From contig NZ_FNTD01000004.1 of NCBI RefSeq assembly GCF_900104815.1, positions 2,434,501 through 2,498,500 of the forward strand: DNA of 64,000 bases, read 5' to 3'. The DNA is from Streptomyces misionensis (GTDB lineage: Bacteria; Actinomycetota; Actinomycetes; Streptomycetales; Streptomycetaceae). Shown piece after piece: positions 1 through 64,000 of this stretch; positions within the stretch are counted from its first letter, which is position 1; the number at the start of each line of letters is the position of its first letter. The translations under genes and the position numbers were made by a program. A model generated the notes under the pieces. That model had not been told where the DNA came from. It saw nothing but the letters and a program-made list of their open reading frames with translations, and made no database searches.

Positions 1-843
1 CTGGGCTGGGGGCCGGTCGAGGGCGGCTGGTCGCTGCTCGCCGCCAGCGCGCACAAGTGGGGCGGGCCCTCGGGGGTCGGGCTGCTCGTCGTGCGCAAGG
101 GGGTCCGGTTCGCGCCCCAAGGGCCTGCGGACGAGCGGGAGTCGGGGCGGGCACCGGGCTTCGAGAACATTCCGGCCGTCGTGGCGGCCGTGGCGTCCCT
201 GCGCGCGGTGCGGGCCGAGGCGGCCCAGGAGGCGTCGCGGCTGCGGGAGCTGACGGAGCGGATCAGGACACGGGTGCCGCGGCTGGTGCCGGACGTGGAG
301 GTGGTGGGCGATCCGCGGCGGCGGCTGCCGGGCATCGTCACCTTCTCGTGTCTCTATGTCGACGGAGAGACCCTGCTGCACGAGCTGGACCGGGAGGGCT
401 TCGCGGTGTCCTCCGGCTCCTCGTGCACCAGCAGCACGCTGACGCCCAGCCATGTGCTGAAGGCGATGGGCGTGCTCAGCGAGGGCAATGTGCGCGTGTC
501 GCTGCCGCCGGGCACGGCCGGGCAGGACGTGGAACGGTTCCTTGACGTGCTGCCGGGCGTGGTGGCGGGGGTGCGGGAGAAGCTGGGGGCGCCCTCCGCC
601 GCGGTGGTCGCCGAGGAGGACGTCCTGGTGGTGGACGCCCTCGGCAGGCGCTGCCCCATCCCGGTCATCGAACTGGCGAAGGCGTTTCCCGGGGTGCCGG
701 TGGGCGGCACCGTCCGCGTCCTCTCGGACGACGAGGCGGCCCGCCTGGACATTCCGGCGTGGTGCGAGATGCGGGGCCAGGAGTACCTGGGCGAGGAGCC
801 GGCGGACGGCGGTACGGCGTACCTGGTGCGCCGGCTCGGCTGA
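1..843 (+). CDS. Cysteine desulfurase with C-terminal TusA-like domain (5' partial)
   Basis: The reading frame is open from base 1, so the N-terminus lies outside the window and 280 residues are visible. Fold-type I PLP aminotransferase features are present: the PLP lysine in SAHKWGGPSG (visible residue 19) and a cysteine-bearing loop SSGSSCTSS (Cys142) where NifS/IscS enzymes carry the persulfide cysteine. From about residue 205 a TusA/SirA-like domain follows, with its CPxP motif (CPIP, Cys218). Cysteine desulfurases take sulfur from L-cysteine. A fused TusA domain would plausibly accept the persulfide and relay it, which is inference. The Fe-S carrier gene and nadA lie 3-4 kb downstream, which fits a role in Fe-S cluster supply. 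Confidence 0.88.
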   Translation: MGWGPVEGGWSLLAASAHKWGGPSGVGLLVVRKGVRFAPQGPADERESGRAPGFENIPAVVAAVASLRAVRAEAAQEASRLRELTERIRTRVPRLVPDVEVVGDPRRRLPGIVTFSCLYVDGETLLHELDREGFAVSSGSSCTSSTLTPSHVLKAMGVLSEGNVRVSLPPGTAGQDVERFLDVLPGVVAGVREKLGAPSAAVVAEEDVLVVDALGRRCPIPVIELAKAFPGVPVGGTVRVLSDDEAARLDIPAWCEMRGQEYLGEEPADGGTAYLVRRLG

Positions 844-897
844 GGCGTCCGGGCCGCCGGCGCGGCGGGCCCGGGCGCTCCTGGGCCGGCGGGGCCG

Positions 898-1872
898 TCA
901 GCGCAGGTGGGACCGGACCTCCTCGGCCGCCTCGTCCCCGTACGCCTTGGTGAACCGCTCCATGAAGTGCGCGCGCCGCAGCTGGTACTCCTGCGTGCCC
1001 ACGGTCTCGATGACCAGGGTCGCCAGCATGCAGCCCACCTGCGCGGCCCGCTCCAGCGAGACGCCCCAGGCCAGGCCGGACAGGAAGCCCGCGCGGAAGG
1101 CGTCGCCGACGCCGGTGGGGTCGGCCTTGCGCTCCTCCTCCGGGCAGCCGACCTCGATCGGGTCCTCGCCGACCCGCTCGATCCGCACGCCCCGCGACCC
1201 GAGCGTGGTGACGCGGTGGCCGACCCTGGCGAGGATCTCCTCGTCGGTCAGACCGGTCTTGGTCTGGATGAGGCCCTTCTCGTACTCGTTGGAGAACAGG
1301 TACGTCGCGCCGTCCAGCAGTATCCGGATCTCCTCGCCCTCCATGCGGGCGATCTGCTGGGAGAAGTCGGCCGCGAACGGGATCGAGCGGGAGCGGCACT
1401 CCTCGGTGTGGCGGAGCATCGCCTCCGGGTCGTCCGCGCCGATCAGCACCAGGTCGAGGCCGCCCACCCGGTCGGCGACCGTCTTCAGCTCGATCAGCCG
1501 GGCCTCGCTCATGGCGCCGGTGTAGAAGGAGCCGATCTGGTTGTGGTCGGCGTCGGTGGTGCACACGAAGCGGGCGGTGTGCAGGGTGTCGGAGATCCGG
1601 ACGGACTCGGTGTCGACGCCGTGCCGGTCGAGCCAGGCCCGGTACTCGTCGAAGTCGAAGCCGGCCGCGCCGGCCAGGATCGGCCGGGTGCCGAGCTGGC
1701 CCATGCCGAAGGCGATGTTCGCGGCGACGCCGCCGCGGCGCACGTCGAGGTTGTCGACGAGGAAGGAGAGCGAAACCGTGTGCAGCTGGTCCGCGACGAG
1801 CTGGTCGGCGAACCGACCCGGGAAGGTCATGAGGTGGTCGGTGGCGATGGAGCCGGTGACTGCGATGCGCAC
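898..1872 (-). CDS. PfkB-family carbohydrate/nucleoside kinase (adenosine-kinase-like)
   Basis: This 324-residue protein starts at a GTG preceded by AGGAG about 10 nt upstream. It has the ribokinase/PfkB hallmarks: an N-terminal Gly-rich signature GGVAANIAFGMGQLG, and near the C-terminus DPTGVGDAFRAGF, which holds the anion hole and catalytic Asp. The family phosphorylates a sugar or nucleoside hydroxyl with ATP in the cytoplasm. The N-terminal MRIAVTGSIATDHLM pattern resembles actinobacterial proteins annotated as adenosine kinase, but substrate cannot be proven from sequence. It converges with the desulfurase gene (54 bp apart) and diverges from the small gene at 2013. Confidence 0.85.
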   Translation of the reverse strand: MRIAVTGSIATDHLMTFPGRFADQLVADQLHTVSLSFLVDNLDVRRGGVAANIAFGMGQLGTRPILAGAAGFDFDEYRAWLDRHGVDTESVRISDTLHTARFVCTTDADHNQIGSFYTGAMSEARLIELKTVADRVGGLDLVLIGADDPEAMLRHTEECRSRSIPFAADFSQQIARMEGEEIRILLDGATYLFSNEYEKGLIQTKTGLTDEEILARVGHRVTTLGSRGVRIERVGEDPIEVGCPEEERKADPTGVGDAFRAGFLSGLAWGVSLERAAQVGCMLATLVIETVGTQEYQLRRAHFMERFTKAYGDEAAEEVRSHLR

Positions 1873-2000
1873 GACGGGGAATCTCCTGCGGACTGAGACG
1901 GGAGGGCAGGTTGACAGTTCACGCTACCCGGTCGGGCGCGCCCACTGAAGCTGGCGAAACTACCCGATAGTAGATCTTTCTTCGCAGGCGCCCACATGCC

Positions 2001-2006
2001 TACGGT
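2001..2006 (+). promoter_or_regulatory. Putative -10 box for a leaderless transcript of the 2013 gene
   Basis: TACGGT fits TANNNT and ends 6 nt before the ATG at 2013, so transcription would start at or next to the start codon. No clear -35 or ribosome binding site is visible. Inference only. Confidence 0.3.
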
Positions 2007-2012
2007 TCCGTC

Positions 2013-2234
2013 ATGACGAACCCCAAGGGCCCTGCCACCACCGAACCGCCCGCCCCCGGCGACCTGGAGGGCGGCCTCGACACGCTGCGCGGCGACTGCG
2101 CCCGGATGGCCCCGCGCTGGCCCGCCCCCGAGCGCACCGAGCCCCGGCCGGTGTCCCCGTCCCGCATCCACCGGGTCGCGGTGCCGGAGCGGTCCGCGCG
2201 ACTGCTGGACGGCATGTCCGACTACGGCGACTGA
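2013..2234 (+). CDS. Small conserved-looking protein of unknown function
   Basis: The frame encodes 73 residues, rich in Pro, Arg and Glu, with no membrane segment or signal peptide and no family I recognise. The central part (EPRPVSPSRIHRVAVPE) and an acidic C-terminus ending LLDGMSDYGD look like an ordered short motif. There is no Shine-Dalgarno sequence before the ATG, but a TANNNT motif lies 6 nt upstream, consistent with a leaderless mRNA. It is divergent from the PfkB kinase. Coding status rests on codon bias and position. Confidence 0.55.
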   Translation: MTNPKGPATTEPPAPGDLEGGLDTLRGDCARMAPRWPAPERTEPRPVSPSRIHRVAVPERSARLLDGMSDYGD

Positions 2235-2346
2235 CCGGTCCGGCTCACCCGTACGGCCCAGTCCGGGAACCCGGCGCTCCCCCGCTTCGTCCCATGGCCG
2301 TCCCCCGGCGGGAGACACGGGACAGGACACGGCGAGGAGCGATGCG

Positions 2347-3750
2347 GTGAACACGGAGCGGCCCGGGAACTGCGGGAACGGAGACGCCCCCGAGGTGGCG
2401 CACGAGCAGGCGGCGCGGGACGAGGCGGGACGGACCGGGCGGCGCGGCCCGCGCGCCGTCGTCCTGTCCGTGGCGGCCGCGGTGCTGCTGGTCGGCGGCG
2501 GCGGCGCGTACGTGGCGGCGAGCGACGGCCCGGACCACCGTGCCGCCCCGGCGGCGTCCGGGCGGGACGCCACCCCTCCCCCGCCGCTCGCCCTGGACGA
2601 ACAGCCGGACCCCTACGGCGCCCACTACGTGGCGCGCGGCGCTCTGCCGGACGGCCCCGCCGCCGCGCCGGTGTACGGCCCGGGGGCCGAGGTCGGCGCG
2701 GACCGGGTGGTCCGGCTGGCGAAGGCGCTCGGGGTGACCGGGACGCCCGTGGCCGAGGGGCGGTTCTGGCGGATCGGCGGCAAGGACGGCTCGGGTCCGA
2801 CGCTGCGGGTGAACCGGGACGCGCCGGGCGACTGGACCTTCAGCCGCTACGCGCCCGGCACCGACGACTGCCGCAAGGGCCCGCGGTGCAACCCCGGCCC
2901 GGTCGGTCCCACGGGGGCGCCGGTCGGCGCGGCGGCGGCCCGGAAGGCGGCGGCGCCGGTGCTGAGGGCGGCCGGTCTGGACGGCGCGCGGACCGACGCG
3001 AGCCAGGTCATGGGGCTCCAGCGGGTGGTGACCGCCGATCCGGTGGTGGGCGGGCTGCCCACCACCGGCTGGACCACCGGGCTGACGATCGGCGTGCGGG
3101 GCGACGTGGTCGGCGGGCACGGCCTGCTGGCGACGCCGGTGAAGGGGGCGACGTACCCCGTGCTGAGCGCGGAGAAGACCCTCGCCCGGATGAACGCGGC
3201 GCCGAAGGGCGACCACCGGATGGGCCCCGGCGGCTGTGCGGGTCCGGGGCGGTTCGCGACGCGGCTGGAGCAGCCGTGCGGCGCGGACCCGGGGACGGCC
3301 GGGCCGGTCACGGTGGAGAAGGCGGTGTTCGGCCTGGCCGCCTACCCGGTCGGCGGCCGTCAGACCCTCGTACCGTCCTGGCTGTTCGAGACCCGCGGCT
3401 CGGGGACGGTGTCGTACCCGGCGGTGGACCCCGGCCGGCCGACGTCCTCGCCCGCCGGCTCGGTGAAGGTGAACGGCTACACGGCCGACGACCGGTCCCT
3501 CACCGTCGGCTTCTACGGCGGAGTGTGCGCCGACTACACGGCGGCGGCCCGGGAGAGCGGCGACCGGGTGGAGGTCACGGTCACCGAGCACCGGCAGGAG
3601 GGCAGGGTGTGCCCGATGATCGCCAAGGAGCTGGTGCGCACCGTACGGCTCAAGGCGCCGCTGGACGGCCGGACGGTGGTCGGCGCCGACGGGCGGACGA
3701 TCCCCCGCGCGAAGCCGGGCGCGCTGCGGCCGCAGACGCAGACCCGTTAG
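2347..3750 (+). CDS. Membrane-anchored extracytoplasmic protein, unknown function
   Basis: The GTG start is preceded by GAGGAG at a suitable distance. The 467-residue product has a hydrophilic N-terminus of about 35 residues, one hydrophobic helix (about residues 36-60, VVLSVAAAVLLVGGGGAYVAA), then a large Gly/Pro-rich exterior domain. The layout is that of a type II membrane or uncleaved secreted protein. Exterior cysteines (in TDDCRKGPRC, GGCAGPG, GVCADY and RVCPM) could form disulfides. No catalytic motif is recognised. In some actinobacteria similar proteins sit beside sigma-factor or anti-sigma genes, but none is seen here. A terminator hairpin follows directly. Confidence 0.8.
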   Translation: MNTERPGNCGNGDAPEVAHEQAARDEAGRTGRRGPRAVVLSVAAAVLLVGGGGAYVAASDGPDHRAAPAASGRDATPPPPLALDEQPDPYGAHYVARGALPDGPAAAPVYGPGAEVGADRVVRLAKALGVTGTPVAEGRFWRIGGKDGSGPTLRVNRDAPGDWTFSRYAPGTDDCRKGPRCNPGPVGPTGAPVGAAAARKAAAPVLRAAGLDGARTDASQVMGLQRVVTADPVVGGLPTTGWTTGLTIGVRGDVVGGHGLLATPVKGATYPVLSAEKTLARMNAAPKGDHRMGPGGCAGPGRFATRLEQPCGADPGTAGPVTVEKAVFGLAAYPVGGRQTLVPSWLFETRGSGTVSYPAVDPGRPTSSPAGSVKVNGYTADDRSLTVGFYGGVCADYTAAARESGDRVEVTVTEHRQEGRVCPMIAKELVRTVRLKAPLDGRTVVGADGRTIPRAKPGALRPQTQTR

Positions 3751-3760
3751 CCGACGACGA

Positions 3761-3794
3761 AGGCGGCGGCCCCCCGGCATGGGGGCCGCCGCCT
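3761..3794. terminator. Bidirectional hairpin between convergent genes
   Basis: A perfect 14-bp stem (3761-3774 with 3781-3794) and a 6-nt loop lie between the convergent 2347 gene and the Fe-S carrier gene. GC-rich stems without a strong U tract are typical in this genus. Confidence 0.7.
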
Positions 3795-3818
3795 CGTGCA
3801 TCAGGCCGTCGGGCCGGC

Positions 3819-4175
3819 TCAGCTGAAGGAGTCGCCGCAGGCGCAGGAGCCGGTCGCGTTCGGGTTGTCGATCGTGAAGCCCTGCTTCTCGATCGTGTCC
3901 ACGAAGTCGACGGTGGCGCCGCCCAGGTACGGGGCGCTCATCCGGTCGGTGACGACCTTGACCCCGCCGAAGTCCTTCTCCACGTCGCCGTCGAGCGAGC
4001 GCTCGTCGAAGAACAGCTGGTACCGCAGACCGGAGCAGCCGCCGGGCTGGACGGCGACACGCAGCGCGAGGTCGTCACGGCCTTCCTGGTCGAGCAGGGC
4101 CTTGACCTTGGCCGCGGCGGCGTCGGTCAGGATGATGCCGTCGCTGACGGTTTTGGTCTCGTCCGATACGGACAT
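3819..4175 (-). CDS. erpA: Fe-S cluster insertion protein, HesB/IscA family (ErpA-like)
   Basis: This 118-residue A-type carrier has the three conserved cysteines: Cys47 in GGCSGL, and Cys111 and Cys113 in the C-terminal CACGDSF. These ligate or transfer an Fe-S cluster to apo-enzymes. The length and the LTDAAAAKVKALL start of the fold are typical. The ATG has a GGGAGAG-like ribosome binding site. It is divergent from nadA, whose product needs a [4Fe-4S] cluster, and LipA (40.4-41.4 kb) is another possible client. The symbol follows common actinobacterial naming; IscA/ErpA subtyping is uncertain. Confidence 0.92.
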   Translation of the reverse strand: MSVSDETKTVSDGIILTDAAAAKVKALLDQEGRDDLALRVAVQPGGCSGLRYQLFFDERSLDGDVEKDFGGVKVVTDRMSAPYLGGATVDFVDTIEKQGFTIDNPNATGSCACGDSFS

Positions 4176-4399
4176 CTACATCTCTCCCGGGTTGTACGGA
4201 GACTGCTTGCCGACGAGTGCAACCGGCGCTTCCGAGGATTCATTCCGGGCCGGGCGTCACGTGGTCGCGATTTTGCCTTCTGACTCTTCATGCTCGCACA
4301 TGCCCGCCCGCGCGGACAGCGGCCCGACGAGGGATCCGGGACACCTCCGGGACGCCCCTCAGGGATTCACGTCACATGGACGCGATGACCATCGTCAAA

Positions 4400-4432
4400 C
4401 TGACGTGAAGCGGTTATGATAGATAACGTCAG
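4400..4432. promoter_or_regulatory. Inverted repeat and -10-like box upstream of nadA
   Basis: CTGACGT (4400-4406) and ACGTCAG (4426-4432) form a perfect 7-bp inverted repeat with a 19-bp spacer. A TATGAT -10-like hexamer (4415-4420) lies inside the spacer, so a dimeric regulator bound here would cover the promoter. This is unusually AT-rich for the window. The regulator is unknown. Confidence 0.5.
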
Positions 4433-4461
4433 ATAGACGAAAAGTAGAAAGGGTGCGTGCC

Positions 4462-5646
4462 GTGACCACCGCCCAGACCCCGGAGCTCGACGTGCAGCCG
4501 ACTCCGCTCGCCCTGCTGCTGCTCGGCCGTGAGGCCGACCCGAAGAGCGAGCGGGGTGTCGAGTGTCCCGGCGATCTGCCCTCGCCGTCCGACCCCGCCC
4601 TGGTGGAGCGCGCCCGTGCCGCCAAGGAGAAGCTCGGCGACAAGGTGTTCGTGCTCGGTCACCACTACCAGCGCGACGAGGTGATCCAGTTCGCCGACGT
4701 CACGGGCGACTCCTTCAAGCTCGCCCGGGACGCGGCCGCGCGCCCGGAGGCCGAGTACATCGTCTTCTGCGGTGTGCACTTCATGGCCGAGTCGGCGGAC
4801 ATCCTCACCTCCGACGACCAGAAGGTCGTCCTGCCGGACCTCGCGGCCGGCTGCTCCATGGCCGACATGGCGACGGCGGAGCAGGTCGCGGAGTGCTGGG
4901 ACGTGCTGACCGAGGCCGGGATCGCCGAGCAGGTGGTCCCCGTCTCGTACATGAACTCCTCCGCCGACATCAAGGCCTTCACCGGCAAGCACGGCGGCAC
5001 GATCTGCACCTCCTCCAACGCCAAGCGCGCGCTGGACTGGGCGTTCGAGCAGGGCGAGAAGGTGCTCTTCCTGCCGGACCAGCACCTCGGCCGCAACACC
5101 GCCGTCCGTGACATGGGGATGTCCCTGGACGACTGCGTGGTCTACAACCCGCACAAGCCCGACGGCGGGCTGACCGCGGAGGAGCTGCGCGCCGCGAAGA
5201 TGATCCTGTGGCGCGGCCACTGCTCGGTGCACGGCCGCTTCAGCCTCGACTCGGTGAACGACGTGCGCGCCCGCATCCCCGGTGTGAACGTCCTGGTCCA
5301 CCCGGAGTGCAAGCACGAGGTCGTCGCCGCGGCGGACTACGTCGGCTCGACCGAATACATCATCAAGGCCCTGGAGGCCGCCCCGGCCGGCTCCAAGTGG
5401 GCCATCGGCACGGAGCTGAACCTGGTCCGCCGTCTGGCGAACCGTTTCGCTCCGGAGGGCAAGGAGATCGTCTTCCTCGACCGCACGGTCTGCTTCTGCT
5501 CCACCATGAACCGCATCGACCTCCCCCACCTGGTGTGGACCCTGGAGTCCCTCGCGGAGGGCAACCTGGTCAACCACATCCAGGTCGACAAGGAGACCGA
5601 GGCGTTCGCCAAGCTGGCGCTGGAGCGGATGCTGGCGCTTCCGTAG
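4462..5646 (+). CDS. nadA: Quinolinate synthase A
   Basis: NadA condenses iminoaspartate with dihydroxyacetone phosphate to quinolinate, the precursor of NAD, using a [4Fe-4S] cluster. Three conserved cysteine sites are present: IVFCGVHFM (Cys103), HPECKHE and VCFCSTMNR. The GHHYQRDEV and FTGKHGGTICTSSNA motifs also match the family. An upstream in-frame GTG (4453) exists, but the AGAAAGGG ribosome binding site abuts it. The GTG at 4462, about 9 nt from the same site, is the better start and gives 394 residues. No nadB or nadC is adjacent. An inverted repeat covers the promoter, suggesting control by an NAD-responsive regulator. Confidence 0.95.
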   Translation: MTTAQTPELDVQPTPLALLLLGREADPKSERGVECPGDLPSPSDPALVERARAAKEKLGDKVFVLGHHYQRDEVIQFADVTGDSFKLARDAAARPEAEYIVFCGVHFMAESADILTSDDQKVVLPDLAAGCSMADMATAEQVAECWDVLTEAGIAEQVVPVSYMNSSADIKAFTGKHGGTICTSSNAKRALDWAFEQGEKVLFLPDQHLGRNTAVRDMGMSLDDCVVYNPHKPDGGLTAEELRAAKMILWRGHCSVHGRFSLDSVNDVRARIPGVNVLVHPECKHEVVAAADYVGSTEYIIKALEAAPAGSKWAIGTELNLVRRLANRFAPEGKEIVFLDRTVCFCSTMNRIDLPHLVWTLESLAEGNLVNHIQVDKETEAFAKLALERMLALP

Positions 5647-5666
5647 CCACCGGCATCCCCGTACGA

Positions 5667-5707
5667 CGACGCCCCGCACCCGGTTCCTCACCGGGTGCGG
5701 GGCGTCG
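5667..5707. terminator. Hairpin between nadA and the RND gene
   Basis: A perfect 18-bp stem (5667-5684 with 5690-5707) with a 5-nt loop lies between two convergent genes and probably serves both. Confidence 0.75.
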
Positions 5708-5737
5708 CGCCGTCGCGGGTCCGTGCCCGACTGGTGC

Positions 5738-8700
5738 TCAGACCTGGGCCAGGTCCGGCTCGGCCGCGGCCGTCCGCTGCTCCTTGGCCGCCTTCTTCCC
5801 GGCCCGGCGCTCCTTGCGGAGTTCCAGCATCGCGTAGAGCGTCGGGACCAGCAGCAGGGTCAGCAGGGTGGACGTGATCAGACCGCCGATCACCACGACC
5901 GCCAGCGGCTGGGCGATGAAGCCGCCCTCGCCGGTGACGCCCAGGGCCATCGGCAGCAGGGCGAAGATCGTGGCCAGAGCGGTCATCAGGATGGGCCGGA
6001 GCCGGTGCCGGCCGCCCTCGACCACGGCTTCGACGACGCCGTACCCCTGGGACCGGTACTGGTTGATCAGGTCGATCAGGACGATCGCGTTGGTGACCAC
6101 GATGCCGATGAGCATCAGCATGCCGATCATCGCGGGGACGCCCATCGGGGTGCCGGTCAGGATCAGCAGACCGATGGCGCCGGTGGCCGCGAACGGGATG
6201 GAGACCAGCAGGATCAGCGGCTGGGCCAGCGAGCGGAAGGTCGCGACCAGCAGCATGAAGACGATCGCGATGGCCGCCAGCATGGCCAGGCCGAGGTTCT
6301 TGAACGCGTCGTTCTGGTCGGAGGTGACACCGCCGATCTGCGCCGTGGCGCCCGCGGGAAGCTTCAGGGCCTTGATCTTCGACTGGAGCGCGGTGCTGAC
6401 CGCGCCCGTGTTGTCACCGGTCGGCTTGGCCGTGATCGTGGCGGCGCGCCGGCCGTCGATGCGGGTCAGCGAGACCGGGCCGTCCACCAGCTTCACCGTG
6501 GCGATGTCGCCGAGCTTCACCGGGCCGAGGCGCAGGTTCCGCAGCTGGGCCAGGGTGGTGGCCGGCTCGGCGGACCTGATGACGACGTCGCGCTCGGTGT
6601 CGTCCAGCGTCGCCTTCGCGGCCGTCGTACCGCGCACCGCCTGGGCCACCGCGGCGCCCAGTTTCTGGTTGTCGAAACCGGCCGCCGCCGCCTTGGCCCC
6701 GGCGGTCACCGAGATCCGGGGCACGCTGGTGGCGAGGTCGCTGGTGACGTCGGTGACGCCGTCCAGGCCGGCCACGGCGGAGCGGACCTGCTCGGCGGCC
6801 GTGCGCAGCGCCACCGGGTCGGCGGCCTTCACCACGACGCTGAGGTTCTGGCTGCCGAAGCCGCCGCCGGCGGACACCTGGGTCGTGCCGATGCCCTTGA
6901 GCTTGCGAAGCCCGTCCTCCAGGTGGCGCTGCACCGCGTCGGAGGACTTCGAGTCCTCCAGCATCACCTGGTAGGACGCCTGGTTGGTGTCGGTGCCGCC
7001 GCCGAAGGCCGCCATGAAGCCGGAGGAGCCCACGGTGACCTGGTAGTCCTTGACGCCGTCGGTGGCGGCGAGCAGCTTCTCGACCTTCTTCGCCTGCGCG
7101 TCGGTCGCCGCCAGGCTGGTGCCGGGCTTCAGCTCCTGCTTGATCGTGAGGACCTCCTGCTCGCCCTGGTCGAAGAAGTTCGTCTTGAGCAGGCCGGACA
7201 TGCCGAAGGTGACGACCAGGACGACGATCGCGATCAGCACGCTGGTGAGGCGGCGGCGGGTGGCGAACCGGAGCACGGGGACGTAGGCGCGCTGGAGGCG
7301 GCTGCCCGCCTCCTTCTCCTCGGCCCGGCGGCGGGCCTCCGCCGCGTCCTCGGGGGTGCCCTTGGGGGCGCGCAGGAACCAGTACGACAGGACGGGCACC
7401 ACCGTCAGCGAGACCAGCAGCGAGGCCAGCAGGGCCGCCGTCACCGTGATGCTGAACGAGCCGAACAGGGCGCCCACCATGCCGCCGACCAGGCCGATCG
7501 GCAGGAACACCGCGACCGTGGTGAGGGTGGAGGAGGTGACCGCGCCGGCCACCTCGCGCACCGCCTCGACGATCGCCGCCCGGCGCTCCTCGCCGTAGCC
7601 GAGGTGCCGCTTGATGTTCTCCAGGACCACGATCGAGTCGTCCACGACCCGGCCGATGGCGATGGTCAGCGCGCCCAGCGTGAGCATGTTCAGGGACAGT
7701 CCGTCGACCCACAGCACGATCAGCGTGAGCACCACGGACAGCGGGATGGAGACGGCGGTGACCAGCGTGGAACGCAGCGACCCGAGGAAGAGCAGGATGA
7801 CCAGCACCGCGAAGAGCAGGCCGAGCGCGCCCTCGGTGGTCAGGCCCTTGATGGACTTGGAGACGGCCGGGCCCTGATCGCTGACGACCGTCAGCCGGGC
7901 GCCGGAGCCGAGCTGTTCGCGCAGGTCGGGCAGCTTGTCCTTGACCGCGTTGGAGATGGTGACCGCGCTGCCGTCGTGGTCCATGGTCACGTTGACGGCG
8001 AGGCTCGGCCGGCCGTCGGTGCGGGTGAGGGAGTCGGCCGGGGCCGGCTGCTCCTTGACGGTGGCCACGTCACCGAGGCGTACGGGCTTGCGGGCGCCCT
8101 CGCCGGTGAGGCCGAGGTCCCTGATCTGCTCCAGCGTCGTGAAGCCGGCGCCGACCTGGACGCTGCGGTTGGCGCCGTCCTCGTCGAAGGAGCCGGCCGG
8201 GACGCCGACGCCGCCCGCCTGGAGGGCCTGGGCGAGGGCGGCGGTGGTCAGGCCGTTCCTCGCCAGCTTGCCCTCGTCGGGGGTGACGGTGACCTGGAGG
8301 TCGCGGACGCCGGTGACCTGGACGCGGCCGACGCCGTCGATGTCCTTCAGGGCCGGTACGACCGTCTTGTCGAGCTGGTCGGCGAGGGCCTGCTGATCCT
8401 TGTCGGAGGTGGCGGCGAGCACCACGGTCGGCATGTCGTCGGTGGAACCGGAGATCACCTGCGGGTCGACCTCGGACGGCAGCTGGTTGCGGGCCCGGTT
8501 CACGGCCTGCTGCACATCGCCGACGATCTGCTTGGTGTCGTTGCCGTAGTCGAAGGACGCCATGATCACGGCGTTGCCCTCGCCCGCGGTGGAGGTGACC
8601 GAGGTGACGCCGTCGACGCCCTGGAGGCTGTTCTCGATCGGCTCGACCACCTGCTTCTCGACCGCGTCGGGCGCGGCGCCCTGGTACGGCGCGATCACCG

Positions 8701-8839
8701 AGACCATGGGCAGGTCGATGGTGGGCAGCAGCTGCTGCTTGATCTGGGGTATCGCGATCAGCCCGAAGACCAGGGCGACGATCGACACGAGCCCGATGAG
8801 GGCCCGTTGGGCGAGGCTGAATCTGGACAGCCAGGACAT
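5738..8839 (-). CDS. RND-superfamily efflux transporter (AcrB/ACR_tran type)
   Basis: The start was moved from the longest frame to the ATG at 8839 (MSWLSRFSLAQRALIGL), preceded by AGAGAG, giving 1033 residues. The protein has the RND layout: one N-terminal transmembrane helix, a large extracytoplasmic loop, a helix block with the paired acidic motif GRVVDDSIVVLENI, then a repeat of this arrangement. It therefore looks like a proton-driven drug/solute exporter of the ACR_tran family rather than the shorter actinobacterial MmpL type. No membrane-fusion partner is encoded nearby, as expected without an outer membrane. A NarL-type two-component system sits immediately upstream on the same strand and is the likely regulator. 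Confidence 0.92.
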   Translation of the reverse strand: MSWLSRFSLAQRALIGLVSIVALVFGLIAIPQIKQQLLPTIDLPMVSVIAPYQGAAPDAVEKQVVEPIENSLQGVDGVTSVTSTAGEGNAVIMASFDYGNDTKQIVGDVQQAVNRARNQLPSEVDPQVISGSTDDMPTVVLAATSDKDQQALADQLDKTVVPALKDIDGVGRVQVTGVRDLQVTVTPDEGKLARNGLTTAALAQALQAGGVGVPAGSFDEDGANRSVQVGAGFTTLEQIRDLGLTGEGARKPVRLGDVATVKEQPAPADSLTRTDGRPSLAVNVTMDHDGSAVTISNAVKDKLPDLREQLGSGARLTVVSDQGPAVSKSIKGLTTEGALGLLFAVLVILLFLGSLRSTLVTAVSIPLSVVLTLIVLWVDGLSLNMLTLGALTIAIGRVVDDSIVVLENIKRHLGYGEERRAAIVEAVREVAGAVTSSTLTTVAVFLPIGLVGGMVGALFGSFSITVTAALLASLLVSLTVVPVLSYWFLRAPKGTPEDAAEARRRAEEKEAGSRLQRAYVPVLRFATRRRLTSVLIAIVVLVVTFGMSGLLKTNFFDQGEQEVLTIKQELKPGTSLAATDAQAKKVEKLLAATDGVKDYQVTVGSSGFMAAFGGGTDTNQASYQVMLEDSKSSDAVQRHLEDGLRKLKGIGTTQVSAGGGFGSQNLSVVVKAADPVALRTAAEQVRSAVAGLDGVTDVTSDLATSVPRISVTAGAKAAAAGFDNQKLGAAVAQAVRGTTAAKATLDDTERDVVIRSAEPATTLAQLRNLRLGPVKLGDIATVKLVDGPVSLTRIDGRRAATITAKPTGDNTGAVSTALQSKIKALKLPAGATAQIGGVTSDQNDAFKNLGLAMLAAIAIVFMLLVATFRSLAQPLILLVSIPFAATGAIGLLILTGTPMGVPAMIGMLMLIGIVVTNAIVLIDLINQYRSQGYGVVEAVVEGGRHRLRPILMTALATIFALLPMALGVTGEGGFIAQPLAVVVIGGLITSTLLTLLLVPTLYAMLELRKERRAGKKAAKEQRTAAAEPDLAQV

Positions 8840-9027
8840 GGGTCGGGGTCTCTCTTCTGTGAGCGGCAGGGCGCTTCCGTTCACAAAGGACGCACAGGAA
8901 GCGGCGACGGGACGTACAGGAGCGTCCACGTCACCACCCTGGTCCATCCGGGACGGCCGGACCGTAGGCCCCCGGTTCCATTTCCCCGGCGGGCCCCTAC
9001 TCCGCGCGCAGTACACGCGGGTGGAGA

Positions 9028-9708
9028 TCACTCCATCCGCGGACGGACCAGCCCCGACTCGTACGCGATCACCACGAGCTGCGCCCGGTCGCGCGCGCCC
9101 AGCTTGGCCATGGCCCGGTTGACGTGCGTCTTCACGGTCAGCGGGCTGACCGCGAGGCGTTCGGCGATCTCGTCGTTGGAGTGCCCGCCCGCGACCTGCA
9201 CGAGCACCTCGCGCTCACGGCCGGTGAGCGCGTCGAGCCGCTCGCAGCCGGCCGGGGCGCGGCCGTCGTCCCCGCCGCCCTGGGCGAGGAAGCGGGCGAT
9301 CAGGCCCTTCGTGGCGGACGGGGACAGCAGGGCGTCGCCGGCCGCGGCGACCCGGATGGCGTTGAGCAGCTCCTCGGGCTCGCTGCCCTTGCCGAGGAAG
9401 CCGGAGGCACCCGCGCGCAGCGACTGGACCACGTAGTCGTCCACCTCGAAGGTGGTCAGGATGACCACCTTGACCTGGGCCAGCTCGGGGTCCTCGCCGA
9501 TCAGCCGGGTGGCGGCGAGGCCGTCGGTGCCGGGCATCCGGATGTCCATGAGGACGACGTCGGGGCGCCGCTCCCTGGCGAGCCGGACCGCCTGCGCGCC
9601 GTCGGACGCCTCCCCCACCACCTCCATGTCGGGCTCGGAGTCGACCAGCACCCGGAACGCGCTGCGCAGCAGTGCCTGGTCGTCGGCGAGCAGGACACGG
9701 ATCGTCAT
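9028..9708 (-). CDS. Response regulator, NarL/FixJ family
   Basis: The protein has 226 residues from the ATG at 9708. A receiver domain (residues 1-120) carries the acidic pair ADD near the start, the phospho-acceptor Asp55 in VVLMDIRMPG, and a downstream Lys (GFLGKGS). A LuxR-type HTH follows (about 160-220, LTGREREVLVQVAGG). It overlaps the kinase gene by 4 nt, so the two are translationally coupled. The RND pump gene starts 188 bp downstream on the same strand and is the likeliest target. Confidence 0.95.
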   Translation of the reverse strand: MTIRVLLADDQALLRSAFRVLVDSEPDMEVVGEASDGAQAVRLARERRPDVVLMDIRMPGTDGLAATRLIGEDPELAQVKVVILTTFEVDDYVVQSLRAGASGFLGKGSEPEELLNAIRVAAAGDALLSPSATKGLIARFLAQGGGDDGRAPAGCERLDALTGREREVLVQVAGGHSNDEIAERLAVSPLTVKTHVNRAMAKLGARDRAQLVVIAYESGLVRPRME

Positions 9709-10958
9709 ACGGGCTCCCCCGGTGCCGTCGTACCGCCTTCGATGCGGTTGTCGGTGGTGCTGACGGGCAGGATCGCATGCACGCGGAAACCGCCGCCGTA
9801 GCGGGGTCCGGTGGTGAGGGTGCCGCCCAGGGCGCCGACGCGTTCGCGCATGCCGAGCAGTCCGTGGCCGCCGCCGGCCTCGGGGGCGGTGTTCCCGGGA
9901 GCGCTCTCGCCGGAACCGTTGTCCACCACGGTGACCTCGATGTGCGGTCCGACGCGGACGACGCTCACCTCGGCCCTGGCACCGGCGCCCGCGTGCTTGC
10001 GCACGTTGGTCAGCGCCTCCTGGACGATCCGGTAGGCGGCGAGGTCCACGGCCGCCGGCAGCCGGGTGCCCTGGTCGGCGCGGGCCACCTCCACCGGGAG
10101 CCCGGCGCTGCGGAAGGTGCCGGCCAGCTCCTCCAGCAGGCTCAGTCCGGGGGCGGGCTCGGTGGGGGCCTCCGGGTCGCCGGACTGGCGCAGCAGTCCG
10201 ACGGTCGCCCGCAGTTCGCTGAGCGCGCTGCGGCCGGCCGCGCGGACGTGGGCGAGCGCCTCCTTGGCCTGGTCGGGACGCTTGTCCATGACGTGCGCGG
10301 CGACGCCGGCCTGCACATTGACCAGGGCGATGTGGTGGGCGACGACGTCGTGCAGGTCGCGGGCGATGCGCAGCCGCTCCTCGGCGACGCGGCGGCGGGC
10401 CTCCTCCTCGCGGGTGCGCTCCGCGCGCTCGGCGCGTTCCCGCATGGCCCGCACGACCGCACGGCGGCTGCGGACCGCGTCGCCCGCGGTGGCGCCGATG
10501 CCGGTCCAGGCGAGCACGCCCAGGTTCTCCTGCGCGTACCAGGGCAGCGGGCCGAAGAGCATCGCGGCGGCGGTCAGCACGGTCATGGTGAGCAGGCCGA
10601 CGCGGAAGGTGGTGGTGCGGTCGGTGGTCGAGGCGACGGTGTACAGGGCGATGACGGCGGACATCGCGACGGGGGCGCGGGGGTCGCCGGTGACGCATTC
10701 CGCGACGGAGAGGGTGCAGGTGAGCGCGAGGACCGTGCGCGGGGCGCGGCGGCGCGGGACGAGGGCGGCGGCGGCGAGCAGCATCAGCAGGAGGCTGAGC
10801 GGGGCGGGGGTGCGGATGCCCCAGGTGACGCCGTCGGTGCCGTGCGGCAGCGCGAAGGAACCGGCGACCATGCACACGAGGACGCCCGCCGCCAGGCCCG
10901 CGTCCAGGGCGAGGGGGTGGGCTTTCAGCTCGCGGCGGGCGCGTTCCAGAGGGGTCAC
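9705..10958 (-). CDS. Sensor histidine kinase (HisKA_3 / NarX-DegS type)
   Basis: The GTG start gives 417 residues. There are about five hydrophobic segments in residues 20-160, then a coiled, Glu/Arg-rich linker. A dimerisation domain carries the phospho-acceptor His203 in RIARDLHDVVAHH. A HATPase domain follows with VDNGSGES and GGGHGLLGMRERV ATP-lid motifs. It lacks a recognisable extracytoplasmic ligand domain, so the membrane helices themselves may sense the signal, as in envelope-stress kinases of this type (inference). It is the cognate kinase of the downstream overlapping response regulator. Confidence 0.94.
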   Translation of the reverse strand: MTPLERARRELKAHPLALDAGLAAGVLVCMVAGSFALPHGTDGVTWGIRTPAPLSLLLMLLAAAALVPRRRAPRTVLALTCTLSVAECVTGDPRAPVAMSAVIALYTVASTTDRTTTFRVGLLTMTVLTAAAMLFGPLPWYAQENLGVLAWTGIGATAGDAVRSRRAVVRAMRERAERAERTREEEARRRVAEERLRIARDLHDVVAHHIALVNVQAGVAAHVMDKRPDQAKEALAHVRAAGRSALSELRATVGLLRQSGDPEAPTEPAPGLSLLEELAGTFRSAGLPVEVARADQGTRLPAAVDLAAYRIVQEALTNVRKHAGAGARAEVSVVRVGPHIEVTVVDNGSGESAPGNTAPEAGGGHGLLGMRERVGALGGTLTTGPRYGGGFRVHAILPVSTTDNRIEGGTTAPGEPV

Positions 10959-11025
10959 CTGAGGAACAGTACGGCGAGCGGGGGCCGGGCCGCGGAGGTG
11001 CGGGTGCCCTCACCGCGATCCGGGA

Positions 11026-11304
11026 TCAGTCCGGGATCAGTCCGTTCTCGCCGAGCATCGTACGGACCTCCTCCAGCGACGCGTCCGGTGCCGGGAGGAT
11101 CAGGTCGGAGGGCTCCAGCTCGTCGGCGCCGAGCGGCGCCCCGAGCCGTCGTACGGCGTCGAGGAGGGTGGCGAGGGTGCGGCGGAAGCCCTCCTCGTCG
11201 CCACCCTCCATCTCGGCCAGCAGTTCGTCGTCCAGCTCGTTCAGCTCGGCGAAGTGGGAGTCGTCCAGCCTGACCTGGCCCTCCCCCATGATCCGTACGA
11301 TCAC
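11026..11304 (-). CDS. pspAA: PspA-associated protein PspAA
   Basis: This 92-residue acidic protein begins MIVRIMGEGQVRLDD and is 50 bp downstream of pspA on the same strand. That pairing and the sequence match the small PspAA family found after actinobacterial PspA genes. There are no membrane segments. The function is not established in detail. It is thought to modulate PspA in the envelope-stress response. The partner family PspAB is encoded at 46.9 kb beside htpX. Confidence 0.85.
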   Translation of the reverse strand: MIVRIMGEGQVRLDDSHFAELNELDDELLAEMEGGDEEGFRRTLATLLDAVRRLGAPLGADELEPSDLILPAPDASLEEVRTMLGENGLIPD

Positions 11305-11354
11305 GTCGGCCTCCTCGGCTCGTCCCGGCGCCGTCCTGCCGCTGGTCGGAGGAC

Positions 11355-12152
11355 CTACTGCTTGTCGAAGCGCGGGGTGTCCTGCGGCTGCTGCCGGCCC
11401 TGGGACTGCCCCTGTCCGGTGCCGCCCTCGATGGCCTGCTGCTGGGTGCCTCCGGCCAGCTCGGCCTTCATGCGCTGAAGCTCCAGCTCTACATCACTAC
11501 CACCGGAGAGCCGGTCCAGCTCGGCGGCGATGTCGTCCTTGGCCATGCCGGTCGGGTCGTCCAGGGCGCCGGAAGCGAGCAGTTCGTCGATGGCGCCGGC
11601 GCGGGCCTGGAGCTGCTGGGTCTTGTCCTCGGCGCGCTGGATCGCGAGGCCGACGTCGCCCATCTCCTCGGAGATGCCGGAGAAGGCCTCGCCGATCCGG
11701 GTCTGGGCCTGGGCGGCGGTGTAGGTGGCCTTGATGGTCTCCTTCTTGGTGCGGAAGGCGTCCACCTTGGCCTGGAGGCGCTGGGCCGCCAGGGTGAGCT
11801 TCTCCTCCTCGCCCTGGAGGGTGGCGTGCTGCGTCTCCAGGTCGGTCACCTGCTGCTGGAGCGCGGCGCGCCGGGACAGCGCCTCGCGGGCCAGGTCCTC
11901 GCGGCCGAGCGCCAGCGCCTTGCGGCCCTGGTCCTCCAGCTTGCCGGACTGCTGCTGCAACTGGTTGAGCTGGAGTTCCAGGCGCTTGCGGCTGGTCGCC
12001 ACGTCGGCGACGCCGCGGCGCACCTTCTGGAGCAGTTCGAGCTGCTTCTGGTACGAGTAATCGAGGGTTTCGCGCGGGTCCTCGGCCCGGTCAAGGGCCT
12101 TGTTCGCCTTCGCGCGGAAGATCATCCCCATACGCTTCATGACACCGCTCAT
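11355..12152 (-). CDS. pspA: Phage-shock protein A / IM30 family
   Basis: The protein has 265 residues and is almost entirely predicted coiled coil. It starts with an amphipathic segment (MSGVMKRMGMIFRAKANKALDRAEDPRETLDYSY) that in PspA/Vipp1 binds membrane, followed by long heptad-rich helices with many Gln/Leu/Arg, then a Gln/Gly-rich tail. PspA proteins are ESCRT-III-like membrane-repair factors that respond to proton-motive-force and envelope stress. A small pspAA gene follows. There is no pspF or pspBC homologue nearby, as is usual for actinobacteria. Confidence 0.93.
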   Translation of the reverse strand: MSGVMKRMGMIFRAKANKALDRAEDPRETLDYSYQKQLELLQKVRRGVADVATSRKRLELQLNQLQQQSGKLEDQGRKALALGREDLAREALSRRAALQQQVTDLETQHATLQGEEEKLTLAAQRLQAKVDAFRTKKETIKATYTAAQAQTRIGEAFSGISEEMGDVGLAIQRAEDKTQQLQARAGAIDELLASGALDDPTGMAKDDIAAELDRLSGGSDVELELQRMKAELAGGTQQQAIEGGTGQGQSQGRQQPQDTPRFDKQ

Positions 12153-12446
12153 GGGCTTCGCGCGCCCCCTTCTGACGGACTCCAGCTCACCGATCCTGCG
12201 ACAAGACCCACAGTACGGGCCCTGCCTCCATTACCGCACTGTCCGGGGCGTGATGCGCTCATCCCCAAGAACGACTGCGGAGAGTGCCGCTCCGGCGCAG
12301 GGAGGAGACGACCCCCGAGCCGGGCCCGGATCGGGCCCCGTCCGGCTGCTTCTCGCATCCACGGGAACGTCCCCTCTGCGTCGTACAGACGCTCGGTGTT
12401 GCGGGATCGTTCCCGTTCGGGCTGCGGTCCATGCCGCCGGAGCCCT

Positions 12447-12452
12447 TACCCT
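12447..12452 (+). promoter_or_regulatory. Putative -10 box for a leaderless transcript of the DUF3043 gene
   Basis: TACCCT (TANNNT) ends 8 nt before the GTG at 12461. No ribosome binding site precedes that GTG, so a leaderless mRNA is likely. Inference. Confidence 0.35.
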
Positions 12453-12460
12453 TGGTCTTT

Positions 12461-13054
12461 GTGTTCCGTAGCCGTGCCAAGGATGAGAAGCCCCAGGCCG
12501 ACAAGCCGGTGAACTTCTCCAAGCAGCCCCGCGACCCGCAGGCCCCCAAGGGCAGGCCCACTCCCAAGCGCAGTGAGGCCCAGTCCCAGCGCCGCAGCGT
12601 CGCCCACACCCCGACGAACCGCAAGGACGCCGCCAAGCGGTCGCGCGAGGAGCGCCGGCAGGCGCTGGAGAGGCAGCGCCAGGCGCTGGCCAGCGGCGAC
12701 GAGCGCTATCTGCCGGCCCGGGACAAGGGGCCCGTGCGCAGGTTCGCCCGTGACTGGGTGGACTCCCGGTTCAACGTGGCCGAGTTCTTCCTGCCGCTCG
12801 CCATCGTGATCCTCGTGCTCAGCGTCGTGCGGGTGCCCGCGCTGCAGAACATCGCGCTGCTGCTGTGGGCCGTGGTGATCGTCCTGATCGTGCTGGACGC
12901 GGCGGTCAGCGGCTTCCGGCTGAAGAAGCGGCTCAAGGAGCGCTTCCCGGACGGCAACACCCGTGGCGCGGTGGCGTACGCCCTGATGCGCTCCCTCCAG
13001 ATGCGCCGGCTCCGGCTGCCGAAGCCGCAGGTCAAGCGCGGAGAGCGGCCCTGA
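12461..13054 (+). CDS. DUF3043 membrane protein
   Basis: The start was moved to the GTG at 12461 (VFRSRAKDEKPQ), where homologues I recall begin, giving 197 residues. The first 110 residues are basic and charged (KGRPTPKRSEAQSQRR; RKDAAKRSREERRQ). Two closely spaced hydrophobic helices follow (FFLPLAIVILVLSVV and IALLLWAVVIVLIVL), then a basic cytoplasmic tail. DUF3043 proteins are widespread in actinobacteria and of unknown role. The downstream methyltransferase overlaps its stop codon, so the two are probably co-transcribed and coupled. Confidence 0.85.
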   Translation: MFRSRAKDEKPQADKPVNFSKQPRDPQAPKGRPTPKRSEAQSQRRSVAHTPTNRKDAAKRSREERRQALERQRQALASGDERYLPARDKGPVRRFARDWVDSRFNVAEFFLPLAIVILVLSVVRVPALQNIALLLWAVVIVLIVLDAAVSGFRLKKRLKERFPDGNTRGAVAYALMRSLQMRRLRLPKPQVKRGERP

Positions 13055-13839
13055 GCGCAGACGCTTTCACCTCAGGTGCGGCCCACTCCTGGCTGGACAA
13101 GGTGGGCGGGCTGCGCGACGTCGTGCGCCAGGAACTGGTGGCGCGGCAGCTCGACGAGCAGATAGCCGGGCGGTTCCCGGTCGGGCGGCGGCTGCGGGTG
13201 CTCGACGTGGGGATCGGCCAGGGCACGCAGGCCCTGCGGCTGGCCCGGCTCGGCCATCAGGTGACCGGCGTCGAGCAGGACCCGGTGATGATCGCCGCCG
13301 CGCGCGAGGCGCTGGACCGGGAACCGGAGGGCATACGGGAGCGGGTCCGGCTGGTGCAGGGCGACGGCCGGGACACCGGGGTGCACTTCCTGCCGGGCAG
13401 CTTCGACCTGGTGCTCTGCCACGGCGTGCTGATGTACGTCGAGGAGCCCGACCCGCTGGTGGCCGGCCTGGCCCGGATGCTGGCGCCCGGCGGGCTGCTC
13501 TCCCTGCTGGTGCGCAACGGCGACGGGCTCGCCATGCGGCCCGGCCTGACCGGCGACTGGGCGGGTGCCCTGGCCGCCTTCGACACCACCGCCTACACCA
13601 ACCGCCTGGGCCTGAACGTGCGGGCGGACCGGCTGGCCGAACTGACCGGCACCCTCGCCGGCATCGCCGCCCCGCTGCACGCCTGGTACGGCGTCCGGGT
13701 CTTCACGGACACGGCGGCGGACGACGCGGCCCCGCCGGCCGATCTGGAGACGCTGCTCGCGGTCGAGGAGCGGGCCGGCCGCACGGACCCCTACCGGGGG
13801 GTCGCGGCACTGCTGCATCTGTGCGGGGTACGGGGCTGA
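13051..13839 (+). CDS. Class I SAM-dependent methyltransferase, possible CTG start
   Basis: The protein is about 262 residues. Motif I is RVLDVGIGQGTQALRLA, followed by an acidic residue (GVEQD) that would bind SAM ribose, and LVLCHGVLMYVEEP corresponds to motif IV/post-I. No ATG, GTG or TTG occurs in frame just after the upstream stop. The frame enters with CTG (13051) overlapping the DUF3043 TGA and preceded by GGAGAG. The next usual codon is GTG 13102, which would remove AFTSGAAHSWLDKV, a segment that looks like part of the fold. Substrate is unknown. The start is the uncertain point, not the gene. Confidence 0.8.
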   Translation: MSADAFTSGAAHSWLDKVGGLRDVVRQELVARQLDEQIAGRFPVGRRLRVLDVGIGQGTQALRLARLGHQVTGVEQDPVMIAAAREALDREPEGIRERVRLVQGDGRDTGVHFLPGSFDLVLCHGVLMYVEEPDPLVAGLARMLAPGGLLSLLVRNGDGLAMRPGLTGDWAGALAAFDTTAYTNRLGLNVRADRLAELTGTLAGIAAPLHAWYGVRVFTDTAADDAAPPADLETLLAVEERAGRTDPYRGVAALLHLCGVRG

Positions 13840-13895
13840 GCCCGTTCGGGGCAACACGACGGGCCCGCTGATCACCGCGCGGCCAGACTCGGGGC

Positions 13896-14966
13896 ATGGA
13901 CGCTTCCCGTACTCCTGTCCTGCGCCGGGTGATCACGGTTCTGCTGCTGGTGTGCGGCACGGCGCTCACCGGCTGCGAGGGTCCGGCCGCACCGGGCGCG
14001 CGGCACGACGCGGCGACGGGGAGCCCGGCGGCCGTACCGATGGCGGCGGGCGATCTCCAGAGCGCGTACCAGCGGGTCATCCGGCAGGCGCTGCCGTCGG
14101 TCGTGCAGATCGAGGCGAGCCGTGACCTCGGTTCCGGGATCGTGTACGACGACCGGGGGCACATCGTCACCAACGCGCACGTGGTCGGCGACGAGAAGAC
14201 CTTCCGGGTGACGACGGCGGGCAGCGAGGAGCCGCTGACGGCGACCCTCGTGTACTCCTACCCCCAGCAGGACCTGGCGGTGATCAAGCTGGACCGGGTG
14301 CCGGACGGGCTGCGGCCCGCGGTGTTCGGCGACAGCGAGAAGGTGGAGGTCGGCCAGATCGTGCTGGCCATGGGGTCGCCGCTCGGGCTGTCGTCCAGCG
14401 TGACCCAGGGGATCGTCTCGGCGACCGGGCGGACGGTGAGCGAGGGCAGCGGCGGCGGGGGCACCGGCGCCACGATCGCCAACATGGTGCAGACGTCGGC
14501 GGCCATCAATCCGGGCAACAGCGGCGGCGCCCTGGTCAACCTGGACGGGCAGGTCATCGGCATCCCGACGCTCGCCGCGGCCGACCCCAGCCTCGGCAGC
14601 GCGGCGGCCGGGATCGGTTTCGCCATCCCGGCGTCGATGGCACGGACCATCGCCGGGCAGATCGTGCGCGAGGGCCGGGTGGTGGACTCGGGGCGGGCCG
14701 CGCTCGGCATCACCGGGCGGACCGTGGTGGACGACCGGCTCCAGCCGGCCGGGGTGGCCGTCGTCACCGTGCAGAGCGGCGGCCCCGCGGACCGGGCCGG
14801 GCTGCGGGTCGGCGACATCATCACCCGGGTCGGCGACCGGTCCGTCACCACCATCACCTCCCTCCAGGAGGCCCTGGCCGCGGGCCGGCCCGGCGGGCGC
14901 ACGCCGGTGACCTATCTGCGGGACGGGACGCGGCGGACGGCCCAGGTGACGCTGGGCGAGCAGTGA
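13896..14966 (+). CDS. HtrA/DegP-like serine protease, lipoprotein
   Basis: This 356-residue protein has a lipoprotein signal ending in LTGC (Cys27). A trypsin-like protease domain carries the triad His95 (VTNAHVVG), Asp126 (QQDLAVIKL) and Ser209 (PGNSGGALV). One C-terminal PDZ domain (about 262-350, GGPADRAGLRVGDIITRVGD) completes the HtrA layout. It should act outside the membrane as a quality-control protease tethered by lipid. Actinobacterial HtrAs are often membrane-spanning; a lipobox-anchored form is a variant. It is preceded by only 56 bp after the methyltransferase. Confidence 0.92.
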   Translation: MDASRTPVLRRVITVLLLVCGTALTGCEGPAAPGARHDAATGSPAAVPMAAGDLQSAYQRVIRQALPSVVQIEASRDLGSGIVYDDRGHIVTNAHVVGDEKTFRVTTAGSEEPLTATLVYSYPQQDLAVIKLDRVPDGLRPAVFGDSEKVEVGQIVLAMGSPLGLSSSVTQGIVSATGRTVSEGSGGGGTGATIANMVQTSAAINPGNSGGALVNLDGQVIGIPTLAAADPSLGSAAAGIGFAIPASMARTIAGQIVREGRVVDSGRAALGITGRTVVDDRLQPAGVAVVTVQSGGPADRAGLRVGDIITRVGDRSVTTITSLQEALAAGRPGGRTPVTYLRDGTRRTAQVTLGEQ

Positions 14967-15015
14967 GGAGGGGTACGGCGCCGGAGTGCGGCTCCGGGGG
15001 CGCGCCCCTCCTCAC
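14963..15015. terminator. Hairpin overlapping the end of the HtrA gene
   Basis: An 11-bp outer stem (14963-14973 with 15005-15015) encloses an inner GC-rich stem. The first arm includes the protease stop codon, and the structure lies between convergent genes. Confidence 0.55.
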
Positions 15016-15021
15016 CACGGG

Positions 15022-15234
15022 TCAGGCGGCGTCGGCGTGCAGGCTCATCGGCCCGTAGACCTCGGTGCCGTCCTCGAACAGCCGCACCTGGTCCGCGCCG
15101 CCCTCCAGCAGCGCCTTCCAGTGCTCCCCCACCCAGGACTCGGCGTCCCCCTGGGTGCCGAACTCCTCGGGCTGGACCGCGGGCTGGACCTCCGTCCCGT
15201 CGGCCTTCTCGAACCGCCACGTCCATGCCGTCAT
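15022..15234 (-). CDS. Small protein of unknown function (about 70 aa)
   Basis: The ATG at 15234 (MTAWTWRFEKADGTEV) was chosen over longer frames, giving 70 residues. It is acidic, without membrane segments, and contains Trp-rich ends and AESWVGEHWKALL. Similar small proteins are common in Streptomyces and are annotated only as hypothetical. A ribosome binding site (GGAGG) lies a few bases upstream on its strand. It is divergent from cobU, 80 bp away. Confidence 0.75.
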   Translation of the reverse strand: MTAWTWRFEKADGTEVQPAVQPEEFGTQGDAESWVGEHWKALLEGGADQVRLFEDGTEVYGPMSLHADAA

Positions 15235-15314
15235 GTGGGCCTCCTTGTGCTCCGACGCGTGCTGGAAGAGTAGACGGAAGCGCAATACCCGATCGGACAG
15301 GCGAAAATCGTTCC

Positions 15315-16517
15315 GTGGAAGTGACTCTGCTCGGTACCGGCGCCCCCGCCGGACTGCCCCGCCCCGACTGCCCCTGTGCCGCCTGCGCGACGGCGCTGGG
15401 GCCGGACGCGCGGGCGGCCACCGCGCTGCTGGTGGACGGCGCACTGCTGCTTGACCTCACGCCGGGCGCGGCCTTCGCGGCGGCCCGGGCCGGGCACTCG
15501 CTGGCCGGTGTGCGCCAGGTGCTCCTGTCCCATCCGCACGACGGGCCCCCGGTGGAGGTGCCGGCCGGGCTGCCGCAGCCGGGGCGGGTGCCGGACGGGC
15601 GGGAGCTGGCGCTGCTGACGGGGCACCGGGTGCGGGCGGTGGCGATGGACGCGGGCGGCACCGGGTACGCGGTGACCGGTCCGGACGGGCAGCGGCTGCT
15701 GTACCTGCCGCCCGGTGGGGCGCCGGCGGGTCTGGAGACGGGGACGGCGGAGTCGTACCACCTGGTCCTCGCGGACGTGGTGGGCCGCCCGGACGCGCTG
15801 GCCCGGCTGCGCGCGGTGGGCTCCGCGGGGCCGACCACGGACGTCGTCGCGGTCCACCTGGACCACGACGTGCCGCCGGGGGCGGAGTTGCGGCGGCGGC
15901 TGGCCGCGGCGGGGGCGCGTGCCGTGCCCGACGGTACGACGCTGGTGGTCGGGGCGTACGAGGAGGTGCCGGACGTGCCGCGGCGGACGCTGGTGCTCGG
16001 CGGGGCGCGCTCGGGCAAGTCGGTGGAGGCCGAGCGGCGGCTGGAGTCCTTCCCGGACGTGCTGTACGTGGCGACCGGCGGCACCCGGGGCGGGGACACC
16101 GAGTGGGCGGCGCGGGTGGCCGCGCACCGGGAGCGGCGGCCGGGGTCGTGGCGCACGGCGGAGACGACTGACCTGGAGCCGGTGCTCCGCGAGGACGGGC
16201 CGCCGGTGCTGATCGACTGCCTGTCGCTGTGGCTGACCGATGTCATGGACGAGGTCGGGGCGTGGGACGACGCGGAGTGGGCGGGCGGGGGCGAGAAGGC
16301 GCTGCGGGAGCGGGTGCGCTCGCTCACGGAGGCGGTCCGCCGCACCCGCCGTACCGTGGTCGCGGTGTCGAACGAGGTCGGCTCGGGGATCGTGCCGGCG
16401 ACGGCGTCGGGCCGCCGCTACCGCGACGAACTGGGCCGGCTGAACGCGGCGTTCGGCGCGGAGTGCGAGCAGGTGCTGCTGGTGGTCGCCGGGCAGGCGA
16501 TGGTGCTGCGCGGGTAG
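15315..16517 (+). CDS. cobU: Adenosylcobinamide kinase/guanylyltransferase with extra N-terminal domain
   Basis: The 400-residue product starts at GTG 15315 (VEVTLLGTGAPAG). Residues 225-400 are CobU: P-loop GGARSGKS (229-236), the His that becomes guanylylated (His271, AAHRERRPGSW) and the CLSLWLTD motif. CobU phosphorylates adenosylcobinamide and transfers GMP to it, the step before CobS. Residues 1-210 resemble a metallo-beta-lactamase fold of PhnP type (LLGTGAP start, CPCAAC, DGALLLDLTPGA). The zinc motif is degenerate (LLSHPHDGPP), so this part is probably not a hydrolase. The 3' end overlaps the convergent methyltransferase gene by 100 nt. Confidence 0.9.
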   Translation: MEVTLLGTGAPAGLPRPDCPCAACATALGPDARAATALLVDGALLLDLTPGAAFAAARAGHSLAGVRQVLLSHPHDGPPVEVPAGLPQPGRVPDGRELALLTGHRVRAVAMDAGGTGYAVTGPDGQRLLYLPPGGAPAGLETGTAESYHLVLADVVGRPDALARLRAVGSAGPTTDVVAVHLDHDVPPGAELRRRLAAAGARAVPDGTTLVVGAYEEVPDVPRRTLVLGGARSGKSVEAERRLESFPDVLYVATGGTRGGDTEWAARVAAHRERRPGSWRTAETTDLEPVLREDGPPVLIDCLSLWLTDVMDEVGAWDDAEWAGGGEKALRERVRSLTEAVRRTRRTVVAVSNEVGSGIVPATASGRRYRDELGRLNAAFGAECEQVLLVVAGQAMVLRG

Positions 16518-17002
16518 GGGACGGCACCGCCGGGCGCGGGTCCCGGGCGGCCGAGGAAGGGCAGCCGCCAGGTGGGCGGCAGGACCGTGCACGAGGGGGT
16601 GCCCGCGGCGATCCGGGCCCAGCCGCGGTGCAGGACGACGTGGCCGCCGGGGCGCAGGACGGCGAGGGCGGCCCGCAGTTCGGCGTCGGGGGCGTCGGAC
16701 GGGGGGCGCAGGATGGTGACGACGTCGTAGCGGGAGCGGAGGCGGTCGGTCAGTCCCGGGGTCGTGAGCCGGCCGCGGTACGCCTCCTCGATCCGGTCCG
16801 CCGCCAGGGCCCGCTCCAGGCCGTCCGTCGGGTCCAGCCCGTCGAAGCTCGTGTAGGGGAAGTGCTTCCTCGCCGCCTCGGGGAAGCGGCCGTCGCCGGT
16901 GTCCACGTCCAGCCAGCTCTCCGGCTCCGGCAGCGCGGACAGGGCGCGGGCGGTGAGCCGGTGCCGGAGCTGTTCCGTGCGGCGTTCGTGGAAGGTCGGC
17001 AT
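16418..17002 (-). CDS. Methyltransferase-like protein with degenerate SAM motif
   Basis: The ATG at 17002 (MPTFHERRTEQLRHR) has AGGGAG about 9 nt upstream and is preferred over the longer frame. It gives 194 residues. The N-terminal half reads as a class I methyltransferase (SWLDVDTGDGRFPEAARKHFPYTSFDGLD), but the first glycine of the GxGxG motif is Asp. The region after residue 110 (LRPGGHVVLHRGW) loses family likeness. The last 33 codons lie antisense within cobU and look like read-through sequence (TIACPATTSSTCSHS). It may be a decayed or C-terminally altered enzyme. Confidence 0.55.
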   Translation of the reverse strand: MPTFHERRTEQLRHRLTARALSALPEPESWLDVDTGDGRFPEAARKHFPYTSFDGLDPTDGLERALAADRIEEAYRGRLTTPGLTDRLRSRYDVVTILRPPSDAPDAELRAALAVLRPGGHVVLHRGWARIAAGTPSCTVLPPTWRLPFLGRPGPAPGGAVPYPRSTIACPATTSSTCSHSAPNAAFSRPSSSR

Positions 17003-17114
17003 GGACGGCGACTCCCTGTGCGACATTTCGCTGCAAAACGGAACGTATGGGATGCCGATCCAGGACGCAATGACATCGCGCCGATGTGGCGCCGGGACGT
17101 TCGCTCCCGGGCGG

Positions 17115-17120
17115 TACTGT
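17115..17120 (+). promoter_or_regulatory. Putative -10 box for a leaderless cobT transcript
   Basis: TACTGT (TANNNT) ends 7 nt before the cobT ATG (17128), and no Shine-Dalgarno sequence lies between them. No B12 riboswitch was recognised in the 125 bp upstream. Confidence 0.4.
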
Positions 17121-17127
17121 TCGGCGA

Positions 17128-18261
17128 ATGAGCAGGATTGATCTGGACGACTTCACCGATCTGATCGAGCGCCCGGACGGGGGCGTGCGCCGCGACGCCG
17201 AGGCCCGGCGGGAGCGCCAGATCGTGCCGGCCGGGGCGCTGGGGCGCCTGGACGAGCTGGGCGAGTGGCTCTCCGCCGCGCAGAACGCCGTACCGGTACG
17301 GCCCGTCGAGCGGCCCCGGCTGGTCCTCTTCGCGGGTGACCACGGCATCGCCGCGCTGGACGTCTCGGCGCGGCCCGCGGGCGGCGCCGAGCGGCTGGTG
17401 CGGGACGTGCTGGAGGGCGCGAGCCCCGCCGCGGTGCTCGCGCGCCGGCTCCGGGTGCCGGTACGGGTCGTGGACATGGCCCTGGACTGCGACCCGGGCG
17501 CCTTCCCCGAGGAGGTCACCCGGCACCGGGTGCGGCGCGGCAGCGGCCGTATCGACATCGAGGACGCGCTCACCCTGGACGAGGCGGAGGCCGCGGTGCG
17601 GGCGGGCATGGCCGTGGCCGACGAGGAGGCGGACTCCGGCACGGACCTGGTGGTGCTCGGCGACGTCAGCGTGGGCGGCACCACGGCGGCCGCGGTGCTG
17701 GTCGCGGCGCTGTGCGGGACCGACGCGTCGGTGGTGACCGGGCGGGGCGGGCACGCGATCGACGACCTGACGTGGATGCGCAAGTGCGCCGCGATCCGGG
17801 ACGCGCTGCGCCGGGCGCGGCCGGTGCTCGGGGACCAGTTGCAGCTGCTGGCGGCGGTGGGCGGGGCGGACCTCGCGGCGATGACCGGGTTCCTGCTCCA
17901 GTGCGCGGTGCGGAAGCTTCCGGTGATCCTTGACGGGGTGGTGACCACCGCGTGCGCGCTGGTCGCGCAGCGGGTCGCCTTCCGGGCGCCGGACTGGTGG
18001 CTGGCCGGGCACGACAGCGGGGAGCCGGGGCAGGCGAAGGCCCTGGACCGGATGGCGCTGGAGCCGCTGCTGGCGCAGGGCGTGAAGACCGGCGAGGGCC
18101 TGGGCGCGCTGCTGGCCCTGCCGCTGGTCCAGGCCGCGGCGGCGCTGGCCGCGGAGCTGCCGGAGAGGCCGGACGACGAGCAGGAGGCCGAGGACGGGAA
18201 GGACGCCGACGGCGAGCAGGAGCCGGAGGCCGGCGAGCGGCCGCAGGGGTCCGCGGAGTAG
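17128..18261 (+). CDS. cobT: Nicotinate-nucleotide-dimethylbenzimidazole phosphoribosyltransferase
   Basis: This 377-residue enzyme makes alpha-ribazole phosphate for the cobalamin lower loop. Family motifs are LVLFAGDHGIA, a central VVLGDVSVGGTTAAA, and ILDGVVTTACALVA. The likely general base is Glu323 in VKTGEGLGALLALPL. The start at 17128 (MSRIDLDDFTDLIE) is favoured by a TANNNT motif 7 nt upstream, and the longer ORF start lacks support. The C-terminus is an unusual, low-complexity acidic tail of about 30 residues (DDEQEAEDGKDADG). CobU, CobT and CobS are all within 7 kb, interspersed with unrelated genes. Confidence 0.93.
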   Translation: MSRIDLDDFTDLIERPDGGVRRDAEARRERQIVPAGALGRLDELGEWLSAAQNAVPVRPVERPRLVLFAGDHGIAALDVSARPAGGAERLVRDVLEGASPAAVLARRLRVPVRVVDMALDCDPGAFPEEVTRHRVRRGSGRIDIEDALTLDEAEAAVRAGMAVADEEADSGTDLVVLGDVSVGGTTAAAVLVAALCGTDASVVTGRGGHAIDDLTWMRKCAAIRDALRRARPVLGDQLQLLAAVGGADLAAMTGFLLQCAVRKLPVILDGVVTTACALVAQRVAFRAPDWWLAGHDSGEPGQAKALDRMALEPLLAQGVKTGEGLGALLALPLVQAAAALAAELPERPDDEQEAEDGKDADGEQEPEAGERPQGSAE

Positions 18262-18339
18262 GGCGCGCCACCCCCGCCCAACTGGCCGGTTTTACAAGCG
18301 GTTCACCGGATAAGTCCGGTTCGCCACGGCAGCCCCCCA

Positions 18340-18345
18340 TAAGAT
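18340..18345 (+). promoter_or_regulatory. Putative -10 box for the MprF-like gene
   Basis: TAAGAT ends 8 nt before the ATG at 18354. A short inverted repeat CCGGA/TCCGG (18306-18319) lies just upstream. Leaderless transcription is inferred. Confidence 0.4.
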
Positions 18346-18353
18346 CCTTGGCT

Positions 18354-20150
18354 ATGGGAGATGCCCGGATTGCCGTGTCGCAGCGCGTGGAGGCGGGGGG
18401 TTCGGTCGAGGAGGAGCGGCGGGGCGGCGGGGCCTCCCGGCGGGCCGCCGCCTTCGCCGTCTGGTACCTGCGCACCGTCGCCTTCGTCAACTTCCTCACC
18501 GCGGTGTGGGTCTCGCTCTACCAGGACGTGCGCCGGCACAACCAGGACGACTTCTTCACGCCGTACCTGCTGACCGCCGGCTTCGCCTCCGGGGTGTTCA
18601 CCGCGTTCCTGGCGATCACGATGCGGCGCCGCAAGCGCGCCGCGTGGATCCTCAACCTGGTGCTCAGCGGCGCCTTCCTCGCGCTGTTCGCGTTCGCCAT
18701 GGCGTTCCCGGAGATCCACCGGTACGCGCAGAACTGGGTCTCGCTGGTGCTGACGGCCGCGTTCGTCGGGGCGCTGCTCGTGGGGCGGCGGGAGTTCTAC
18801 GCCAAGGGCGACCGCGCCAACCCCCGGCTCGCGGCCACGGTCGCCGTCTGCGGCGGGGCGGCCGCCTCCCTGCTGGCCGGGCTGCTGGTGACGGTCACCA
18901 ACGAGGCGCCGGACGCGGCCCGTTCGACCTTCTTCGAGCGCTGGCACTTCGGCGCCCTGCGGCTGGTCTCGGTCTCCGCCGACGAGCACCACTTCCCCGG
19001 CATCGCCCCGCCCAACTGGGCCAATGTCGCGATCAACGTGCTCAGTACGGCCCTGGTGCTCGCCGTCTTCTACGCCGCCTTCCGCTCCCGGCGGGCCGTG
19101 GACCCGCTCACCGCGGACGACGAGAAACGGCTGCGGGCGCTGCTGGAGCGGCACGGCGAGCGTGACTCGCTGGGCTACTTCGCGCTGCGCCGGGAGAAGA
19201 GCGTGGTGTGGTCGCCGACCGGCAAGGCGGCCGTCGCCTACCGGGTCGTCGGCGGGGTGAGCCTCGCCTCCGGGGACCCGCTGGGCGATCCGGAGGCCTG
19301 GCCCGGGGCGATCGTGCCGTGGCTCGCGAAGGCGCGGGCGCACGGCTGGATCCCGGCGGTGATGGGGGCGAGCGAGGAGGCGGGCACCGTGTACGCCCGG
19401 CACGGCCTGGACGCGCTGGAACTCGGGGACGAGGCGATCGTGGAGGTCGCCGACTTCACCCTGGAGGGGCGGGCGATGCGCACCGTGCGGCAGGCCTACA
19501 ACCGGGTGAAGCGCGCGGGGTACGAGGTGCGCGTCCGGCGCCACGAGGACATCCCGGCGCACGAGATGGCGCTGCTCGTCCAGCGCGCGGACGACTGGCG
19601 GGACGGCGCGACCGAGCGCGGGTTCAGCATGGCCCTCGGCCGGCTCGGGGACCCCGAGGACGGGCGCTGCGTGATGCTGGAGTGCACGGACGCCCGGGGC
19701 CGGCCGCGGGCGCTGCTGTCGTTCGTGCCCTGGGGACCGAACGGGCTGTCGCTGGACCTGATGCGGCGCGACCGGGACGCCGAGAACGGGCTGATGGAGT
19801 TCATGGTCATCGAACTGCTGCGGCGCGCCCCGGAGATCGGGGTCACACAGGTCTCGCTGAACTTCGCGATGTTCCGCTCGGTCTTCGAACGGGGGGCGCG
19901 CCTGGGTGCCGGACCGGTGCTCAGGCTGTGGCGGTCGCTGCTCAGCTTCTTCTCCCGCTGGTGGCAGATCGAGTCGCTGTACCGCGCCAACGCCAAGTAC
20001 CGGCCCATCTGGGAGCCGCGGTTCCTGCTCTTCGAGAAGAGCGCGGACCTGCCGCGCATCGGCCTCGCCTCGGCCCGCGCGGAGGGCTTCCTGGAGGCGC
20101 CGGGGCTGCCCAGGTGGCTGCACCGCAGGCAGCTGGGCGGCCGTCGATGA
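18354..20150 (+). CDS. MprF-like aminoacyl-phospholipid transferase (DUF2156)
   Basis: This 598-residue protein starts at 18354 (MGDARIAVSQRVEAGG). An N-terminal membrane block of about six helices (residues 35-245) precedes a cytoplasmic GNAT-like DUF2156 domain (about 250-560; RALLERHGERDSLGYFALR, GDPLGDPEAW, GLMEFMVIELLR). This is the layout of lysyl-phosphatidylglycerol synthases of the MprF/LysX class, which alter surface charge by transferring an amino acid from aminoacyl-tRNA to lipid. The membrane part is shorter than full-length MprF, and the substrate is unproven. The next gene begins 25 bp later and is probably co-transcribed. Confidence 0.88.
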   Translation: MGDARIAVSQRVEAGGSVEEERRGGGASRRAAAFAVWYLRTVAFVNFLTAVWVSLYQDVRRHNQDDFFTPYLLTAGFASGVFTAFLAITMRRRKRAAWILNLVLSGAFLALFAFAMAFPEIHRYAQNWVSLVLTAAFVGALLVGRREFYAKGDRANPRLAATVAVCGGAAASLLAGLLVTVTNEAPDAARSTFFERWHFGALRLVSVSADEHHFPGIAPPNWANVAINVLSTALVLAVFYAAFRSRRAVDPLTADDEKRLRALLERHGERDSLGYFALRREKSVVWSPTGKAAVAYRVVGGVSLASGDPLGDPEAWPGAIVPWLAKARAHGWIPAVMGASEEAGTVYARHGLDALELGDEAIVEVADFTLEGRAMRTVRQAYNRVKRAGYEVRVRRHEDIPAHEMALLVQRADDWRDGATERGFSMALGRLGDPEDGRCVMLECTDARGRPRALLSFVPWGPNGLSLDLMRRDRDAENGLMEFMVIELLRRAPEIGVTQVSLNFAMFRSVFERGARLGAGPVLRLWRSLLSFFSRWWQIESLYRANAKYRPIWEPRFLLFEKSADLPRIGLASARAEGFLEAPGLPRWLHRRQLGGRR

Positions 20151-20174
20151 CCGTACCGGGGTAGGGAAGACCGC

Positions 20175-20897
20175 ATGGGATCGTTCGCCCGCTGGGCCCG
20201 CGCCGAGTGGGGACCGCTGTACGGCACCGTACGCGGGCCCCTGCCGGGGCCGCGCCCGCGGGCGATGCCGGTGACCGCCGCGGCGGTGTCGCTGACGGCG
20301 CTGCTCCAGTTCGCGCAGAACCGGCCGTGGGGGTTCCGGCTGGTGCAGGACCTCGGCGCGGTGCGGGCCGAGGACCCGCTGTGGCTGGGGCTGCTGCGCA
20401 CCCCGCTGTCGCTGTTCGTGCCCGCCCTCGACCTGCCGGTGTGGGGCGCGCTGGCGCAGATCCTGCTGGTGTTCGGGATCGCCGAGCTGTGCCTGGGCTG
20501 GTGGCGGACGCTGGTCATCGCCTACCTCGCCACGCTCGCCGGGACCCTGTACGCGCGCATCGGCATCGCGCTGGGCGCGCACGCCCCGTTCGGGCTGCCG
20601 TGGACGGACGCGCAGGTGGTGGACACCGGCCCGTCGGCGGCCGTGGTGGGCCTCGCGGTGTTCGTGGCCTGGCGCCACGGCGCCTATCACACGGCGGGCG
20701 CGGTGACCGTGGCGATGGTCGCCGAGGTGCTGCTGAAGGAGAACCTGGCAGGCAAGGAGCACCTGGCCGCCCTGATGGCCGTGGGCTCGCTGTGCCTGGC
20801 GGTGGCGGCCCGCCGCGCCCGCCCCGGCCTGCCGAGGCGGCAGCCCCCGCCCGGCCGGCCCCGCGCCGACGCCGGGCCGCCACCGATCGGGTCCTGA
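20175..20897 (+). CDS. Rhomboid-like integral membrane protein
   Basis: The 240-residue product has about six hydrophobic helices. It carries rhomboid-like signatures: GPSAAVVGL (Ser154) where proteases have GxSG, and a late KEHLAALMAVGS that could supply the catalytic His. The usual GxSG is GPSA, so activity is doubtful. It lies 25 bp after the MprF-like gene and probably shares its promoter. A Pro/Arg-rich tail follows the last helix. It may be a pseudoprotease that binds membrane proteins (inference). Confidence 0.75.
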   Translation: MGSFARWARAEWGPLYGTVRGPLPGPRPRAMPVTAAAVSLTALLQFAQNRPWGFRLVQDLGAVRAEDPLWLGLLRTPLSLFVPALDLPVWGALAQILLVFGIAELCLGWWRTLVIAYLATLAGTLYARIGIALGAHAPFGLPWTDAQVVDTGPSAAVVGLAVFVAWRHGAYHTAGAVTVAMVAEVLLKENLAGKEHLAALMAVGSLCLAVAARRARPGLPRRQPPPGRPRADAGPPPIGS

Positions 20898-20917
20898 GCG
20901 GCGCGGGTACGACGGCC

Positions 20918-21685
20918 TCAGCGGAGCTCTTCGGGCGGCCGGGGCGTCTTCGGGTCGGGGCGGCCGCCGATCCAGTCCTCCAGGGCGCGGCCGGGGCGGG
21001 ACCAGCGGCGGTCGTGGCGGTAGGCGCGCAGGGTGGCGCGGGCACGGGCGCGGGGGCGGCGGCCGTAGCAGCGGCGGGCCCACGGGGAGTACGGGCGGGC
21101 CAGCCGGACCGCGCCGAACAGCGCGACCAGCGGGACGATCGCGCCGAACACCGCGAGCCGGGCCTTGCCCTTGCTCAGGGCGATCAGCGAGAGCACGAAG
21201 TTGGCGCAGATGTTGGCGATGACGGTGCCCCGGTCGGCGAGTTCCCGCGCGGTGAGGTCGTTGACGCCGAACGGCGCGAACCCGGCGAGCAGCAGGGCCA
21301 CGAGGGCCGCGGTGAGCACCACCGCCTCGACGCTCTTGCGGCCCTCCTCGGTCCAGTACACGTCGTCCAGGTGCAGGATCAGCGCGAACTCGTCCAGGAC
21401 CAGTCCCGCGCCGGCACCGAACACCACGGCGGCGATCGCCTCGCCCGCGCCGTGCCGGTCGCCGGCGAACGCGCCGAAGCCGCCCACGACGACGAGCACC
21501 ACCCCGAAGACGGCGTGGTGGATGTGCAGGCCGCCCGCGCTGACGTTGCGGAACGGTCCCCTGCCCGCCCGGATCAGACGGGTGATCGCCCGGGTGACGG
21601 CGAAGGTCAGGACGAAGGCGGCGAGGGCGAGCAGCAGCGGAAGCTTGCCCGGTTCGACGATGTTCCGCACCCACCAGTGCCCCAT
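20918..21685 (-). CDS. Conserved integral membrane protein, unknown function
   Basis: The 255-residue product has about six hydrophobic segments. There are conserved-looking polar residues inside the membrane part (GGLHIHHAVFG, VLDEFALILHLDDVYW) and a basic Arg-rich cytoplasmic tail of about 55 residues. The paired His and the Asp/Glu motif resemble a metal or proton site, but I do not recognise the family. The gene converges on the rhomboid-like gene (20 bp apart) and is divergent from cobS (63 bp). Confidence 0.85.
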   Translation of the reverse strand: MGHWWVRNIVEPGKLPLLLALAAFVLTFAVTRAITRLIRAGRGPFRNVSAGGLHIHHAVFGVVLVVVGGFGAFAGDRHGAGEAIAAVVFGAGAGLVLDEFALILHLDDVYWTEEGRKSVEAVVLTAALVALLLAGFAPFGVNDLTARELADRGTVIANICANFVLSLIALSKGKARLAVFGAIVPLVALFGAVRLARPYSPWARRCYGRRPRARARATLRAYRHDRRWSRPGRALEDWIGGRPDPKTPRPPEELR

Positions 21686-21736
21686 GTGCGCACTTTATCC
21701 CCGGTGCCTCGCCCCGGGCGGCCCGCGGCCGCCGGG

Positions 21737-21742
21737 TAACCT
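21737..21742 (+). promoter_or_regulatory. Putative -10 box for a leaderless cobS transcript
   Basis: TAACCT ends 6 nt before the cobS ATG (21749), and no ribosome binding site is visible. Confidence 0.4.
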
Positions 21743-21748
21743 GCGCCG

Positions 21749-22534
21749 ATGCGCACGTCCTCCCCGTTCGACGGTCTCCGTTTCGCCTTCGGCACCCTGA
21801 CCGTGCTCCCCGTGCGGGTGCACCGCTGGGACCGCGGGGCGGCACGCGGGGGCATGCTCGCCGCCGCCGCCGTCGGCCTGGTCGTGGGCGCCCTCGCGGC
21901 GGCCCTCGGACTGGTCCTGCTGTTCCTCGGCGCGGGCCCGCTGCTCGCCGCCGTCGGCTCGGTCGCCGTCCCCGCCGCGCTGACCCGGGGACTGCACCTG
22001 GACGGGCTCGCCGACACCGCCGACGGGCTGGGCAGCGGCAAGCCCGCCGCGGACGCGCTGCGCATCATGAAGCAGTCGGACATCGGCCCGTTCGGGGTGC
22101 TCACCCTGGTCCTGGTGCTGCTCGCCCAAGTCGCCGTGCTGGCACAGCTGTTCGGCGACTCGTGGGCGCGGGGCGCGGCGGCCGCGGTGACCTCCGCGGT
22201 GGCCGCCCGGCTCGCGCTCACCCTGGCCGCCCGCACCGGGGTGCCGGCCGCCCGGCCGGAGGGGCTCGGCGCGGCGGTCGCCGGGGTGGTGCCGGTGCCG
22301 GGCGCGCTGGCGCTCACGGCGCTGTGCACGGCCGCCGCGGCCGGCTGGGGGGCCGCCCTCGGCCCGCACGGCGGCTGGCGCGCCGCGGCCGCCGTGCTGC
22401 TCGCCCTCGCCGCCGCCGAACTCCTGCTGCGCCGCTGTGTACGGCGTTTCGGCGGGCTCACCGGAGACGTGTTCGGCGCCCTCGCGGAGACGGCCGCGAC
22501 GACGGCACTGGTGGTGCTGGCCTTCGCGCCCTGA
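21749..22534 (+). CDS. cobS: Adenosylcobinamide-GDP ribazoletransferase
   Basis: CobS is the membrane enzyme that joins adenosylcobinamide-GDP (from CobU) and alpha-ribazole (from CobT) into cobalamin. The 261-residue protein begins GLRFAFGTLTVLPV and carries the family signature ALTRGLHLDGLADTADGLG, with acidic residues that bind metal, then RIMKQSDIGPFG. About six membrane helices follow, rich in Ala/Leu. The 63-bp region from the divergent membrane-protein gene holds a TANNNT box directly upstream of the ATG. Confidence 0.93.
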   Translation: MRTSSPFDGLRFAFGTLTVLPVRVHRWDRGAARGGMLAAAAVGLVVGALAAALGLVLLFLGAGPLLAAVGSVAVPAALTRGLHLDGLADTADGLGSGKPAADALRIMKQSDIGPFGVLTLVLVLLAQVAVLAQLFGDSWARGAAAAVTSAVAARLALTLAARTGVPAARPEGLGAAVAGVVPVPGALALTALCTAAAAGWGAALGPHGGWRAAAAVLLALAAAELLLRRCVRRFGGLTGDVFGALAETAATTALVVLAFAP

Positions 22535-22749
22535 CCGCTCGGCGACGCCATCGGCCGGACATCCGAAACACCCTCAGGCGTGAGCAATCGGGCGCACACG
22601 CGTAACCTCGTGCCGGGTGTTCGCCGACAGGGTGAAGACCCCGGATGCCATGTGTCCCCAGGCCTGGACCTAGGGTCGGCTCTCGGGCCCGGTCGACCCA
22701 CACCATTTCGGCCACAGCAACTTCACATCGGAAGCGAGAATTCACCACC

Positions 22750-24291
22750 GTGACTGCTCTGACTCTCAGCACCGCCGCGGCGCCCGGCCTGCGGGCCGAC
22801 GCGATCGTGATCGGTGTCGCCAAGGGCGCCAAGGGACCCGTCGTCGCGCCGGGCGCCGAAGCCGTGGACCAGGCGTACGACGGCAAGCTGGCCGGCGTCC
22901 TGGAGACCCTGGGCGCCTCGGGTGCCGAGGGCGAGCTGACGAAGCTGCCCGCCCCGGCGGGCTTCAAGGCCCCGCTCCTGGTGGCGGTGGGCCTGGGCGC
23001 GGAGCCGGACGCCGAGGACGACGAGCCCGGCTTCGACGCCGAGACGCTGCGCAGGGCCGCCGGTACGGCCGCCCGTGCGCTCGCCGGCCGCAAGAAGGCC
23101 GCGTTCGCCCTGCCCGTCGACGGCCCCGGTGCCATCGAGGCGATCGGCGAGGGCGCGCTCCTCGGCGCGTACTCCTTCGACGCGTACAAGGAGAACGGCG
23201 GGGCCAAGGGCGCCCGCGCCAGGAACGGCAAGGCCCCGCTGGCCGAGGCCGCGCTGCTCGGCGGCAAGCCGCGCGACGCCGCCCACAAGGGTGCCGTCGC
23301 CCGCGCCGTCGCGGTCTCCGAGGAGCTGAACCGCGCCCGCGACCTGGTCAACACCCCGCCGAACGACCTCAACCCGCAGGCCTTCGCCCAGATCGTGCAG
23401 GCCGCGGCCAAGGAGCACGGCCTGAAGGTGCAGGTGCTCGACGAGAAGGCGCTGACCAAGGGCGGCTACGGCGGCATCCTCGGCGTCGGCGGCGGCTCCG
23501 CGTCGGCTCCGCGCCTGGTCAAGGTGGCCTACACGCACCCGAACGCGGAGCGGCACCTCGCCTTCGTCGGCAAGGGCATCACCTACGACTCGGGCGGCAT
23601 CTCCCTGAAGCCGGCCGGTCACAACGAGACGATGAAGTGCGACATGGCCGGCGCCGCCGCCGTGTTCGCCGCCGTCGTCGCCGCGGCCCGGCTCGGCCTG
23701 GAGGCCAACGTCACCGGCTGGCTGGCGCTGGCCGAGAACATGCCGTCCGGCTCGGCGGTGCGCCCCGGTGACGTGCTGCGCATGTACAGCGGCAAGACGG
23801 TGGAGGTGCTCAACACCGACGCCGAGGGCCGGCTGGTGCTCGCGGACGCGCTGTGGGCGGCCTCCCTGGAGGAGCCGGACGCGATCGTGGACGTCGCCAC
23901 GCTGACCGGCGCGATGATGGTGGCGCTGGGCACCCGGACGCTGGGCGTCATGGCCAACGACGACGCGTTCCGCACCACGGTGTACGAGGCCGCCGAGGAG
24001 GTCGGCGAGCCGGCGTGGCCGATGCCGATGCCGGAGCACCTGGCCAAGGGCCTGGAGTCCCAGGTCGCCGACATGACCAACGTCGGCGAGCGGTGGGGCG
24101 GCGGACTGCTCGCCGGTGTCTTCCTGCGCGAGTTCGTGGGCGAGGGCATCGCCTGGGCGCACCTCGACATCGCCGGCCCGGCGTTCAACGAGGGCGGCCC
24201 CTTCGGCTACACGCCGAAGGGCGGCACGGGCACCGCGGTGCGCACCCTGGTCCGCCTCGCGGAGCTGACGGCCGAGGGTGACCTGGGCTGA
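22750..24291 (+). CDS. pepA: Leucyl aminopeptidase (M17 / PepA)
   Basis: The GTG at 22750 (VTALTLSTAAAPGLRADA) gives 513 residues, typical for PepA. The C-terminal catalytic half carries the M17 signatures: VGKGITYDSGG (metal-binding Asp), MKCDMAGAAAV, and NTDAEGRLVLADAL with Asp and Glu metal ligands. The N-terminal half is the macro-like domain (ARDLVNTPPNDLNP spans the linker). The enzyme removes N-terminal residues from peptides in the cytoplasm. Some PepA proteins also bind DNA, which cannot be judged here. A 215-bp region separates it from cobS. Confidence 0.94.
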   Translation: MTALTLSTAAAPGLRADAIVIGVAKGAKGPVVAPGAEAVDQAYDGKLAGVLETLGASGAEGELTKLPAPAGFKAPLLVAVGLGAEPDAEDDEPGFDAETLRRAAGTAARALAGRKKAAFALPVDGPGAIEAIGEGALLGAYSFDAYKENGGAKGARARNGKAPLAEAALLGGKPRDAAHKGAVARAVAVSEELNRARDLVNTPPNDLNPQAFAQIVQAAAKEHGLKVQVLDEKALTKGGYGGILGVGGGSASAPRLVKVAYTHPNAERHLAFVGKGITYDSGGISLKPAGHNETMKCDMAGAAAVFAAVVAAARLGLEANVTGWLALAENMPSGSAVRPGDVLRMYSGKTVEVLNTDAEGRLVLADALWAASLEEPDAIVDVATLTGAMMVALGTRTLGVMANDDAFRTTVYEAAEEVGEPAWPMPMPEHLAKGLESQVADMTNVGERWGGGLLAGVFLREFVGEGIAWAHLDIAGPAFNEGGPFGYTPKGGTGTAVRTLVRLAELTAEGDLG

Positions 24292-24332
24292 CGCCCGCCC
24301 ACCGGCCCGGTCGCACGGCTCGCGGCCCCGGC

Positions 24333-24378
24333 AAAAGGGGCGCGGGAGACCGCCCACGCGGTCTCCCGCGCCCCTTTT
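24333..24378. terminator. Strong terminator after leucyl aminopeptidase
   Basis: A perfect 21-bp stem (24333-24353 with 24358-24378) with a 4-nt loop ends in a run of four T. The first arm starts with four A, so it can work in both directions. The rest of the 314-bp gap before lpd (24379-24605) holds the lpd promoter region, with no gene seen. Confidence 0.88.
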
Positions 24379-24605
24379 CCGTCCGCTTTCCGTGCGCGTT
24401 CCGTCCACGCGTTCCCGTACGTTTCCCGGGAACGTGGGACGTCTCACACACCGGCCCGGCGACTCGTACACCTCCAACAAGTGCAAAGATGGAGCCCGGC
24501 AGGACAGGGCCCCCACCGAAGGGCCGAAGCATCAAGCGGCCGGACACCAGCCGCCCGCCGGTCATCGGAGATCGGCGCAAGGCGCACATGCATGGAGGAC
24601 GTGAC

Positions 24606-25994
24606 GTGGCGAACGACGCCAGCACCGTTTTCGACCTAGTGATCCTCGGCGGTGGTAGCGGTGGTTACGCCGCGGCCCTGCGCGGGGCGCAGCTGGGCCT
24701 GGACGTCGCCCTGATCGAGAAGGACAAGGTCGGCGGCACCTGCCTGCACCGGGGTTGCATCCCCACCAAGGCCCTGCTGCACGCGGGCGAGATCGCCGAC
24801 CAGGCCCGCGAGAGCGAGCAGTTCGGCGTCAAGGCCACCCTCGAGGGCATCGACGTCCCGGCCGTCCACAAGTACAAGGACGGTGTGGTCGCCGGCCTCT
24901 ACAAGGGTCTGCAGGGTCTGATCGCGTCCCGCAAGGTGACGTACATCGAGGGCGAGGGCCGGCTGTCCTCCCCGACCTCCGTCGATGTGAACGGCCAGCG
25001 CATCCAGGGCCGCCACGTCCTGCTGGCGACCGGCTCCGTGCCGAAGTCGCTGCCGGGCCTGGAGATCGACGGCGACCGGATCATCTCCTCCGACCACGCC
25101 CTCGTCCTGGACCGCGTGCCGAAGTCCGCGATCATCCTGGGCGGCGGTGTCATCGGCGTCGAGTTCGCCTCCGTGTGGAAGTCCTTCGGTGCCGACGTCA
25201 CCGTCATCGAGGGCCTGAAGCACCTCGTCCCGGTCGAGGACGAGAACAGCTCCAAGCTTCTTGAGCGCGCGTTCCGCAAGCGCGGCATCAAGTTCAACCT
25301 CGGCACCTTCTTCCAGAAGGCCGAGTACACGCAGGACGGCGTCAAGGTCACCCTGGCCGACGGCAAGGAGTTCGAGGCCGAGGTCCTCCTCGTCGCCGTC
25401 GGCCGCGGCCCGGTCTCCCAGGGCCTCGGCTACGAGGAGCAGGGTGTCGCCATGGACCGGGGCTACGTCCTGGTCGACGAGTACATGCGGACCAACGTCC
25501 CGACCATCTCCGCCGTCGGTGACCTCGTCCCGACCCTCCAGCTCGCGCACGTCGGCTTCGCCGAGGGCATCCTGGTGGCGGAGCGTCTGGCCGGTCTGAA
25601 GGTCGTTCCGATCGACTACGACGGTGTCCCGCGGGTGACGTACTGCCACCCGGAGGTCGCCTCCGTCGGCATCACCGAGGCCAAGGCCAAGGAGATCTAC
25701 GGCGCGGACAAGGTCGTCGCTCTGAAGTACAACCTGGCGGGCAACGGCAAGAGCAAGATCCTCAACACCGCGGGCGAGATCAAGCTCGTCCAGGTGAAGG
25801 ACGGTGCCGTGGTCGGCGTCCACATGGTCGGCGACCGCATGGGCGAGCAGGTCGGCGAGGCCCAGCTGATCTACAACTGGGAGGCGCTGCCGGCCGAGGT
25901 CGCCCAGCTCATCCACGCCCACCCGACGCAGAACGAGGCGCTCGGCGAGGCCCACCTGGCCCTGGCCGGCAAGCCGCTGCACTCCCACGACTGA
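24606..25994 (+). CDS. lpd: Dihydrolipoyl dehydrogenase (E3)
   Basis: The GTG at 24606 follows GGAGGA at a 6-nt spacing and gives 462 residues, the normal length. FAD motif VILGGGSGGYAAALRG lies at residues 12-27, and the redox disulfide is in GGTCLHRGC (Cys46, Cys51). A second Rossmann motif is GGGVIGVEFASVW, and the C-terminal active-site HAHPTQNEALGEA supplies the His-Glu pair. E3 reoxidises dihydrolipoyl groups of the E2 encoded next, passing electrons to NAD. It is followed 60 bp later by sucB, with aceE 3 kb on. Confidence 0.97.
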   Translation: MANDASTVFDLVILGGGSGGYAAALRGAQLGLDVALIEKDKVGGTCLHRGCIPTKALLHAGEIADQARESEQFGVKATLEGIDVPAVHKYKDGVVAGLYKGLQGLIASRKVTYIEGEGRLSSPTSVDVNGQRIQGRHVLLATGSVPKSLPGLEIDGDRIISSDHALVLDRVPKSAIILGGGVIGVEFASVWKSFGADVTVIEGLKHLVPVEDENSSKLLERAFRKRGIKFNLGTFFQKAEYTQDGVKVTLADGKEFEAEVLLVAVGRGPVSQGLGYEEQGVAMDRGYVLVDEYMRTNVPTISAVGDLVPTLQLAHVGFAEGILVAERLAGLKVVPIDYDGVPRVTYCHPEVASVGITEAKAKEIYGADKVVALKYNLAGNGKSKILNTAGEIKLVQVKDGAVVGVHMVGDRMGEQVGEAQLIYNWEALPAEVAQLIHAHPTQNEALGEAHLALAGKPLHSHD

Positions 25995-26054
25995 CCTTTG
26001 GTCAACGGGCGCGACGACACAGACTTCCGCAATTCGTAAGGAGCAACCGAAACC

Positions 26055-27872
26055 ATGGCGGTTTCCGTAACCCTTCCGGCGCTCGGTGAGAGCGTCACCG
26101 AGGGCACTGTCACCCGCTGGCTGAAGGCCGAGGGCGAGCGCGTCGAGGCCGACGAGCCGCTGCTCGAGGTCTCGACCGACAAGGTCGACACCGAGATCCC
26201 CTCCCCTGCCTCCGGCGTGCTGGCCTCCATCAAGGTCGCCGAGGACGAGACGGTCGAGGTCGGCGCCGAGCTGGCCCTGATCGACGACGGCACCGGTGCC
26301 CCCGCCGCCGCCCCGGCCCCGGCCGCCGCCGAGGCCCCGGCCGCCGAGGCTCCGGCCCCGGCCGCCGCTCCGGTGGCGGAGGCCCCGGCCCCCGCCCCGG
26401 CCGCCGAGGCCCCGGCCGCCCCCGCCGCTCCGGCCGGTGGCGCCCAGGGCACGGACGTGGTCCTGCCCGCGCTCGGTGAGTCCGTCACCGAGGGCACCGT
26501 CACCCGCTGGCTGAAGTCGGTGGGCGACTCCGTCGAGGCCGACGAGCCGCTGCTCGAGGTCTCCACGGACAAGGTCGACACCGAGATCCCGGCGCCCGCC
26601 TCCGGCGTGCTGCTGGAGATCGTGGTCGGCGAGGACGAGACCGCCGAGGTCGGCGCCAAGCTCGCCGTCATCGGCGCCCCGGGTGCCGCCCCGGCCGCCG
26701 CTCCGGCTCCGGCCGCCCCGGCCCCGGCCGCCGCTCCCGCCCCGGCTCCGGCCCCCGCCGCCCCGGCGGCCCCGGCCGCTCCGGCTCCGGCCGCCCCCGC
26801 GGCTCCGGCCCCCGCCGCCCCGGCGCAGCCCGCCGCCCCGGCGCAGCCCGCCGCCCCGGCCCCGGCCCCGGCTCCCGCCCCGGCCCCGGTCACCCCGGCG
26901 ACCGCGCCGACCTCCCCGACCGCCACCCAGGCGACCGACGAGGGCGCGTACGTGACCCCGCTGGTACGCAAGCTCGCCGCCGAGAACGGCGTCGACCTGG
27001 CCACCGTCAAGGGCACCGGCGTCGGCGGCCGCATCCGCAAGCAGGACGTCATCGCCGCCGCCGAGGCCGCGAAGGCCCCCGCCGCCGCTCCGGCTCCGGC
27101 CGCCGCGGCCGCCCCGGCCGCCAAGAAGGCCCCGGCGCTCGAGGTCTCCCCGCTGCGCGGCCAGACCGTCAAGATGACCCGCATCCGCAAGGTCATCGGC
27201 GACAACATGGTCAAGGCGCTGCACGAGCAGGCCCAGCTGTCGTCGGTCGTCGAGGTCGACGTCACCCGCCTGATGAAGCTGCGCGCCCAGGCGAAGGACT
27301 CGTTCGCGGCCCGCGAGGGCGTCAAGCTCTCCCCGATGCCGTTCTTCGTGAAGGCCGCCGCCCAGGCGCTGAAGGCCCACCCGGTCATCAACGCCCGGAT
27401 CAACGAGGCCGAGGGCACGATCACCTACTTCGACACCGAGAACGTCGGTATCGCGGTGGACTCCGAGAAGGGCCTGATGACCCCGGTCATCAAGCACGCC
27501 GGCGACCTCAACATCGCGGGCATCGCCAAGGCCACGGCGGAGCTGGCGGGCAAGGTCCGCGCCAACAAGATCACCCCGGACGAGCTGTCCGGCGCGACCT
27601 TCACCATCTCCAACACCGGTTCGCGCGGCGCGCTGTTCGACACGATCATCGTGCCCCCGAACCAGGTCGCGATCCTCGGCATCGGTGCCACGGTCAAGCG
27701 TCCGGCCGTCATCGAGACCGAGGAGGGCACGGTCATCGGCGTCCGCGACATGACGTACCTGACCCTCTCCTACGACCACCGCCTGGTCGACGGCGCCGAC
27801 GCGGCCCGTTACCTGACGGCCGTCAAGGCGATCCTGGAGGCCGGCGAGTTCGAGGTCGAGCTCGGCCTGTAA
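26055..27872 (+). CDS. sucB: 2-oxo acid dehydrogenase E2 (dihydrolipoyl succinyltransferase type) with two lipoyl domains
   Basis: The 605-residue protein starts at ATG 26055. Two lipoyl domains carry the acceptor lysines Lys43 and Lys173 in [12 protein letters not shown]. They are joined by long Ala/Pro linkers. A peripheral-subunit-binding domain ([17 protein letters not shown]) follows, then the acyltransferase core with the catalytic His575 and Asp579 in [14 protein letters not shown]. The sequence class is the succinyltransferase E2. In actinobacteria this E2 can serve both pyruvate and 2-oxoglutarate complexes, and aceE lies only 1.1 kb downstream with no separate pyruvate E2 in the window. 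Confidence 0.95.
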
Positions 27873-27891
27873 TCACCGGTCACCGCGCACA

Positions 27892-27934
27892 CGCCGGTGC
27901 CCCCGCCCGGAACTTCCGGGCGGGGGCACCGGCG
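27892..27934 (+). terminator. Terminator after sucB
   Basis: A 19-bp perfect stem (27892-27910 with 27916-27934) with a 5-nt loop is followed by four T. It ends the lpd-sucB unit. Confidence 0.85.
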
Positions 27935-28081
27935 TTTTCCGTGGCTGGGAGCGTATGCGCCGTTTGCGCCCCCGCACCCCGTGTAAGCCTTGTCTCACCT
28001 GCGCAAAAGCACCCCCACGCGCCCTACCCGCGGAGCGAAGCCGCCGTATTGTCTAAATGTCTGCCCCCGGGAGGAGCCCTC

Positions 28082-28705
28082 ATGACCGCGCCCGTAGTCC
28101 ACTCGCTGCGCGAACAGATCCGCGAGCACATCGTGGAGGGAATCGTCAGCGGGCGCTGGCAGCCGGGCGAGCGGATCGTGGAACGGCGGATCGCCACCGA
28201 GCTGGAGGTCAGCCAGACCCCGGTGCGGGAGGCGCTGCGGGAGCTGGAGTCGCTGCGGCTGATCGAGTCCGCGCCGAACAAGGGCGTGCGGGTGCGCAAT
28301 CTGACCGCGGCCGACCTGGAGGAGAGTTACCCGGTCAGGGCCGGTCTGGAGGCCATCGCGGCGGAGCTGGCCGCGGACCGCCTCGCCCGGGACTGCTCGG
28401 CCCTGGAACCCCATGTGCTGGCCCTGTACGAGGCCGACAGCGCGGCCGACGGCACCGCCCAGGTCCGGCACACCGTGGCCTTCCACCGCGAACTGGTGCG
28501 CGCCGCCGACAACTCGGTGCTGCTGCACACCTGGGAGGGGCTCGGCATCGAGGTCTTCACGGCGCTGTCGATCCGCTGGCTGGGCACGGTGCAGCAGTCG
28601 TACGCCGAGGAGCACGACGAGCTGGTGCAGGCCTTCAAGCGCCGGGACCCGCGGATCGCGGAGCTGGTGAAGGCGCACGTCCTGGGCTGCGCCCCGCGCG
28701 CCTGA
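28082..28705 (+). CDS. GntR-family transcriptional regulator (FadR subgroup)
   Basis: The ATG at 28082 follows GGGAGGAG and gives 207 residues. The N-terminal winged HTH (about residues 5-75; REQIREHIVEGIVSGRWQPGERI, VSQTPVREALRELE) is classic GntR. The C-terminal all-helical FCD-like domain (80-207) has potential metal/effector residues (HTVAFHRELVRAADN, EEHDELVQAFKRRD). It is a little shorter than typical FadR proteins. Placement between sucB and aceE suggests it regulates pyruvate dehydrogenase, in the manner of PdhR. A palindrome over the aceE promoter is a candidate operator. Confidence 0.93.
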   Translation: MTAPVVHSLREQIREHIVEGIVSGRWQPGERIVERRIATELEVSQTPVREALRELESLRLIESAPNKGVRVRNLTAADLEESYPVRAGLEAIAAELAADRLARDCSALEPHVLALYEADSAADGTAQVRHTVAFHRELVRAADNSVLLHTWEGLGIEVFTALSIRWLGTVQQSYAEEHDELVQAFKRRDPRIAELVKAHVLGCAPRA

Positions 28706-28795
28706 GACACCCCGGGGCGCCCGCGGGCATACCGGGCCGGCCGCGCCGCGTACCCGAGCGCGTCCCCGCTCACCTGCGAATTCCCTGATCAAAAC

Positions 28796-28832
28796 CGGCA
28801 CCGGGTGCCCTCTTCCAAGGCACCGGGTGCCG
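28796..28832. repeat. Paired 13-bp palindromes 22 bp apart / possible terminator
   Basis: GGCACCGGGTGCC occurs at 28797-28809 and 28819-28831, exactly 22 bp apart, and is itself palindromic. The two copies can also pair with each other, forming a 14-bp stem with one mismatch followed by a T-rich run, so it may simply terminate the gntR transcript. The 303-bp gap 28706-29008 contains this element and the aceE promoter. Confidence 0.6.
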
Positions 28833-28869
28833 ACTTTCTTGAAATCGAGAGATTTTCCCTCTCCACCCT

Positions 28870-28899
28870 TTGATCGATCATCGATCAGGGAGTTACAGT
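28870..28899 (+). promoter_or_regulatory. Putative aceE promoter with overlapping palindromic operator
   Basis: TTGATC (28870-28875) and TACAGT (28894-28899) have a spacing of 18 bp. The palindrome TGATCGATCATCGATCA (28871-28887; 7-bp arms, 3-bp centre) covers the -35 box. A repressor binding here would block transcription, and the GntR regulator encoded just upstream is the obvious candidate. The binding assignment is inference. Confidence 0.55.
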
Positions 28900-29008
28900 C
28901 ACGGACGGACTTCCACCCGAAGTCCTCTGCCCTGTCCTGCCAAAGACCTAGGGCACCCCCGAACCCTTGCCTGTGAGGGAACCCCCTTCGACTGAGGAAG
29001 GCGGCGAC

Positions 29009-31711
29009 ATGACCGACCCCAACGCCATCCAGCCGAGCGAGCTGGACCAGCTCCCGGACCGCGACCCCGAGGAGACCGCCGAGTGGCAGGCCTCCCTGGA
29101 CGCCGTGGCCAGGGAGGCAGGCCCGCATCGCGCCGCGTACCTGATGCGCCGCACGCTGGAGCGCGCCGAGGCGGGCGGCATCGCGCTGCCGAAGCTGCTG
29201 GAGACGGACTACGTCAACACCATCCCCACCTCCGCCGAGCCGGGCGTGCCCGGTGACCCGGAGCTGGAGGCCCGCATCACCGCCTGGAACCGCTGGAACG
29301 CGGCCGCCATGGTGACCCGGGGCAGCAAGCACGGCGTCGGCGGCCACATCGCCACCTTCGCCTCCGCGGCCTGGCTCTACGAGACCGGCTTCAACCACTT
29401 CTTCAAGGGCAAGGAGGGGGACGGCTCCGGCGACCAGCTGTACATCCAGGGCCACGCCTCCCCCGGCATCTACGCCCGCGCCTTCCTGGACGGCCGCCTG
29501 TCCGAGGCGCAGCTGGACAACTTCCGCCAGGAGGCCGGCGGCAACGGCCTGCCGTCCTACCCGCACCCGCGCCGGCTGCCCTGGCTGTGGGAGTTCCCCA
29601 CGGTCTCCATGGGCCTCGGCCCGCTCTCCGCGATCTACCAGGCGCGCTTCAACCGCTACCTCACCAACCGCGGCATCAAGGACGTCTCGTCCTCGCACGT
29701 GTGGGCGTTCCTCGGCGACGGCGAGATGGACGAGCCGGAGTCGACGGCGGCCCTCGCGCTCGCCGCCCGTGAGGAGCTGGACAACCTCACCTTCGTCATC
29801 AACTGCAACCTGCAGCGCCTGGACGGCCCGGTCCGCGCCAACTTCAAGATCGTGCAGGAGCTGGAGGCCCAGTTCCGCGGCGCCGGCTGGAACGTCGTCA
29901 AGACGCTGTGGGGCACCGCCTGGGACGAGCTGTTCGCCCTCGACACCACGGGCGCGCTGGTCCGCCGGCTGCGCCAGGTGCCGGACGCGCAGGTGCAGAC
30001 GTACCAGACCCGCGACGCCGCCTACATCCGCCAGGACTTCTTCGGCGCCGACCCGGCGCTGGTCGAGATGGCGAAGCTGCTCTCGGACGACAAGATCCTC
30101 GAGTGCTTCCACGTCTCGCGCGGTGGTCACGAGGCCCGCAAGGTCTACGCCGCGTACAAGGCGGCCGTCGAGCACAAGGGCGCGCCGACCGTGATCCTCG
30201 CCCAGACGGTCAAGGGCCACACCCTCGGCCAGGGCTTCGCGTCCAAGAACGCCAACCACCAGATGAAGAAGCTGACGGTGGACGAGTTCAAGGCGATGCG
30301 CGACCTGCTCGACCTGCCGATCAAGGACAGCGACTTCACCGACGGCGTGGTGCCCTACGGCCACCCGGGCGCCGACTCCCCCGAGGTCCGCTACCTCCAG
30401 GAGCGCCGCGCGGCCCTGGGCGGTCCCGCCCCGGCCCGTCGCACGCACCCGCTGGCCCCGCTGCCGGCCCCCGCCGAGAAGGCGTTCGCCTCCTTCGACA
30501 AGGGCTCCGGCTCGCAGAACGTGGCCACCACCATGGCCTTCGTCCGCCTGGTCAAGGACCTGGTACGCGACAAGGAGACCGGCAAGCGCTGGGTGCCGAT
30601 CGTCCCCGACGAGGCGCGCACCTTCGGTATGGAGTCGCTCTTCCCGTCGCTCGGGATCTACTCCCCCAAGGGCCAGACGTACGAGCCGGTCGACCGCGAC
30701 CAGCTGATGTTCTACAAGGAGGCCAAGAACGGCCAGATCCTCAACGAGGGGATCACCGAGGCCGGGTCGATGGCCGACTTCATCGCCGCGTCCACCGCGT
30801 ACGCGACGCACGGCGAGGCGATGATCCCGTTCTACATCTTCTACTCGATGTTCGGCTGGCAGCGCACCGCCGACCAGATGTGGCAGCTCGGCGACCAGCT
30901 CGGCCGGGGCTTCCTGGTCGGTGCGACGGCGGGCCGGACGACGCTGACGGGCGAGGGCCTGCAGCACGCCGACGGCCACTCGCCGGTGATCGCCGCGACC
31001 AACCCGGCGGCGCTGTCGTACGACCCCGCGTTCGCCTACGAGATCGCGGTGATCGTGCGCGAGGGTCTGCGCCGGATGTACGGCGAGGCGCAGCCGGGCG
31101 AGGACCAGAACGTCTTCTACTACCTGACCGTCTACAACGAGCCGCTGCCGCAGCCGGCGAAGCCGGGTGTCGCGGGCATCGACGAGGGCATCGTCAAGGG
31201 CCTGTACCGCTTCAACACCGCGGAGTCGGCGGGCGTCACCGTCCCGGCCAACGCCCCGCGCATCCAGCTGCTGGGCTCCGGCACGGCGATCCACTGGGCG
31301 CTCCAGGCGCAGAAGCTCCTCGCCGAGGAGTGGGGCGTCGCGGCCGACGTCTGGTCGGCGACCTCCTGGTCCGAGCTGCGCCGTGACGCGATGGAGGCGG
31401 ACGCCGCCCTGCTGCGCGGCGAGGAGCGCGTGCCGTTCGTGCGCCGGGCGCTCCAGGGTGCCGAGGGCCCGGTCCTCGCGGTCTCCGACTACATGCGCCA
31501 GGTCCCGGACCAGATCGCGCAGTGGGTGGAGCAGGACTGGTCCTCGCTGGGCACGGACGGCTTCGGCCTCTCCGACACCCGCCCGGCGGCCCGCCGCCAC
31601 TTCGGCGTGGACGCGGAGTCCATCGTCGTCGCCGCCCTCGCCCAGCTCGCCCGGCGCGGCGAGGTCAAGGCGACGGCGGTGAAGGAGGCCCGGGAGAAGT
31701 ACGGCCTGTAG
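29009..31711 (+). CDS. aceE: Pyruvate dehydrogenase E1 component, homodimeric type
   Basis: The ATG at 29009 ([17 protein letters not shown]) follows GAGGAAGG and gives 900 residues, the usual AceE length. The thiamine-pyrophosphate motif begins [10 protein letters not shown] and ends in [19 protein letters not shown] and the C-terminal transketolase-like region ([30 protein letters not shown]) also match. It decarboxylates pyruvate and reductively acetylates the E2 lipoyl group. The E2 and E3 are encoded immediately upstream, separated by the regulator gene and a candidate operator. Confidence 0.97.
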
Positions 31712-31732
31712 TCACCGGTCGGCAGGATGCGG

Positions 31733-31765
31733 GGAAGGGGCACGGCGGTTCGCCGTGCCCCTTCC
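31733..31765 (+). terminator. Terminator after aceE
   Basis: A perfect 15-bp stem (31733-31747 with 31751-31765) with a 3-nt loop is followed by a short T run. Confidence 0.82.
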
Positions 31766-31794
31766 TTGTCGGTGCCACCCGGCATGATGTCCCC

Positions 31795-32778
31795 ATGCGT
31801 GCGGCGCGGCTCATCAAGATGGTTCTGCTTCTCCAGGCGCGGGCGTCCATGACCGCCGGCGAACTCGCGCGGGAGCTGGAGGTGTCGGAGCGGACGGTGA
31901 CACGGGACGCGGTGGCGCTGTCCGAGGCGGGGGTGCCGGTGTACGCGGACCGGGGGCGGGCCGGCGGGTACCGCCTGGTCGGCGGGTACCGGACGCGGCT
32001 GACGGGGCTGGGCCGCAGCGAGGCCGAGGCGCTGTTCCTCAGCGGGGTGCCGGGCGCGCTGCGGGACATGGGGCTCGCGGACGCGGCGTCGGCGGCCCGG
32101 CTGAAGGTGTCGGCTGCGCTGGTGCCCGCCCTGCGGGACGCCCCGCGCACGGCGGCCCAGCGCTTCCACCTGGACGCGCCCGGCTGGTTCCGCGAGCCCG
32201 AGACCCCCGCGCTGCTGCCGGCGGTCGCCGAGGCGGTGTGGGACGACCTGTGCGTCACGGCCCGCTACCGGCGCGGCGACGGCGAGGTGGAGCGGCTGCT
32301 GGAGCCGTACGGGCTGGTGCTGAAGGCGGGTGCCTGGTACCTGTGCGCCCGGGTGCCGGACGCGGACGCCTTCCGTACGTACCGCGTGGACCGCTTCACC
32401 GCCGTCGTGCCGGCCGACACCGGCTTCCGGCGCGACGAGGACTTCGACCTGCCCGGCTACTGGGCGGCGCAGGCGGAGCGGTTCGCACGGTCGATCCTGC
32501 GCGCCGAGGCGGTGGTGCGGCTGTCCCCGGAGGGCGTGCGCAGGCTGCCGTACGCCGTCGAGGCGCTGTCGGCGCGCGAGGGGCTGGCCGGTGCCGGGGA
32601 GCCCGACGCGGCGGGGTGGGTGACGGTGACGCTGCCCGTGGAGTCGGAGGAGGTCGCGCACGCCCAGCTGACCGCGCTCGGGCCGGAGGCGGAGGTGCTG
32701 GCGCCGCGGAGCCTGCGGGAGCAATTCGCGCGGGACGCGGCCCGGCTCGCGGAGCTGTACCGGGGCGCGGGGGCGTGA
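31795..32778 (+). CDS. WYL-domain transcriptional regulator (YafY-like)
   Basis: The 327-residue protein begins at ATG 31795 (MRAARLIKMVLLLQARASM). An N-terminal HTH_11 (TAGELARELEVSERTVTRDAVAL, residues 22-44) binds DNA. The WYL region (about 145-225) shows the GLVLKAGAWYLCARV stretch and the DAFRTYRVDRFTAVV motif, and a C-terminal extension follows. WYL proteins sense small molecules or nucleic acid ends and often control DNA repair or metabolism in actinobacteria. The target here is unknown. No operator was recognised. Confidence 0.9.
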   Translation: MRAARLIKMVLLLQARASMTAGELARELEVSERTVTRDAVALSEAGVPVYADRGRAGGYRLVGGYRTRLTGLGRSEAEALFLSGVPGALRDMGLADAASAARLKVSAALVPALRDAPRTAAQRFHLDAPGWFREPETPALLPAVAEAVWDDLCVTARYRRGDGEVERLLEPYGLVLKAGAWYLCARVPDADAFRTYRVDRFTAVVPADTGFRRDEDFDLPGYWAAQAERFARSILRAEAVVRLSPEGVRRLPYAVEALSAREGLAGAGEPDAAGWVTVTLPVESEEVAHAQLTALGPEAEVLAPRSLREQFARDAARLAELYRGAGA

Positions 32779-32832
32779 GCGGCGGTACCTCCGCGTGCGT
32801 CCCGGGGGCCGAGGCCCGATGCTGGAGCGGTG

Positions 32833-33351
32833 ATGGACGAGACGGAGTTCTGGGCGCTGGTCGACACCACCCGTGAGGCCGCCGAGGGCGATCCCGAGGA
32901 CCAGGCCGAACTTCTGGTGGACCGGCTGGTCCGGCTGGACCCGGAGCAGGTCCTGGACTTCGCCCGTCACTTCGAGGCCCGCTACAACCGCGCCTACCGC
33001 TGGGACCTGTGGGGTGCCGCCTGGGTGCTGCTGGACGGGGCCGGCGACGACGCGTTCGACTTCTTCCGGTGCTGGCTGATCGGCCAGGGCCGGGAGGTGT
33101 TCGAGGGCGCCTTGCAGGACCCGGACGCGCTGGCGGAGCTGCTGGACGACTTCGACGAGGAGGTCGACGGCGACGGCGAGGAGCTGGGCTACGCGGCCGA
33201 CGAGGCGTACGAGCGGCTCACCGGCACCGTGGCGGCCGACCTGGGGCTGCCGCCCGCGCCCGCGGAGCCGGCCGGCACCCCGGTCGACTTCGAGGACGAG
33301 TCGGCCCTCGCGGCGCGCTACCCGCGGCTGTGGGACCGGTTCAGGGACTGA
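32833..33351 (+). CDS. DUF4240-like protein
   Basis: The ATG at 32833 (MDETEFWALVDTTREAA) was preferred over the GTG three bases earlier. The 172-residue acidic protein has the DUF4240 pattern (FWALVDTTREAA, then DLWGAAWVLLDGAGDDAFDFFRCWLIGQGREVFE). The fold is probably helical and cytosolic, and the function is unknown. Many Streptomyces have several paralogues, some beside SMI1/KNR4-type immunity proteins, but nothing of that kind is adjacent here. Its 3' end overlaps the convergent amidase gene by 34 nt. Confidence 0.85.
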   Translation: MDETEFWALVDTTREAAEGDPEDQAELLVDRLVRLDPEQVLDFARHFEARYNRAYRWDLWGAAWVLLDGAGDDAFDFFRCWLIGQGREVFEGALQDPDALAELLDDFDEEVDGDGEELGYAADEAYERLTGTVAADLGLPPAPAEPAGTPVDFEDESALAARYPRLWDRFRD

Positions 33352-34241
33352 GGTCCGGTCCGGCCCTGGAGGCGCGCGGCCGTCTGTCTGATCTCGGGCA
33401 GGCGGGCGGTGAGGGCGGCGCCGGGGCAGCTGGTCATGAAGCCGGCGTCGTGTCCCGCCACGGCGGGCAGGGTGGCGGTGGTGCCGGCGCGGAAGCGGCT
33501 CAGGCCGTTGCTGGAGACCAGGCGCACCCGGGCGCGCGGATCGACGTCGGAGAGGCCCAGCTTCCAGGCGGCCAGCGCGGCGATGGCGTCGGTCAGGGCG
33601 TGTGGCACCGGCACGCCCGCGGTGAAGGTGCCGATGGCGGCGATCCCGGCGGTGCGGTGGTTGAAGCCCTGCGCGTGGGCGCCGACGACGGGCCGGTCGG
33701 CGCCCCCGGCGCGGCCCTCGTAGACGGTGCCGCAGCGGTCGACGAGGAAGTTGTAGCCGATGTCGTCCCACCGCCGCCGGCCGGTCTGCCCGGCGTACAG
33801 GCGGCGGATGATCTCGGGGGTGTCGGCGCACCGGTAGCCGTTGGGCGAGTCGGTGTGGTGCACGAAGACCGCGATCACCTTGTCGTCGTAGCGCGGCGGC
33901 GGCTGGGAGTGCCCGGCGGTGGTGCCGGCCCAGACGGAGCGGGGCACGATGAGCGGCCGGCCGGCGCGGTGGACGGCGGCCGGGCGCCCGAGGTCGAGGG
34001 CGGCGGGCCGGTCGGGCGGCACCCGGGTGGGACGGCTCCCGCCCCACGCGTACAGGGCGAGCACGAGGAGGGCCAGGAGGCCGGGCAGGGAGCCCAGCAG
34101 CACCAGCGGCGGGCCGGGAAACCGCGGCGGTCGCGCCGCGGGCACCGACCGGGTTCCCCGGGCCCTCCGGGGTCTCCGGTCTTCCCGGGCCGTTCCCGGG
34201 GCCGTTCCCCGGGCCGTTCGGGCTCTTCGGGCGAGGGACAT
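33318..34241 (-). CDS. Peptidoglycan recognition protein / N-acetylmuramoyl-L-alanine amidase, membrane-anchored
   Basis: The start was set at ATG 34241 (MSLARRARTARGT). The basic N-terminus is followed by one hydrophobic helix (about residues 50-70), which probably anchors or secretes the 307-residue protein. The exterior Amidase_2/PGRP domain shows VHHTDSPNGY, IGYNFLVDRCGTVYEGRAGG, GAHAQGFNHRTAGIA and a late AGHDAGFMTSCPG. The His and Cys are the expected zinc ligands. It should cleave the amide between MurNAc and stem peptide. It is divergent (194 bp) from a MarP-like protease gene. Confidence 0.9.
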   Translation of the reverse strand: MSLARRARTARGTAPGTAREDRRPRRARGTRSVPAARPPRFPGPPLVLLGSLPGLLALLVLALYAWGGSRPTRVPPDRPAALDLGRPAAVHRAGRPLIVPRSVWAGTTAGHSQPPPRYDDKVIAVFVHHTDSPNGYRCADTPEIIRRLYAGQTGRRRWDDIGYNFLVDRCGTVYEGRAGGADRPVVGAHAQGFNHRTAGIAAIGTFTAGVPVPHALTDAIAALAAWKLGLSDVDPRARVRLVSSNGLSRFRAGTTATLPAVAGHDAGFMTSCPGAALTARLPEIRQTAARLQGRTGPQSLNRSHSRG

Positions 34242-34435
34242 GGCCCCCACTCTCGGCCCGCCCGCGCCCGCCCGCGATGTGCGCTGTGCCACCTGGCGGA
34301 ACCATCGTCCCGGTCCGGGACGTTTCCGGTGGTACCGGCACGCGTGGCCGGTTCGCCTCCGGCGGCCGATCATGTACCTGTGACCGTTCGACGGGCCCGA
34401 CGGCGCGTGCCGGTGCCCGAGAGAAAGGCGGCTCC

Positions 34436-35617
34436 GTGGACCTGCTCGACCTGCTGCTGGTGCTGGTGATCCTCCTGTACGCCGCGTCGGGGTACCGGCG
34501 TGGCCTGGTGGCCGGCTGCGTGTCGCTGGCCGGGTTCGTCGGCGGCGCGGTCGTCGGCGTGTGGGCGCTGCCCTGGGTGACGGGCCACGTGGCCCGGGGC
34601 TCGGCGGCGGCGACGGTGCTCGCGGTGCTGACCGTGCTGGTGCCCGCGGCGGTGGGGCACGAGCTGGCGGGCCGGCTCGCGCTGCGGCTGCGCGGCGGCC
34701 TGGACCGGGGCCCGCTGCGGGTGGTGGACGGGATCGGGGGCGCGGCGGCCAACGCGGTGGCCGTGCTGATCGTGGCCTGGGTGGCGGCGAGCGTGCTCAG
34801 CGCGGCCCCCTCGCCCGCGCTGACCACGGCGATCCGGGACTCCTCGCTGCTGGGCGCGGTGCAGCGGACGATGCCGGACACCACCCCCGCCTGGTTCTCC
34901 CGGGCCACCTCGGCGCTGACGGACGCGGGTTTCCCGCAGGTCTTCAACCCGTTCGAGAACGAGTCGACGGCCCGGGTGCCGCGCCCCACCGGCGACAGCG
35001 TGACGCCCGCCGCGACGAACGCCGCCAAGCTGAGCACGGTGAAGATCGAGGGCATCTCGGGCAGCGAGGGCCGGGAGGGCAGCGGCTTCGTCTTCGCCTC
35101 GGAGCGGGTGATGACCAACGCGCACGTGGTGGCGGGCATCGCGCACCCGAGCGTGCGGGTGGGCGGGGTCGGGGTGGCGTACCCGGCCCGGGTGGTGCTC
35201 TTCGACCCCGACCGGGACGTGGCGGTGCTGTACGTACCGGGGCTGCGCGCGCCGGTGCTGCACTTCGACACCGGTGCCTCGCGTGGGGACTCGGCCGTGG
35301 TGGCGGGCTATCCGCAGGACGGCAGCCTGAACCTCCAGGCCGCGACGGTGGGGAACCTGGTGCGGGCGACCGGGCAGAACATCTACAGCGACGGCGCGGT
35401 CACCCGGGAGATCTACTCGATCCGTTCCACGGTCCGGCCGGGCAACTCCGGCGGCCCGCTGCTGACCACGGACGGGCGGGTGTTCGGGGTGGTCTTCGCC
35501 CGCTCCACCTCGGACGCCGAGACGGGGTACGTACTGACGGCGGCCGAGGTGGCGCCCGACGCCCGGCGGGCGGCCACGGCGACCGAACCGGTGGACACGG
35601 GCGCGCTGGTGGGCTGA
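34436..35617 (+). CDS. CvpA-type membrane serine protease (MarP-like)
   Basis: The GTG at 34436 follows GAAAGG and gives 393 residues. Four hydrophobic segments (residues 3-125) form a CvpA-like N-terminal domain, and a trypsin-like protease domain follows. The triad is His230 (MTNAHVV), Asp261 (DRDVAVL) and Ser338 (PGNSGGPL). The layout equals M. tuberculosis MarP (Rv3671c), a membrane protease needed for acid resistance that processes a peptidoglycan hydrolase. The neighbouring divergent amidase is a plausible substrate or functional partner (inference). Confidence 0.92.
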   Translation: MDLLDLLLVLVILLYAASGYRRGLVAGCVSLAGFVGGAVVGVWALPWVTGHVARGSAAATVLAVLTVLVPAAVGHELAGRLALRLRGGLDRGPLRVVDGIGGAAANAVAVLIVAWVAASVLSAAPSPALTTAIRDSSLLGAVQRTMPDTTPAWFSRATSALTDAGFPQVFNPFENESTARVPRPTGDSVTPAATNAAKLSTVKIEGISGSEGREGSGFVFASERVMTNAHVVAGIAHPSVRVGGVGVAYPARVVLFDPDRDVAVLYVPGLRAPVLHFDTGASRGDSAVVAGYPQDGSLNLQAATVGNLVRATGQNIYSDGAVTREIYSIRSTVRPGNSGGPLLTTDGRVFGVVFARSTSDAETGYVLTAAEVAPDARRAATATEPVDTGALVG

Positions 35618-35633
35618 CGCGGCGCTCAGGGCG

Positions 35634-36122
35634 TCACAGGGAGCGGCCCATGCAGACGTCGTCCACGTAGGCGCCGTCGAGCAGGAACTCGCCGGGCAGG
35701 ACGCCCTCCACGGCGAAGCCCTCGGACTCGTAGAGCCTGCGGGCCGGGGTGTTGTGGCCGAGCACGCGCAGGGTGAGGCGGCGCGCCCCGCGCGCGCGGG
35801 CCTCGGTGACGGCGGCCCGGATCAGCGCCCGGCCCACTCCCCGGCCGCGGGCCTCCTCGGCGACCGCGAAGCCCTGGATGCTGAGCACGTGGGCGTGGGA
35901 GGCGAGCGGGATCGTCTGGGCGAGGCGGACGTAGCCGGCCACGCGCCCGTCCACCTCGGCGACGAGGAAGTCCCCGACGGGGTGGCGCTCGCCGAAGAAC
36001 GGCGGGTACGGCGGCTCGGGGCGGGGCGTGACCGCGTGCAGGGTGGACCAGAGGGACCCGTCGAGGAGGGCGAGGTGCTCGTCGTCGTCGGGCACGGCGG
36101 GGCGTATGTGCGGCTCGGGCAT
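35634..36122 (-). CDS. GNAT-family N-acetyltransferase
   Basis: The ATG at 36122 (MPEPHIRPAVPDDD) yields 162 residues. The acetyl-CoA pyrophosphate-binding motif is AEEARGRGVGRALI, preceded by beta-strand VLSIQGFAV. The C-terminal region (LRVLGHNTPARRLYESEGF) is typical of GNATs that modify small molecules or protein N-termini (RimI-like). Substrate is unknown. It converges on the MarP-like gene 17 bp apart. Confidence 0.9.
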   Translation of the reverse strand: MPEPHIRPAVPDDDEHLALLDGSLWSTLHAVTPRPEPPYPPFFGERHPVGDFLVAEVDGRVAGYVRLAQTIPLASHAHVLSIQGFAVAEEARGRGVGRALIRAAVTEARARGARRLTLRVLGHNTPARRLYESEGFAVEGVLPGEFLLDGAYVDDVCMGRSL

Positions 36123-36399
36123 GGTGATCACCTTACGGCCGCGGTTCGGGGCGGCCCAGCGGGTTTCCGCGAAGGCGGCGGGGGGCACTCTGCGAGGGCT
36201 CCGCCGTGGCGCGTGGGGGTGCTCTGCGGCCCGCGGAACGGATGTGACTGAATGCGACCTCTATGCGACCGTGCCCTGTCGATGCGCGACTCCTTACGAC
36301 CAATCACGGCACTGATACTCGACGCGAACTCGGGTATCCCTGGGGCCGGTCGGGGCGTGACGCCTCCACCGGCCGCGCAACCACAGCAGGAGGGGCCTC

Positions 36400-37764
36400 G
36401 TGCTTGAGCCCGCGAACCAGGTGGACGTCGTCATCGTGGGAGCCGGAATCGCCGGCCTCTCGGCGGCACACCGGCTCATCAGCGCAGGAGTAACGACCGC
36501 AGTCCTGGAGGCCGCCCCTTACGCGGGCGGCCGTATGTCGACGGAGAAGGTCGACGGCTTCCGGCTCGACCGCATCGGACAGCTGCTGTCCACGTCGTAT
36601 CCCGCACTCCGGCTGACCCCGGGGCTGGACTCCCTGGTCCTGCGGCGCTTCGCGCCGGGCGTCCTGCTGCACCGCGACGGGCGCGTGCACCGGGCGGGCG
36701 CGCCGGCGGGCGGAGGGAGCGCAAGGGGCGCACTCCATGTGGTGCGCGCCCTCGCGAGCGCCCCGAGGGGCGCCACGGCGCCGCCCGGCCGGGGCGGGGC
36801 GCCGGTGGGCGGGGCGATGGACCAGGCGCGGCTGGGCGCGGCACTGAGCCGGATCGCCGCGACGCCGGTCGAACGGCTCCTCGCCCGTCCCGAACTGCCC
36901 GCCGCCCAGGCGCTCGCGGCCCGGGGCGTGCCGGCCCGCACCGTCGACGGCTTCCTGCGGCCGCTGCTCGCCGCGCTGCTGTGCGACCCGGGGCTGACCA
37001 CCTCCAGCAGGTGCGCCGACCTCGCGCTGCGCGCCTTCGCGAGCGGGCGGCTGTGTGTGCCCGAGGGCGGCGCGGAGATGCTGCCGGAACTGCTCGCGCG
37101 GGCCCTGCCGCCGGGCACCGTGCACACCGGGGTGCGGGTCACCTCGGTCTCCACGACCTCGGTGGCCACCGCCGAGCACGGGGAGATCCGCTGCCGGGCG
37201 GTGCTGCTGGCGACCGACGCGCGCGCCGCGGCCGAACTGCTGCCGGGGCTCAGGGTGCCGGAGTTCCACCCGGTGACCGTGGTCCACCACACCACGGACG
37301 AGCCCGCGGCGGCGTTCGCCACCGGGTCGTCGCTGCTGCTGGACGCGGACCGGGGCGGGCCGGTGGCGCACACCTCGGTGCTCAGCAACGTGGACCCGAG
37401 CCGGGCGCCGGCCGGGCGGGTGCTGATCTCCTCGACGGTGCTCGGCACGCCGCCGGAGGGCGTGGACACCGCGGTGCGCATCCACCTCTCGCGGCTGTAC
37501 GGCACCTCCACGCGCCGCTGGGAGACGCTGGCCGTGCACCACACCCCGGAGGCGATACCGGTGATGCGCCCGCCGCACGACCTGCGGCGCCCGGTACGGC
37601 TCCTGGCCGGCCTCTACGTCTGCGGCGACCACCGCGACACCAGCACCGTCCAGGGCGCCCTGCACTCCTCCCACCGGGCCGTGCGGGCCCTGTTGACCGA
37701 TCTGGGCGCCGCCGGCTCCATCCACCGGGCCGACCCCGCGCCCACGCTGCCCGAGGCGGCCTGA
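36400..37764 (+). CDS. NAD(P)/FAD-dependent amine-oxidase-like protein
   Basis: The GTG at 36400 follows AGGAGGGG. The 454-residue protein has an N-terminal dinucleotide-binding motif (VIVGAGIAGLSAAHRL) and a C-terminal FAD motif (LYVCGDHRDTSTVQGALHS), as in phytoene desaturase and protoporphyrinogen-oxidase-like flavoproteins. Substrate is unknown. A Gly/Ala-rich insertion (about 105-145) looks linker-like. The 277-bp upstream region is relatively AT-rich around 36240-36315 and probably contains its promoter. Confidence 0.88.
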   Translation: MLEPANQVDVVIVGAGIAGLSAAHRLISAGVTTAVLEAAPYAGGRMSTEKVDGFRLDRIGQLLSTSYPALRLTPGLDSLVLRRFAPGVLLHRDGRVHRAGAPAGGGSARGALHVVRALASAPRGATAPPGRGGAPVGGAMDQARLGAALSRIAATPVERLLARPELPAAQALAARGVPARTVDGFLRPLLAALLCDPGLTTSSRCADLALRAFASGRLCVPEGGAEMLPELLARALPPGTVHTGVRVTSVSTTSVATAEHGEIRCRAVLLATDARAAAELLPGLRVPEFHPVTVVHHTTDEPAAAFATGSSLLLDADRGGPVAHTSVLSNVDPSRAPAGRVLISSTVLGTPPEGVDTAVRIHLSRLYGTSTRRWETLAVHHTPEAIPVMRPPHDLRRPVRLLAGLYVCGDHRDTSTVQGALHSSHRAVRALLTDLGAAGSIHRADPAPTLPEAA

Positions 37765-37776
37765 GCCGGCGGCGCC

Positions 37777-39252
37777 TCAGCCCAGCACCGCCGCCTTCTC
37801 CCGGTAGGACCTGACCGGGGCGGCGTCCTTGTGGGGCTCCAGGCGGCGTTCGAAGTCGCGGATGTACTCGATGGCCCGGGCGCTGCGCATGTCGGCCGCC
37901 TGGGCCGCGGCCTCGGCCGCCAGCGCACAGGCCTGGTCGAGTTCGCCGAGGCCGAGCCGGGCCGTGGCGAGCACGACCCGGCAGAACAGCCGGCTGCGGG
38001 CGTACGCCGGGGACCGCAACTGGAGGGACCGCTCGGCGTGCTGGGCGGCCGCCCGGTACTGCTGGAGGTCCCGGTGGCAGTGCCCCAGCTCGTCCGCGAG
38101 CTGCGCCTCGTCGAAGAACCGCGCCCAGTACGGCACGTCGTCCCCGGGCCGGGCCGCCTCCAGCGCGCGCTCGGCCCGCACCAGCGCCGCGGTGCACGCC
38201 CGCACCTCCCCGAGCACCGCGTGCGCCCGGGCCTCGGCCGCGTGCAGCAGCGACTGCACCGCCGGCGGCCCGCCGGTGCCGATCCCCTGCTGGGCGACCC
38301 GCGCCAGCTGCACGGCCTCCCTGCCGTGCCCGAGGTAGACGGCCTGCCGGCTCATGGTGACCAGCACGAAGGAGCCGTAGGGCCGGTCCCCCGCGGCCTG
38401 GGCCAGCCGCAGGGCCTGCACAAAGTACCGCTGGGCCAGCCCGTGCGCGGCGATGTCGTACGACGTCCAGCCCGCGAGCCGGGTCAGATCGGCGGCGGCC
38501 GCGAACAGCCGCCGCCCGGTCTGCTCGTCGTAGCTGCCGCGCAGCATCGGCTCGCACTCGTGCTCCAGGTAGCGCACCAGCGCCTGCCGGGCGTGCCCGC
38601 CCCCGAACCGGTCGTCCAGGGCGCGGAACAGCTCGCCCACCGAGCGCAGCGCCGCGATGTCGCCGCCGCCGACCCGGTGGCCGGGGACGCGCTCCAGCGG
38701 TCCGCGCGCCCGCGTCCGGGCCACCGGCGCCGCCGGGCCGCGCGCCGGCGCACCGAGCCCGGCCGGCCGGCCCTGCGCGGGCACCCGGGGCGCCGGTTCC
38801 CGGGCCACCCGGTCGTCGGGCCGGCCGATCAGCCAGTCCCGGCTGGGCACGACGAGCCCAGCCGGGGTGAAGGCGATCTTGCGCAGCTCCGCATGGCTGC
38901 CGGAGTCCTTGCGCCACAGCCCGCCGACGATGTCCACGGCCTCCTCCGGGGTGGCCGCGAACTCCAGCCCGGCGTACACCGGCGCACACGCGTCCAGGCC
39001 GAGATCCTGCGCCGTGAGCCGGCGTCCGAGCCGGCGGGTGAAGACCTCGGCGATCAGGGCGGGGGTCGTGCCCCGGGGCTGCTGACCGCGCAGCCAGCGG
39101 GTGACGGAGGTCTTGTCGTATCTCAGGTCCAGCCCGTGTTCGAGGCCGAGCTGGTCGACGCGCCGGGCCAGACCCGCGTTGGAGAACCCCGCCTCTGCGA
39201 TGAGCGCGGCGAGCTGACGGTTGGGGGTGCGCTGCGCGGGTCGGTCCGTCAT
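37777..39252 (-). CDS. HTH/TPR regulatory protein, Streptomyces type
   Basis: This 491-residue protein has an N-terminal DNA-binding-like region (residues 8-75; [29 protein letters not shown]). A Pro/Arg-rich linker (about 140-200) follows, then a long helical repeat region (about 210-480) that reads as TPR-like. This is the layout of the large family of Streptomyces regulators related to NsdA-type differentiation regulators. The specific target is unknown. It converges on the amine-oxidase gene (12 bp apart) and is divergent from lipB (229 bp). Confidence 0.85.
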
Positions 39253-39481
39253 CTGTGGTGCGGTCTCCTGCCTCCGGGCCAGTGAAGTGCCGGGATTGCC
39301 TGTGAGCAGCCCATTTGGCCGTACGAACGGCGCGAATGTAGCGGAGAGTGAACACCGGCTCGGATGCTTCAGCGTTCATTCATCCGTTCGTGTGAGGGCC
39401 GCCCGCAGGGCTGACGCGCCACGGACGGACGTACAGTGGCGTGGGCGCGTGACATGCCTGACACCGAGGGAGGCGCTTGCC

Positions 39482-40279
39482 GTGAGTGAGTTGCGGTTCG
39501 TCCGCATGGGGTTCGGCGCGGATGCCGTCGACTACCAGGAGGCCTGGGACGAGCAGCGCCGCGTGCACGCGGCCCGGTTCGCCGGTGAGATCCCGGACAC
39601 CGTGCTGCTCCTGGAGCACCCGCCGGTGTACACGGCCGGGCGGCGCACCGAGGACAGCGAGCGTCCGCTGGACGGCACCCCGGTCATCGACGTGGACCGC
39701 GGCGGCAAGATCACCTGGCACGGCCCGGGCCAGCTGGTGGGCTACCCCATCCAGCAGCTCCCGCGCCCGGTGGACGTCGTCGCGCACGTGCGGCGCCTCG
39801 AGGAGGCCCTGATCCGCACCTGCGCCGAGTTCGGCCTGGAGACCACCCGGGTCGAGGGCCGCAGCGGCGTCTGGGTGCTCGGCGACCCCCTCGAGCAGCG
39901 GCCCTCGCTCGGCGGCCTCTCCCTCGACTTCGACCCGCGGCTGACCGACGAGGAGTTCGACCCCCGGCTGAACGGCCCCGAGTACGCCCCGTCCAACGCG
40001 GGTCAGCGCCGCGAGGACCGCAAGATCGCCCAGATCGGCATCCGCGTCGCCAAGGGCGTCACCATGCACGGCTTCTCGTTCAACGTGAACCCCGACATGA
40101 AGTGGTTCGACCGCATCATCCCGTGCGGCATCCGCGACGCGGGCGTGGCCTCCCTCGCCGGGGAGCTGGGCCGCGAGATCACCGTCGAGGAGGTCGTACC
40201 GGTGGTGGAGAAGCACCTGCGCGAGGTCCTGGAGAACGCGGACCTGCGGCCGAGGCCGATCGAGAAGGCGTCGGCCTGA
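39482..40279 (+). CDS. lipB: Octanoyl-ACP:protein octanoyltransferase
   Basis: LipB moves octanoyl from ACP to the lipoyl lysine of E2 and GcvH proteins, the first step of lipoate assembly. The GTG at 39482 has GAGGGAGG upstream. Key motifs in the 265-residue product are [17 protein letters not shown], a region with the catalytic lysine ([16 protein letters not shown]) and the active-site cysteine in [13 protein letters not shown]. It lies 116 bp before lipA. The client E2 is encoded at 26 kb in the same window. Confidence 0.96.
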
Positions 40280-40395
40280 CCGACCCCGCCGAGGGGAATG
40301 TGCCCTGCGGTCATGAGGTTGTCTCATCGCCAGGGCGTGAAGAACACGGGCGTACCCTGGGGAACGCCGAAGAATCAAAGCTGAGGGAGCCGGTC

Positions 40396-41361
40396 GTGTC
40401 CGCAGTCGCACCCGACGGACGCAAATTGCTGCGCCTGGAGGTCCGCAACAGCCAGACCCCCATCGAGCGCAAGCCCGAGTGGATCAAGACCCGGGCGAAA
40501 ATGGGCCCCGAGTACACCAAGATGCAGAACCTCGTGAAGAGCGAGGGCCTGCACACGGTCTGCCAGGAAGCCGGCTGCCCCAACATCTACGAGTGCTGGG
40601 AGGACCGCGAGGCGACCTTCCTCATCGGCGGCGACCAGTGCACCCGGCGCTGTGACTTCTGCCAGATCGACACCGGCAAGCCCGAGGCGCTGGACCGCGA
40701 CGAGCCCCGCCGCGTCGGCGAGTCCGTGGTCACCATGGACCTCAACTACGCCACCATCACCGGCGTCGCCCGCGACGACCTCGACGACGGCGGCGCCTGG
40801 CTGTACGCCGAGACGGTGCGCCAGATCCACCGGCAGACGGCCGGGCGCGAGGGCGGCCGCACCAAGGTCGAGCTGCTGGCCCCGGACTTCAACGCGGTCC
40901 CGGAGCAGCTGGCCGAGGTCTTCGACTCCCGCCCCGAGGTCTTCGCGCACAACGTGGAGACCGTGCCCCGGATCTTCAAGCGGATCCGCCCCGGCTTCCG
41001 CTACGAGCGCTCCCTGAGGGTGATCACCGAGGCCCGCGACTTCGGCCTGGTCACCAAGTCCAACCTGATCCTCGGCATGGGCGAGACCCGCGAGGAGATC
41101 AGCGAGGCGCTGAAGCAGCTGCACGAGGCCGGCTGCGAGCTGATCACCATCACCCAGTACCTGCGCCCCTCCGTGCGCCACCACCCGGTGGAGCGCTGGG
41201 TCAAGCCGCAGGAGTTCGTGGAGCTGAAGGAGGAGGCCGAGCAGATCGGCTTCTCCGGTGTGATGTCCGGCCCGCTGGTGCGCTCCTCGTACCGCGCCGG
41301 CCGCCTGTACCAGATGGCGATCGAGAAGCGGGGCAGCTACGTCGCCAGCCAGGCGGTGTGA
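40396..41361 (+). CDS. lipA: Lipoyl synthase (radical SAM)
   Basis: The GTG at 40396 with GGGAG gives 321 residues. LipA inserts two sulfurs into the octanoyl group using two [4Fe-4S] clusters. The radical-SAM motif is [10 protein letters not shown], the auxiliary cluster binds [12 protein letters not shown], and the C-terminal serine ligand region is [11 protein letters not shown]. All are intact. It is co-oriented with lipB 116 bp upstream. It depends on Fe-S assembly, and the ErpA-like carrier at 3.8 kb may supply it. Confidence 0.97.
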
Positions 41362-41603
41362 GCGGCGCCCGGTTCCGGACGTGTGAATTCGCGCACAAGT
41401 GATTACCGGCCAGTAGTGGCCGACTCGACGCGGTCCTGACCGTCCTCGCTGATGAGGGCGCCCGTCAGGGCCGCGTCGGCGTTCGCGGCCGCCCCATCGA
41501 GGTTTCACCGGCGTTTGACCGGTCGGACACGCCCTGGTAACACCGTTCAGTGACGCTCTTATCACGATTCGTACACCGCCCGCTCCCAGGGGGTATCCCG
41601 GTC

Positions 41604-41801
41604 ATGCAGGCCCCGCCGGTACGCGCCACCGCCCTCCCGTCCCTCACCGACGCCCTGCGCGCCGTCGAGTCGCTGCTGATGAGCGGCGGCCAGCGCACGG
41701 CCCGCCGCAACGCCTGGAACTCCGTCCTGGAGGACCGCCGCCGGGCCAGGGACCGGGTGGAGGCGCAGCGCTTCCTGGAGCGGTCCGCGGACCGCCGGTA
41801 A
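41604..41801 (+). CDS. Small conserved protein of unknown function (65 aa)
   Basis: The ATG at 41604 was chosen because AGGGGG lies about 10 nt upstream, and the longer frame from 41550 lacks a ribosome binding site. The product is basic and probably one helical bundle (LTDALRAVESLLM; RRARDRVEAQRFLE). Homologues are found next to lipA and DUF4191 in Streptomyces (from memory). Function is unknown. Confidence 0.7.
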   Translation: MQAPPVRATALPSLTDALRAVESLLMSGGQRTARRNAWNSVLEDRRRARDRVEAQRFLERSADRR

Positions 41802-41875
41802 CGCCCCGCGCGCACGAGCCGCCCGCGCGGGCACTGCCGTCGTCCGCGCTCCCGGGGCCACGTAGACTTCGTGGC

Positions 41876-42577
41876 ATGGCGAGGAAGGAAACCGCGGCGG
41901 ACGCCGCGAATGCCGGGCGACTGAAGCAGATCGCCCTCACGTACCGGATGACCCGCAAGGTCGACACCAAGATCGGCCTGGTGCTCGCGGCCGTCGGTCT
42001 CGGCACGCTCGCGGTGTTCCTCGTGATCGGCTTCTTGATCGGCCACCCGGTGTACCTGGGCGTCTTCGGTCTGCTGGTCGGCCTGCTGGCGACGGCGGTG
42101 GTGTTCGGCCGCCGGGCCGAGCGGGCGGCCTTCGGTCAGATGGAGGGCCAGCCGGGCGCCGCGGCGGCGGTGCTGGACAACGTCGGCCGGGGCTGGACCA
42201 CCACCCCGGCGGTGGCGATGAACCGCAGCCAGGACGTCGTGCACCGCGCGGTCGGCAAGGCCGGCATCGTGCTGGTCGCCGAGGGCAACCCGAACCGGGT
42301 GAAGAGCCTGCTGGCCGCCGAGAAGAAGAAGATGAACCGCATCGTCGCCGACGTCCCGGTGCACGACATCATCGTGGGCACCGGCGAGGGCCAGGTCGAG
42401 CTGAAGAAGCTGCGCACCACCATGCTCAAGTACCCGCGCGTGCTCACCGGCCCCCAGGTCACCGCCACCAACGACCGGCTGCGCGCCCTGGGCGACCTGA
42501 TGAGCAACATGCCGGTGCCGAAGGGCCCGATGCCCAAGGGCATGAAGCTGCCGAAGGGCGGCCCGCGCGGCCGCTAG
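41876..42577 (+). CDS. DUF4191 membrane protein
   Basis: The 233-residue protein has a basic N-terminus, two close membrane helices (about residues 35-78, VLAAVGLGTLAVFLVIGFLI and YLGVFGLLVGLLATAVVF), then a cytoplasmic domain rich in Lys/Arg with AEKKKMNRI. The C-terminus is Gly/Pro/Met-rich (MPVPKGPMPKGMKLPKGG). DUF4191 is an actinobacterial family of unknown role, conserved beside lipA and glnA. It converges on the RDD gene, separated by a strong hairpin. Confidence 0.9.
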   Translation: MARKETAADAANAGRLKQIALTYRMTRKVDTKIGLVLAAVGLGTLAVFLVIGFLIGHPVYLGVFGLLVGLLATAVVFGRRAERAAFGQMEGQPGAAAAVLDNVGRGWTTTPAVAMNRSQDVVHRAVGKAGIVLVAEGNPNRVKSLLAAEKKKMNRIVADVPVHDIIVGTGEGQVELKKLRTTMLKYPRVLTGPQVTATNDRLRALGDLMSNMPVPKGPMPKGMKLPKGGPRGR

Positions 42578-42591
42578 GCCCCACGACGCGC

Positions 42592-42639
42592 TACGACGAA
42601 GGGGGCGCCGGTGTGACACCGGGCGCCCCCTTCGTCGTA
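42592..42639. terminator. Bidirectional terminator between DUF4191 and RDD genes
   Basis: An 18-bp perfect stem (42592-42609 with 42622-42639) has a further 4-bp inner stem. It ends both convergent genes. Confidence 0.85.
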
Positions 42640-42657
42640 CCCGCGCGGTACGGCCGC

Positions 42658-43125
42658 TCAGGCGCGGACCTCGACGGTCTTGGCGAGCCGGTCGTGCAGG
42701 CCGCGGCCGTCGCGGTCCCAGACCAGGGCGGGGATGGCGAGGCAGAGCAGGACCGTGCGCAGCAGCGAACGCAGCGGGTTGACGGTGCCGGTCTCCAGGG
42801 CCACGACCCGGATGCCGAACAGGCGCTTGCCCGGGGTGAAGCCGATGGTGCCGACCGTCAGGACGCTCATCACGAAGAAGACGCCGAGCGCCCAGTTGCT
42901 GGTGGCCTGGCTGTAGCCGTGCGTGATCAGGCTGTATGCGATCAGGACGCTGAGGCCCCAGTCCACCGCGATGGCGCCGAGTCGCCTGCCGGGCCGGGCG
43001 AGGGAGTTCGGCCCGTCCTCCGGCAGACCCAGCTGTTCGCCCCGGTACCCGAAGTCCGCGCCGGCCTCTTCCATGGCCGCGCGCGGGCCGGAGAGCCACG
43101 ATCCGATTGCCTGCCTGTTGTCCAC
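42658..43125 (-). CDS. RDD-family membrane protein
   Basis: The 155-residue protein matches the RDD family: Arg/Asp residues around the first helix (RPGRRLGAIAVDWGLSVLIAYSL), a later GFTPGKRLFGIRVV, and a C-terminal segment ending WDRDGRGLHDRLAKTVEV. Three hydrophobic helices are visible. RDD proteins are of unknown or transport-related function. It is divergent from glnA, with a 211-bp gap that contains the GlnR box. Confidence 0.92.
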   Translation of the reverse strand: MDNRQAIGSWLSGPRAAMEEAGADFGYRGEQLGLPEDGPNSLARPGRRLGAIAVDWGLSVLIAYSLITHGYSQATSNWALGVFFVMSVLTVGTIGFTPGKRLFGIRVVALETGTVNPLRSLLRTVLLCLAIPALVWDRDGRGLHDRLAKTVEVRA

Positions 43126-43201
43126 CCGACCACGGTACTGCGTCCGTATATGACCGGGGGACGCCGGGGTATCCGGGGGCTACGGTGGGAAGCGTGGCCG
43201 G

Positions 43202-43239
43202 TTAACTTCTGCGAAACAATCGGGTCACGCCGGAGAAAT
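43202..43239 (+). promoter_or_regulatory. GlnR operator upstream of glnA
   Basis: Four 5-mers in register with 6-bp spacers read TTAAC, GAAAC, GTCAC and GAAAT at 43202, 43213, 43224 and 43235. This fits the established actinobacterial GlnR box (gTnAc-n6-GaAAc repeated). GlnR activates nitrogen-assimilation genes under nitrogen limitation. The box is 98 bp upstream of the glnA ATG. Confidence 0.85.
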
Positions 43240-43336
43240 CACCCGTCCCTAGGGTCAGGACGAACGTGCGCCACCGCACTGGCCGCACGAACGATCTACC
43301 ACCCCGGCGAGGACGGTCGGGAGTAGGAGGAGCTGG

Positions 43337-44746
43337 ATGTTCCAGAACGCCGACGAGGCCAAGAAGTTCATCGCGGACGAGGACGTCAAGTTCGTCGACG
43401 TCCGCTTCTGCGACCTGCCGGGCGTCATGCAGCACTTCACGGTGCCCGTCGAGGCGTTCGACCCGGACGAGGAGCTGGCCTTCGACGGATCGTCGATCCG
43501 CGGTTTCCAGGCCATCCACGAGTCGGACATGGCGCTGCGTGCCGACCTGTCCACGTCCCGTGTCGACCCGTTCCGCCGGGACAAGACGCTCAACATCAAC
43601 TTCTTCATCCACGACCCGATCACGGGCGAGCAGTACTCCCGTGACCCGCGCAACGTGGCCCGCAAGGCCGAGGCCTACCTCGCCTCCACCGGCATCGCGG
43701 ACACCGCGTTCTTCGGCCCCGAGGCCGAGTTCTACGTCTTCGACTCGGTGCGCTTCCAGACCAGCGCCAACGAGTCCTTCTACCACATCGACTCCGAGGC
43801 GGGCGCCTGGAACACCGGTGCGGTGGAGAACAACCGCGGCTACAAGGTCCGCTACAAGGGCGGCTACTTCCCAGTCGCGCCGGTGGACCACTTCGCGGAC
43901 CTGCGCGCGGAGATCTCCCTGGAGCTGGAGAAGTCCGGCCTGAAGGTGGAGCGCCAGCACCACGAGGTGGGCACGGCCGGCCAGGCGGAGATCAACTACA
44001 AGTTCAACACGCTGCTCGCCGCCGCCGACGACCTCCAGCTCTTCAAGTACATCGTGAAGAACGTCGCCTGGCGCAACGGCAAGACCGCGACCTTCATGCC
44101 GAAGCCGATCTTCGGTGACAACGGCTCGGGCATGCACGTCCACCAGTCGCTGTGGAGCAACGGCGACCCGCTGTTCTACGACGAGGCCGGCTACGCGGGC
44201 CTGTCGGACATGGCCCGCTACTACATCGGCGGCATCCTCAAGCACGCCCCGTCGCTGCTGGCCTTCACCAACCCGACGGTGAACTCCTACCACCGCCTGG
44301 TGCCGGGCTTCGAGGCGCCGATCAACCTGGTGTACTCGCAGCGCAACCGCTCCGCCGCGATGCGCATCCCGATCACCGGCTCCAACCCGAAGGCCAAGCG
44401 CGTCGAGTTCCGCGCGCCCGACTCCTCCGGCAACCCGTACCTGGCCTTCTCGGCCCTCCTCCTCGCGGGCCTGGACGGCATCAAGAACAAGATCGAGCCG
44501 GCCGAGCCGATCGACAAGGACCTCTACGAGCTGGCTCCCGAGGAGCACGCGAGCGTCGCCCAGGTCCCGACCTCCCTCGGCGCCGTCCTCGACGCGCTGG
44601 AGGCGGACCACGAGTTCCTGCTCCAGGGCGACGTCTTCACGTCCGACCTGATCGAGACCTGGATCGACCTCAAGCGCACCCAGGAGATCGCCCCGCTGGC
44701 CCTGCGCCCGCACCCGCACGAGTTCGAGCTGTACTTCGACGTGTGA
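43337..44746 (+). CDS. glnA: Glutamine synthetase type I
   Basis: The ATG at 43337 follows TAGGAGGAG and gives 469 residues. Signature motifs are [26 protein letters not shown], the ATP-binding [18 protein letters not shown], and the [16 protein letters not shown] region. The adenylylation tyrosine occurs in [14 protein letters not shown], so activity is likely to be switched by GlnE, as in the beta-type GSI of actinobacteria. A GlnR box lies in the promoter. The dodecameric enzyme makes glutamine from glutamate and ammonia. A type II enzyme is encoded at 59.6 kb. Confidence 0.98.
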
Positions 44747-44753
44747 TGTGGCC

Positions 44754-44785
44754 CCGGGCCGGAGCGGGCAGCCGCTCCGGCCCGG
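44754..44785 (+). terminator. Terminator after glnA
   Basis: A perfect 14-bp stem (44754-44767 with 44772-44785) has a 4-nt loop. Two further hairpins follow at 44795-44843 and 44888-44919. Confidence 0.75.
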
Positions 44786-44887
44786 ACCGTCCGTGGGCCG
44801 TCGGCCGTGTTCTTCCCGCGTGGAAAGGCACGGCCGACGGCCCGCGCGCGTGTGCGCATGCGTCGACGGCACAGGTGCCCGCACGCA

Positions 44888-44919
44888 CCGGGGCCGCCTC
44901 CCGTGGGAGGCGGCCCCGG
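44888..44919 (-). terminator. Terminator-like hairpin downstream of the small secreted protein gene
   Basis: Arms at 44888-44902 and 44905-44919 form a near-perfect stem with a very tight loop, just beyond the stop of the gene on the minus strand. Confidence 0.55.
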
Positions 44920-44947
44920 CCGTGTCCGTGCGACGGTTCGGTGCCGG

Positions 44948-45202
44948 TCAGGGCACCACGACCACCACGACCGGCGTGTTGCCGTAGCCGAAGCGGTTGA
45001 AGCCGTTGTTGAAGAAGAAGCCGCCGCGGTCGAAGCCCCGGTTGAAGCCGAAGCAGTTGTGGCCGTAGCAGCCCCGGTTCGTCGTCACGTGGGTCTGGGT
45101 GGCCGCCGACGCGGACCCGGCGGTGGCGATGGTGGCTCCGCCTGCCAGCAGAACGCCGACGGCGGACACCGCGGCGAGACGCCTCGCGCGCTGTGCTTTC
45201 AT
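44948..45202 (-). CDS. Small secreted Gly/Phe/Asn-rich protein
   Basis: The ATG at 45202 (MKAQRARRLAAVSAVGV) with a GGAGGGC ribosome binding site gives 84 residues. A clear Sec signal peptide ends near TAGSASA. The mature part of about 50 residues has two cysteines (RGCYGHNCFGF), repeats of aromatic and glycine residues (NRGFDRGGFFFNNGFNRF) and an all-valine end before the final Pro. It is not a typical chaplin, since it lacks the chaplin hydrophobic core. It could be a surface-active or disulfide-bonded wall protein. Function is unknown. Confidence 0.75.
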   Translation of the reverse strand: MKAQRARRLAAVSAVGVLLAGGATIATAGSASAATQTHVTTNRGCYGHNCFGFNRGFDRGGFFFNNGFNRFGYGNTPVVVVVVP

Positions 45203-45529
45203 CGAACTGCCCTCCTTCCATTCCTCCCGCGCCGCCTCGGGCGCGGAAAGACGGCCGCGGCTCCGCCGTGGGCGGGACGCGGTCTGGGTGGTGCCGCCTG
45301 GATTCAGGAAGCAGGGCTGACGTTCCCCTGGTCGGCGGGGATGGCGCACGTCCGGCGCACCCTGCGGCGCGGCTCTGCTGAAAATGCTAGCGGCCGGGTG
45401 CGGACCCGGCATCCGGACGCGGGGCGGCCCCGGCCCGGGGAGGCTGTGCAACCTTTCGGCCGTCCCGTGATTCCTACTTCCGGGGATCATGCTCCCCGCA
45501 CGCGCCGAACGAGAGAGGTCGACCGGGCA
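45203..45529. other. Gap between divergent small genes
   Basis: This 327-bp region separates the secreted-protein gene (minus) from the membrane-protein gene (plus). It contains an inverted GC-rich repeat near 45225-45250 and an AT-richer AATGCTAGC near 45385. No gene is supported. Confidence 0.5.
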
Positions 45530-45787
45530 ATGGCAGAACAGGACGAGTGGGAGCGGGAGTTCGATCAACGCTGGGCGAACTCCGCCGAGCACAAGGAGCC
45601 CTCCGCCCGGGCCCGGATGCTCGCCGCCCGCTGGAAGGAGAACCCTCCGGACCCGGCCCCGTTCCGCGCCGACCCGGACAGCGCCCGCCCGGAGCGTCCC
45701 TCCTGGGTGTCGACGGCGGTGGTGCTGGGCTGCGTGGCCGCGGTGATCCTGCTGCTGGGGTACGCCCGGATACGCAACGGCTACTGA
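45530..45787 (+). CDS. Small tail-anchored membrane protein, unknown function
   Basis: The ATG at 45530 (MAEQDEWEREFDQRWA) with GAGAGG upstream gives 85 residues. A charged, acidic cytoplasmic part (EHKEPSARARMLAARWKENP) is followed by one C-terminal membrane helix (STAVVLGCVAAVILLLGYA). The family is not named, but such proteins are common in Streptomyces. It precedes htpX by 151 bp. Confidence 0.8.
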   Translation: MAEQDEWEREFDQRWANSAEHKEPSARARMLAARWKENPPDPAPFRADPDSARPERPSWVSTAVVLGCVAAVILLLGYARIRNGY

Positions 45788-45938
45788 GCGCGCCGGCTTC
45801 CCGGTGGGGCCCGGGACCGCTCCCACCGCTCCCACCGGGAAGCTTTGCCCGCAACAGGGACGTACGGGACCTGTTCATGGGAGGCGGCAGGTGCACACTG
45901 GACAGCGGGACGAGTGCCTGACTGCGGGGTGATGCGAG

Positions 45939-46865
45939 ATGCGGAGCCGCTTTAGGAGCGACCGGCGACTGACCGTGCGGATGACGGTCACGATGTTCCT
46001 GCTCGGACTGCTGTACGTGGCCTTCATCGCCGCGCTGCTCGTGCTGCTGAAGTCCTGGCTGCTGGTCGTCGTCGTGATGGGCGCGATGTTCGTGGCCCAG
46101 TTCTGGTTCTCCGACCGGATCGCGATGTTCGCCATGCACGGGCAGGTCGTCGAGCGCGAGGAGTATCCGGAGCTGCACGCGGTGGTGGACCGGCTGTGCG
46201 CCATGGCCGACATGCCCAAACCGGTGGTCGCCGTATCCAACATGGACATGCCGAACGCCTTCGCGACGGGACGCAACCCCGATCACGCCGTGGTCTGCGT
46301 GACCACCGGCCTGCTGCGCCGCCTGGAGCCCGCCGAGCTGGAGGGCGTGCTCGCGCACGAGCTGTCCCACGTGGCGCACAAGGACGTCGCCGTGATCACG
46401 ATCGCCTCCTTCCTGGGCGTGATCGCCGGACTGATCGTCCGCTTCGCCTTCTACTCGCAGCTGTTCGGCGGGGGCCGCAGGGACCAGAACACGGCCCTGG
46501 TCTTCGCCGGCGTGATGGGTGTCTCGGCGGCCGTGTACGCGATCAGCTTCCTGCTGATCCGGGCCCTGTCCCGGTACCGGGAGCTGGCCGCCGACCGCGC
46601 CGCCGCGCTGCTGACCGGCCGGCCCTCGGTGCTGGCGTCGGCGCTGACCAAGGTCACCGGGGACATCGCCCGCATCCCGACCAAGGACCTGCGCACGGCC
46701 CAGGCGTTCAACGCCTTCTACTTCACCCCGGCCACCGGCAAGGAGCCCGGCATCGAGCGGTTCTTCTCCACCCACCCCACCCTGGAGCAGCGGCTGGAGC
46801 AGCTGGGCCGGATCTCGGCCGAGCTGGGCGAGGCGGCCGTACCCGGGGAGGCCGACCGGGCATGA
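45939..46865 (+). CDS. htpX: Membrane zinc metalloprotease HtpX
   Basis: The 308-residue protein has the M48 zinc motif HELSHVAHKD (His140, Glu141, His144) and a later third ligand region (YRELAADRAAALL). Four hydrophobic helices anchor it in the membrane, two before and two around residues 150-210. HtpX degrades damaged membrane proteins. Its neighbour is the PspA-associated pspAB gene 56 bp downstream, so htpX and pspAB probably form one stress-related operon, linking membrane quality control to the PspA system (11-12 kb). Confidence 0.95.
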   Translation: MRSRFRSDRRLTVRMTVTMFLLGLLYVAFIAALLVLLKSWLLVVVVMGAMFVAQFWFSDRIAMFAMHGQVVEREEYPELHAVVDRLCAMADMPKPVVAVSNMDMPNAFATGRNPDHAVVCVTTGLLRRLEPAELEGVLAHELSHVAHKDVAVITIASFLGVIAGLIVRFAFYSQLFGGGRRDQNTALVFAGVMGVSAAVYAISFLLIRALSRYRELAADRAAALLTGRPSVLASALTKVTGDIARIPTKDLRTAQAFNAFYFTPATGKEPGIERFFSTHPTLEQRLEQLGRISAELGEAAVPGEADRA

Positions 46866-46921
46866 GCACGGCACAGGACAGGCCGGAAAGCGGCACGGTA
46901 CGGCGGAAGGCGGGCTGAGCG

Positions 46922-47506
46922 TTGGGGCTGCTGGACATCCTGCTGGGGCGCACCAAACCCGTCGCCCCCGATCTCGACCAGCTCTTCGCGCTGCCCTCGG
47001 CCGCCGTCACGCTCCAGGCCGCGATGGGCTTCACCCCGACCGGGACCGGGGCGGTGTGCTTCGCCACGGTGGAGGGCGCGGCCTTCGAGCAGACCCACCG
47101 GGAGGTGCAGGCACTGCTGGACGCGGACGCCGACCGCGCCGGTTCGCCGGTGGAGCTGCGCCGGGACGACTACGGCTACTCGTGGCTGGTCTCCCGGCGC
47201 TCCCCCGACCAGCTGCCGCAGCTCGTCAACGATCTGCACGCGGTGAACAGCTCCATGGAGGTCAACGGCTTCGGCCCGCAGCTGCTGTGCTCGCTGGCCG
47301 GCTTCACCGACGACTCGGGGCGCCGGCTGGCCCTGGTGTACCTGTACAAGCGAGCCGCCTTCTATCCGTTCGCCCCGCTGGCCGGGAGCGGTGAGCGGCG
47401 GGACAACGCGCTGGAGCTCCAGGTGAGGTCCACGCTCGCGAGCGATCTGCGGATCGAGCAGGATCTGGGCCGCTGGTTCCCGGTGTGGGGCGCGCCCGGG
47501 TTGTGA
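46922..47506 (+). CDS. pspAB: PspA-associated protein PspAB
   Basis: A TTG start (46922) gives 194 residues beginning LGLLDILLGRTKPVAPDLDQLFALPSAA in pieces that match the PspAB family I recall as linked to htpX and pspA. It is a soluble protein with no membrane segment. The role is unknown beyond its association with PspA/PspAA. Weak upstream GAAGG is the only ribosome-binding sequence. The gene is separated from pspA-pspAA by 35 kb. Confidence 0.8.
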   Translation: MGLLDILLGRTKPVAPDLDQLFALPSAAVTLQAAMGFTPTGTGAVCFATVEGAAFEQTHREVQALLDADADRAGSPVELRRDDYGYSWLVSRRSPDQLPQLVNDLHAVNSSMEVNGFGPQLLCSLAGFTDDSGRRLALVYLYKRAAFYPFAPLAGSGERRDNALELQVRSTLASDLRIEQDLGRWFPVWGAPGL

Positions 47507-47537
47507 ATCCGCCGCTCCGGTGTGCCGGCGGCGGCTG

Positions 47538-48854
47538 TCACCGCCGCGGGGCCGACGACGCGTACGTCTTCTCGTCGGCCTCGACCGTGTCCGTGGGCGC
47601 ACCGTGGGCACGGATGCAGAGCGACAGCAGGGCGGCGCTCGCGCAGGCCGCGCCCAGGGCGAGCCAGACGGGGTCGTAGCTGCCGAACGTGTCACGGGCC
47701 ACGCCGCCGAGGAAGGAGGCCGACGCCGCGCCGACCTGGTGTGCCGCGTTGGTCCAGCCGAAGACGATGGCGCTGTCCTCGCCGTAGAAGGTCCGGCACA
47801 GGGCGATGACCGGCGGCACGGTCGCCAGGTCGAGCAGGCCGAAGGCGACCACGAAGACCATCATGGGCGGACTGACGGTGGCCGTCATGATCAGCGGCAG
47901 GCTGACCATGAGCAGGCCCCGCAGCAGGAAGTAGACGGCGAGGAGCCGGCGGGCGTCCCGGCGGTCGGTGAGCCAGCCGGAGAGGATGGTGCCGGCCACG
48001 TTGAAGACGCCGATGAACGCCAGCAGGGTCGAGGCCGTGGTGACGGGCATGCCGTGGTCGTGGGCCGCGGGGGCGAAGTGGGTCCACATGATGCCGTTGG
48101 TGGACGCTCCGCAGATGGCGAACGTAGCGGCGAGCAGCCAGAAGGGAACGGTTCGCGCGGCGCCGCACAGCACGGTCACGGTGCGGCGGGCGGCGCCGGG
48201 AACGGGGTCGGGTCGGGGGGTGAAGGTGTCGCTGCCGTAGGGGCGTCGTCCGATGTCGGCGGGGTGGTCGCGCAGCACGAGGTGGACCAGGGGGGTGACC
48301 GCGACGGCGGCGAGGGCGAGGGTGACGAGGGCGGGCCGCCAGTCGTAGTGGTCGATGGTCCAGGACAGTGCGGGCAGGAAGACCATCTGCCCCAGAACGC
48401 TGCCGGAGGAGAGGATGCCGGTCACCAGGCCGCGGCGGGCGGTGAACCAGCGGTTGGTGACGGTGGTGCCGAGGGTCATCGACAGTGATCCGGTCCCGAG
48501 GCCGACGAGGAAGCCCCAGAAGAGCGTGAACTGCCATGCGGCGCTCATCATCGTGGTGAGGACCGCTCCGGCGGCGACGGTCGCGAGCGCCGCGACGACG
48601 ACCCGGCGGATGCCGAACCGGTCCATCAGGGCGGCGGCATAGGGGGCCGTGAGTCCGTAGAGCAGCATGTTGACCGAGGCGGCCAGGCCGATGGAGCCGC
48701 GGGACCAGTGGAACTCCCCGCGCAGGGGGTCTTGCAGAATGCCCGGCATGGTGGAGAAGGCGCCCGCGACGACGATCGCCACTCCGGCGACGGCGGCCAC
48801 CCACCAGGCGCGGTGCCCGGCATCCTTCGTGTGTCGGCCGATCATGTCATCCAT
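47538..48854 (-). CDS. MFS transporter
   Basis: The 438-residue protein shows twelve hydrophobic segments in two halves, with the MFS inter-helix motif between helices 2 and 3 (MDRFGIRRVVVA) and a charged loop in mid-protein (RRPYGSDTFTPRPDPVPG). The ATG at 48854 has AGGA 7 nt upstream. It is related to monocarboxylate/oxalate-type MFS permeases by general pattern; the substrate is unknown. It is divergent from the GlxA-type regulator (71 bp), which may control it, and lies beyond ectA, so it could export the cluster product (inference). Confidence 0.88.
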   Translation of the reverse strand: MDDMIGRHTKDAGHRAWWVAAVAGVAIVVAGAFSTMPGILQDPLRGEFHWSRGSIGLAASVNMLLYGLTAPYAAALMDRFGIRRVVVAALATVAAGAVLTTMMSAAWQFTLFWGFLVGLGTGSLSMTLGTTVTNRWFTARRGLVTGILSSGSVLGQMVFLPALSWTIDHYDWRPALVTLALAAVAVTPLVHLVLRDHPADIGRRPYGSDTFTPRPDPVPGAARRTVTVLCGAARTVPFWLLAATFAICGASTNGIMWTHFAPAAHDHGMPVTTASTLLAFIGVFNVAGTILSGWLTDRRDARRLLAVYFLLRGLLMVSLPLIMTATVSPPMMVFVVAFGLLDLATVPPVIALCRTFYGEDSAIVFGWTNAAHQVGAASASFLGGVARDTFGSYDPVWLALGAACASAALLSLCIRAHGAPTDTVEADEKTYASSAPRR

Positions 48855-48925
48855 GTCTTCATCCTTCGGCGAGAGGGAGCCCGGGAACCACTGGCCGTTT
48901 GGCCGACTAGTGAAAGAATCTGGAC

Positions 48926-49909
48926 ATGACGGTGGGTGATGAGTCTCCGCACAGGGTGGCGGTTCTGGTGCGGTCCGGTCTCCTGCCCATGGAGCTGGGG
49001 ATCGTGCACCGCCTGTTCGGGACCGCGACGGATGCGGCCGGCCGGCCGCTGTACTCGGTCGTGACGTGTGCCGTGGAACCGGGTGAGGTGCGCACGGACG
49101 CCGACTTCACGGTCAACGTGCCGCTGGGACCGCAGGCGCTGCGCGACGCGGACACGGTGATCGTGCCCGCCGCGATCGAGGACTACCGCCCGCAGCGGCG
49201 TGGCGAGTTGAGCCCGCTGGTGCGGGCGGCGCTCGCGGAGATCCCCCCGACAGCGCGTCTGGCCTCCATCTGCACCGGGTCGTTCGTGCTGGCGGCAGCG
49301 GGCCTGCTCACGGGCCGGCGGGCGACCACGCACTGGAAGTCCTGTCCCGAACTGGCCGCCCTCTACCCGGAGATCGACGTGGACCCCGACGTGCTGTACA
49401 CCGATGACCAGGGTGTGCTCACGTCCGCGGGTGTGGCCGCGGGGATCGATCTGTGCCTGCACATGATCCGCAGTGACCACGGCGCCGACGTCGCCAACAC
49501 CGTCGCCCGCGGCACGGTGGTGCCGCCGCACCGCGAGGGCGGCCAGGCCCAGTACATCGACCGTCCCGTGCCCGAACCCGGCGACACTTCCACCGCCGCC
49601 GCCCGCGCCTGGGCCCTGGAACACCTCGGTGAGGGCCTCACCCTGGAGGACCTGGCGCGCCGGTCGGCGACGAGCGTGCGGACGTTGACGCGCAAGTTCC
49701 GGCAGGAGACGGGGCTGCCACCGATGCAGTGGCTCGCCCAGCAGCGTCTGCAGTACGCCCGGCGGCTGCTGGAACGCACGGACGAGCCGGTGGACCGGAT
49801 CGCGGCCGAAGCCGGCTTCGGCACGGGCACGGCGATGCGTCAGCACTTCCGGGAGGCGCTGGGCGTGTCACCGCGCGCGTACCGCAACACCTTCCGCGGG
49901 GAAGCGTGA
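48926..49909 (+). CDS. GlxA-type AraC-family regulator with DJ-1/PfpI domain
   Basis: The ATG gives 327 residues. The N-terminal DJ-1/PfpI-like domain (about 8-175; SICTGSFVLAAAGLL with the nucleophile-elbow Cys) acts as a sensor. Two AraC-type HTH motifs form the C-terminus (about 225-325; LTLEDLARRSATSVRTLTRKF and DRIAAEAGFGTGTAMRQHF). It is divergent from the MFS gene, so it probably regulates that gene and itself. An irregular inverted sequence around 48893-48912 may be the operator. Confidence 0.92.
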   Translation: MTVGDESPHRVAVLVRSGLLPMELGIVHRLFGTATDAAGRPLYSVVTCAVEPGEVRTDADFTVNVPLGPQALRDADTVIVPAAIEDYRPQRRGELSPLVRAALAEIPPTARLASICTGSFVLAAAGLLTGRRATTHWKSCPELAALYPEIDVDPDVLYTDDQGVLTSAGVAAGIDLCLHMIRSDHGADVANTVARGTVVPPHREGGQAQYIDRPVPEPGDTSTAAARAWALEHLGEGLTLEDLARRSATSVRTLTRKFRQETGLPPMQWLAQQRLQYARRLLERTDEPVDRIAAEAGFGTGTAMRQHFREALGVSPRAYRNTFRGEA

Positions 49910-49954
49910 GGGCACGGGCGCGGTGACACCGCCTCGGCGGAACCGCGTGCCGGC

Positions 49955-50482
49955 TCAGCCGGGAACCGGTTCGATGGGGCCGATCCGGTAGAGCACCTCG
50001 TCGTGGTGTGCCTCGGGGAAGAGGGAGGCCGGGAACAGCACTTCGGTGTGCACGGGGGCCCGGTACCGCTTGGCGCACTTCTTCAGCACCATGATGATGG
50101 CCTTGTTGTCGGCCGACACGGTCGCCTCGATGTAGCGCGCGCCCTGGGCGACCGCGCGCTCGGCCGCCCGCTCGAAGAGCTGCACCCCGAGCATCGGGAT
50201 GCCGTGCCGGGGCTTGGCGGCCTCCTGCCAGACCAGATAGGTGTCGGGCTGCTCGGGGCGGAAGTAGCCGGTCAGCATGCCGACGATCTCGTCGCCGAGG
50301 GATGCCACGAGAGAGGTCTCGGCGAAGTCGCGGCACCACAGGGCGTAGTAGTACGGGCTGTTGTCGTCGAGTTCGTCGGACTCGTGCACCATCTGCCACA
50401 TGGCCTGGGCGTCCTCGGCACGCGGCGGGCGGTACTCGGGGCGGACTCGGGTCGCGGTGGCGTCGGACACCGGCGCGGTCAT
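49955..50482 (-). CDS. ectA: L-2,4-diaminobutyrate acetyltransferase (EctA-like)
   Basis: The 175-residue GNAT protein matches EctA over its length: [34 protein letters not shown] and [11 protein letters not shown]. EctA acetylates diaminobutyrate on the gamma amino group with acetyl-CoA. The pyrophosphate loop, usually RGxGLG or similar, reads [14 protein letters not shown] here, so the acyl donor or substrate may differ. The ATG overlaps the ectC stop by 4 nt. It is the last gene of a seven-gene minus-strand operon. Confidence 0.88.
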
Positions 50483-50883
50483 GCGGTGGCCTCCTCGGTG
50501 AGCAGCGGGTAGACGCCGTTCTCGTCGTGGTCCTCGCGGCCGGTGACCGGCGGGTTGAACACGCAGACGAAACGGGAGTCCACCTTCGGGCGCAGCGTGT
50601 GCTTCTCGTGCCCGTCCAGCAGGTACATGGTGCCGGGTGTGATCAGGTGCTTCTCGCCGGTCTCCTCATTGGTGAGTTCGGTCTCGCCCTCGACGCACAG
50701 AACGGCCTCGATGTGGTTGGCGTACCACATGGTCGTCTCGGTGCCGGCGTAGACGGTCGTCTCGTGCAGGGAGAAGCCGACTCCCTCGCGAGCGAGGACG
50801 ATCCGCTTGCTCTCCCATGTGCCGGAGCGGGACTTGACGTGCCTGTCGGTGCCTTCGACGTCCTGGAACGAGCGGACGATCAT
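50479..50883 (-). CDS. ectC: L-ectoine synthase (EctC)
   Basis: This 134-residue cupin closes N-gamma-acetyl-diaminobutyrate to ectoine. EctC motifs are complete: [54 protein letters not shown] (metal-binding Glu) and [14 protein letters not shown] (Tyr and His ligands), then [19 protein letters not shown]. The enzyme is therefore expected to be active. Its stop overlaps the ectA start by 4 nt, and the ACP gene lies 105 bp upstream. Normal ectoine operons are ectABC(D) in order; here the order is ACP-ectC-ectA with ectB divergent. Confidence 0.94.
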
Positions 50884-50988
50884 GTGCGGCTTTCCTTTCT
50901 CGAATCGGCCTCGTGCCTGACGTCCCGTGCGGCTTCAGGGGACGCGAGGGCGCGGCCACCGGTGTGAGAGGTCGGTGGGGTGGGTTGT

Positions 50989-51258
50989 TCAGGCCGCGCT
51001 GCGGGTCTCGAGCTGGGTGATGGCGAAGTCGGTGAACGTGTCGACCGTCTCGAAGTCGTCGGCTTCGAGTTCCTCGGGGTCGACCTCGAGGCCGAGGGAG
51101 TCCTCCAGTTCCATCAGCATCTCCAGCATCGTGGTCGAGTCCAGGTGGAGATCGTCGAAGAGCCTGGTCTGTCCGGAGAGCCCGGTCACCGGCCTCTCCA
51201 GCACGCTGCTCAGCGCGGTCTCCATGGCGGCGGTCACGTCGGTGCGCTTGAGGGTCAT
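50989..51258 (-). CDS. Free-standing acyl carrier protein
   Basis: The 89-residue acidic protein has the phosphopantetheine attachment serine in DDLHLDSTTMLEMLMELED (Ser41) and a helical ACP fold. The extended N-terminus (MTLKRTDVTAAMETALSSV) and an acidic second half (EELEADDFETVDTFTDF) distinguish it from the fatty-acid ACP. An AcpS-type phosphopantetheinyl transferase is encoded two genes upstream in the operon, and an AMP-forming ligase immediately upstream, so it probably carries an activated acid or amino acid. Confidence 0.93.
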   Translation of the reverse strand: MTLKRTDVTAAMETALSSVLERPVTGLSGQTRLFDDLHLDSTTMLEMLMELEDSLGLEVDPEELEADDFETVDTFTDFAITQLETRSAA

Positions 51259-51272
51259 CGTGCGTGCTCCTT

Positions 51273-52778
51273 TCACAGGTGTGCGGGGTCCTGAACGAGA
51301 TCGGTCAGGGCCTGTCGGTCGACTTTGCCGTTGTTGTTGGTGGGCAGTCCGGGCACCGGGACGCAGCGGCGGGGGATCTTGTAGTCCTCGATCAGGCCGT
51401 GCATCCGGGCCAGCACGTCGGAACCCTCCAACTCGGTCACCGCGGCCAGGACCGCGGTCTTCCCGGTCCTGGGGCCGGGGGGCAGCACGGCCGCGGAGGT
51501 CACGCCTTCGACGCGGCGGGCGGCGGCCTCCACCTCGGTGGCGCTGACGCGGAAACCGCGTTCCTTGTAGAGGTCGTCGCGGCGGCCGGAGAAGTAGAGG
51601 TAGCCGTCGTCGTCCATCCAGCCGTAGTCGCCGGTCCGCAGTTCCGGGAAGAGGCCGTCCCGCCGGTGGAAGCGCTCGGCGGTCAGCTCCGGACGGCGCC
51701 AGTAGCCGGCCATGACGTGCGGGCCGCGGACGACGAACTGGCCGACCTCTCCGGCGGGCAGCCGCTCGCCGTCGTCGTCGACGGTGAAGACCTCCGTGCC
51801 GGGTAGCGCCCGTCCGGACGCGCCGGGCCGCAGGAGGTCTCCGTCCGGGGGCATGATCGTGGCCCGCTTGCATTCGGTGAGTCCGTACATCAGCTGCACG
51901 GACAGGCCGGGTATCGCCTCGCGCAGGTCGGCGATGGTCCGGTCGGACAGGGCCGCCCCCGTGTTGGTCAGAAGACGCAGCTTGGGCTTGTTCTTCGCCC
52001 GCCGCACCAGCCAGGCCAGGCGGTCGGAGACGGAGGGAACCGCAGCGAGCACGGTCGCCTCGCTCTCCTGGAGGGCGCGCAGCAGCGGCGGTCCGGCCTC
52101 CGCGACGTCGCCCACGCGCAACTGGGCACCGGCCAGGAAAGTCAGGAACAGCTGGTAGAGGCCGTAGTCGAAGGACAGCGGCAGGGGGCTGAAGACGATG
52201 TCGTCCGCGCGGTAGCCCAGACAGTCCTGGATGGCGCGTGCGGCGAAGAGCATCTGCTGGTGGGTGCTGACGACGGCCTTGGGCAGCGACGTGGTGCCCG
52301 AGGTGTAGATCAGGCATGCCCCGTCGACCCCGAGCGGAGCGGGCATCGTCTGCCCGTCGGCATCCGGCCCCGGCTCCGGGGCGTGGCGCAACTCCCTGGA
52401 GGAGATGACGCGTACGCCATGTGCCTGCGCGGTGGTGGACACACCGGGGTCGTCTGTCACGATCGCGGTCGGCTCGCAGTCGCCCAGGACGTGTTCGAGC
52501 GGGCGGTCCCGAACGTCTTGGTGCAGGACGCTGAACATCGCACCCGCGCGGGAGGCGGCGTGCACGGCGACCGCGACGGCGATGGCGTCGGGCGAGGAGA
52601 CGACGACTCGGTCACCGCGGCGAACACCGCACGCCCGCAGCAGGTGCGCGGCTCGGCGGGAGGCGAGCGCCAACTCTCCGTAGGAGATGGCGTCCGACCC
52701 GGTGCTCAGGACACACCGGTCACTGTGCACGGCGGCGGCGTCGTCGAGCAGGGAATGGAGGGTGAGCGGCTGGGTCAC
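51273..52778 (-). CDS. AMP-forming acyl/amino-acid ligase
   Basis: The GTG start overlaps the hotdog gene by 4 nt. The 501-residue ANL enzyme has all core motifs: YTSGTTSLPKAVVSTH (P-loop), LMYGLTECKRATIMPP (A5), TGDYGWMDDDGYLYFSGRRDD (A7-A8) and the terminal lysine in NNNGKVDRQAL. The stretch LPLSFDYGLYQLFLTF is like the ligase associated with exosortase-A clusters, which loads a substrate onto a dedicated ACP. Here the ACP gene follows directly, so the enzyme probably adenylates a small acid or amino acid and transfers it to that ACP. Substrate unknown. Confidence 0.92.
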   Translation of the reverse strand: MTQPLTLHSLLDDAAAVHSDRCVLSTGSDAISYGELALASRRAAHLLRACGVRRGDRVVVSSPDAIAVAVAVHAASRAGAMFSVLHQDVRDRPLEHVLGDCEPTAIVTDDPGVSTTAQAHGVRVISSRELRHAPEPGPDADGQTMPAPLGVDGACLIYTSGTTSLPKAVVSTHQQMLFAARAIQDCLGYRADDIVFSPLPLSFDYGLYQLFLTFLAGAQLRVGDVAEAGPPLLRALQESEATVLAAVPSVSDRLAWLVRRAKNKPKLRLLTNTGAALSDRTIADLREAIPGLSVQLMYGLTECKRATIMPPDGDLLRPGASGRALPGTEVFTVDDDGERLPAGEVGQFVVRGPHVMAGYWRRPELTAERFHRRDGLFPELRTGDYGWMDDDGYLYFSGRRDDLYKERGFRVSATEVEAAARRVEGVTSAAVLPPGPRTGKTAVLAAVTELEGSDVLARMHGLIEDYKIPRRCVPVPGLPTNNNGKVDRQALTDLVQDPAHL

Positions 52779-53257
52779 TGGCGTCCTCCCATCGGTACGG
52801 CTTCCTTCTCGCCGGGGCTCCGGACGCTGTCGGACGATCCGGTGCGCTTCGGCTTGGGAACGACGGTCACCGCGTTCGCCGTGCAGACGACGACCGGTTC
52901 GGCGAGCACCTGTGCCGCGCTGGTGCTCGTGTCGTGGGAGGCGATGACCTTCCGGGCCTCCAGTGCGACGAAGCGGCGCAGTCTGGTGCTGCGGGTGAGC
53001 CTGGCGGTGGCCTCGATGTAGTCGCCAGGGCGGACGGGTGCCGTGAAGCGGACGTCGGAGTACGCGGAGAGCAGTCCCTCGTCGCCGTCGGTGCGGATGG
53101 TGATCTCGGTGACGAGGTCGCCGAAGAGGCGCAGCAGCCTTGCGCCGTCGACGAGTTCACCTGCGTAGTGGGCCTCTTCCTGACCGATTCTGACGCGCAG
53201 CCGCGCTGTGACGTGCGCGTCGCCGTCGGCGGAGCCTTCAGCGATAGTCATGGGCAT
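52775..53257 (-). CDS. Hotdog-fold protein resembling 3-aminobutyryl-CoA ammonia-lyase
   Basis: The 160-residue protein begins at ATG 53257. From memory it matches the ammonia-lyase (Kal) family of lysine fermentation: HYAGELVDGARLLRLFGDL, TEITIRTDGDEGLLSAY, then TAPVRPGDYIEATARL and a late hotdog strand PVVVCTANAVTVVPK. Kal removes or adds ammonia at the beta carbon of 3-aminobutyryl-CoA. In this operon it may aminate an enoyl-ACP or deaminate a beta-amino acid on the carrier. The tail (about 30 residues) is extra. No thioesterase motif is evident. Confidence 0.78.
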   Translation of the reverse strand: MPMTIAEGSADGDAHVTARLRVRIGQEEAHYAGELVDGARLLRLFGDLVTEITIRTDGDEGLLSAYSDVRFTAPVRPGDYIEATARLTRSTRLRRFVALEARKVIASHDTSTSAAQVLAEPVVVCTANAVTVVPKPKRTGSSDSVRSPGEKEAVPMGGRQ

Positions 53258-53314
53258 GTCATCCCTTCTTCCGTTGCCGTGGGAGGCTGACGAGCGTGCT
53301 GACGGGCGCGTCCC

Positions 53315-53701
53315 TCATTCGGGCTGCACGAGCAGAGCCGCGGCGGCGACCACGGTCTTCTTGTGCGTGATCGAGACACGCACGGTCCGCCGCGACGCGA
53401 CCCGGGCGGCCTCCCCACGCAGTTCGACGCGCGGGGACCCGTCCGCGGCGCGTTCGACGCGGATGTTCCGAGGTGCGATCCCCTGCAGCAGACCCCTGCC
53501 CAGCGCCTTGAGGACGGCCTCCTTGGCGGCGAAGCGGCCGGCCAGGTACTCCAGGCGCCTGACGCCTTGGAGAGCCCGTGCCTGCTCGATCTCCTCCGGC
53601 GCGTAGCAGTAGCGCAGGAACCAGCCGCGCGTCACGAGCCTCTTCAGTTCGTCGCGGTCGAGAACGTCCAGACCGACGCCTACGGGCCGCCCGGATGTCA
53701 C
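53315..53701 (-). CDS. Holo-ACP synthase (AcpS-type phosphopantetheinyl transferase)
   Basis: The GTG at 53701 overlaps the upstream decarboxylase stop by 4 nt, giving 128 residues. The AcpS motifs are VGVGLDVLDRDELKRL (metal-binding Asp) and LAGRFAAKEAVLKALG (Glu-Lys). It transfers phosphopantetheine from CoA to the serine of an ACP. Having its own transferase beside the ACP suggests that the pathway carries its own carrier activation and does not rely on the fatty-acid AcpS. It is distinct in sequence from Sfp-type enzymes. Confidence 0.9.
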   Translation of the reverse strand: MTSGRPVGVGLDVLDRDELKRLVTRGWFLRYCYAPEEIEQARALQGVRRLEYLAGRFAAKEAVLKALGRGLLQGIAPRNIRVERAADGSPRVELRGEAARVASRRTVRVSITHKKTVVAAAALLVQPE

Positions 53702-54984
53702 GAGGCGTCCTTGAAGACCGCCAGCCGCTGCCGGGACAGCAGTTCCTCGGGCGTGTCCCGCTCCCGCACCAGGGTCACCTGTCCGTCGTGCACGAAGACT
53801 TCCGCGGGGTAGCCGTGACCGAGGAACAGCCCGGGCGAGGCGGTGGGGCCGTAGGCGCCGGACCGCTCGATGCCGAGCAGGTCGCCGGGCCGGACTTCGG
53901 GAAGCCTGACCTTCTTCACGAGCGTGTCGTTCGGGGTGCACAGCGGTCCGGTGACGGTGTAGGTGCCGGTGGGCTCGGCCGAGGGGCTGCCCAGGTGGAC
54001 GACGGGGAAGTTCCGTTTCACGAAACTCCCGATGCCCACTGCGGCCATATGGTGATTGGTGCCGCCGTCCGCCACGACGAACAACTCCCCCATCGACTCC
54101 TTCACATAGACGGCCCGTGTCACATAGATACCGGCGTCGGCCGCGAGGAACCGGCCCAGCTCCATGATGATCCGGCAGGACGGGTGCCGGGCACGGAATT
54201 CGCCCACCGGACCCCGCATACCTTTGCCGAGTTCGGCGGTGTCGAGGTCCGACTCGTTCTCGAAGTAGGCCACACCCAGACCGCCCCCGAAATCCACGAA
54301 GGAAAGGTCTACACCCAGCTCCGTGGCGAGGTCTTCCGCCATCCGGAGAATGCTCTCCGTGTTCGCGACGACGTCCCGGTGATCGAGAAAACGGGTACCC
54401 ATATAGGCATGGAAACCCTTCACCTCGACGTGCCTCAAGGCGTCGAGCAAGGGCCGCGCCTGACGGACTTCCTTCTCGTCCACACCGAATTGCCGCGGCT
54501 TTCCTCCCATCGACAGCCCGGACCCCTTGCTGTGGAAGCTCGGGTTGACCCGCAGCACCGCGGGGAACGGGGCGGCCCCCCGCGCGGCCGCGACCTCGTC
54601 CAGGAGCCGGAGTTCCGCGAGCGACTCGCAGACCACGGCGGAGATGCCGGCCGAGACACACGCCTCGAGGTCGGCCCGGCTCTTTCCCGGCCCGAGGAAG
54701 ATGATGTCCGCCGGGTCCACCCCGGCCCGCATGGCGGTCATCAGTTCCGTCAGCGACGACACTTCCGCGCCTGCGCCCTGGGCTCCGAGAAAGCCGCACA
54801 CGCTGATGTTCGGATTCGCTTTCAGGGAATAGAGGACTTCCACTCCGTCCGGCAGCGCTTCCGCAAGCCTCCGATACGTTTCGCTGAGAACTTGCGCGTC
54901 GTAGATGAATAGAGGTGTTCCGAACTCGTCCACGATGTCTTCGACAGGAAGGCCCTGGATGTGCGCCTTCGGATTTTCGGGCAA
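53698..54984 (-). CDS. PLP-dependent decarboxylase, BtrK/exosortase-A-associated type
   Basis: The TTG at 54984 is favoured over the GTG at 54990 because the ribosome binding site GGAGG is 7 nt from it and only about 1 nt from the GTG. The product has 428 residues and is an alanine-racemase-fold (type III) decarboxylase. PLP lysine is in YSLKANPN (Lys55). The second active-site loop is TGPLCTPNDTL with the catalytic Cys, as in BtrK and the exosortase-A-linked decarboxylase, not CESGD as in diaminopimelate decarboxylase. BtrK decarboxylates glutamyl groups on an ACP. The neighbouring ligase and ACP suggest a similar carrier-bound substrate. Confidence 0.88.
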   Translation of the reverse strand: MPENPKAHIQGLPVEDIVDEFGTPLFIYDAQVLSETYRRLAEALPDGVEVLYSLKANPNISVCGFLGAQGAGAEVSSLTELMTAMRAGVDPADIIFLGPGKSRADLEACVSAGISAVVCESLAELRLLDEVAAARGAAPFPAVLRVNPSFHSKGSGLSMGGKPRQFGVDEKEVRQARPLLDALRHVEVKGFHAYMGTRFLDHRDVVANTESILRMAEDLATELGVDLSFVDFGGGLGVAYFENESDLDTAELGKGMRGPVGEFRARHPSCRIIMELGRFLAADAGIYVTRAVYVKESMGELFVVADGGTNHHMAAVGIGSFVKRNFPVVHLGSPSAEPTGTYTVTGPLCTPNDTLVKKVRLPEVRPGDLLGIERSGAYGPTASPGLFLGHGYPAEVFVHDGQVTLVRERDTPEELLSRQRLAVFKDAS

Positions 54985-55529
54985 GTGCACCCCTCCCGCT
55001 GTCTCGGCTTGCTGTTCCCAAAACCGTAGGGGAGGAGCCGAGCGGCGTCATATCGCGCACCGGGGAATCCGGCCAACTTGGGACGGCGTGCGATGGATGA
55101 AGGGCGGCCGTGTATCCCCGAGGTTCCCGACGTCATGCGCCATCGACCGACAGTTGTGACCCACGCCACACGGCAACTATCCATCTTCGTAACTAAAGGT
55201 TCATAAAGGGCTATACAGACATACAGTGACAATCGCACGGCAGGCCGGGCTGCAGCGTGGCCAGAAGTCATCGAAGCCCAGGAGGACTCACCGCCGAACA
55301 GGCATACGGGTGTGAGGTCTGAGGCATGGGCAGCGCAAGGGGGCCAAGCGGATACGCGGTATCGGACCGCGGTGATTCCAGACGGCTCGCGGGGCAGCCA
55401 CCGGCCGGCTCCTGGCCCTCACGCACCGACTCCCGGCCGCACGGCCCCGGTCTCCCGTCCGGCGCATCCGCTGGTCTCACCACCGGTCCGCCGAATCAGT
55501 CCTGACGTCACTGCCGTTGAGGAGTAGGC
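54985..55529. promoter_or_regulatory. Bidirectional promoter region between the ect operon and ectB
   Basis: This gap is AT-rich in its middle (about 55170-55240), unlike the rest of the window. It has TATACA and TACAGT -10-like boxes and a direct repeat of ATACAG at 55213-55218 and 55221-55226, 8 bp apart. It is the only place for the promoters of both the seven-gene operon and ectB, and could hold an osmotic or regulator-responsive site. No gene was supported here. Confidence 0.6.
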
Positions 55530-56801
55530 ATGACCATCACCCAACCGGACCTGAGCACCTTCGAGAGCCTGGAGTCCGAGGTGCGCAGCTACTGCCGTGG
55601 CTGGCCCACCGTGTTCGACCGCGCGCAGGGCAGCCGGCTGTACGACGAGGACGGCCATGCGTACCTCGACTTCTTCGCCGGTGCCGGATCACTCAACTAC
55701 GGCCACAACAACCCGGTGCTCAAACGGGCGCTGATCGACTACCTGTCCCGGGACGGGATCACCCACGGCCTGGACATGTCGACCACGGCCAAACGCTCGT
55801 TCCTGCAGACCTTCCAGGACCTGGTGCTGCGCCCGCGCGATCTGCCGTACAAGGTCATGTTCCCCGGCCCGACCGGCACCAACGCCGTCGAGTCGGCACT
55901 GAAGCTGGCCCGCAAGGTCAAGGGCCGCGAGGCCATCGTGTCCTTCACCAACGCCTTCCACGGCATGTCCCTGGGCTCGCTCGCCGTGACCGGCAACGCC
56001 TTCAAGCGGGCCGGCGCCGGCGTCCCCCTGGTGCACGGCACCCCGATGCCGTTCGACAACTACTTCGACGGCACCGTCCCCGACTTCCTGTGGTTCGAGC
56101 GGCTCCTGGAGGACCAGGGCTCCGGCCTGAACAAACCCGCCGCGGTGATCGTGGAGACCGTGCAGGGCGAGGGCGGCATCAACGTCGCCCGCCCCGAGTG
56201 GCTGCGCGCCCTCAAGGAACTGTGCGAACGGCAGGACATGCTGCTGATCGTCGACGACATCCAGATGGGCTGCGGCCGCACCGGCGCCTTCTTCTCCTTC
56301 GAGGAGTCCGGCATCACCCCCGACATCGTCACCGTCTCCAAGTCGATCAGCGGCTACGGACTGCCGATGTCCCTGTGCCTGTTCCGGCCCGAACTCGACG
56401 TCTGGGAGCCCGGCGAACACAACGGCACCTTCCGCGGCAACAACCCCGCGTTCGTCACCGCCACCGCGGCCCTGGAGACCTACTGGACCGATCCTCATAT
56501 CACCCGCCAGACGGCCTTACTCGGCCGACAGGTGGAGCAGTCCCTCCTGGCGATCTGCGACGAACACCGCGCCGCCGGTGCCCGCTACCGGGGCCGCGGC
56601 CTGGTGTGGGGCCTCGAGTTCCACAACAAGAGGCGCGCCGGGCTGATCGCGCGACGCGCCTTCGAACTCGGCCTGCTCGTCGAGACGTCCGGCCCTGACA
56701 ACGAGGTCGTCAAGCTGCTCCCGGCCCTCACGATCCCCCCTGAGGAACTGGACGAAGGACTCGGCACGCTGGCCCGCGCCGCCCGGGAGGTCGCGGACTA
56801 G
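55530..56801 (+). CDS. ectB: Diaminobutyrate-2-oxoglutarate aminotransferase (EctB)
   Basis: The ATG at 55530 follows TTGAGGAG and gives 423 residues, the normal EctB length. EctB makes L-2,4-diaminobutyrate from aspartate semialdehyde using glutamate. Key features are LDFFAGAGSLNYGHNNP, the IVDDIQMGCGRTGAFFSFE loop, and the PLP lysine in TVSKSISGYGLPMS. It is divergent from the operon carrying ectC and ectA, so all three ectoine enzymes are present in the cluster but in two transcription units. No aspartokinase or ectD (hydroxylase) is in the window. Confidence 0.95.
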   Translation: MTITQPDLSTFESLESEVRSYCRGWPTVFDRAQGSRLYDEDGHAYLDFFAGAGSLNYGHNNPVLKRALIDYLSRDGITHGLDMSTTAKRSFLQTFQDLVLRPRDLPYKVMFPGPTGTNAVESALKLARKVKGREAIVSFTNAFHGMSLGSLAVTGNAFKRAGAGVPLVHGTPMPFDNYFDGTVPDFLWFERLLEDQGSGLNKPAAVIVETVQGEGGINVARPEWLRALKELCERQDMLLIVDDIQMGCGRTGAFFSFEESGITPDIVTVSKSISGYGLPMSLCLFRPELDVWEPGEHNGTFRGNNPAFVTATAALETYWTDPHITRQTALLGRQVEQSLLAICDEHRAAGARYRGRGLVWGLEFHNKRRAGLIARRAFELGLLVETSGPDNEVVKLLPALTIPPEELDEGLGTLARAAREVAD

Positions 56802-56889
56802 AGGGTCCCGGTCCGGCTCTCGCCCGCGCGTCGTCAGGAACCGGTGGGCCGTCTCGGTGCGCTCCACGAGCGTGCGCGCGCGTGAGTGA

Positions 56890-57660
56890 ATGGCCCCCAT
56901 GGGCGAACTCAGCGGCTTCACGGGGCAGTACGACGGCGAGCGGCTCAGCGGGGTGTGCGGCGGTCCTCGCGGGCGGGCCACGGTGGTGCTGCTGCACGGG
57001 GCGGGCAACGGGAGCAAGGAGCGGCTGCTGCCGCTGGCGGGCGAGTTCGCCGCCGCCGGCTGTCACGCGCTGGCGTTCGACTTCTCGGGTCACGGTGAAA
57101 GCAGCGGCACGCTCGCGCGGTTGAGCCTGCGGCGCCGGTTCGAGCAGGCGGTGGCGGTGATCGACGCGCACGCGCCGGCGGCCGATCCGCTGCTTCTGGT
57201 CGGCTTCAGCATGAGCGGGCAGACGGTCGCCGACCTGGTGCGCCACTACGGCGGCCGGGTGGCGGGACTCGCCCTGTGCGCGCCCGCCGTCTACGCGCCG
57301 GACGCCTGGGACCTGCCCTTCGGGGACGGCCGGGGCCGGTTCACCGAGATCCTGCGCACTCCGGACAGCTGGCGGGACTCCCCGGCGCTCCGGGTGTACG
57401 GGGCGTACGCGGGCCGGGCGGTGCTGACCGTGCCCGGCACCGACACGGTGATCCCGGCGGCCGTGACCCGGGCGCTGCACGAGGCGCTGTCCGCGCGCGC
57501 CGACTACACCCGGCTCGAACTCCCGGACGCCGACCACAAGCTGGGCCTGTGGTTCCGCGAGCACGCGCGGGACCGGCGGCGGCTGGTGAGCGCGCTGCTG
57601 ACGGCGCCGGGCGGGCCGGCCGGCGAAGTGCCCGGCGCCGTCGTGGATCAGCGGTTGTAG
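56890..57660 (+). CDS. Alpha/beta-hydrolase
   Basis: The 256-residue protein starts at ATG 56890 (MAPMGELSGFTGQYDG) or 56899. The fold is visible: oxyanion region VVLLHGAGNGSKERLL, nucleophile elbow VGFSMSGQTVADL (Ser in GFSMSG), and a late catalytic His in LPDADHKLGLW. Substrate is unknown. It is 88 bp after ectB, but the hydrolase is common in this part of Streptomyces genomes outside the ect cluster, so it is likely core and not part of the cluster. Confidence 0.85.
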   Translation: MAPMGELSGFTGQYDGERLSGVCGGPRGRATVVLLHGAGNGSKERLLPLAGEFAAAGCHALAFDFSGHGESSGTLARLSLRRRFEQAVAVIDAHAPAADPLLLVGFSMSGQTVADLVRHYGGRVAGLALCAPAVYAPDAWDLPFGDGRGRFTEILRTPDSWRDSPALRVYGAYAGRAVLTVPGTDTVIPAAVTRALHEALSARADYTRLELPDADHKLGLWFREHARDRRRLVSALLTAPGGPAGEVPGAVVDQRL

Positions 57661-57962
57661 CGCATGAACGCCCGCACCATGTGGCACGTGATGTCGGACG
57701 GCGGGCGCATGCCGATCGTCTCGGCGGTGGCGCGGATGGTGTCGTTGCCCGCCTGGTCCGGCAGATAGGTCCCGGAGTCGAGCAGGGCGATGGCCAGGCG
57801 CATGGCCTTCAGGCGCCGGTTGTGCGTGACGTACCACTCCCGGGGGCGGCCGGCCGGCAGGGGCCGCTTCGTCAGGGGCTCGTACGGCGAGTCGAACAGC
57901 ACGGGACGCTTGGCGGTGGACTGGGTCGGCGAGGGCTTCGGCTGTAGGGCGGCAGCGGGCAC
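57648..57962 (-). CDS. Small conserved protein, unknown function
   Basis: The start was set at GTG 57962 because the ribosome binding site AGGAGG is 6 nt from it, whereas the ATG at 57968 abuts that site. The 104-residue protein is basic and soluble (YEPLTKRPLPAGRPREWYV, DITCHMVRAFMRYNR). Family and role are unknown. Its 3' end overlaps the convergent hydrolase by 13 nt. The upstream neighbour (58127, plus strand) is divergent. Confidence 0.75.
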   Translation of the reverse strand: MPAAALQPKPSPTQSTAKRPVLFDSPYEPLTKRPLPAGRPREWYVTHNRRLKAMRLAIALLDSGTYLPDQAGNDTIRATAETIGMRPPSDITCHMVRAFMRYNR

Positions 57963-58126
57963 GGGCATCCTCCTGACGCGATCAGGGCACCGGCCGGCGA
58001 GCCCGGCGGCACCCTCGAACACTGCTTCTATTCTACGGCCGACCACTGACAAAAGCCCCTGGCCACAAGGGCTTTCGGGGCGCCCGGGACGCGGGTGACG
58101 GACGGTTTCTCGCGTACCGTTAGGGC

Positions 58127-58501
58127 ATGGAGATCTGGATCAATCCGGCCTGTTCGAAGTGCCGCAGCGCGATCAGCACGCTCGACGCCGAGGGGGTCGA
58201 GTACACCGTGCGGCGCTATCTGGAGGATGTGCCGAGCGAGGACGAGATCAAGGCCGTGCTCGGGCGGCTGGGACTGGAGCCCTGGGACATCACGCGGACC
58301 CAGGAGGCGGTCGCCAAGGAGCTGGGCCTCAAGGACTGGGCGCGGGACGAGGGGTCCCGGGACCGCTGGATCAAGGCGCTCGCCGAGCACCCGAAGCTGA
58401 TCCAGCGGCCCATCATCACCGCGGACGACGGGACCGCCCTGGTGGCCCGCACGGACGAGGCCGTCCAGGAGGCCATCGGCCACGGCCGGACCTCGTCCTG
58501 A
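58127..58501 (+). CDS. ArsC/Spx-family protein
   Basis: The 124-residue thioredoxin-fold protein has the N-terminal redox motif CSKC (NPACSKCRSAIST) and the C-terminal QRPIITADDGTALVARTDEAV typical of the glutaredoxin-coupled arsenate reductase/Spx family. An intact arsenate reductase is possible, but the position outside an ars operon and the presence of Cx2C also fit a general disulfide reductase. It is 158 bp downstream of a divergent gene. Confidence 0.88.
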   Translation: MEIWINPACSKCRSAISTLDAEGVEYTVRRYLEDVPSEDEIKAVLGRLGLEPWDITRTQEAVAKELGLKDWARDEGSRDRWIKALAEHPKLIQRPIITADDGTALVARTDEAVQEAIGHGRTSS

Positions 58502-58546
58502 CCGACCGGGCCCGCCCGGGGAACCGGCGCGCCGGCCTCGTCCCGG

Positions 58547-59407
58547 TCAGTCGCGGGCGTCCAGGAAGCCGGTGAGCCGGGCCGCCAGGGCGGGTGGGGC
58601 CGACTGCGGCAGGGCGTGGTGGGAGATGCCGGGGAGCACGGCGGTCGTCACGCGCGGCAGCAGGGCCTCGGCGCCCGCCGTCACCCGGAGCGGATCGTGG
58701 GCCCTGCCGCGCCCGGCCACGAGCACCAGCACCGGCACCGTAAGGGCGCGCAGCGCGTCCGGTGCCGGGCGCGGGCCGGTGACCGGCTTGGCGGCCGGGA
58801 AGCCGGCGGCGGCCTCCTGGAGGCGCAGCCAGTCGGGGTCGGGGGCCGTTCCCCCGGTCTCCCACTCCAGGAAGGCGCGGACCCGGCCCGGCGTGGGCCG
58901 CAGCAGCATCGGCAGGGCGTGCAGCACATAGCCCGGCCGGTACCCGGTGAAGCACTGGGTGGGGTCCAGCAGGAACAGGCGGCGGACCCGGCCGGGGGCG
59001 CGCAGGGCGTGGTGCAGGGCGATCCAGGCGCCGTACGAGTGCCCGCCCACGTCGGCCGAGGCCAGGCCCAGGCCGTCCAGGACCGCGTCCAGCCAGCCGG
59101 TCAGGTCGGCGACCGTGCGGGGGTGCCGGCCCGGCGGCGGCACGCTGAGTCCGGGGGCGCCGGGCAGGTCGGCGGCGTAGACCCGGCGGGCGGCGGACAG
59201 CGGCCCGGCCTGGGCGTACCAGGTGAGGGAGGTGGCCCCGCCGCCGCCCGGCAGCAGGAGCAGCGGGGGCGCGTCGCGCGGGCCGCAGGCGTTGACGCGG
59301 GTGGTGCCGTGGGGTGTGGGTATGCTCAGCGCCTCGCGGTCGGCGGGCCACTTCGCCCAAACCGCCTCGTACGCGCTCCGGAAGGCGTCACTGTCGTAAC
59401 CGGTCAC
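58547..59407 (-). CDS. Alpha/beta-hydrolase
   Basis: The GTG at 59407 (VTGYDSDAFRSAYEAV) with AGGGGG 8 nt upstream gives 286 residues. Features include LLLPGGGGATSLTWYAQAG (oxyanion strand), nucleophile elbow GGHSYGAWIALHHAL (Ser), and a late His in PGISHHALPQSAPP. This is the layout of epoxide-hydrolase or lipase-like carboxylic ester hydrolases. Substrate is unknown. It is divergent from glnII, with a 193-bp gap containing a GlnR-like site. Confidence 0.88.
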   Translation of the reverse strand: MTGYDSDAFRSAYEAVWAKWPADREALSIPTPHGTTRVNACGPRDAPPLLLLPGGGGATSLTWYAQAGPLSAARRVYAADLPGAPGLSVPPPGRHPRTVADLTGWLDAVLDGLGLASADVGGHSYGAWIALHHALRAPGRVRRLFLLDPTQCFTGYRPGYVLHALPMLLRPTPGRVRAFLEWETGGTAPDPDWLRLQEAAAGFPAAKPVTGPRPAPDALRALTVPVLVLVAGRGRAHDPLRVTAGAEALLPRVTTAVLPGISHHALPQSAPPALAARLTGFLDARD

Positions 59408-59470
59408 CGTACGGCCCCCTGATGTCTCGCCGGTACCACCACTTCGTGATCCGCGACACAATACGCCCAG

Positions 59471-59508
59471 GTAACACGGGGTTCACACAAGGGCAATGGC
59501 CGGGAAAC
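59471..59508 (+). promoter_or_regulatory. GlnR-like box upstream of glnII
   Basis: Four 5-mers with 6-bp spacers read GTAAC, TTCAC, GCAAT and GAAAC (59471, 59482, 59493, 59504). The first and last match the GlnR consensus fully, the middle two only in part. A TTGACA -35-like element lies just downstream (59515-59520). The assignment is tentative but its position before glnII fits. Confidence 0.65.
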
Positions 59509-59600
59509 GGCCTGTTGACAGTCTCCGGGCAGATCGAGGCGGCGCCGTCGCGCCGCAGCGCCCGCGAGTGCGCCCGAACCACCCGAAGGAAGTGCCCCCC

Positions 59601-60632
59601 GTGACCTTCAAGGCCGAGTACATCTGGATCGACGGCACCGCGCCGACGGCCAAGCTCCGTTCCAAGACGAAGATCATCACGGGTGCCCCGGCCGGTCTCG
59701 ACGCGCTGCCGCTGTGGGGCTTCGACGGGTCGTCCACCAACCAGGCCGAGGGCCACGCCTCGGACCGCGTGCTCAAGCCGGTCTTCAGCTGCCCGGACCC
59801 GATCCGCGGCGGCGACGACATCCTGGTGCTGTGCGAGGTCCTGAACACGGACATGACCCCGCACGCCTCCAACACCCGCGCCGAACTGGCCGAGGTCGCC
59901 GAGCGGTTCGCCGCGCAGGAGCCGATCTTCGGCATCGAGCAGGAGTACACCTTCTTCGCCGGCACCCGCCCGCTGGGCTTCCCCGAGGGCGGCTTCCCGG
60001 CCCCGCAGGGCGGCTACTACTGCGGTGTCGGCGCCGACGAGATCTTCGGCCGGGACGTCGTCGAGGCGCACCTCGACAACTGCCTGAAGGCCGGTCTCGG
60101 CATCTCCGGCATCAACGCCGAGGTCATGCCGGGCCAGTGGGAGTTCCAGGTCGGCCCGCTCGCCCCGCTGGAGGTCTCCGACCAGCTGTGGGTGGCCCGC
60201 TGGCTGCTCTACCGCACCGCCGAGGACTTCAAGGTCTCCGCCACCCTCGACCCCAAGCCGGTCAAGGGCGACTGGAACGGCGCGGGCGCGCACACCAACT
60301 TCTCCACCAAGGCGATGCGCGAGGGCTACGACGCGATCATCACCGCCTGCGAGTCGCTGGGCGAGGGTTCCAAGCCGCTGGACCACGTCAAGAACTACGG
60401 CGCCGGCATCGACGAGCGCCTGACCGGTCTGCACGAGACCGCCCCCTGGGACAAGTACACCTACGGCGTCTCCGACCGCGGCGCCTCGGTCCGCATCCCG
60501 TGGCAGGTCGAGCAGGAGGGCAAGGGCTACATCGAGGACCGCCGCCCGAACGCCAACGTCGACCCCTACGTGGTGACCCGCCTGCTGGTGGACACCTGCT
60601 GCTCGGCGCTGGAGAAGGCCGGCCAGGTCTGA
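59601..60632 (+). CDS. glnII: Glutamine synthetase type II (eukaryote-like)
   Basis: The GTG at 59601 follows GAAGGAAG and gives 343 residues, the GSII length. Motifs are LWGFDGSSTNQAEG, FGIEQEYTFFAG, AEVMPGQWEFQVGP, and the ATP/substrate region KGDWNGAGAHTNFSTKAMRE, followed by RIPWQVEQEGKGYIEDRRPNAN. The octameric-type GSII lacks the adenylylation tyrosine, so it is regulated by transcription, in line with the GlnR-like box. It complements GSI (glnA, 43 kb) under nitrogen limitation. Confidence 0.97.
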   Translation: MTFKAEYIWIDGTAPTAKLRSKTKIITGAPAGLDALPLWGFDGSSTNQAEGHASDRVLKPVFSCPDPIRGGDDILVLCEVLNTDMTPHASNTRAELAEVAERFAAQEPIFGIEQEYTFFAGTRPLGFPEGGFPAPQGGYYCGVGADEIFGRDVVEAHLDNCLKAGLGISGINAEVMPGQWEFQVGPLAPLEVSDQLWVARWLLYRTAEDFKVSATLDPKPVKGDWNGAGAHTNFSTKAMREGYDAIITACESLGEGSKPLDHVKNYGAGIDERLTGLHETAPWDKYTYGVSDRGASVRIPWQVEQEGKGYIEDRRPNANVDPYVVTRLLVDTCCSALEKAGQV

Positions 60633-60647
60633 TCCGCCCCGGCTCGC

Positions 60648-60682
60648 GAAGGGGCGCCCGCCGTCACGGCGGGCGCCCCTTC
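60648..60682. terminator. Terminator after glnII
   Basis: A perfect 16-bp stem (60648-60663 with 60667-60682) has a 3-nt loop. Confidence 0.85.
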
Positions 60683-60952
60683 CGCACGCCCGGCGGACAC
60701 CCCTCCCACAGGCTCACGCCCGCCCGTCGCCCATGCCCGCGGGTGCCTCCGGCGCACGCCCACGAGTGCCCTTCCCTCACCCGGTGTCCGCATGCCGAGA
60801 CAGCGATCCGGCCGCATTCGGGCCCGCAACCCGCTGATCAGGGCCGCCACCACGGCCCCGGCGGCTCCCGTGACGCCGACTTCACGCCACGGTCACGTCC
60901 ACCTTGTGAGAGAACCCTCGTGCCCGGCGCGCGCCTCTGCTTCAATGGGCGC

Positions 60953-61075
60953 ATGGCCAGCTTCCAGAAGATCACCGCGACGGGTCGCCATGACCTCGAG
61001 CCCTTCTGGCCCTCCCGCCAGCACCACGACTTCGACCGGGTGTGTTGTCGCGCGATGACCGCGCGGGCCCTCTGA
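60953..61075 (+). other. Possible short leader ORF with Cys-Cys codons
   Basis: A 40-codon frame starts ATG and ends RVCCRAMTARAL, 119 bp before the winged-helix regulator gene. The paired cysteine codons recall actinobacterial cysteine-responsive leader peptides, although those are usually shorter. A shorter version could start at the in-frame GTG two codons upstream of the C-terminal part. Translation is unproven. The rest of the 562-bp gap 60633-61194 holds the glnII terminator and no other gene I can support. Confidence 0.35.
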
Positions 61076-61194
61076 AGCCGTACACCCCGGCCTTCGGCCA
61101 GCGCGGAACGACGTACGTCCCCGGCGCGCCCCGACCACGAATCGCGGCCGTCGCCCCTCCCGACGAACCTCTCGCGCGAAAGAGCTGACCTCCC

Positions 61195-61770
61195 ATGGCG
61201 ACCACCCGTTCCGTCACCCCCGCCTCCCCGCCCGCCGCTCCCGCCCGGCACCGGCTGCGCGCCGTCGACCGGGACGAGGTCGTGGACGTCGCGGACTTCC
61301 TGCCGCCGGGCGCCACCTGGCTGCCGGCCCCCCAGCACACCCTGCCCGTCCTGCCCGGCCGGCCGCCGATGGTCGGCTACCTGGTGCTGGTCCCGGCGGA
61401 CCAGCGGCCGCCGTTCGCGCCGGTCGCGGTGCCCGACCGGGCGGACCGTACCGAACAGGCCCCGGACCGGGCCCCCGAGCCGCTGGTGCGGATCGACCCG
61501 GTGCGCCGCACCGCCGCCGTCGACGGCCGTGAACTCGACCTGACCTACCTGGAGTTCGAACTGCTCGCGCACCTGGTGGCGCACCCGCACCGGGTGCACA
61601 CCCGCGACCAGCTGGTCACCACGGTGTGGGGGTACGGCCATGTCGGCGACGGCCGCACCGTGGACGTGCACATCGCCCGGCTGCGCCGCAAGCTGGGCGC
61701 CGAGCACCGCCGGACGATCCAGACCGTGCGCCGGGTCGGCTACAAGTACATTCCGCCGACCGCCGGTTGA
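61195..61770 (+). CDS. OmpR-type winged-helix regulator without receiver domain
   Basis: The ATG at 61195 gives 191 residues. The N-terminal half (about 1-95) is Pro-rich and unrelated to a receiver domain; no phospho-acceptor is seen. A Trans_reg_C winged HTH covers about 98-188, with LVRIDPVRRTAAVDGRELD, EFELLAHLVAHPHRV and VDVHIARLRRKLG plus VRRVGYKYIPP. Such orphan regulators are common in Streptomyces. Target unknown. A short Cys-rich frame lies just upstream. Confidence 0.9.
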   Translation: MATTRSVTPASPPAAPARHRLRAVDRDEVVDVADFLPPGATWLPAPQHTLPVLPGRPPMVGYLVLVPADQRPPFAPVAVPDRADRTEQAPDRAPEPLVRIDPVRRTAAVDGRELDLTYLEFELLAHLVAHPHRVHTRDQLVTTVWGYGHVGDGRTVDVHIARLRRKLGAEHRRTIQTVRRVGYKYIPPTAG

Positions 61771-61832
61771 CCCCTTTCCGCCCTCGGCGGACCGTGGTGC
61801 GCTCCGTGCCCGGACCGGGCAGGCTGCCCGGC

Positions 61833-62873
61833 ATGAGACTTCTCGTGCTGGGCGGAACGGAGTTCGTGGGGCGGGCCGTGGTGGAGGCGGCGCTCGGGCG
61901 CGGCTGGGAGGTGACCGTGTTCCACCGCGGACGTCACGAAGCGCCCCCCGGCGCACGGGTGTCGACCGGTGACCGCACCGCCGAGGGCGGCCTGGCCGCG
62001 CTCGCCGAGGGCGACTGGGACGCGGTGGTGGACACCTGGTCGGCGGCGCCCCGCGCGGTCCTGGAGGCGGCGCGGCTGCTGCGGGGCCGCGCCGGGCGGT
62101 ACGCATACGTCTCCAGCCGGTCGGTGTACGCCTGGCCCCGCCCGCCCGGGGCCGGCGAGGACGCCCCGGTGGTCGAGGGCGCGGCGGACGCCGGGGCGAC
62201 GGAGTACGCCCAGGACAAGCGGGGCGGCGAACTGGCCGTCCTGGAGACCTTCGGCGCCGAGCGCTCGCTGCTGGTGCGGGCCGGGCTGATCCTCGGCCCG
62301 TACGAGAACGTCGGCCGGCTGCCCTGGTGGCTGGACCAGGTCGCCCGCGGCGGTCCGGTCCTGGCGCCGGGCCCGCGCGACCTGCCGATCCAGTACGTCG
62401 ACGCCCGCGACCTCGCCGAGTGGCTGCTCGGCGCCCTGGAGCAGGAGTTGAGCGGACCGTACGACCTGGTGAGCCCGCCCGGGCACACCACCATGGGCGC
62501 ACTGCTCGACGCGTGCGTCGCGGCGACCGGCGCGGACGCGGAGCTGTGCTGGGCCGAGCCGGAGCGCATCCTGGAGGCCGGGATCGAGCCGTGGACCGAG
62601 CTGCCGGTGTGGGTGCCGCCGGGCGGCGAGACGTACGACGCCGTCCACCGGGCCGACGTCGGGCGGGCGCTGGCGACCGGACTGGTGTGCCGGCCGGTGT
62701 CGGAGACCGTCTCGGACACCTGGCGGTGGCTGACCGCGATCGGCGGTGTGGCGCCCCGAAGGCCCGACCGCACGACCCCGCGGCTCGCCCCCGAGGTGGC
62801 GGCGAAGGTGCTGGCCGGCCTGCGCGGGGGTGTACCTGGCACCACCCCCCGAGAGGGGGCCTCGGGCCAGTGA
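61833..62873 (+). CDS. NAD-dependent epimerase/dehydratase-family protein
   Basis: The 346-residue short-chain (extended) reductase has the N-terminal motif LLVLGGTEFVGRAVVEAAL, and KRGGELAVLETF and GLILGPYENVGR as in the extended family. The Tyr-x-x-x-Lys motif is best seen as YAQDKRGGE. Nucleotide-sugar or other substrates cannot be told apart. The ATG at 61833 lies 63 bp after the regulator stop. The C-terminal segment (RPDRTTPRLAPEVAAKVLAG) is extended. A histidine kinase gene follows 31 bp later. Confidence 0.85.
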   Translation: MRLLVLGGTEFVGRAVVEAALGRGWEVTVFHRGRHEAPPGARVSTGDRTAEGGLAALAEGDWDAVVDTWSAAPRAVLEAARLLRGRAGRYAYVSSRSVYAWPRPPGAGEDAPVVEGAADAGATEYAQDKRGGELAVLETFGAERSLLVRAGLILGPYENVGRLPWWLDQVARGGPVLAPGPRDLPIQYVDARDLAEWLLGALEQELSGPYDLVSPPGHTTMGALLDACVAATGADAELCWAEPERILEAGIEPWTELPVWVPPGGETYDAVHRADVGRALATGLVCRPVSETVSDTWRWLTAIGGVAPRRPDRTTPRLAPEVAAKVLAGLRGGVPGTTPREGASGQ

Positions 62874-62904
62874 CCCCCGGCCGGGGGTCGGCGAGACTGG
62901 CCGC

Positions 62905-64000
62905 ATGAACAGCGAAGACAAGAGCGGCCACGCCCGGCGGGTACTGCTGGCCGCCGTCCGGGGGCTGGTGCTGTCCCTCATCGTGCTGCCCTTCGGCGTG
63001 GCCTTCCTGGTACTGATCCCGCTGTCCCTCGCGCTGATACCGCTCGGCATCGGGCTGGTGACGACTCCGGCCGTGCTCACCGGGCTCAGGGCGCTGGCGG
63101 ACGCGCGCCGCAGGCTCGCGGCCGAGTGGTGCGGGGTGCGCATCCGGGCGGCCTACCGGCCCGTCCCGCGCGGCGCCAATCCGTGGACCCGCACCTTCAC
63201 GATGCTGGGCGACCCCCAGACCTGGCGGGACGTGCGCTGGCTGCCGGTGGACACCACGGCCGGCTTCGTCACCGCGCTGCTCCCGGCCCTGCTGCTGCTC
63301 TACCCCGTCGAGGGGCTGCTGCTGCCGGCCGGCCTGTGGCGGGCGTACGCACACGGCGGCACCTACTGGTACGCGTTCGTCCCGGTCACCGGGGAGGCCG
63401 GCGCCCTCGCCGCGGGCGTGCTCGCCCTCATTCTGCTCGCCGTCTCCTGGCGCGTCACCCCGCTCCTGCTGACCGCGCACTTCCGGCTCACCCGGGCGAT
63501 GCTGGACAACGGGAACGGCGAACTCGCGGAACGGGTGCGGGTGCTGACCGAGACCCGGCGGGACGCGGTGGACACCTCCGCCGCCGAGCTGCGCCGCATC
63601 GAACGGGACCTGCACGACGGGGCGCAGGCCCGGCTGGTCGCCATGGGCATGGACCTCGGCACCATCGAGATGCTGCTCGACAAGGACCCGGCGCAGGCCC
63701 GGACGCTGCTCGCGCAGGCCCGCCGCAACTCGGCCGACGCCCTGGAGGAGCTGCGCGGCCTGGTGCGCGGCATCCATCCGCCGGTCCTCGCCGAACGCGG
63801 ACTCGGGGACGCGGTGCGGGCGTTGGCGCTGCGGCTGCCGCTGCCCGCCGAGGTCACGGTGGAGCAGACGGGCCGCGCCGACGCGCCCGTGGAGTCGGCC
63901 GCCTACTTCGCGGTCAGCGAGGTGCTCACCAACGCGGTCAAGCACTCCGGCGCCGACCGGATCTGGGTGGACCTGCACCACGGCGAGGGCCGGCTGCGGA
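62905..64000 (+). CDS. Sensor histidine kinase, HisKA_3 type (3' partial)
   Basis: The ATG at 62905 (MNSEDKSGHARRVLLAAVRG) opens a frame that runs past the window end. The visible 365 residues comprise about four membrane helices in two pairs (residues 18-50 and 118-190) and a dimerisation domain with the phospho-acceptor His in RIERDLHDGAQARLVAMG. Next comes the start of a HATPase domain (SEVLTNAVKHSGADRIWVDL). The HDGAQ-type motif is typical of NarX/DesK-class kinases. The response regulator should lie just beyond the window. Confidence 0.93.
   Translation, partial: MNSEDKSGHARRVLLAAVRGLVLSLIVLPFGVAFLVLIPLSLALIPLGIGLVTTPAVLTGLRALADARRRLAAEWCGVRIRAAYRPVPRGANPWTRTFTMLGDPQTWRDVRWLPVDTTAGFVTALLPALLLLYPVEGLLLPAGLWRAYAHGGTYWYAFVPVTGEAGALAAGVLALILLAVSWRVTPLLLTAHFRLTRAMLDNGNGELAERVRVLTETRRDAVDTSAAELRRIERDLHDGAQARLVAMGMDLGTIEMLLDKDPAQARTLLAQARRNSADALEELRGLVRGIHPPVLAERGLGDAVRALALRLPLPAEVTVEQTGRADAPVESAAYFAVSEVLTNAVKHSGADRIWVDLHHGEGRLR

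Follow-up and report, generated by a model that had tools for sequence, protein, structure and literature searches.

Why does a soil bacterium that carries a complete gene set for ectoine, a salt-protectant, also hold ectoine genes inside an operon built around an acyl carrier protein? The question is raised by a locus of Streptomyces misionensis (NCBI RefSeq GCF_900104815.1), located in a window, that is, the whole stretch of DNA analysed, of 64,000 nt (contig NZ_FNTD01000004.1, positions 2,434,501-2,498,500 of the forward strand). Ectoine is regarded as a single, uniform osmolyte; this operon suggests a chemically reactive relative of ectoine, not ectoine itself. We give about an even chance to the reading that the operon yields a C2-modified ectoine, with acryloyl-ACP as the source, transfer by EctA and closure by EctC to 2-vinyl ectoine. 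The genes concerned, with the operon proteins assigned to families by HMM scoring against family models with cut-offs, are the following.

47538-48854, minus strand: MFS transporter, possible product exporter (Pfam MFS_1, 174 bits)
48926-49909, plus strand: DJ-1/AraC-type regulator (FtrA-like)
49955-50482, minus strand: ectA variant, diaminobutyrate acyltransferase with an altered donor loop at residues 91-100
50479-50883, minus strand: ectC, ectoine synthase (cyclase)
50989-51258, minus strand: ACP, free-standing acyl carrier protein
51273-52778, minus strand: LIG, VinN-type adenylating enzyme
52775-53257, minus strand: KAL, hotdog beta-aminoacyl thioester ammonia lyase homologue
53315-53701, minus strand: AcpS-type phosphopantetheinyl transferase, predicted to serve the ACP (PF01648, 57.8 bits; TIGR00556, 70.1 bits, cut-off 45.35)
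53698-54990, minus strand: DEC, fold-III PLP decarboxylase of BtrK type
55530-56801, plus strand: ectB, diaminobutyrate transaminase, second copy

Seven genes (DEC, AcpS, KAL, LIG, ACP, ectC and ectA) lie on the minus strand with ectB divergent on the plus strand, an arrangement for which the first-pass annotation had placed all eight genes correctly. The three 4-nt stop/start overlaps that it described are likewise present in the sequence, namely DEC/AcpS (GTGA, 53698-53701), KAL/LIG (GTGA, 52775-52778) and ectC/ectA (ATGA, 50479-50482); by coordinates, the other gaps are 57 nt (AcpS-KAL), 14 nt (LIG-ACP), 105 nt (ACP-ectC) and 539 nt (DEC-ectB). A scan of positions 49900-55600 for sigma-70 promoters and terminators, which is uninformative for Streptomyces, gave no match. 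The adjacent regulator matches Pfam DJ-1_PfpI and HTH_18, and scores 327.5 bits with the FtrA model, under its cut-off of 425.

A canonical ectA-ectB-ectC set, the presence of which the first-pass annotation had proposed to check, is indeed found at ~2.140-2.143 Mb of the same contig (L042, 8054-10242), adjoined by an EctD-like gene whose product is 52% identical to an EctD-like protein of L027. The operon EctB is 91% identical to its canonical counterpart and scores 658.8 bits with TIGR02407 (cut-off 552.2). The operon thus shares with canonical EctABC(D) the three enzymes as judged by family models, the diaminobutyrate-side motif of EctA and the EctC active site, but differs in its replaced EctA donor loop and in encoding an ACP, AcpS, ligase, decarboxylase and ammonia-lyase homologue, none of which ectoine needs.

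We investigated the distribution of this arrangement in a contig scan that searched for two peptide patterns, one derived from the altered EctA loop itself, and, of 133 confirmed stretches, retained the best 80; the 29 contigs with a PRHGIPxLGV-type EctA and the 49 with an ordinary loop (RGxxLA) are thus not population frequencies. DEC-AcpS-KAL-LIG-ACP and ectA are found with the same order and orientation in 25 of the 29, whereas the module is found in none of the 49, of which 38 extend 7 kb or more in both directions and 11 fall short of 7 kb upstream of ectA. The co-occurrence of ect genes with the ligase, ACP, decarboxylase and Kal-like set, which had been suggested as a search, is borne out by 25 contigs among these best 80 of 133 stretches, and the linkage of the module with altered ectA is firm. 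The exceptions among the 29 are L084, with transposase-like pieces next to a truncated ectC, L092, with LIG reduced to ~258 residues, L093, a contig of 3.9 kb, and L104, at a contig end. Wherever all five module genes stand beside an altered EctA, order and direction are identical (25/25, again from the best 80 of 133), confirming that the operon is not a chance arrangement. The ordinary contigs are mostly from Actinomadura, such that the contrast in loop and module also follows lineage, and the Streptomyces control is indirect; in a sample of 392 Streptomyces genomes, which shares species with the contig scan and is not summed with it, EctA loops were read in the best 30 loci, with weaker EctA matches outside.

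The comparison extends to the flanking genes. Among the best 80 of 133 stretches, 14 of the 25 contigs with the module contain an MFS homologue, which in 13 lies at most 4 kb from ectA, and 1 of the 49 ordinary contigs has one too, while an AraC-type homologue lies within 4 kb of ectA in 13/25 module-bearing contigs against 0/49 ordinary ones, 29 of which have one farther off.

The EctA variant itself departs from its family on the donor side. Residues 91-100 lack the GNAT acetyl-CoA loop, the motif of which we take to be R/Q-x-x-G-x-A; R-G-x-x-[LM]-A is present in 49/49 ordinary contigs (L111-L159), and R-G-x-x-L-A is absent in 29/29 of the altered type (best 80 of 133), although the acceptor motif LDxNS.Y.Y.LW.RD is largely retained in altered EctAs. 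Furthermore, helix 127-139 has a net charge of +4 to +5 in 29/29 altered EctAs, compared with means of -0.2 in the 49 and +1.7 in 17 ordinary EctAs, and the operon ACP has a net charge of -16. We infer from these features that the altered EctA acylates diaminobutyrate from the ACP rather than from acetyl-CoA. However, the operon EctA scores 139.3 bits with the NCBI EctA equivalog model (cut-off 120.6; canonical copy of the genome, 198.5), so that it might still use acetyl-CoA; of four altered copies scored, those of the window, L088 and L109 pass this model as ordinary diaminobutyrate acetyltransferases, and that of L110 does not.

In an EctA tree of 75 rows drawn from 116 loci and the window, from which four rows interrupted by stops, duplicate rows and Actinomadura-range rows past 12 had been removed, an altered clade of 36 rows separates from the remaining 39 with a split support of 100/98. 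Within the 36 rows, the PRHGIP type does not appear as one clade, two changes being required, and L110 and L078, which have other loops, fall among its rows on an open fork. Loop labels in the tree were assigned by a narrow regular expression, under which 11 ordinary-side rows are tagged 'other', although most show RG..(V/L/T)A; genuinely different ordinary-side loops are those of L054/L076 and L070, and the PAHRAPGLAT loop of L055/L077 is tagged canonical.

The remaining module enzymes were characterized through their nearest solved relatives. LIG is closest to VinN (3wvn, 341 bits) and retains the residues aligning with VinN D230, K330 and R331, a numbering that we assume along with the conserved substrate roles of the Asp and Lys-Arg; among homologues, D204 is conserved in 25/25 covered, T273 and K304 in 25/26 and R305 in 26/26, the exception being the frameshifted L108. 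Matches to 5jjq (123 bits) and 5jjp (112 bits), presumably the IdnL1 and CmiS6 chains, are far below the VinN score, and LIG was not assigned as an aliphatic beta-amino acid loader of that type. Exosortase-A associated models (TIGR03098, TIGR03099) are the top models for LIG and DEC but were also rejected, with scores of 299.1 against a cut-off of 592.35 and 361.6 against 478.45. VinN is reported to load 3-methylaspartate (3-MeAsp) onto the ACP VinL, where VinO decarboxylates it, and FlvN to use aspartate (PMC11284099). The operon shares with these vicenistatin and fluvirucin beta-aminoacyl-ACP starter systems a VinN-type ligase and a free ACP, and may share decarboxylation on the carrier, but where those systems go on with aminoacyl protection, an acyltransferase and a modular PKS, the operon has an ammonia-lyase homologue and EctA; no VinM or VinK partner, PKS or second ligase was found among the operon genes.

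The nearest solved relative of DEC is BtrK (7ru7 and 2j66, 269 bits), the L-glutamyl-[BtrI ACP] decarboxylase of butirosin, with which it shares GPLCTPxD; the motifs SLKAN and GPLCTPND are each present in 24/24 covered homologues. The expected substrate of DEC would instead be beta-aspartyl-ACP, and the context is not one of GABA or butirosin. LysA follows at 180 bits, and decarboxylation of free diaminobutyrate or diaminopimelate was set aside on this difference. KAL has a single PDB match below E 1e-10, beta-alanyl-CoA:ammonia lyase (4mtu, 61.5 bits), and of the 26 residues common to both, 20 are lost in at most one covered homologue, H30, L35, R40, G58, D68 and T72 varying more. Five of 120 KAL relatives among the matches listed (P0031, P0033, P0036, P0044 and P0079) are fused to an AcpS domain, as would suit an enzyme acting on a carrier protein. 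KAL shares the hotdog family and conserved residues of beta-alanyl-CoA and 3-aminobutyryl-CoA (Kal) ammonia lyases, but is linked to an ACP and natural-product genes rather than to fermentation; at 147.8 bits with NF052388, it falls under the Kal cut-off of 160 and could be a thioesterase. The ACP matches PP-binding (PF00550, 31.1 bits, cut-off 20.8), with its phosphopantetheine Ser within HLDST, conserved in 26/26 homologues.

Taken together, the nearest solved relatives of LIG, DEC and KAL form one coherent route from aspartate through beta-aspartyl-ACP and beta-alanyl-ACP to acryloyl-ACP. What the sequences show is the gene content, its conserved order, the co-occurrence of module and altered EctA, and these relatives; the individual reactions, the nature of the acyl group and the final compound are all proposals that we base on them. 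AcpS would activate the small ACP; LIG would adenylate the beta-carboxyl of L-aspartate and load beta-aspartyl onto the ACP; DEC would strip the alpha-carboxyl on the carrier to give beta-alanyl-ACP; and KAL would eliminate ammonia to give acryloyl-ACP. With L-2,4-diaminobutyrate provided by EctB, the altered EctA would move the acyl group from the ACP, rather than acetyl from acetyl-CoA, to the gamma-amine, and EctC would cyclise the resulting intermediate to 2-vinyl-1,4,5,6-tetrahydropyrimidine-4-carboxylate ('vinylectoine'). This unsaturated amidine would be electrophilic, and the MFS protein may export it. In the first-pass annotation, the ACP module was suggested to provide an acid that becomes attached to diaminobutyrate, so that a modified osmolyte or new product results, and this gains support from the linkage in 25 contigs, its absence in 49 and the donor-loop change. 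Where that suggestion left the acid, the step and the acceptor open, the comparisons favour acryloyl derived from aspartate, transfer by EctA to diaminobutyrate and closure by EctC. An ammonia lyase acting on a carrier protein would give cells a simple means of making a tethered acryloyl group. We found no publication on this gene set, and no paper combining ectoine, acryloyl and acyl carrier protein, in the open-licence PMC literature.

The same acyl-ACP route could deliver a different acyl group, an outcome that we consider unlikely: methacryloyl from 3-methylaspartate, or beta-alanyl, with KAL acting afterwards or as a thioesterase, leading to 2-isopropenyl- or 2-aminoethyl-ectoine. VinN is reported to prefer 3-MeAsp (PMC11284099), and KAL is under its cut-off. 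A glutamate mutase is encoded elsewhere in the window's genome (mutases were found in G000, G288, G220 and G374), but the operon in the window contains no recognisable mutase gene, and five of the eight other genomes with an altered EctA (four with an intact cluster and one, G232, with a remnant) have no PF06368 match. The retention of the residues shared with 4mtu also counts against this alternative.

EctA might alternatively have remained an acetyltransferase, with the ACP-bound acid acylating or alkylating the ectoine afterwards, or KAL might add an amine to acryloyl-ACP to give N-carboxyethyl-diaminobutyrate; both are improbable in our estimate. EctA and EctC exceed their family cut-offs, hotdog enzymes can act as Michael-adding enzymes, and amine addition to acryloyl-ACP has a precedent in the isonitrile lipopeptide pathway. 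However, this leaves unexplained both the donor-loop change (29/29 linked versus 0/49 ordinary contigs, best 80 of 133) and a dedicated EctA besides a complete canonical set, and no further acyltransferase was recognised in the operon.

Ring closure bears on a third alternative, in which EctA transfers the acyl group but the product is N-acyl-diaminobutyrate left in open-chain form or oxidised at a later stage, EctC being active in some clusters only. No ectC was found in the available DNA of L087, L097 and L105 (3/25 module contigs, best 80 of 133), where a P450-like gene is present, implying that closure may not be general, and in P450-type clusters with ectC, EctC is more diverged, S and H replacing H40 and Y87. 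We regard this outcome as quite improbable: the window EctC, which scores 189.3 bits with NF009806 (cut-off 128), retains all the active-site residues checked (W23, S25, R27, T42, Y54, E59, Y87, H95, C107 and F109), and is encoded by a gene overlapping ectA by 4 nt. Inspection of this active site gave no sign of an altered pocket, and positions differing from the mostly Actinomadura EctCs were left uninterpreted, as that comparison mixes phylogeny with function. The high substrate specificity for N-gamma-acetyl-diaminobutyrate reported for H. elongata EctC (PMC5924519) counts against the modified-ring route.

Finally, that the module and the ect genes are chance neighbours with separate functions is very improbable, being already contradicted by the 25/29 versus 0/49 linkage (best 80 of 133), the fixed order and direction and the gene overlaps, even though four of 392 Streptomyces genomes (L029-L032) carry the module without ect genes within ~10 kb, next to KSIII-like genes in heuristic gene lists.

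Returning to transfer of a carrier-bound acyl group by EctA, sister EctAs adjoin a different module, ACP-SDR-AMP-ligase-CmlS-PPTase, in 3/3 loci (L109, L074 and L075) by heuristic gene lists, and the presence of a halogenase module beside a sister EctA supports ACP-fed EctA as a wider theme. The chloramphenicol cluster lists the same gene types (cmlM, cmlJ, cmlK, cmlS and cmlL), mostly proposed for the dichloroacetyl group, in a 2014 paper that terms their roles obscure (PMC4249514). In the sister clusters, the set stands beside an altered EctA rather than chloramphenicol genes, and it is absent from the window operon. We tentatively suggest, as a possibility short of even likelihood, that an EctA clade switched to carrier-bound acyl donors, paired with acryloyl (Asp) or dichloroacetyl (CmlS) modules, and that its products are electrophilic C2-modified ectoines that may enter competitors via ectoine uptake as reactive solute decoys. 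If altered EctAs use carrier-bound acyl groups, actinomycete clusters that pass as second ectoine operons would make reactive amidines, and the sister clusters couple the chloramphenicol dichloroacetyl genes to a small, assayable acceptor enzyme. The helix 127-139 charge of CmlS-type EctAs (+1 to +3) is not clear-cut, overlapping that of ordinary Streptomyces EctA. The CmlS of L109 scores 1052.4 bits with NF033113 (cut-off 900), and the L074 and L075 copies are 85-86% identical to it.

The gene coordinates bore out the operon as the first-pass annotation had drawn it: seven minus-strand genes encoding a decarboxylase (DEC), AcpS, a Kal-like hotdog protein (KAL), an AMP-binding ligase (LIG), ACP, EctC and EctA, a divergent plus-strand ectB, and three 4-nt overlaps, all of them present. 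Family models bore out EctA, EctB, EctC, the AcpS-type transferase, the AMP-binding ligase, the Kal-like hotdog protein and the ACP, and placed the decarboxylase among the fold-III PLP enzymes. The canonical ect set that it had left to be looked for elsewhere exists in this 8.47 Mb genome (window at C4:2434501-2498500): a second ectA-ectB-ectC, with 44, 91 and 78% identity to its counterparts in the window, is followed by an EctD-like gene, so that the window operon is probably not needed for ectoine itself. Genes that by eye resemble glutamine synthetases (one glnA-like, one glnII-like) lie on both sides of the operon, at window positions 43337-44746 and 59496-60632, so the operon was probably inserted in the core chromosome.

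GTDB contigs were scanned with an alignment of window-type EctA, and the best 80 of 133 confirmed loci were kept. The loop P-[RC]-H-G-[IV]-P-x-L-G-V was present in 29 of these (L080-L108), 25 of which carry DEC, AcpS, KAL, LIG and ACP in constant order and a single direction; of the remaining four, two are broken copies and two are short or contig-end loci. In 49 loci (L111-L159, mostly Actinomadura) the loop is of the ordinary type, R-G-x-x-[LM]-A, and none of these yielded any of the five module genes (E 1e-5; at least 7 kb available on either side of ectA in 38/49). The last two loci, L109 and L110, have other loops. In these searches the window's own relatives come from Streptomyces, and the nearest contig among these best 80 of 133 loci is from S. 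misionensis (L080, EctA 97%); Streptomyces turgidiscabies, S. stelliscabiei and S. caniscabiei also carry the cluster (L100, L091, L103). In a protein search of about 5.8 billion sequences, 48 of 59 EctA relatives (E 1e-20) strictly matched PRHG, and six of the other 11 resemble near-variants of that loop (P0132, P0133, P0136, P0137, P0164, partly shown, and P0167).

Among 392 sampled Streptomyces genomes, 363 had an EctA match and 20 a KAL homologue (both E 1e-10). We read about 20 kb around each of the 19 non-window KAL loci: at seven of them DEC-AcpS-KAL-LIG accompanies ect genes (L023-L028 plus L033, which is rich in frameshifts), at four the stretch read has the module but no ect genes (L029-L032), and the other eight hold only a more distant KAL in a different setting (L034-L041). 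Given this partition, no KAL homologue adjoins an ordinary EctA in the stretches read across the sample. The altered loop was read in nine genomes, eight with the module and one with a remnant adjoining transposase-like genes (G232); all nine have a second, separate EctC, and at least one EctC copy was present in 17/17 selected genomes searched. Both the linkage of these genes and the split in EctA are firm. Decayed clusters retain the ectA end alone (L073 8216-9615, L084 8979-9727, L092 8476-9285), two of the three next to transposase-like genes (by eye). Frameshifts run throughout the cluster of L033/L108 (CP042279.1) and, with a genome completeness of 55%, probably reflect sequencing error rather than decay.

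In PDB comparisons, the best match of LIG is VinN (341 bits; gramicidin synthase next at 223), that of DEC is BtrK (269 bits; LysA 180), which decarboxylates an ACP-bound amino acid, and that of KAL is beta-alanyl-CoA:ammonia lyase. LIG keeps the Asp and Lys-Arg residues aligned to VinN substrate positions, which we take to be D230, K330 and R331 in VinN numbering, and has Thr at position S299. An AcpS domain is fused to the KAL relative in five of 120 listed proteins (P0031, P0033, P0036, P0044, P0079), a single protein there combining KAL with the carrier activation domain. In vicenistatin biosynthesis, VinN is described as loading 3-methylaspartate on VinL, where VinO decarboxylates it, and FlvN as using Asp (PMC11284099); beta-alanyl-CoA:ammonia lyase takes ammonia off a beta-amino thioester (PMC4619459). 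Combining these relatives and precedents, Asp would be converted to beta-aspartyl-ACP, then to beta-alanyl-ACP and finally to acryloyl-ACP, making acryloyl the likely predicted group on the ACP. The alternative of 3-methylaspartate as the starting acid requires glutamate mutase, which is present elsewhere in the window's genome but was not found in five of the eight other genomes with window-type EctA, four of them with an intact cluster.

The module of L029-L032 (DEC-AcpS-KAL-LIG-ACP) adjoins KSIII-like genes of one sequence family (L030 member confirmed by Pfam); L029 and L030 also encode modular-PKS-like proteins (by eye), and L031 and L032 members of the same family. Its occurrence there without ect genes makes the module look like a portable acyl-ACP supply, which in these loci may provide an acryloyl starter unit for polyketides.

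Acyl transfer from the aspartate-derived acryloyl-ACP by the altered EctA is likewise predicted as likely, and the strongest support for such a donor switch comes from loci with yet another EctA loop, KPG[NS]G[IV]SGLG, in Actinopolyspora biskrensis (L109) and two Streptomyces (L074, L075). This type groups with the window type in the same supported tree half, and all three loci place it beside an ACP-like protein, an SDR, an AMP ligase, a CmlS orthologue and a PPTase:

Altered EctA with a chloramphenicol-type set
L109, 10001-16087
L074, 3948-10144
L075, 4235-10393

The L109 CmlS orthologue scores 1052 bits against a cut-off of 900, and 904 bits to CmlS 3i3l; the ACP-like protein, without a Pfam match at E 0.01, takes its name from its size, its place and the parallel with cmlM. 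The gene types match those of chloramphenicol, whose likely dichloroacetylation genes are listed as cmlM (ACP), cmlJ (SDR), cmlK (AMP ligase) and cmlS, with cmlT, in a cluster that includes the PPTase cmlL; the same source describes what these genes do in dichloroacetylation as obscure (PMC4249514). By this analogy, the sister loci would independently pair an altered EctA with what is probably a carrier-borne, non-acetyl acyl group, predicting 2-dichloromethyl ectoine as their product. EctC lies about 9 kb off in L074 and L075, and EctB is present in L109.

Window EctC keeps W23, S25, R27, T42, Y54, E59, Y87, H95, C107 and F109, two of which would correspond to Tyr-85 and His-93 of P. lautus EctC. 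EctC of P450-type clusters is more diverged, with S and H replacing H40 and Y87, and ectC was not found within the contig DNA of three contigs. The other residues kept are equivalents of P. lautus EctC residues described in PMC6344544. The literature on substrate range cuts both ways: H. elongata EctC can hydrolyse synthetic analogues of other ring sizes and cyclise glutamine as a side reaction, and has also been reported to show high specificity towards its usual substrate (PMC5924519, PMC6344544). Taken together, ring closure by the window EctC is likely, and for the P450-type subgroup it is uncertain. Our best single guess for the predicted product is 2-vinyl ectoine; no study of this gene set turned up among the papers listed in searches of the open-licence PMC literature.

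Genes for an AraC-type regulator and an MFS transporter flank the operon in the window, with homologues of each within 4 kb of ectA in 13/25 module-bearing contigs; in ordinary contigs, an AraC homologue occurs somewhere in 29/49, within 4 kb of ectA in 0/49, and an MFS homologue in 1/49. Among cluster subtypes other than that of the window, nine of the 25 module-bearing contigs have an ectoine hydroxylase homologue (L027 copy, TIGR02408 394.8 over 336.5) and ten a P450-like gene, accompanied by ferredoxin-like, reductase-like and flavodoxin-fold proteins (by eye; flavodoxin fold confirmed). ectB is inside the operon in 14/25; in S. caelestis L083 it is divergent, like the window's, and truncated where the contig stops.

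L076 (4336-11108) and L077 (8906-15851) hold a third EctA-like gene, its loop different again. Its neighbours are a VinN-like ligase at 51-55% to LIG, a decarboxylase that is more distant (35%), and ACP-like and enoyl-CoA hydratase-like genes (both by eye), the last of which might replace KAL. In Streptomyces albidoflavus (L110, 2754-10477), an EctA-like gene with a different loop lies near EctB, an amino-acid N-hydroxylase-like gene (by eye) and an ATP-grasp protein, a candidate unrecognised pathway from diaminobutyrate.
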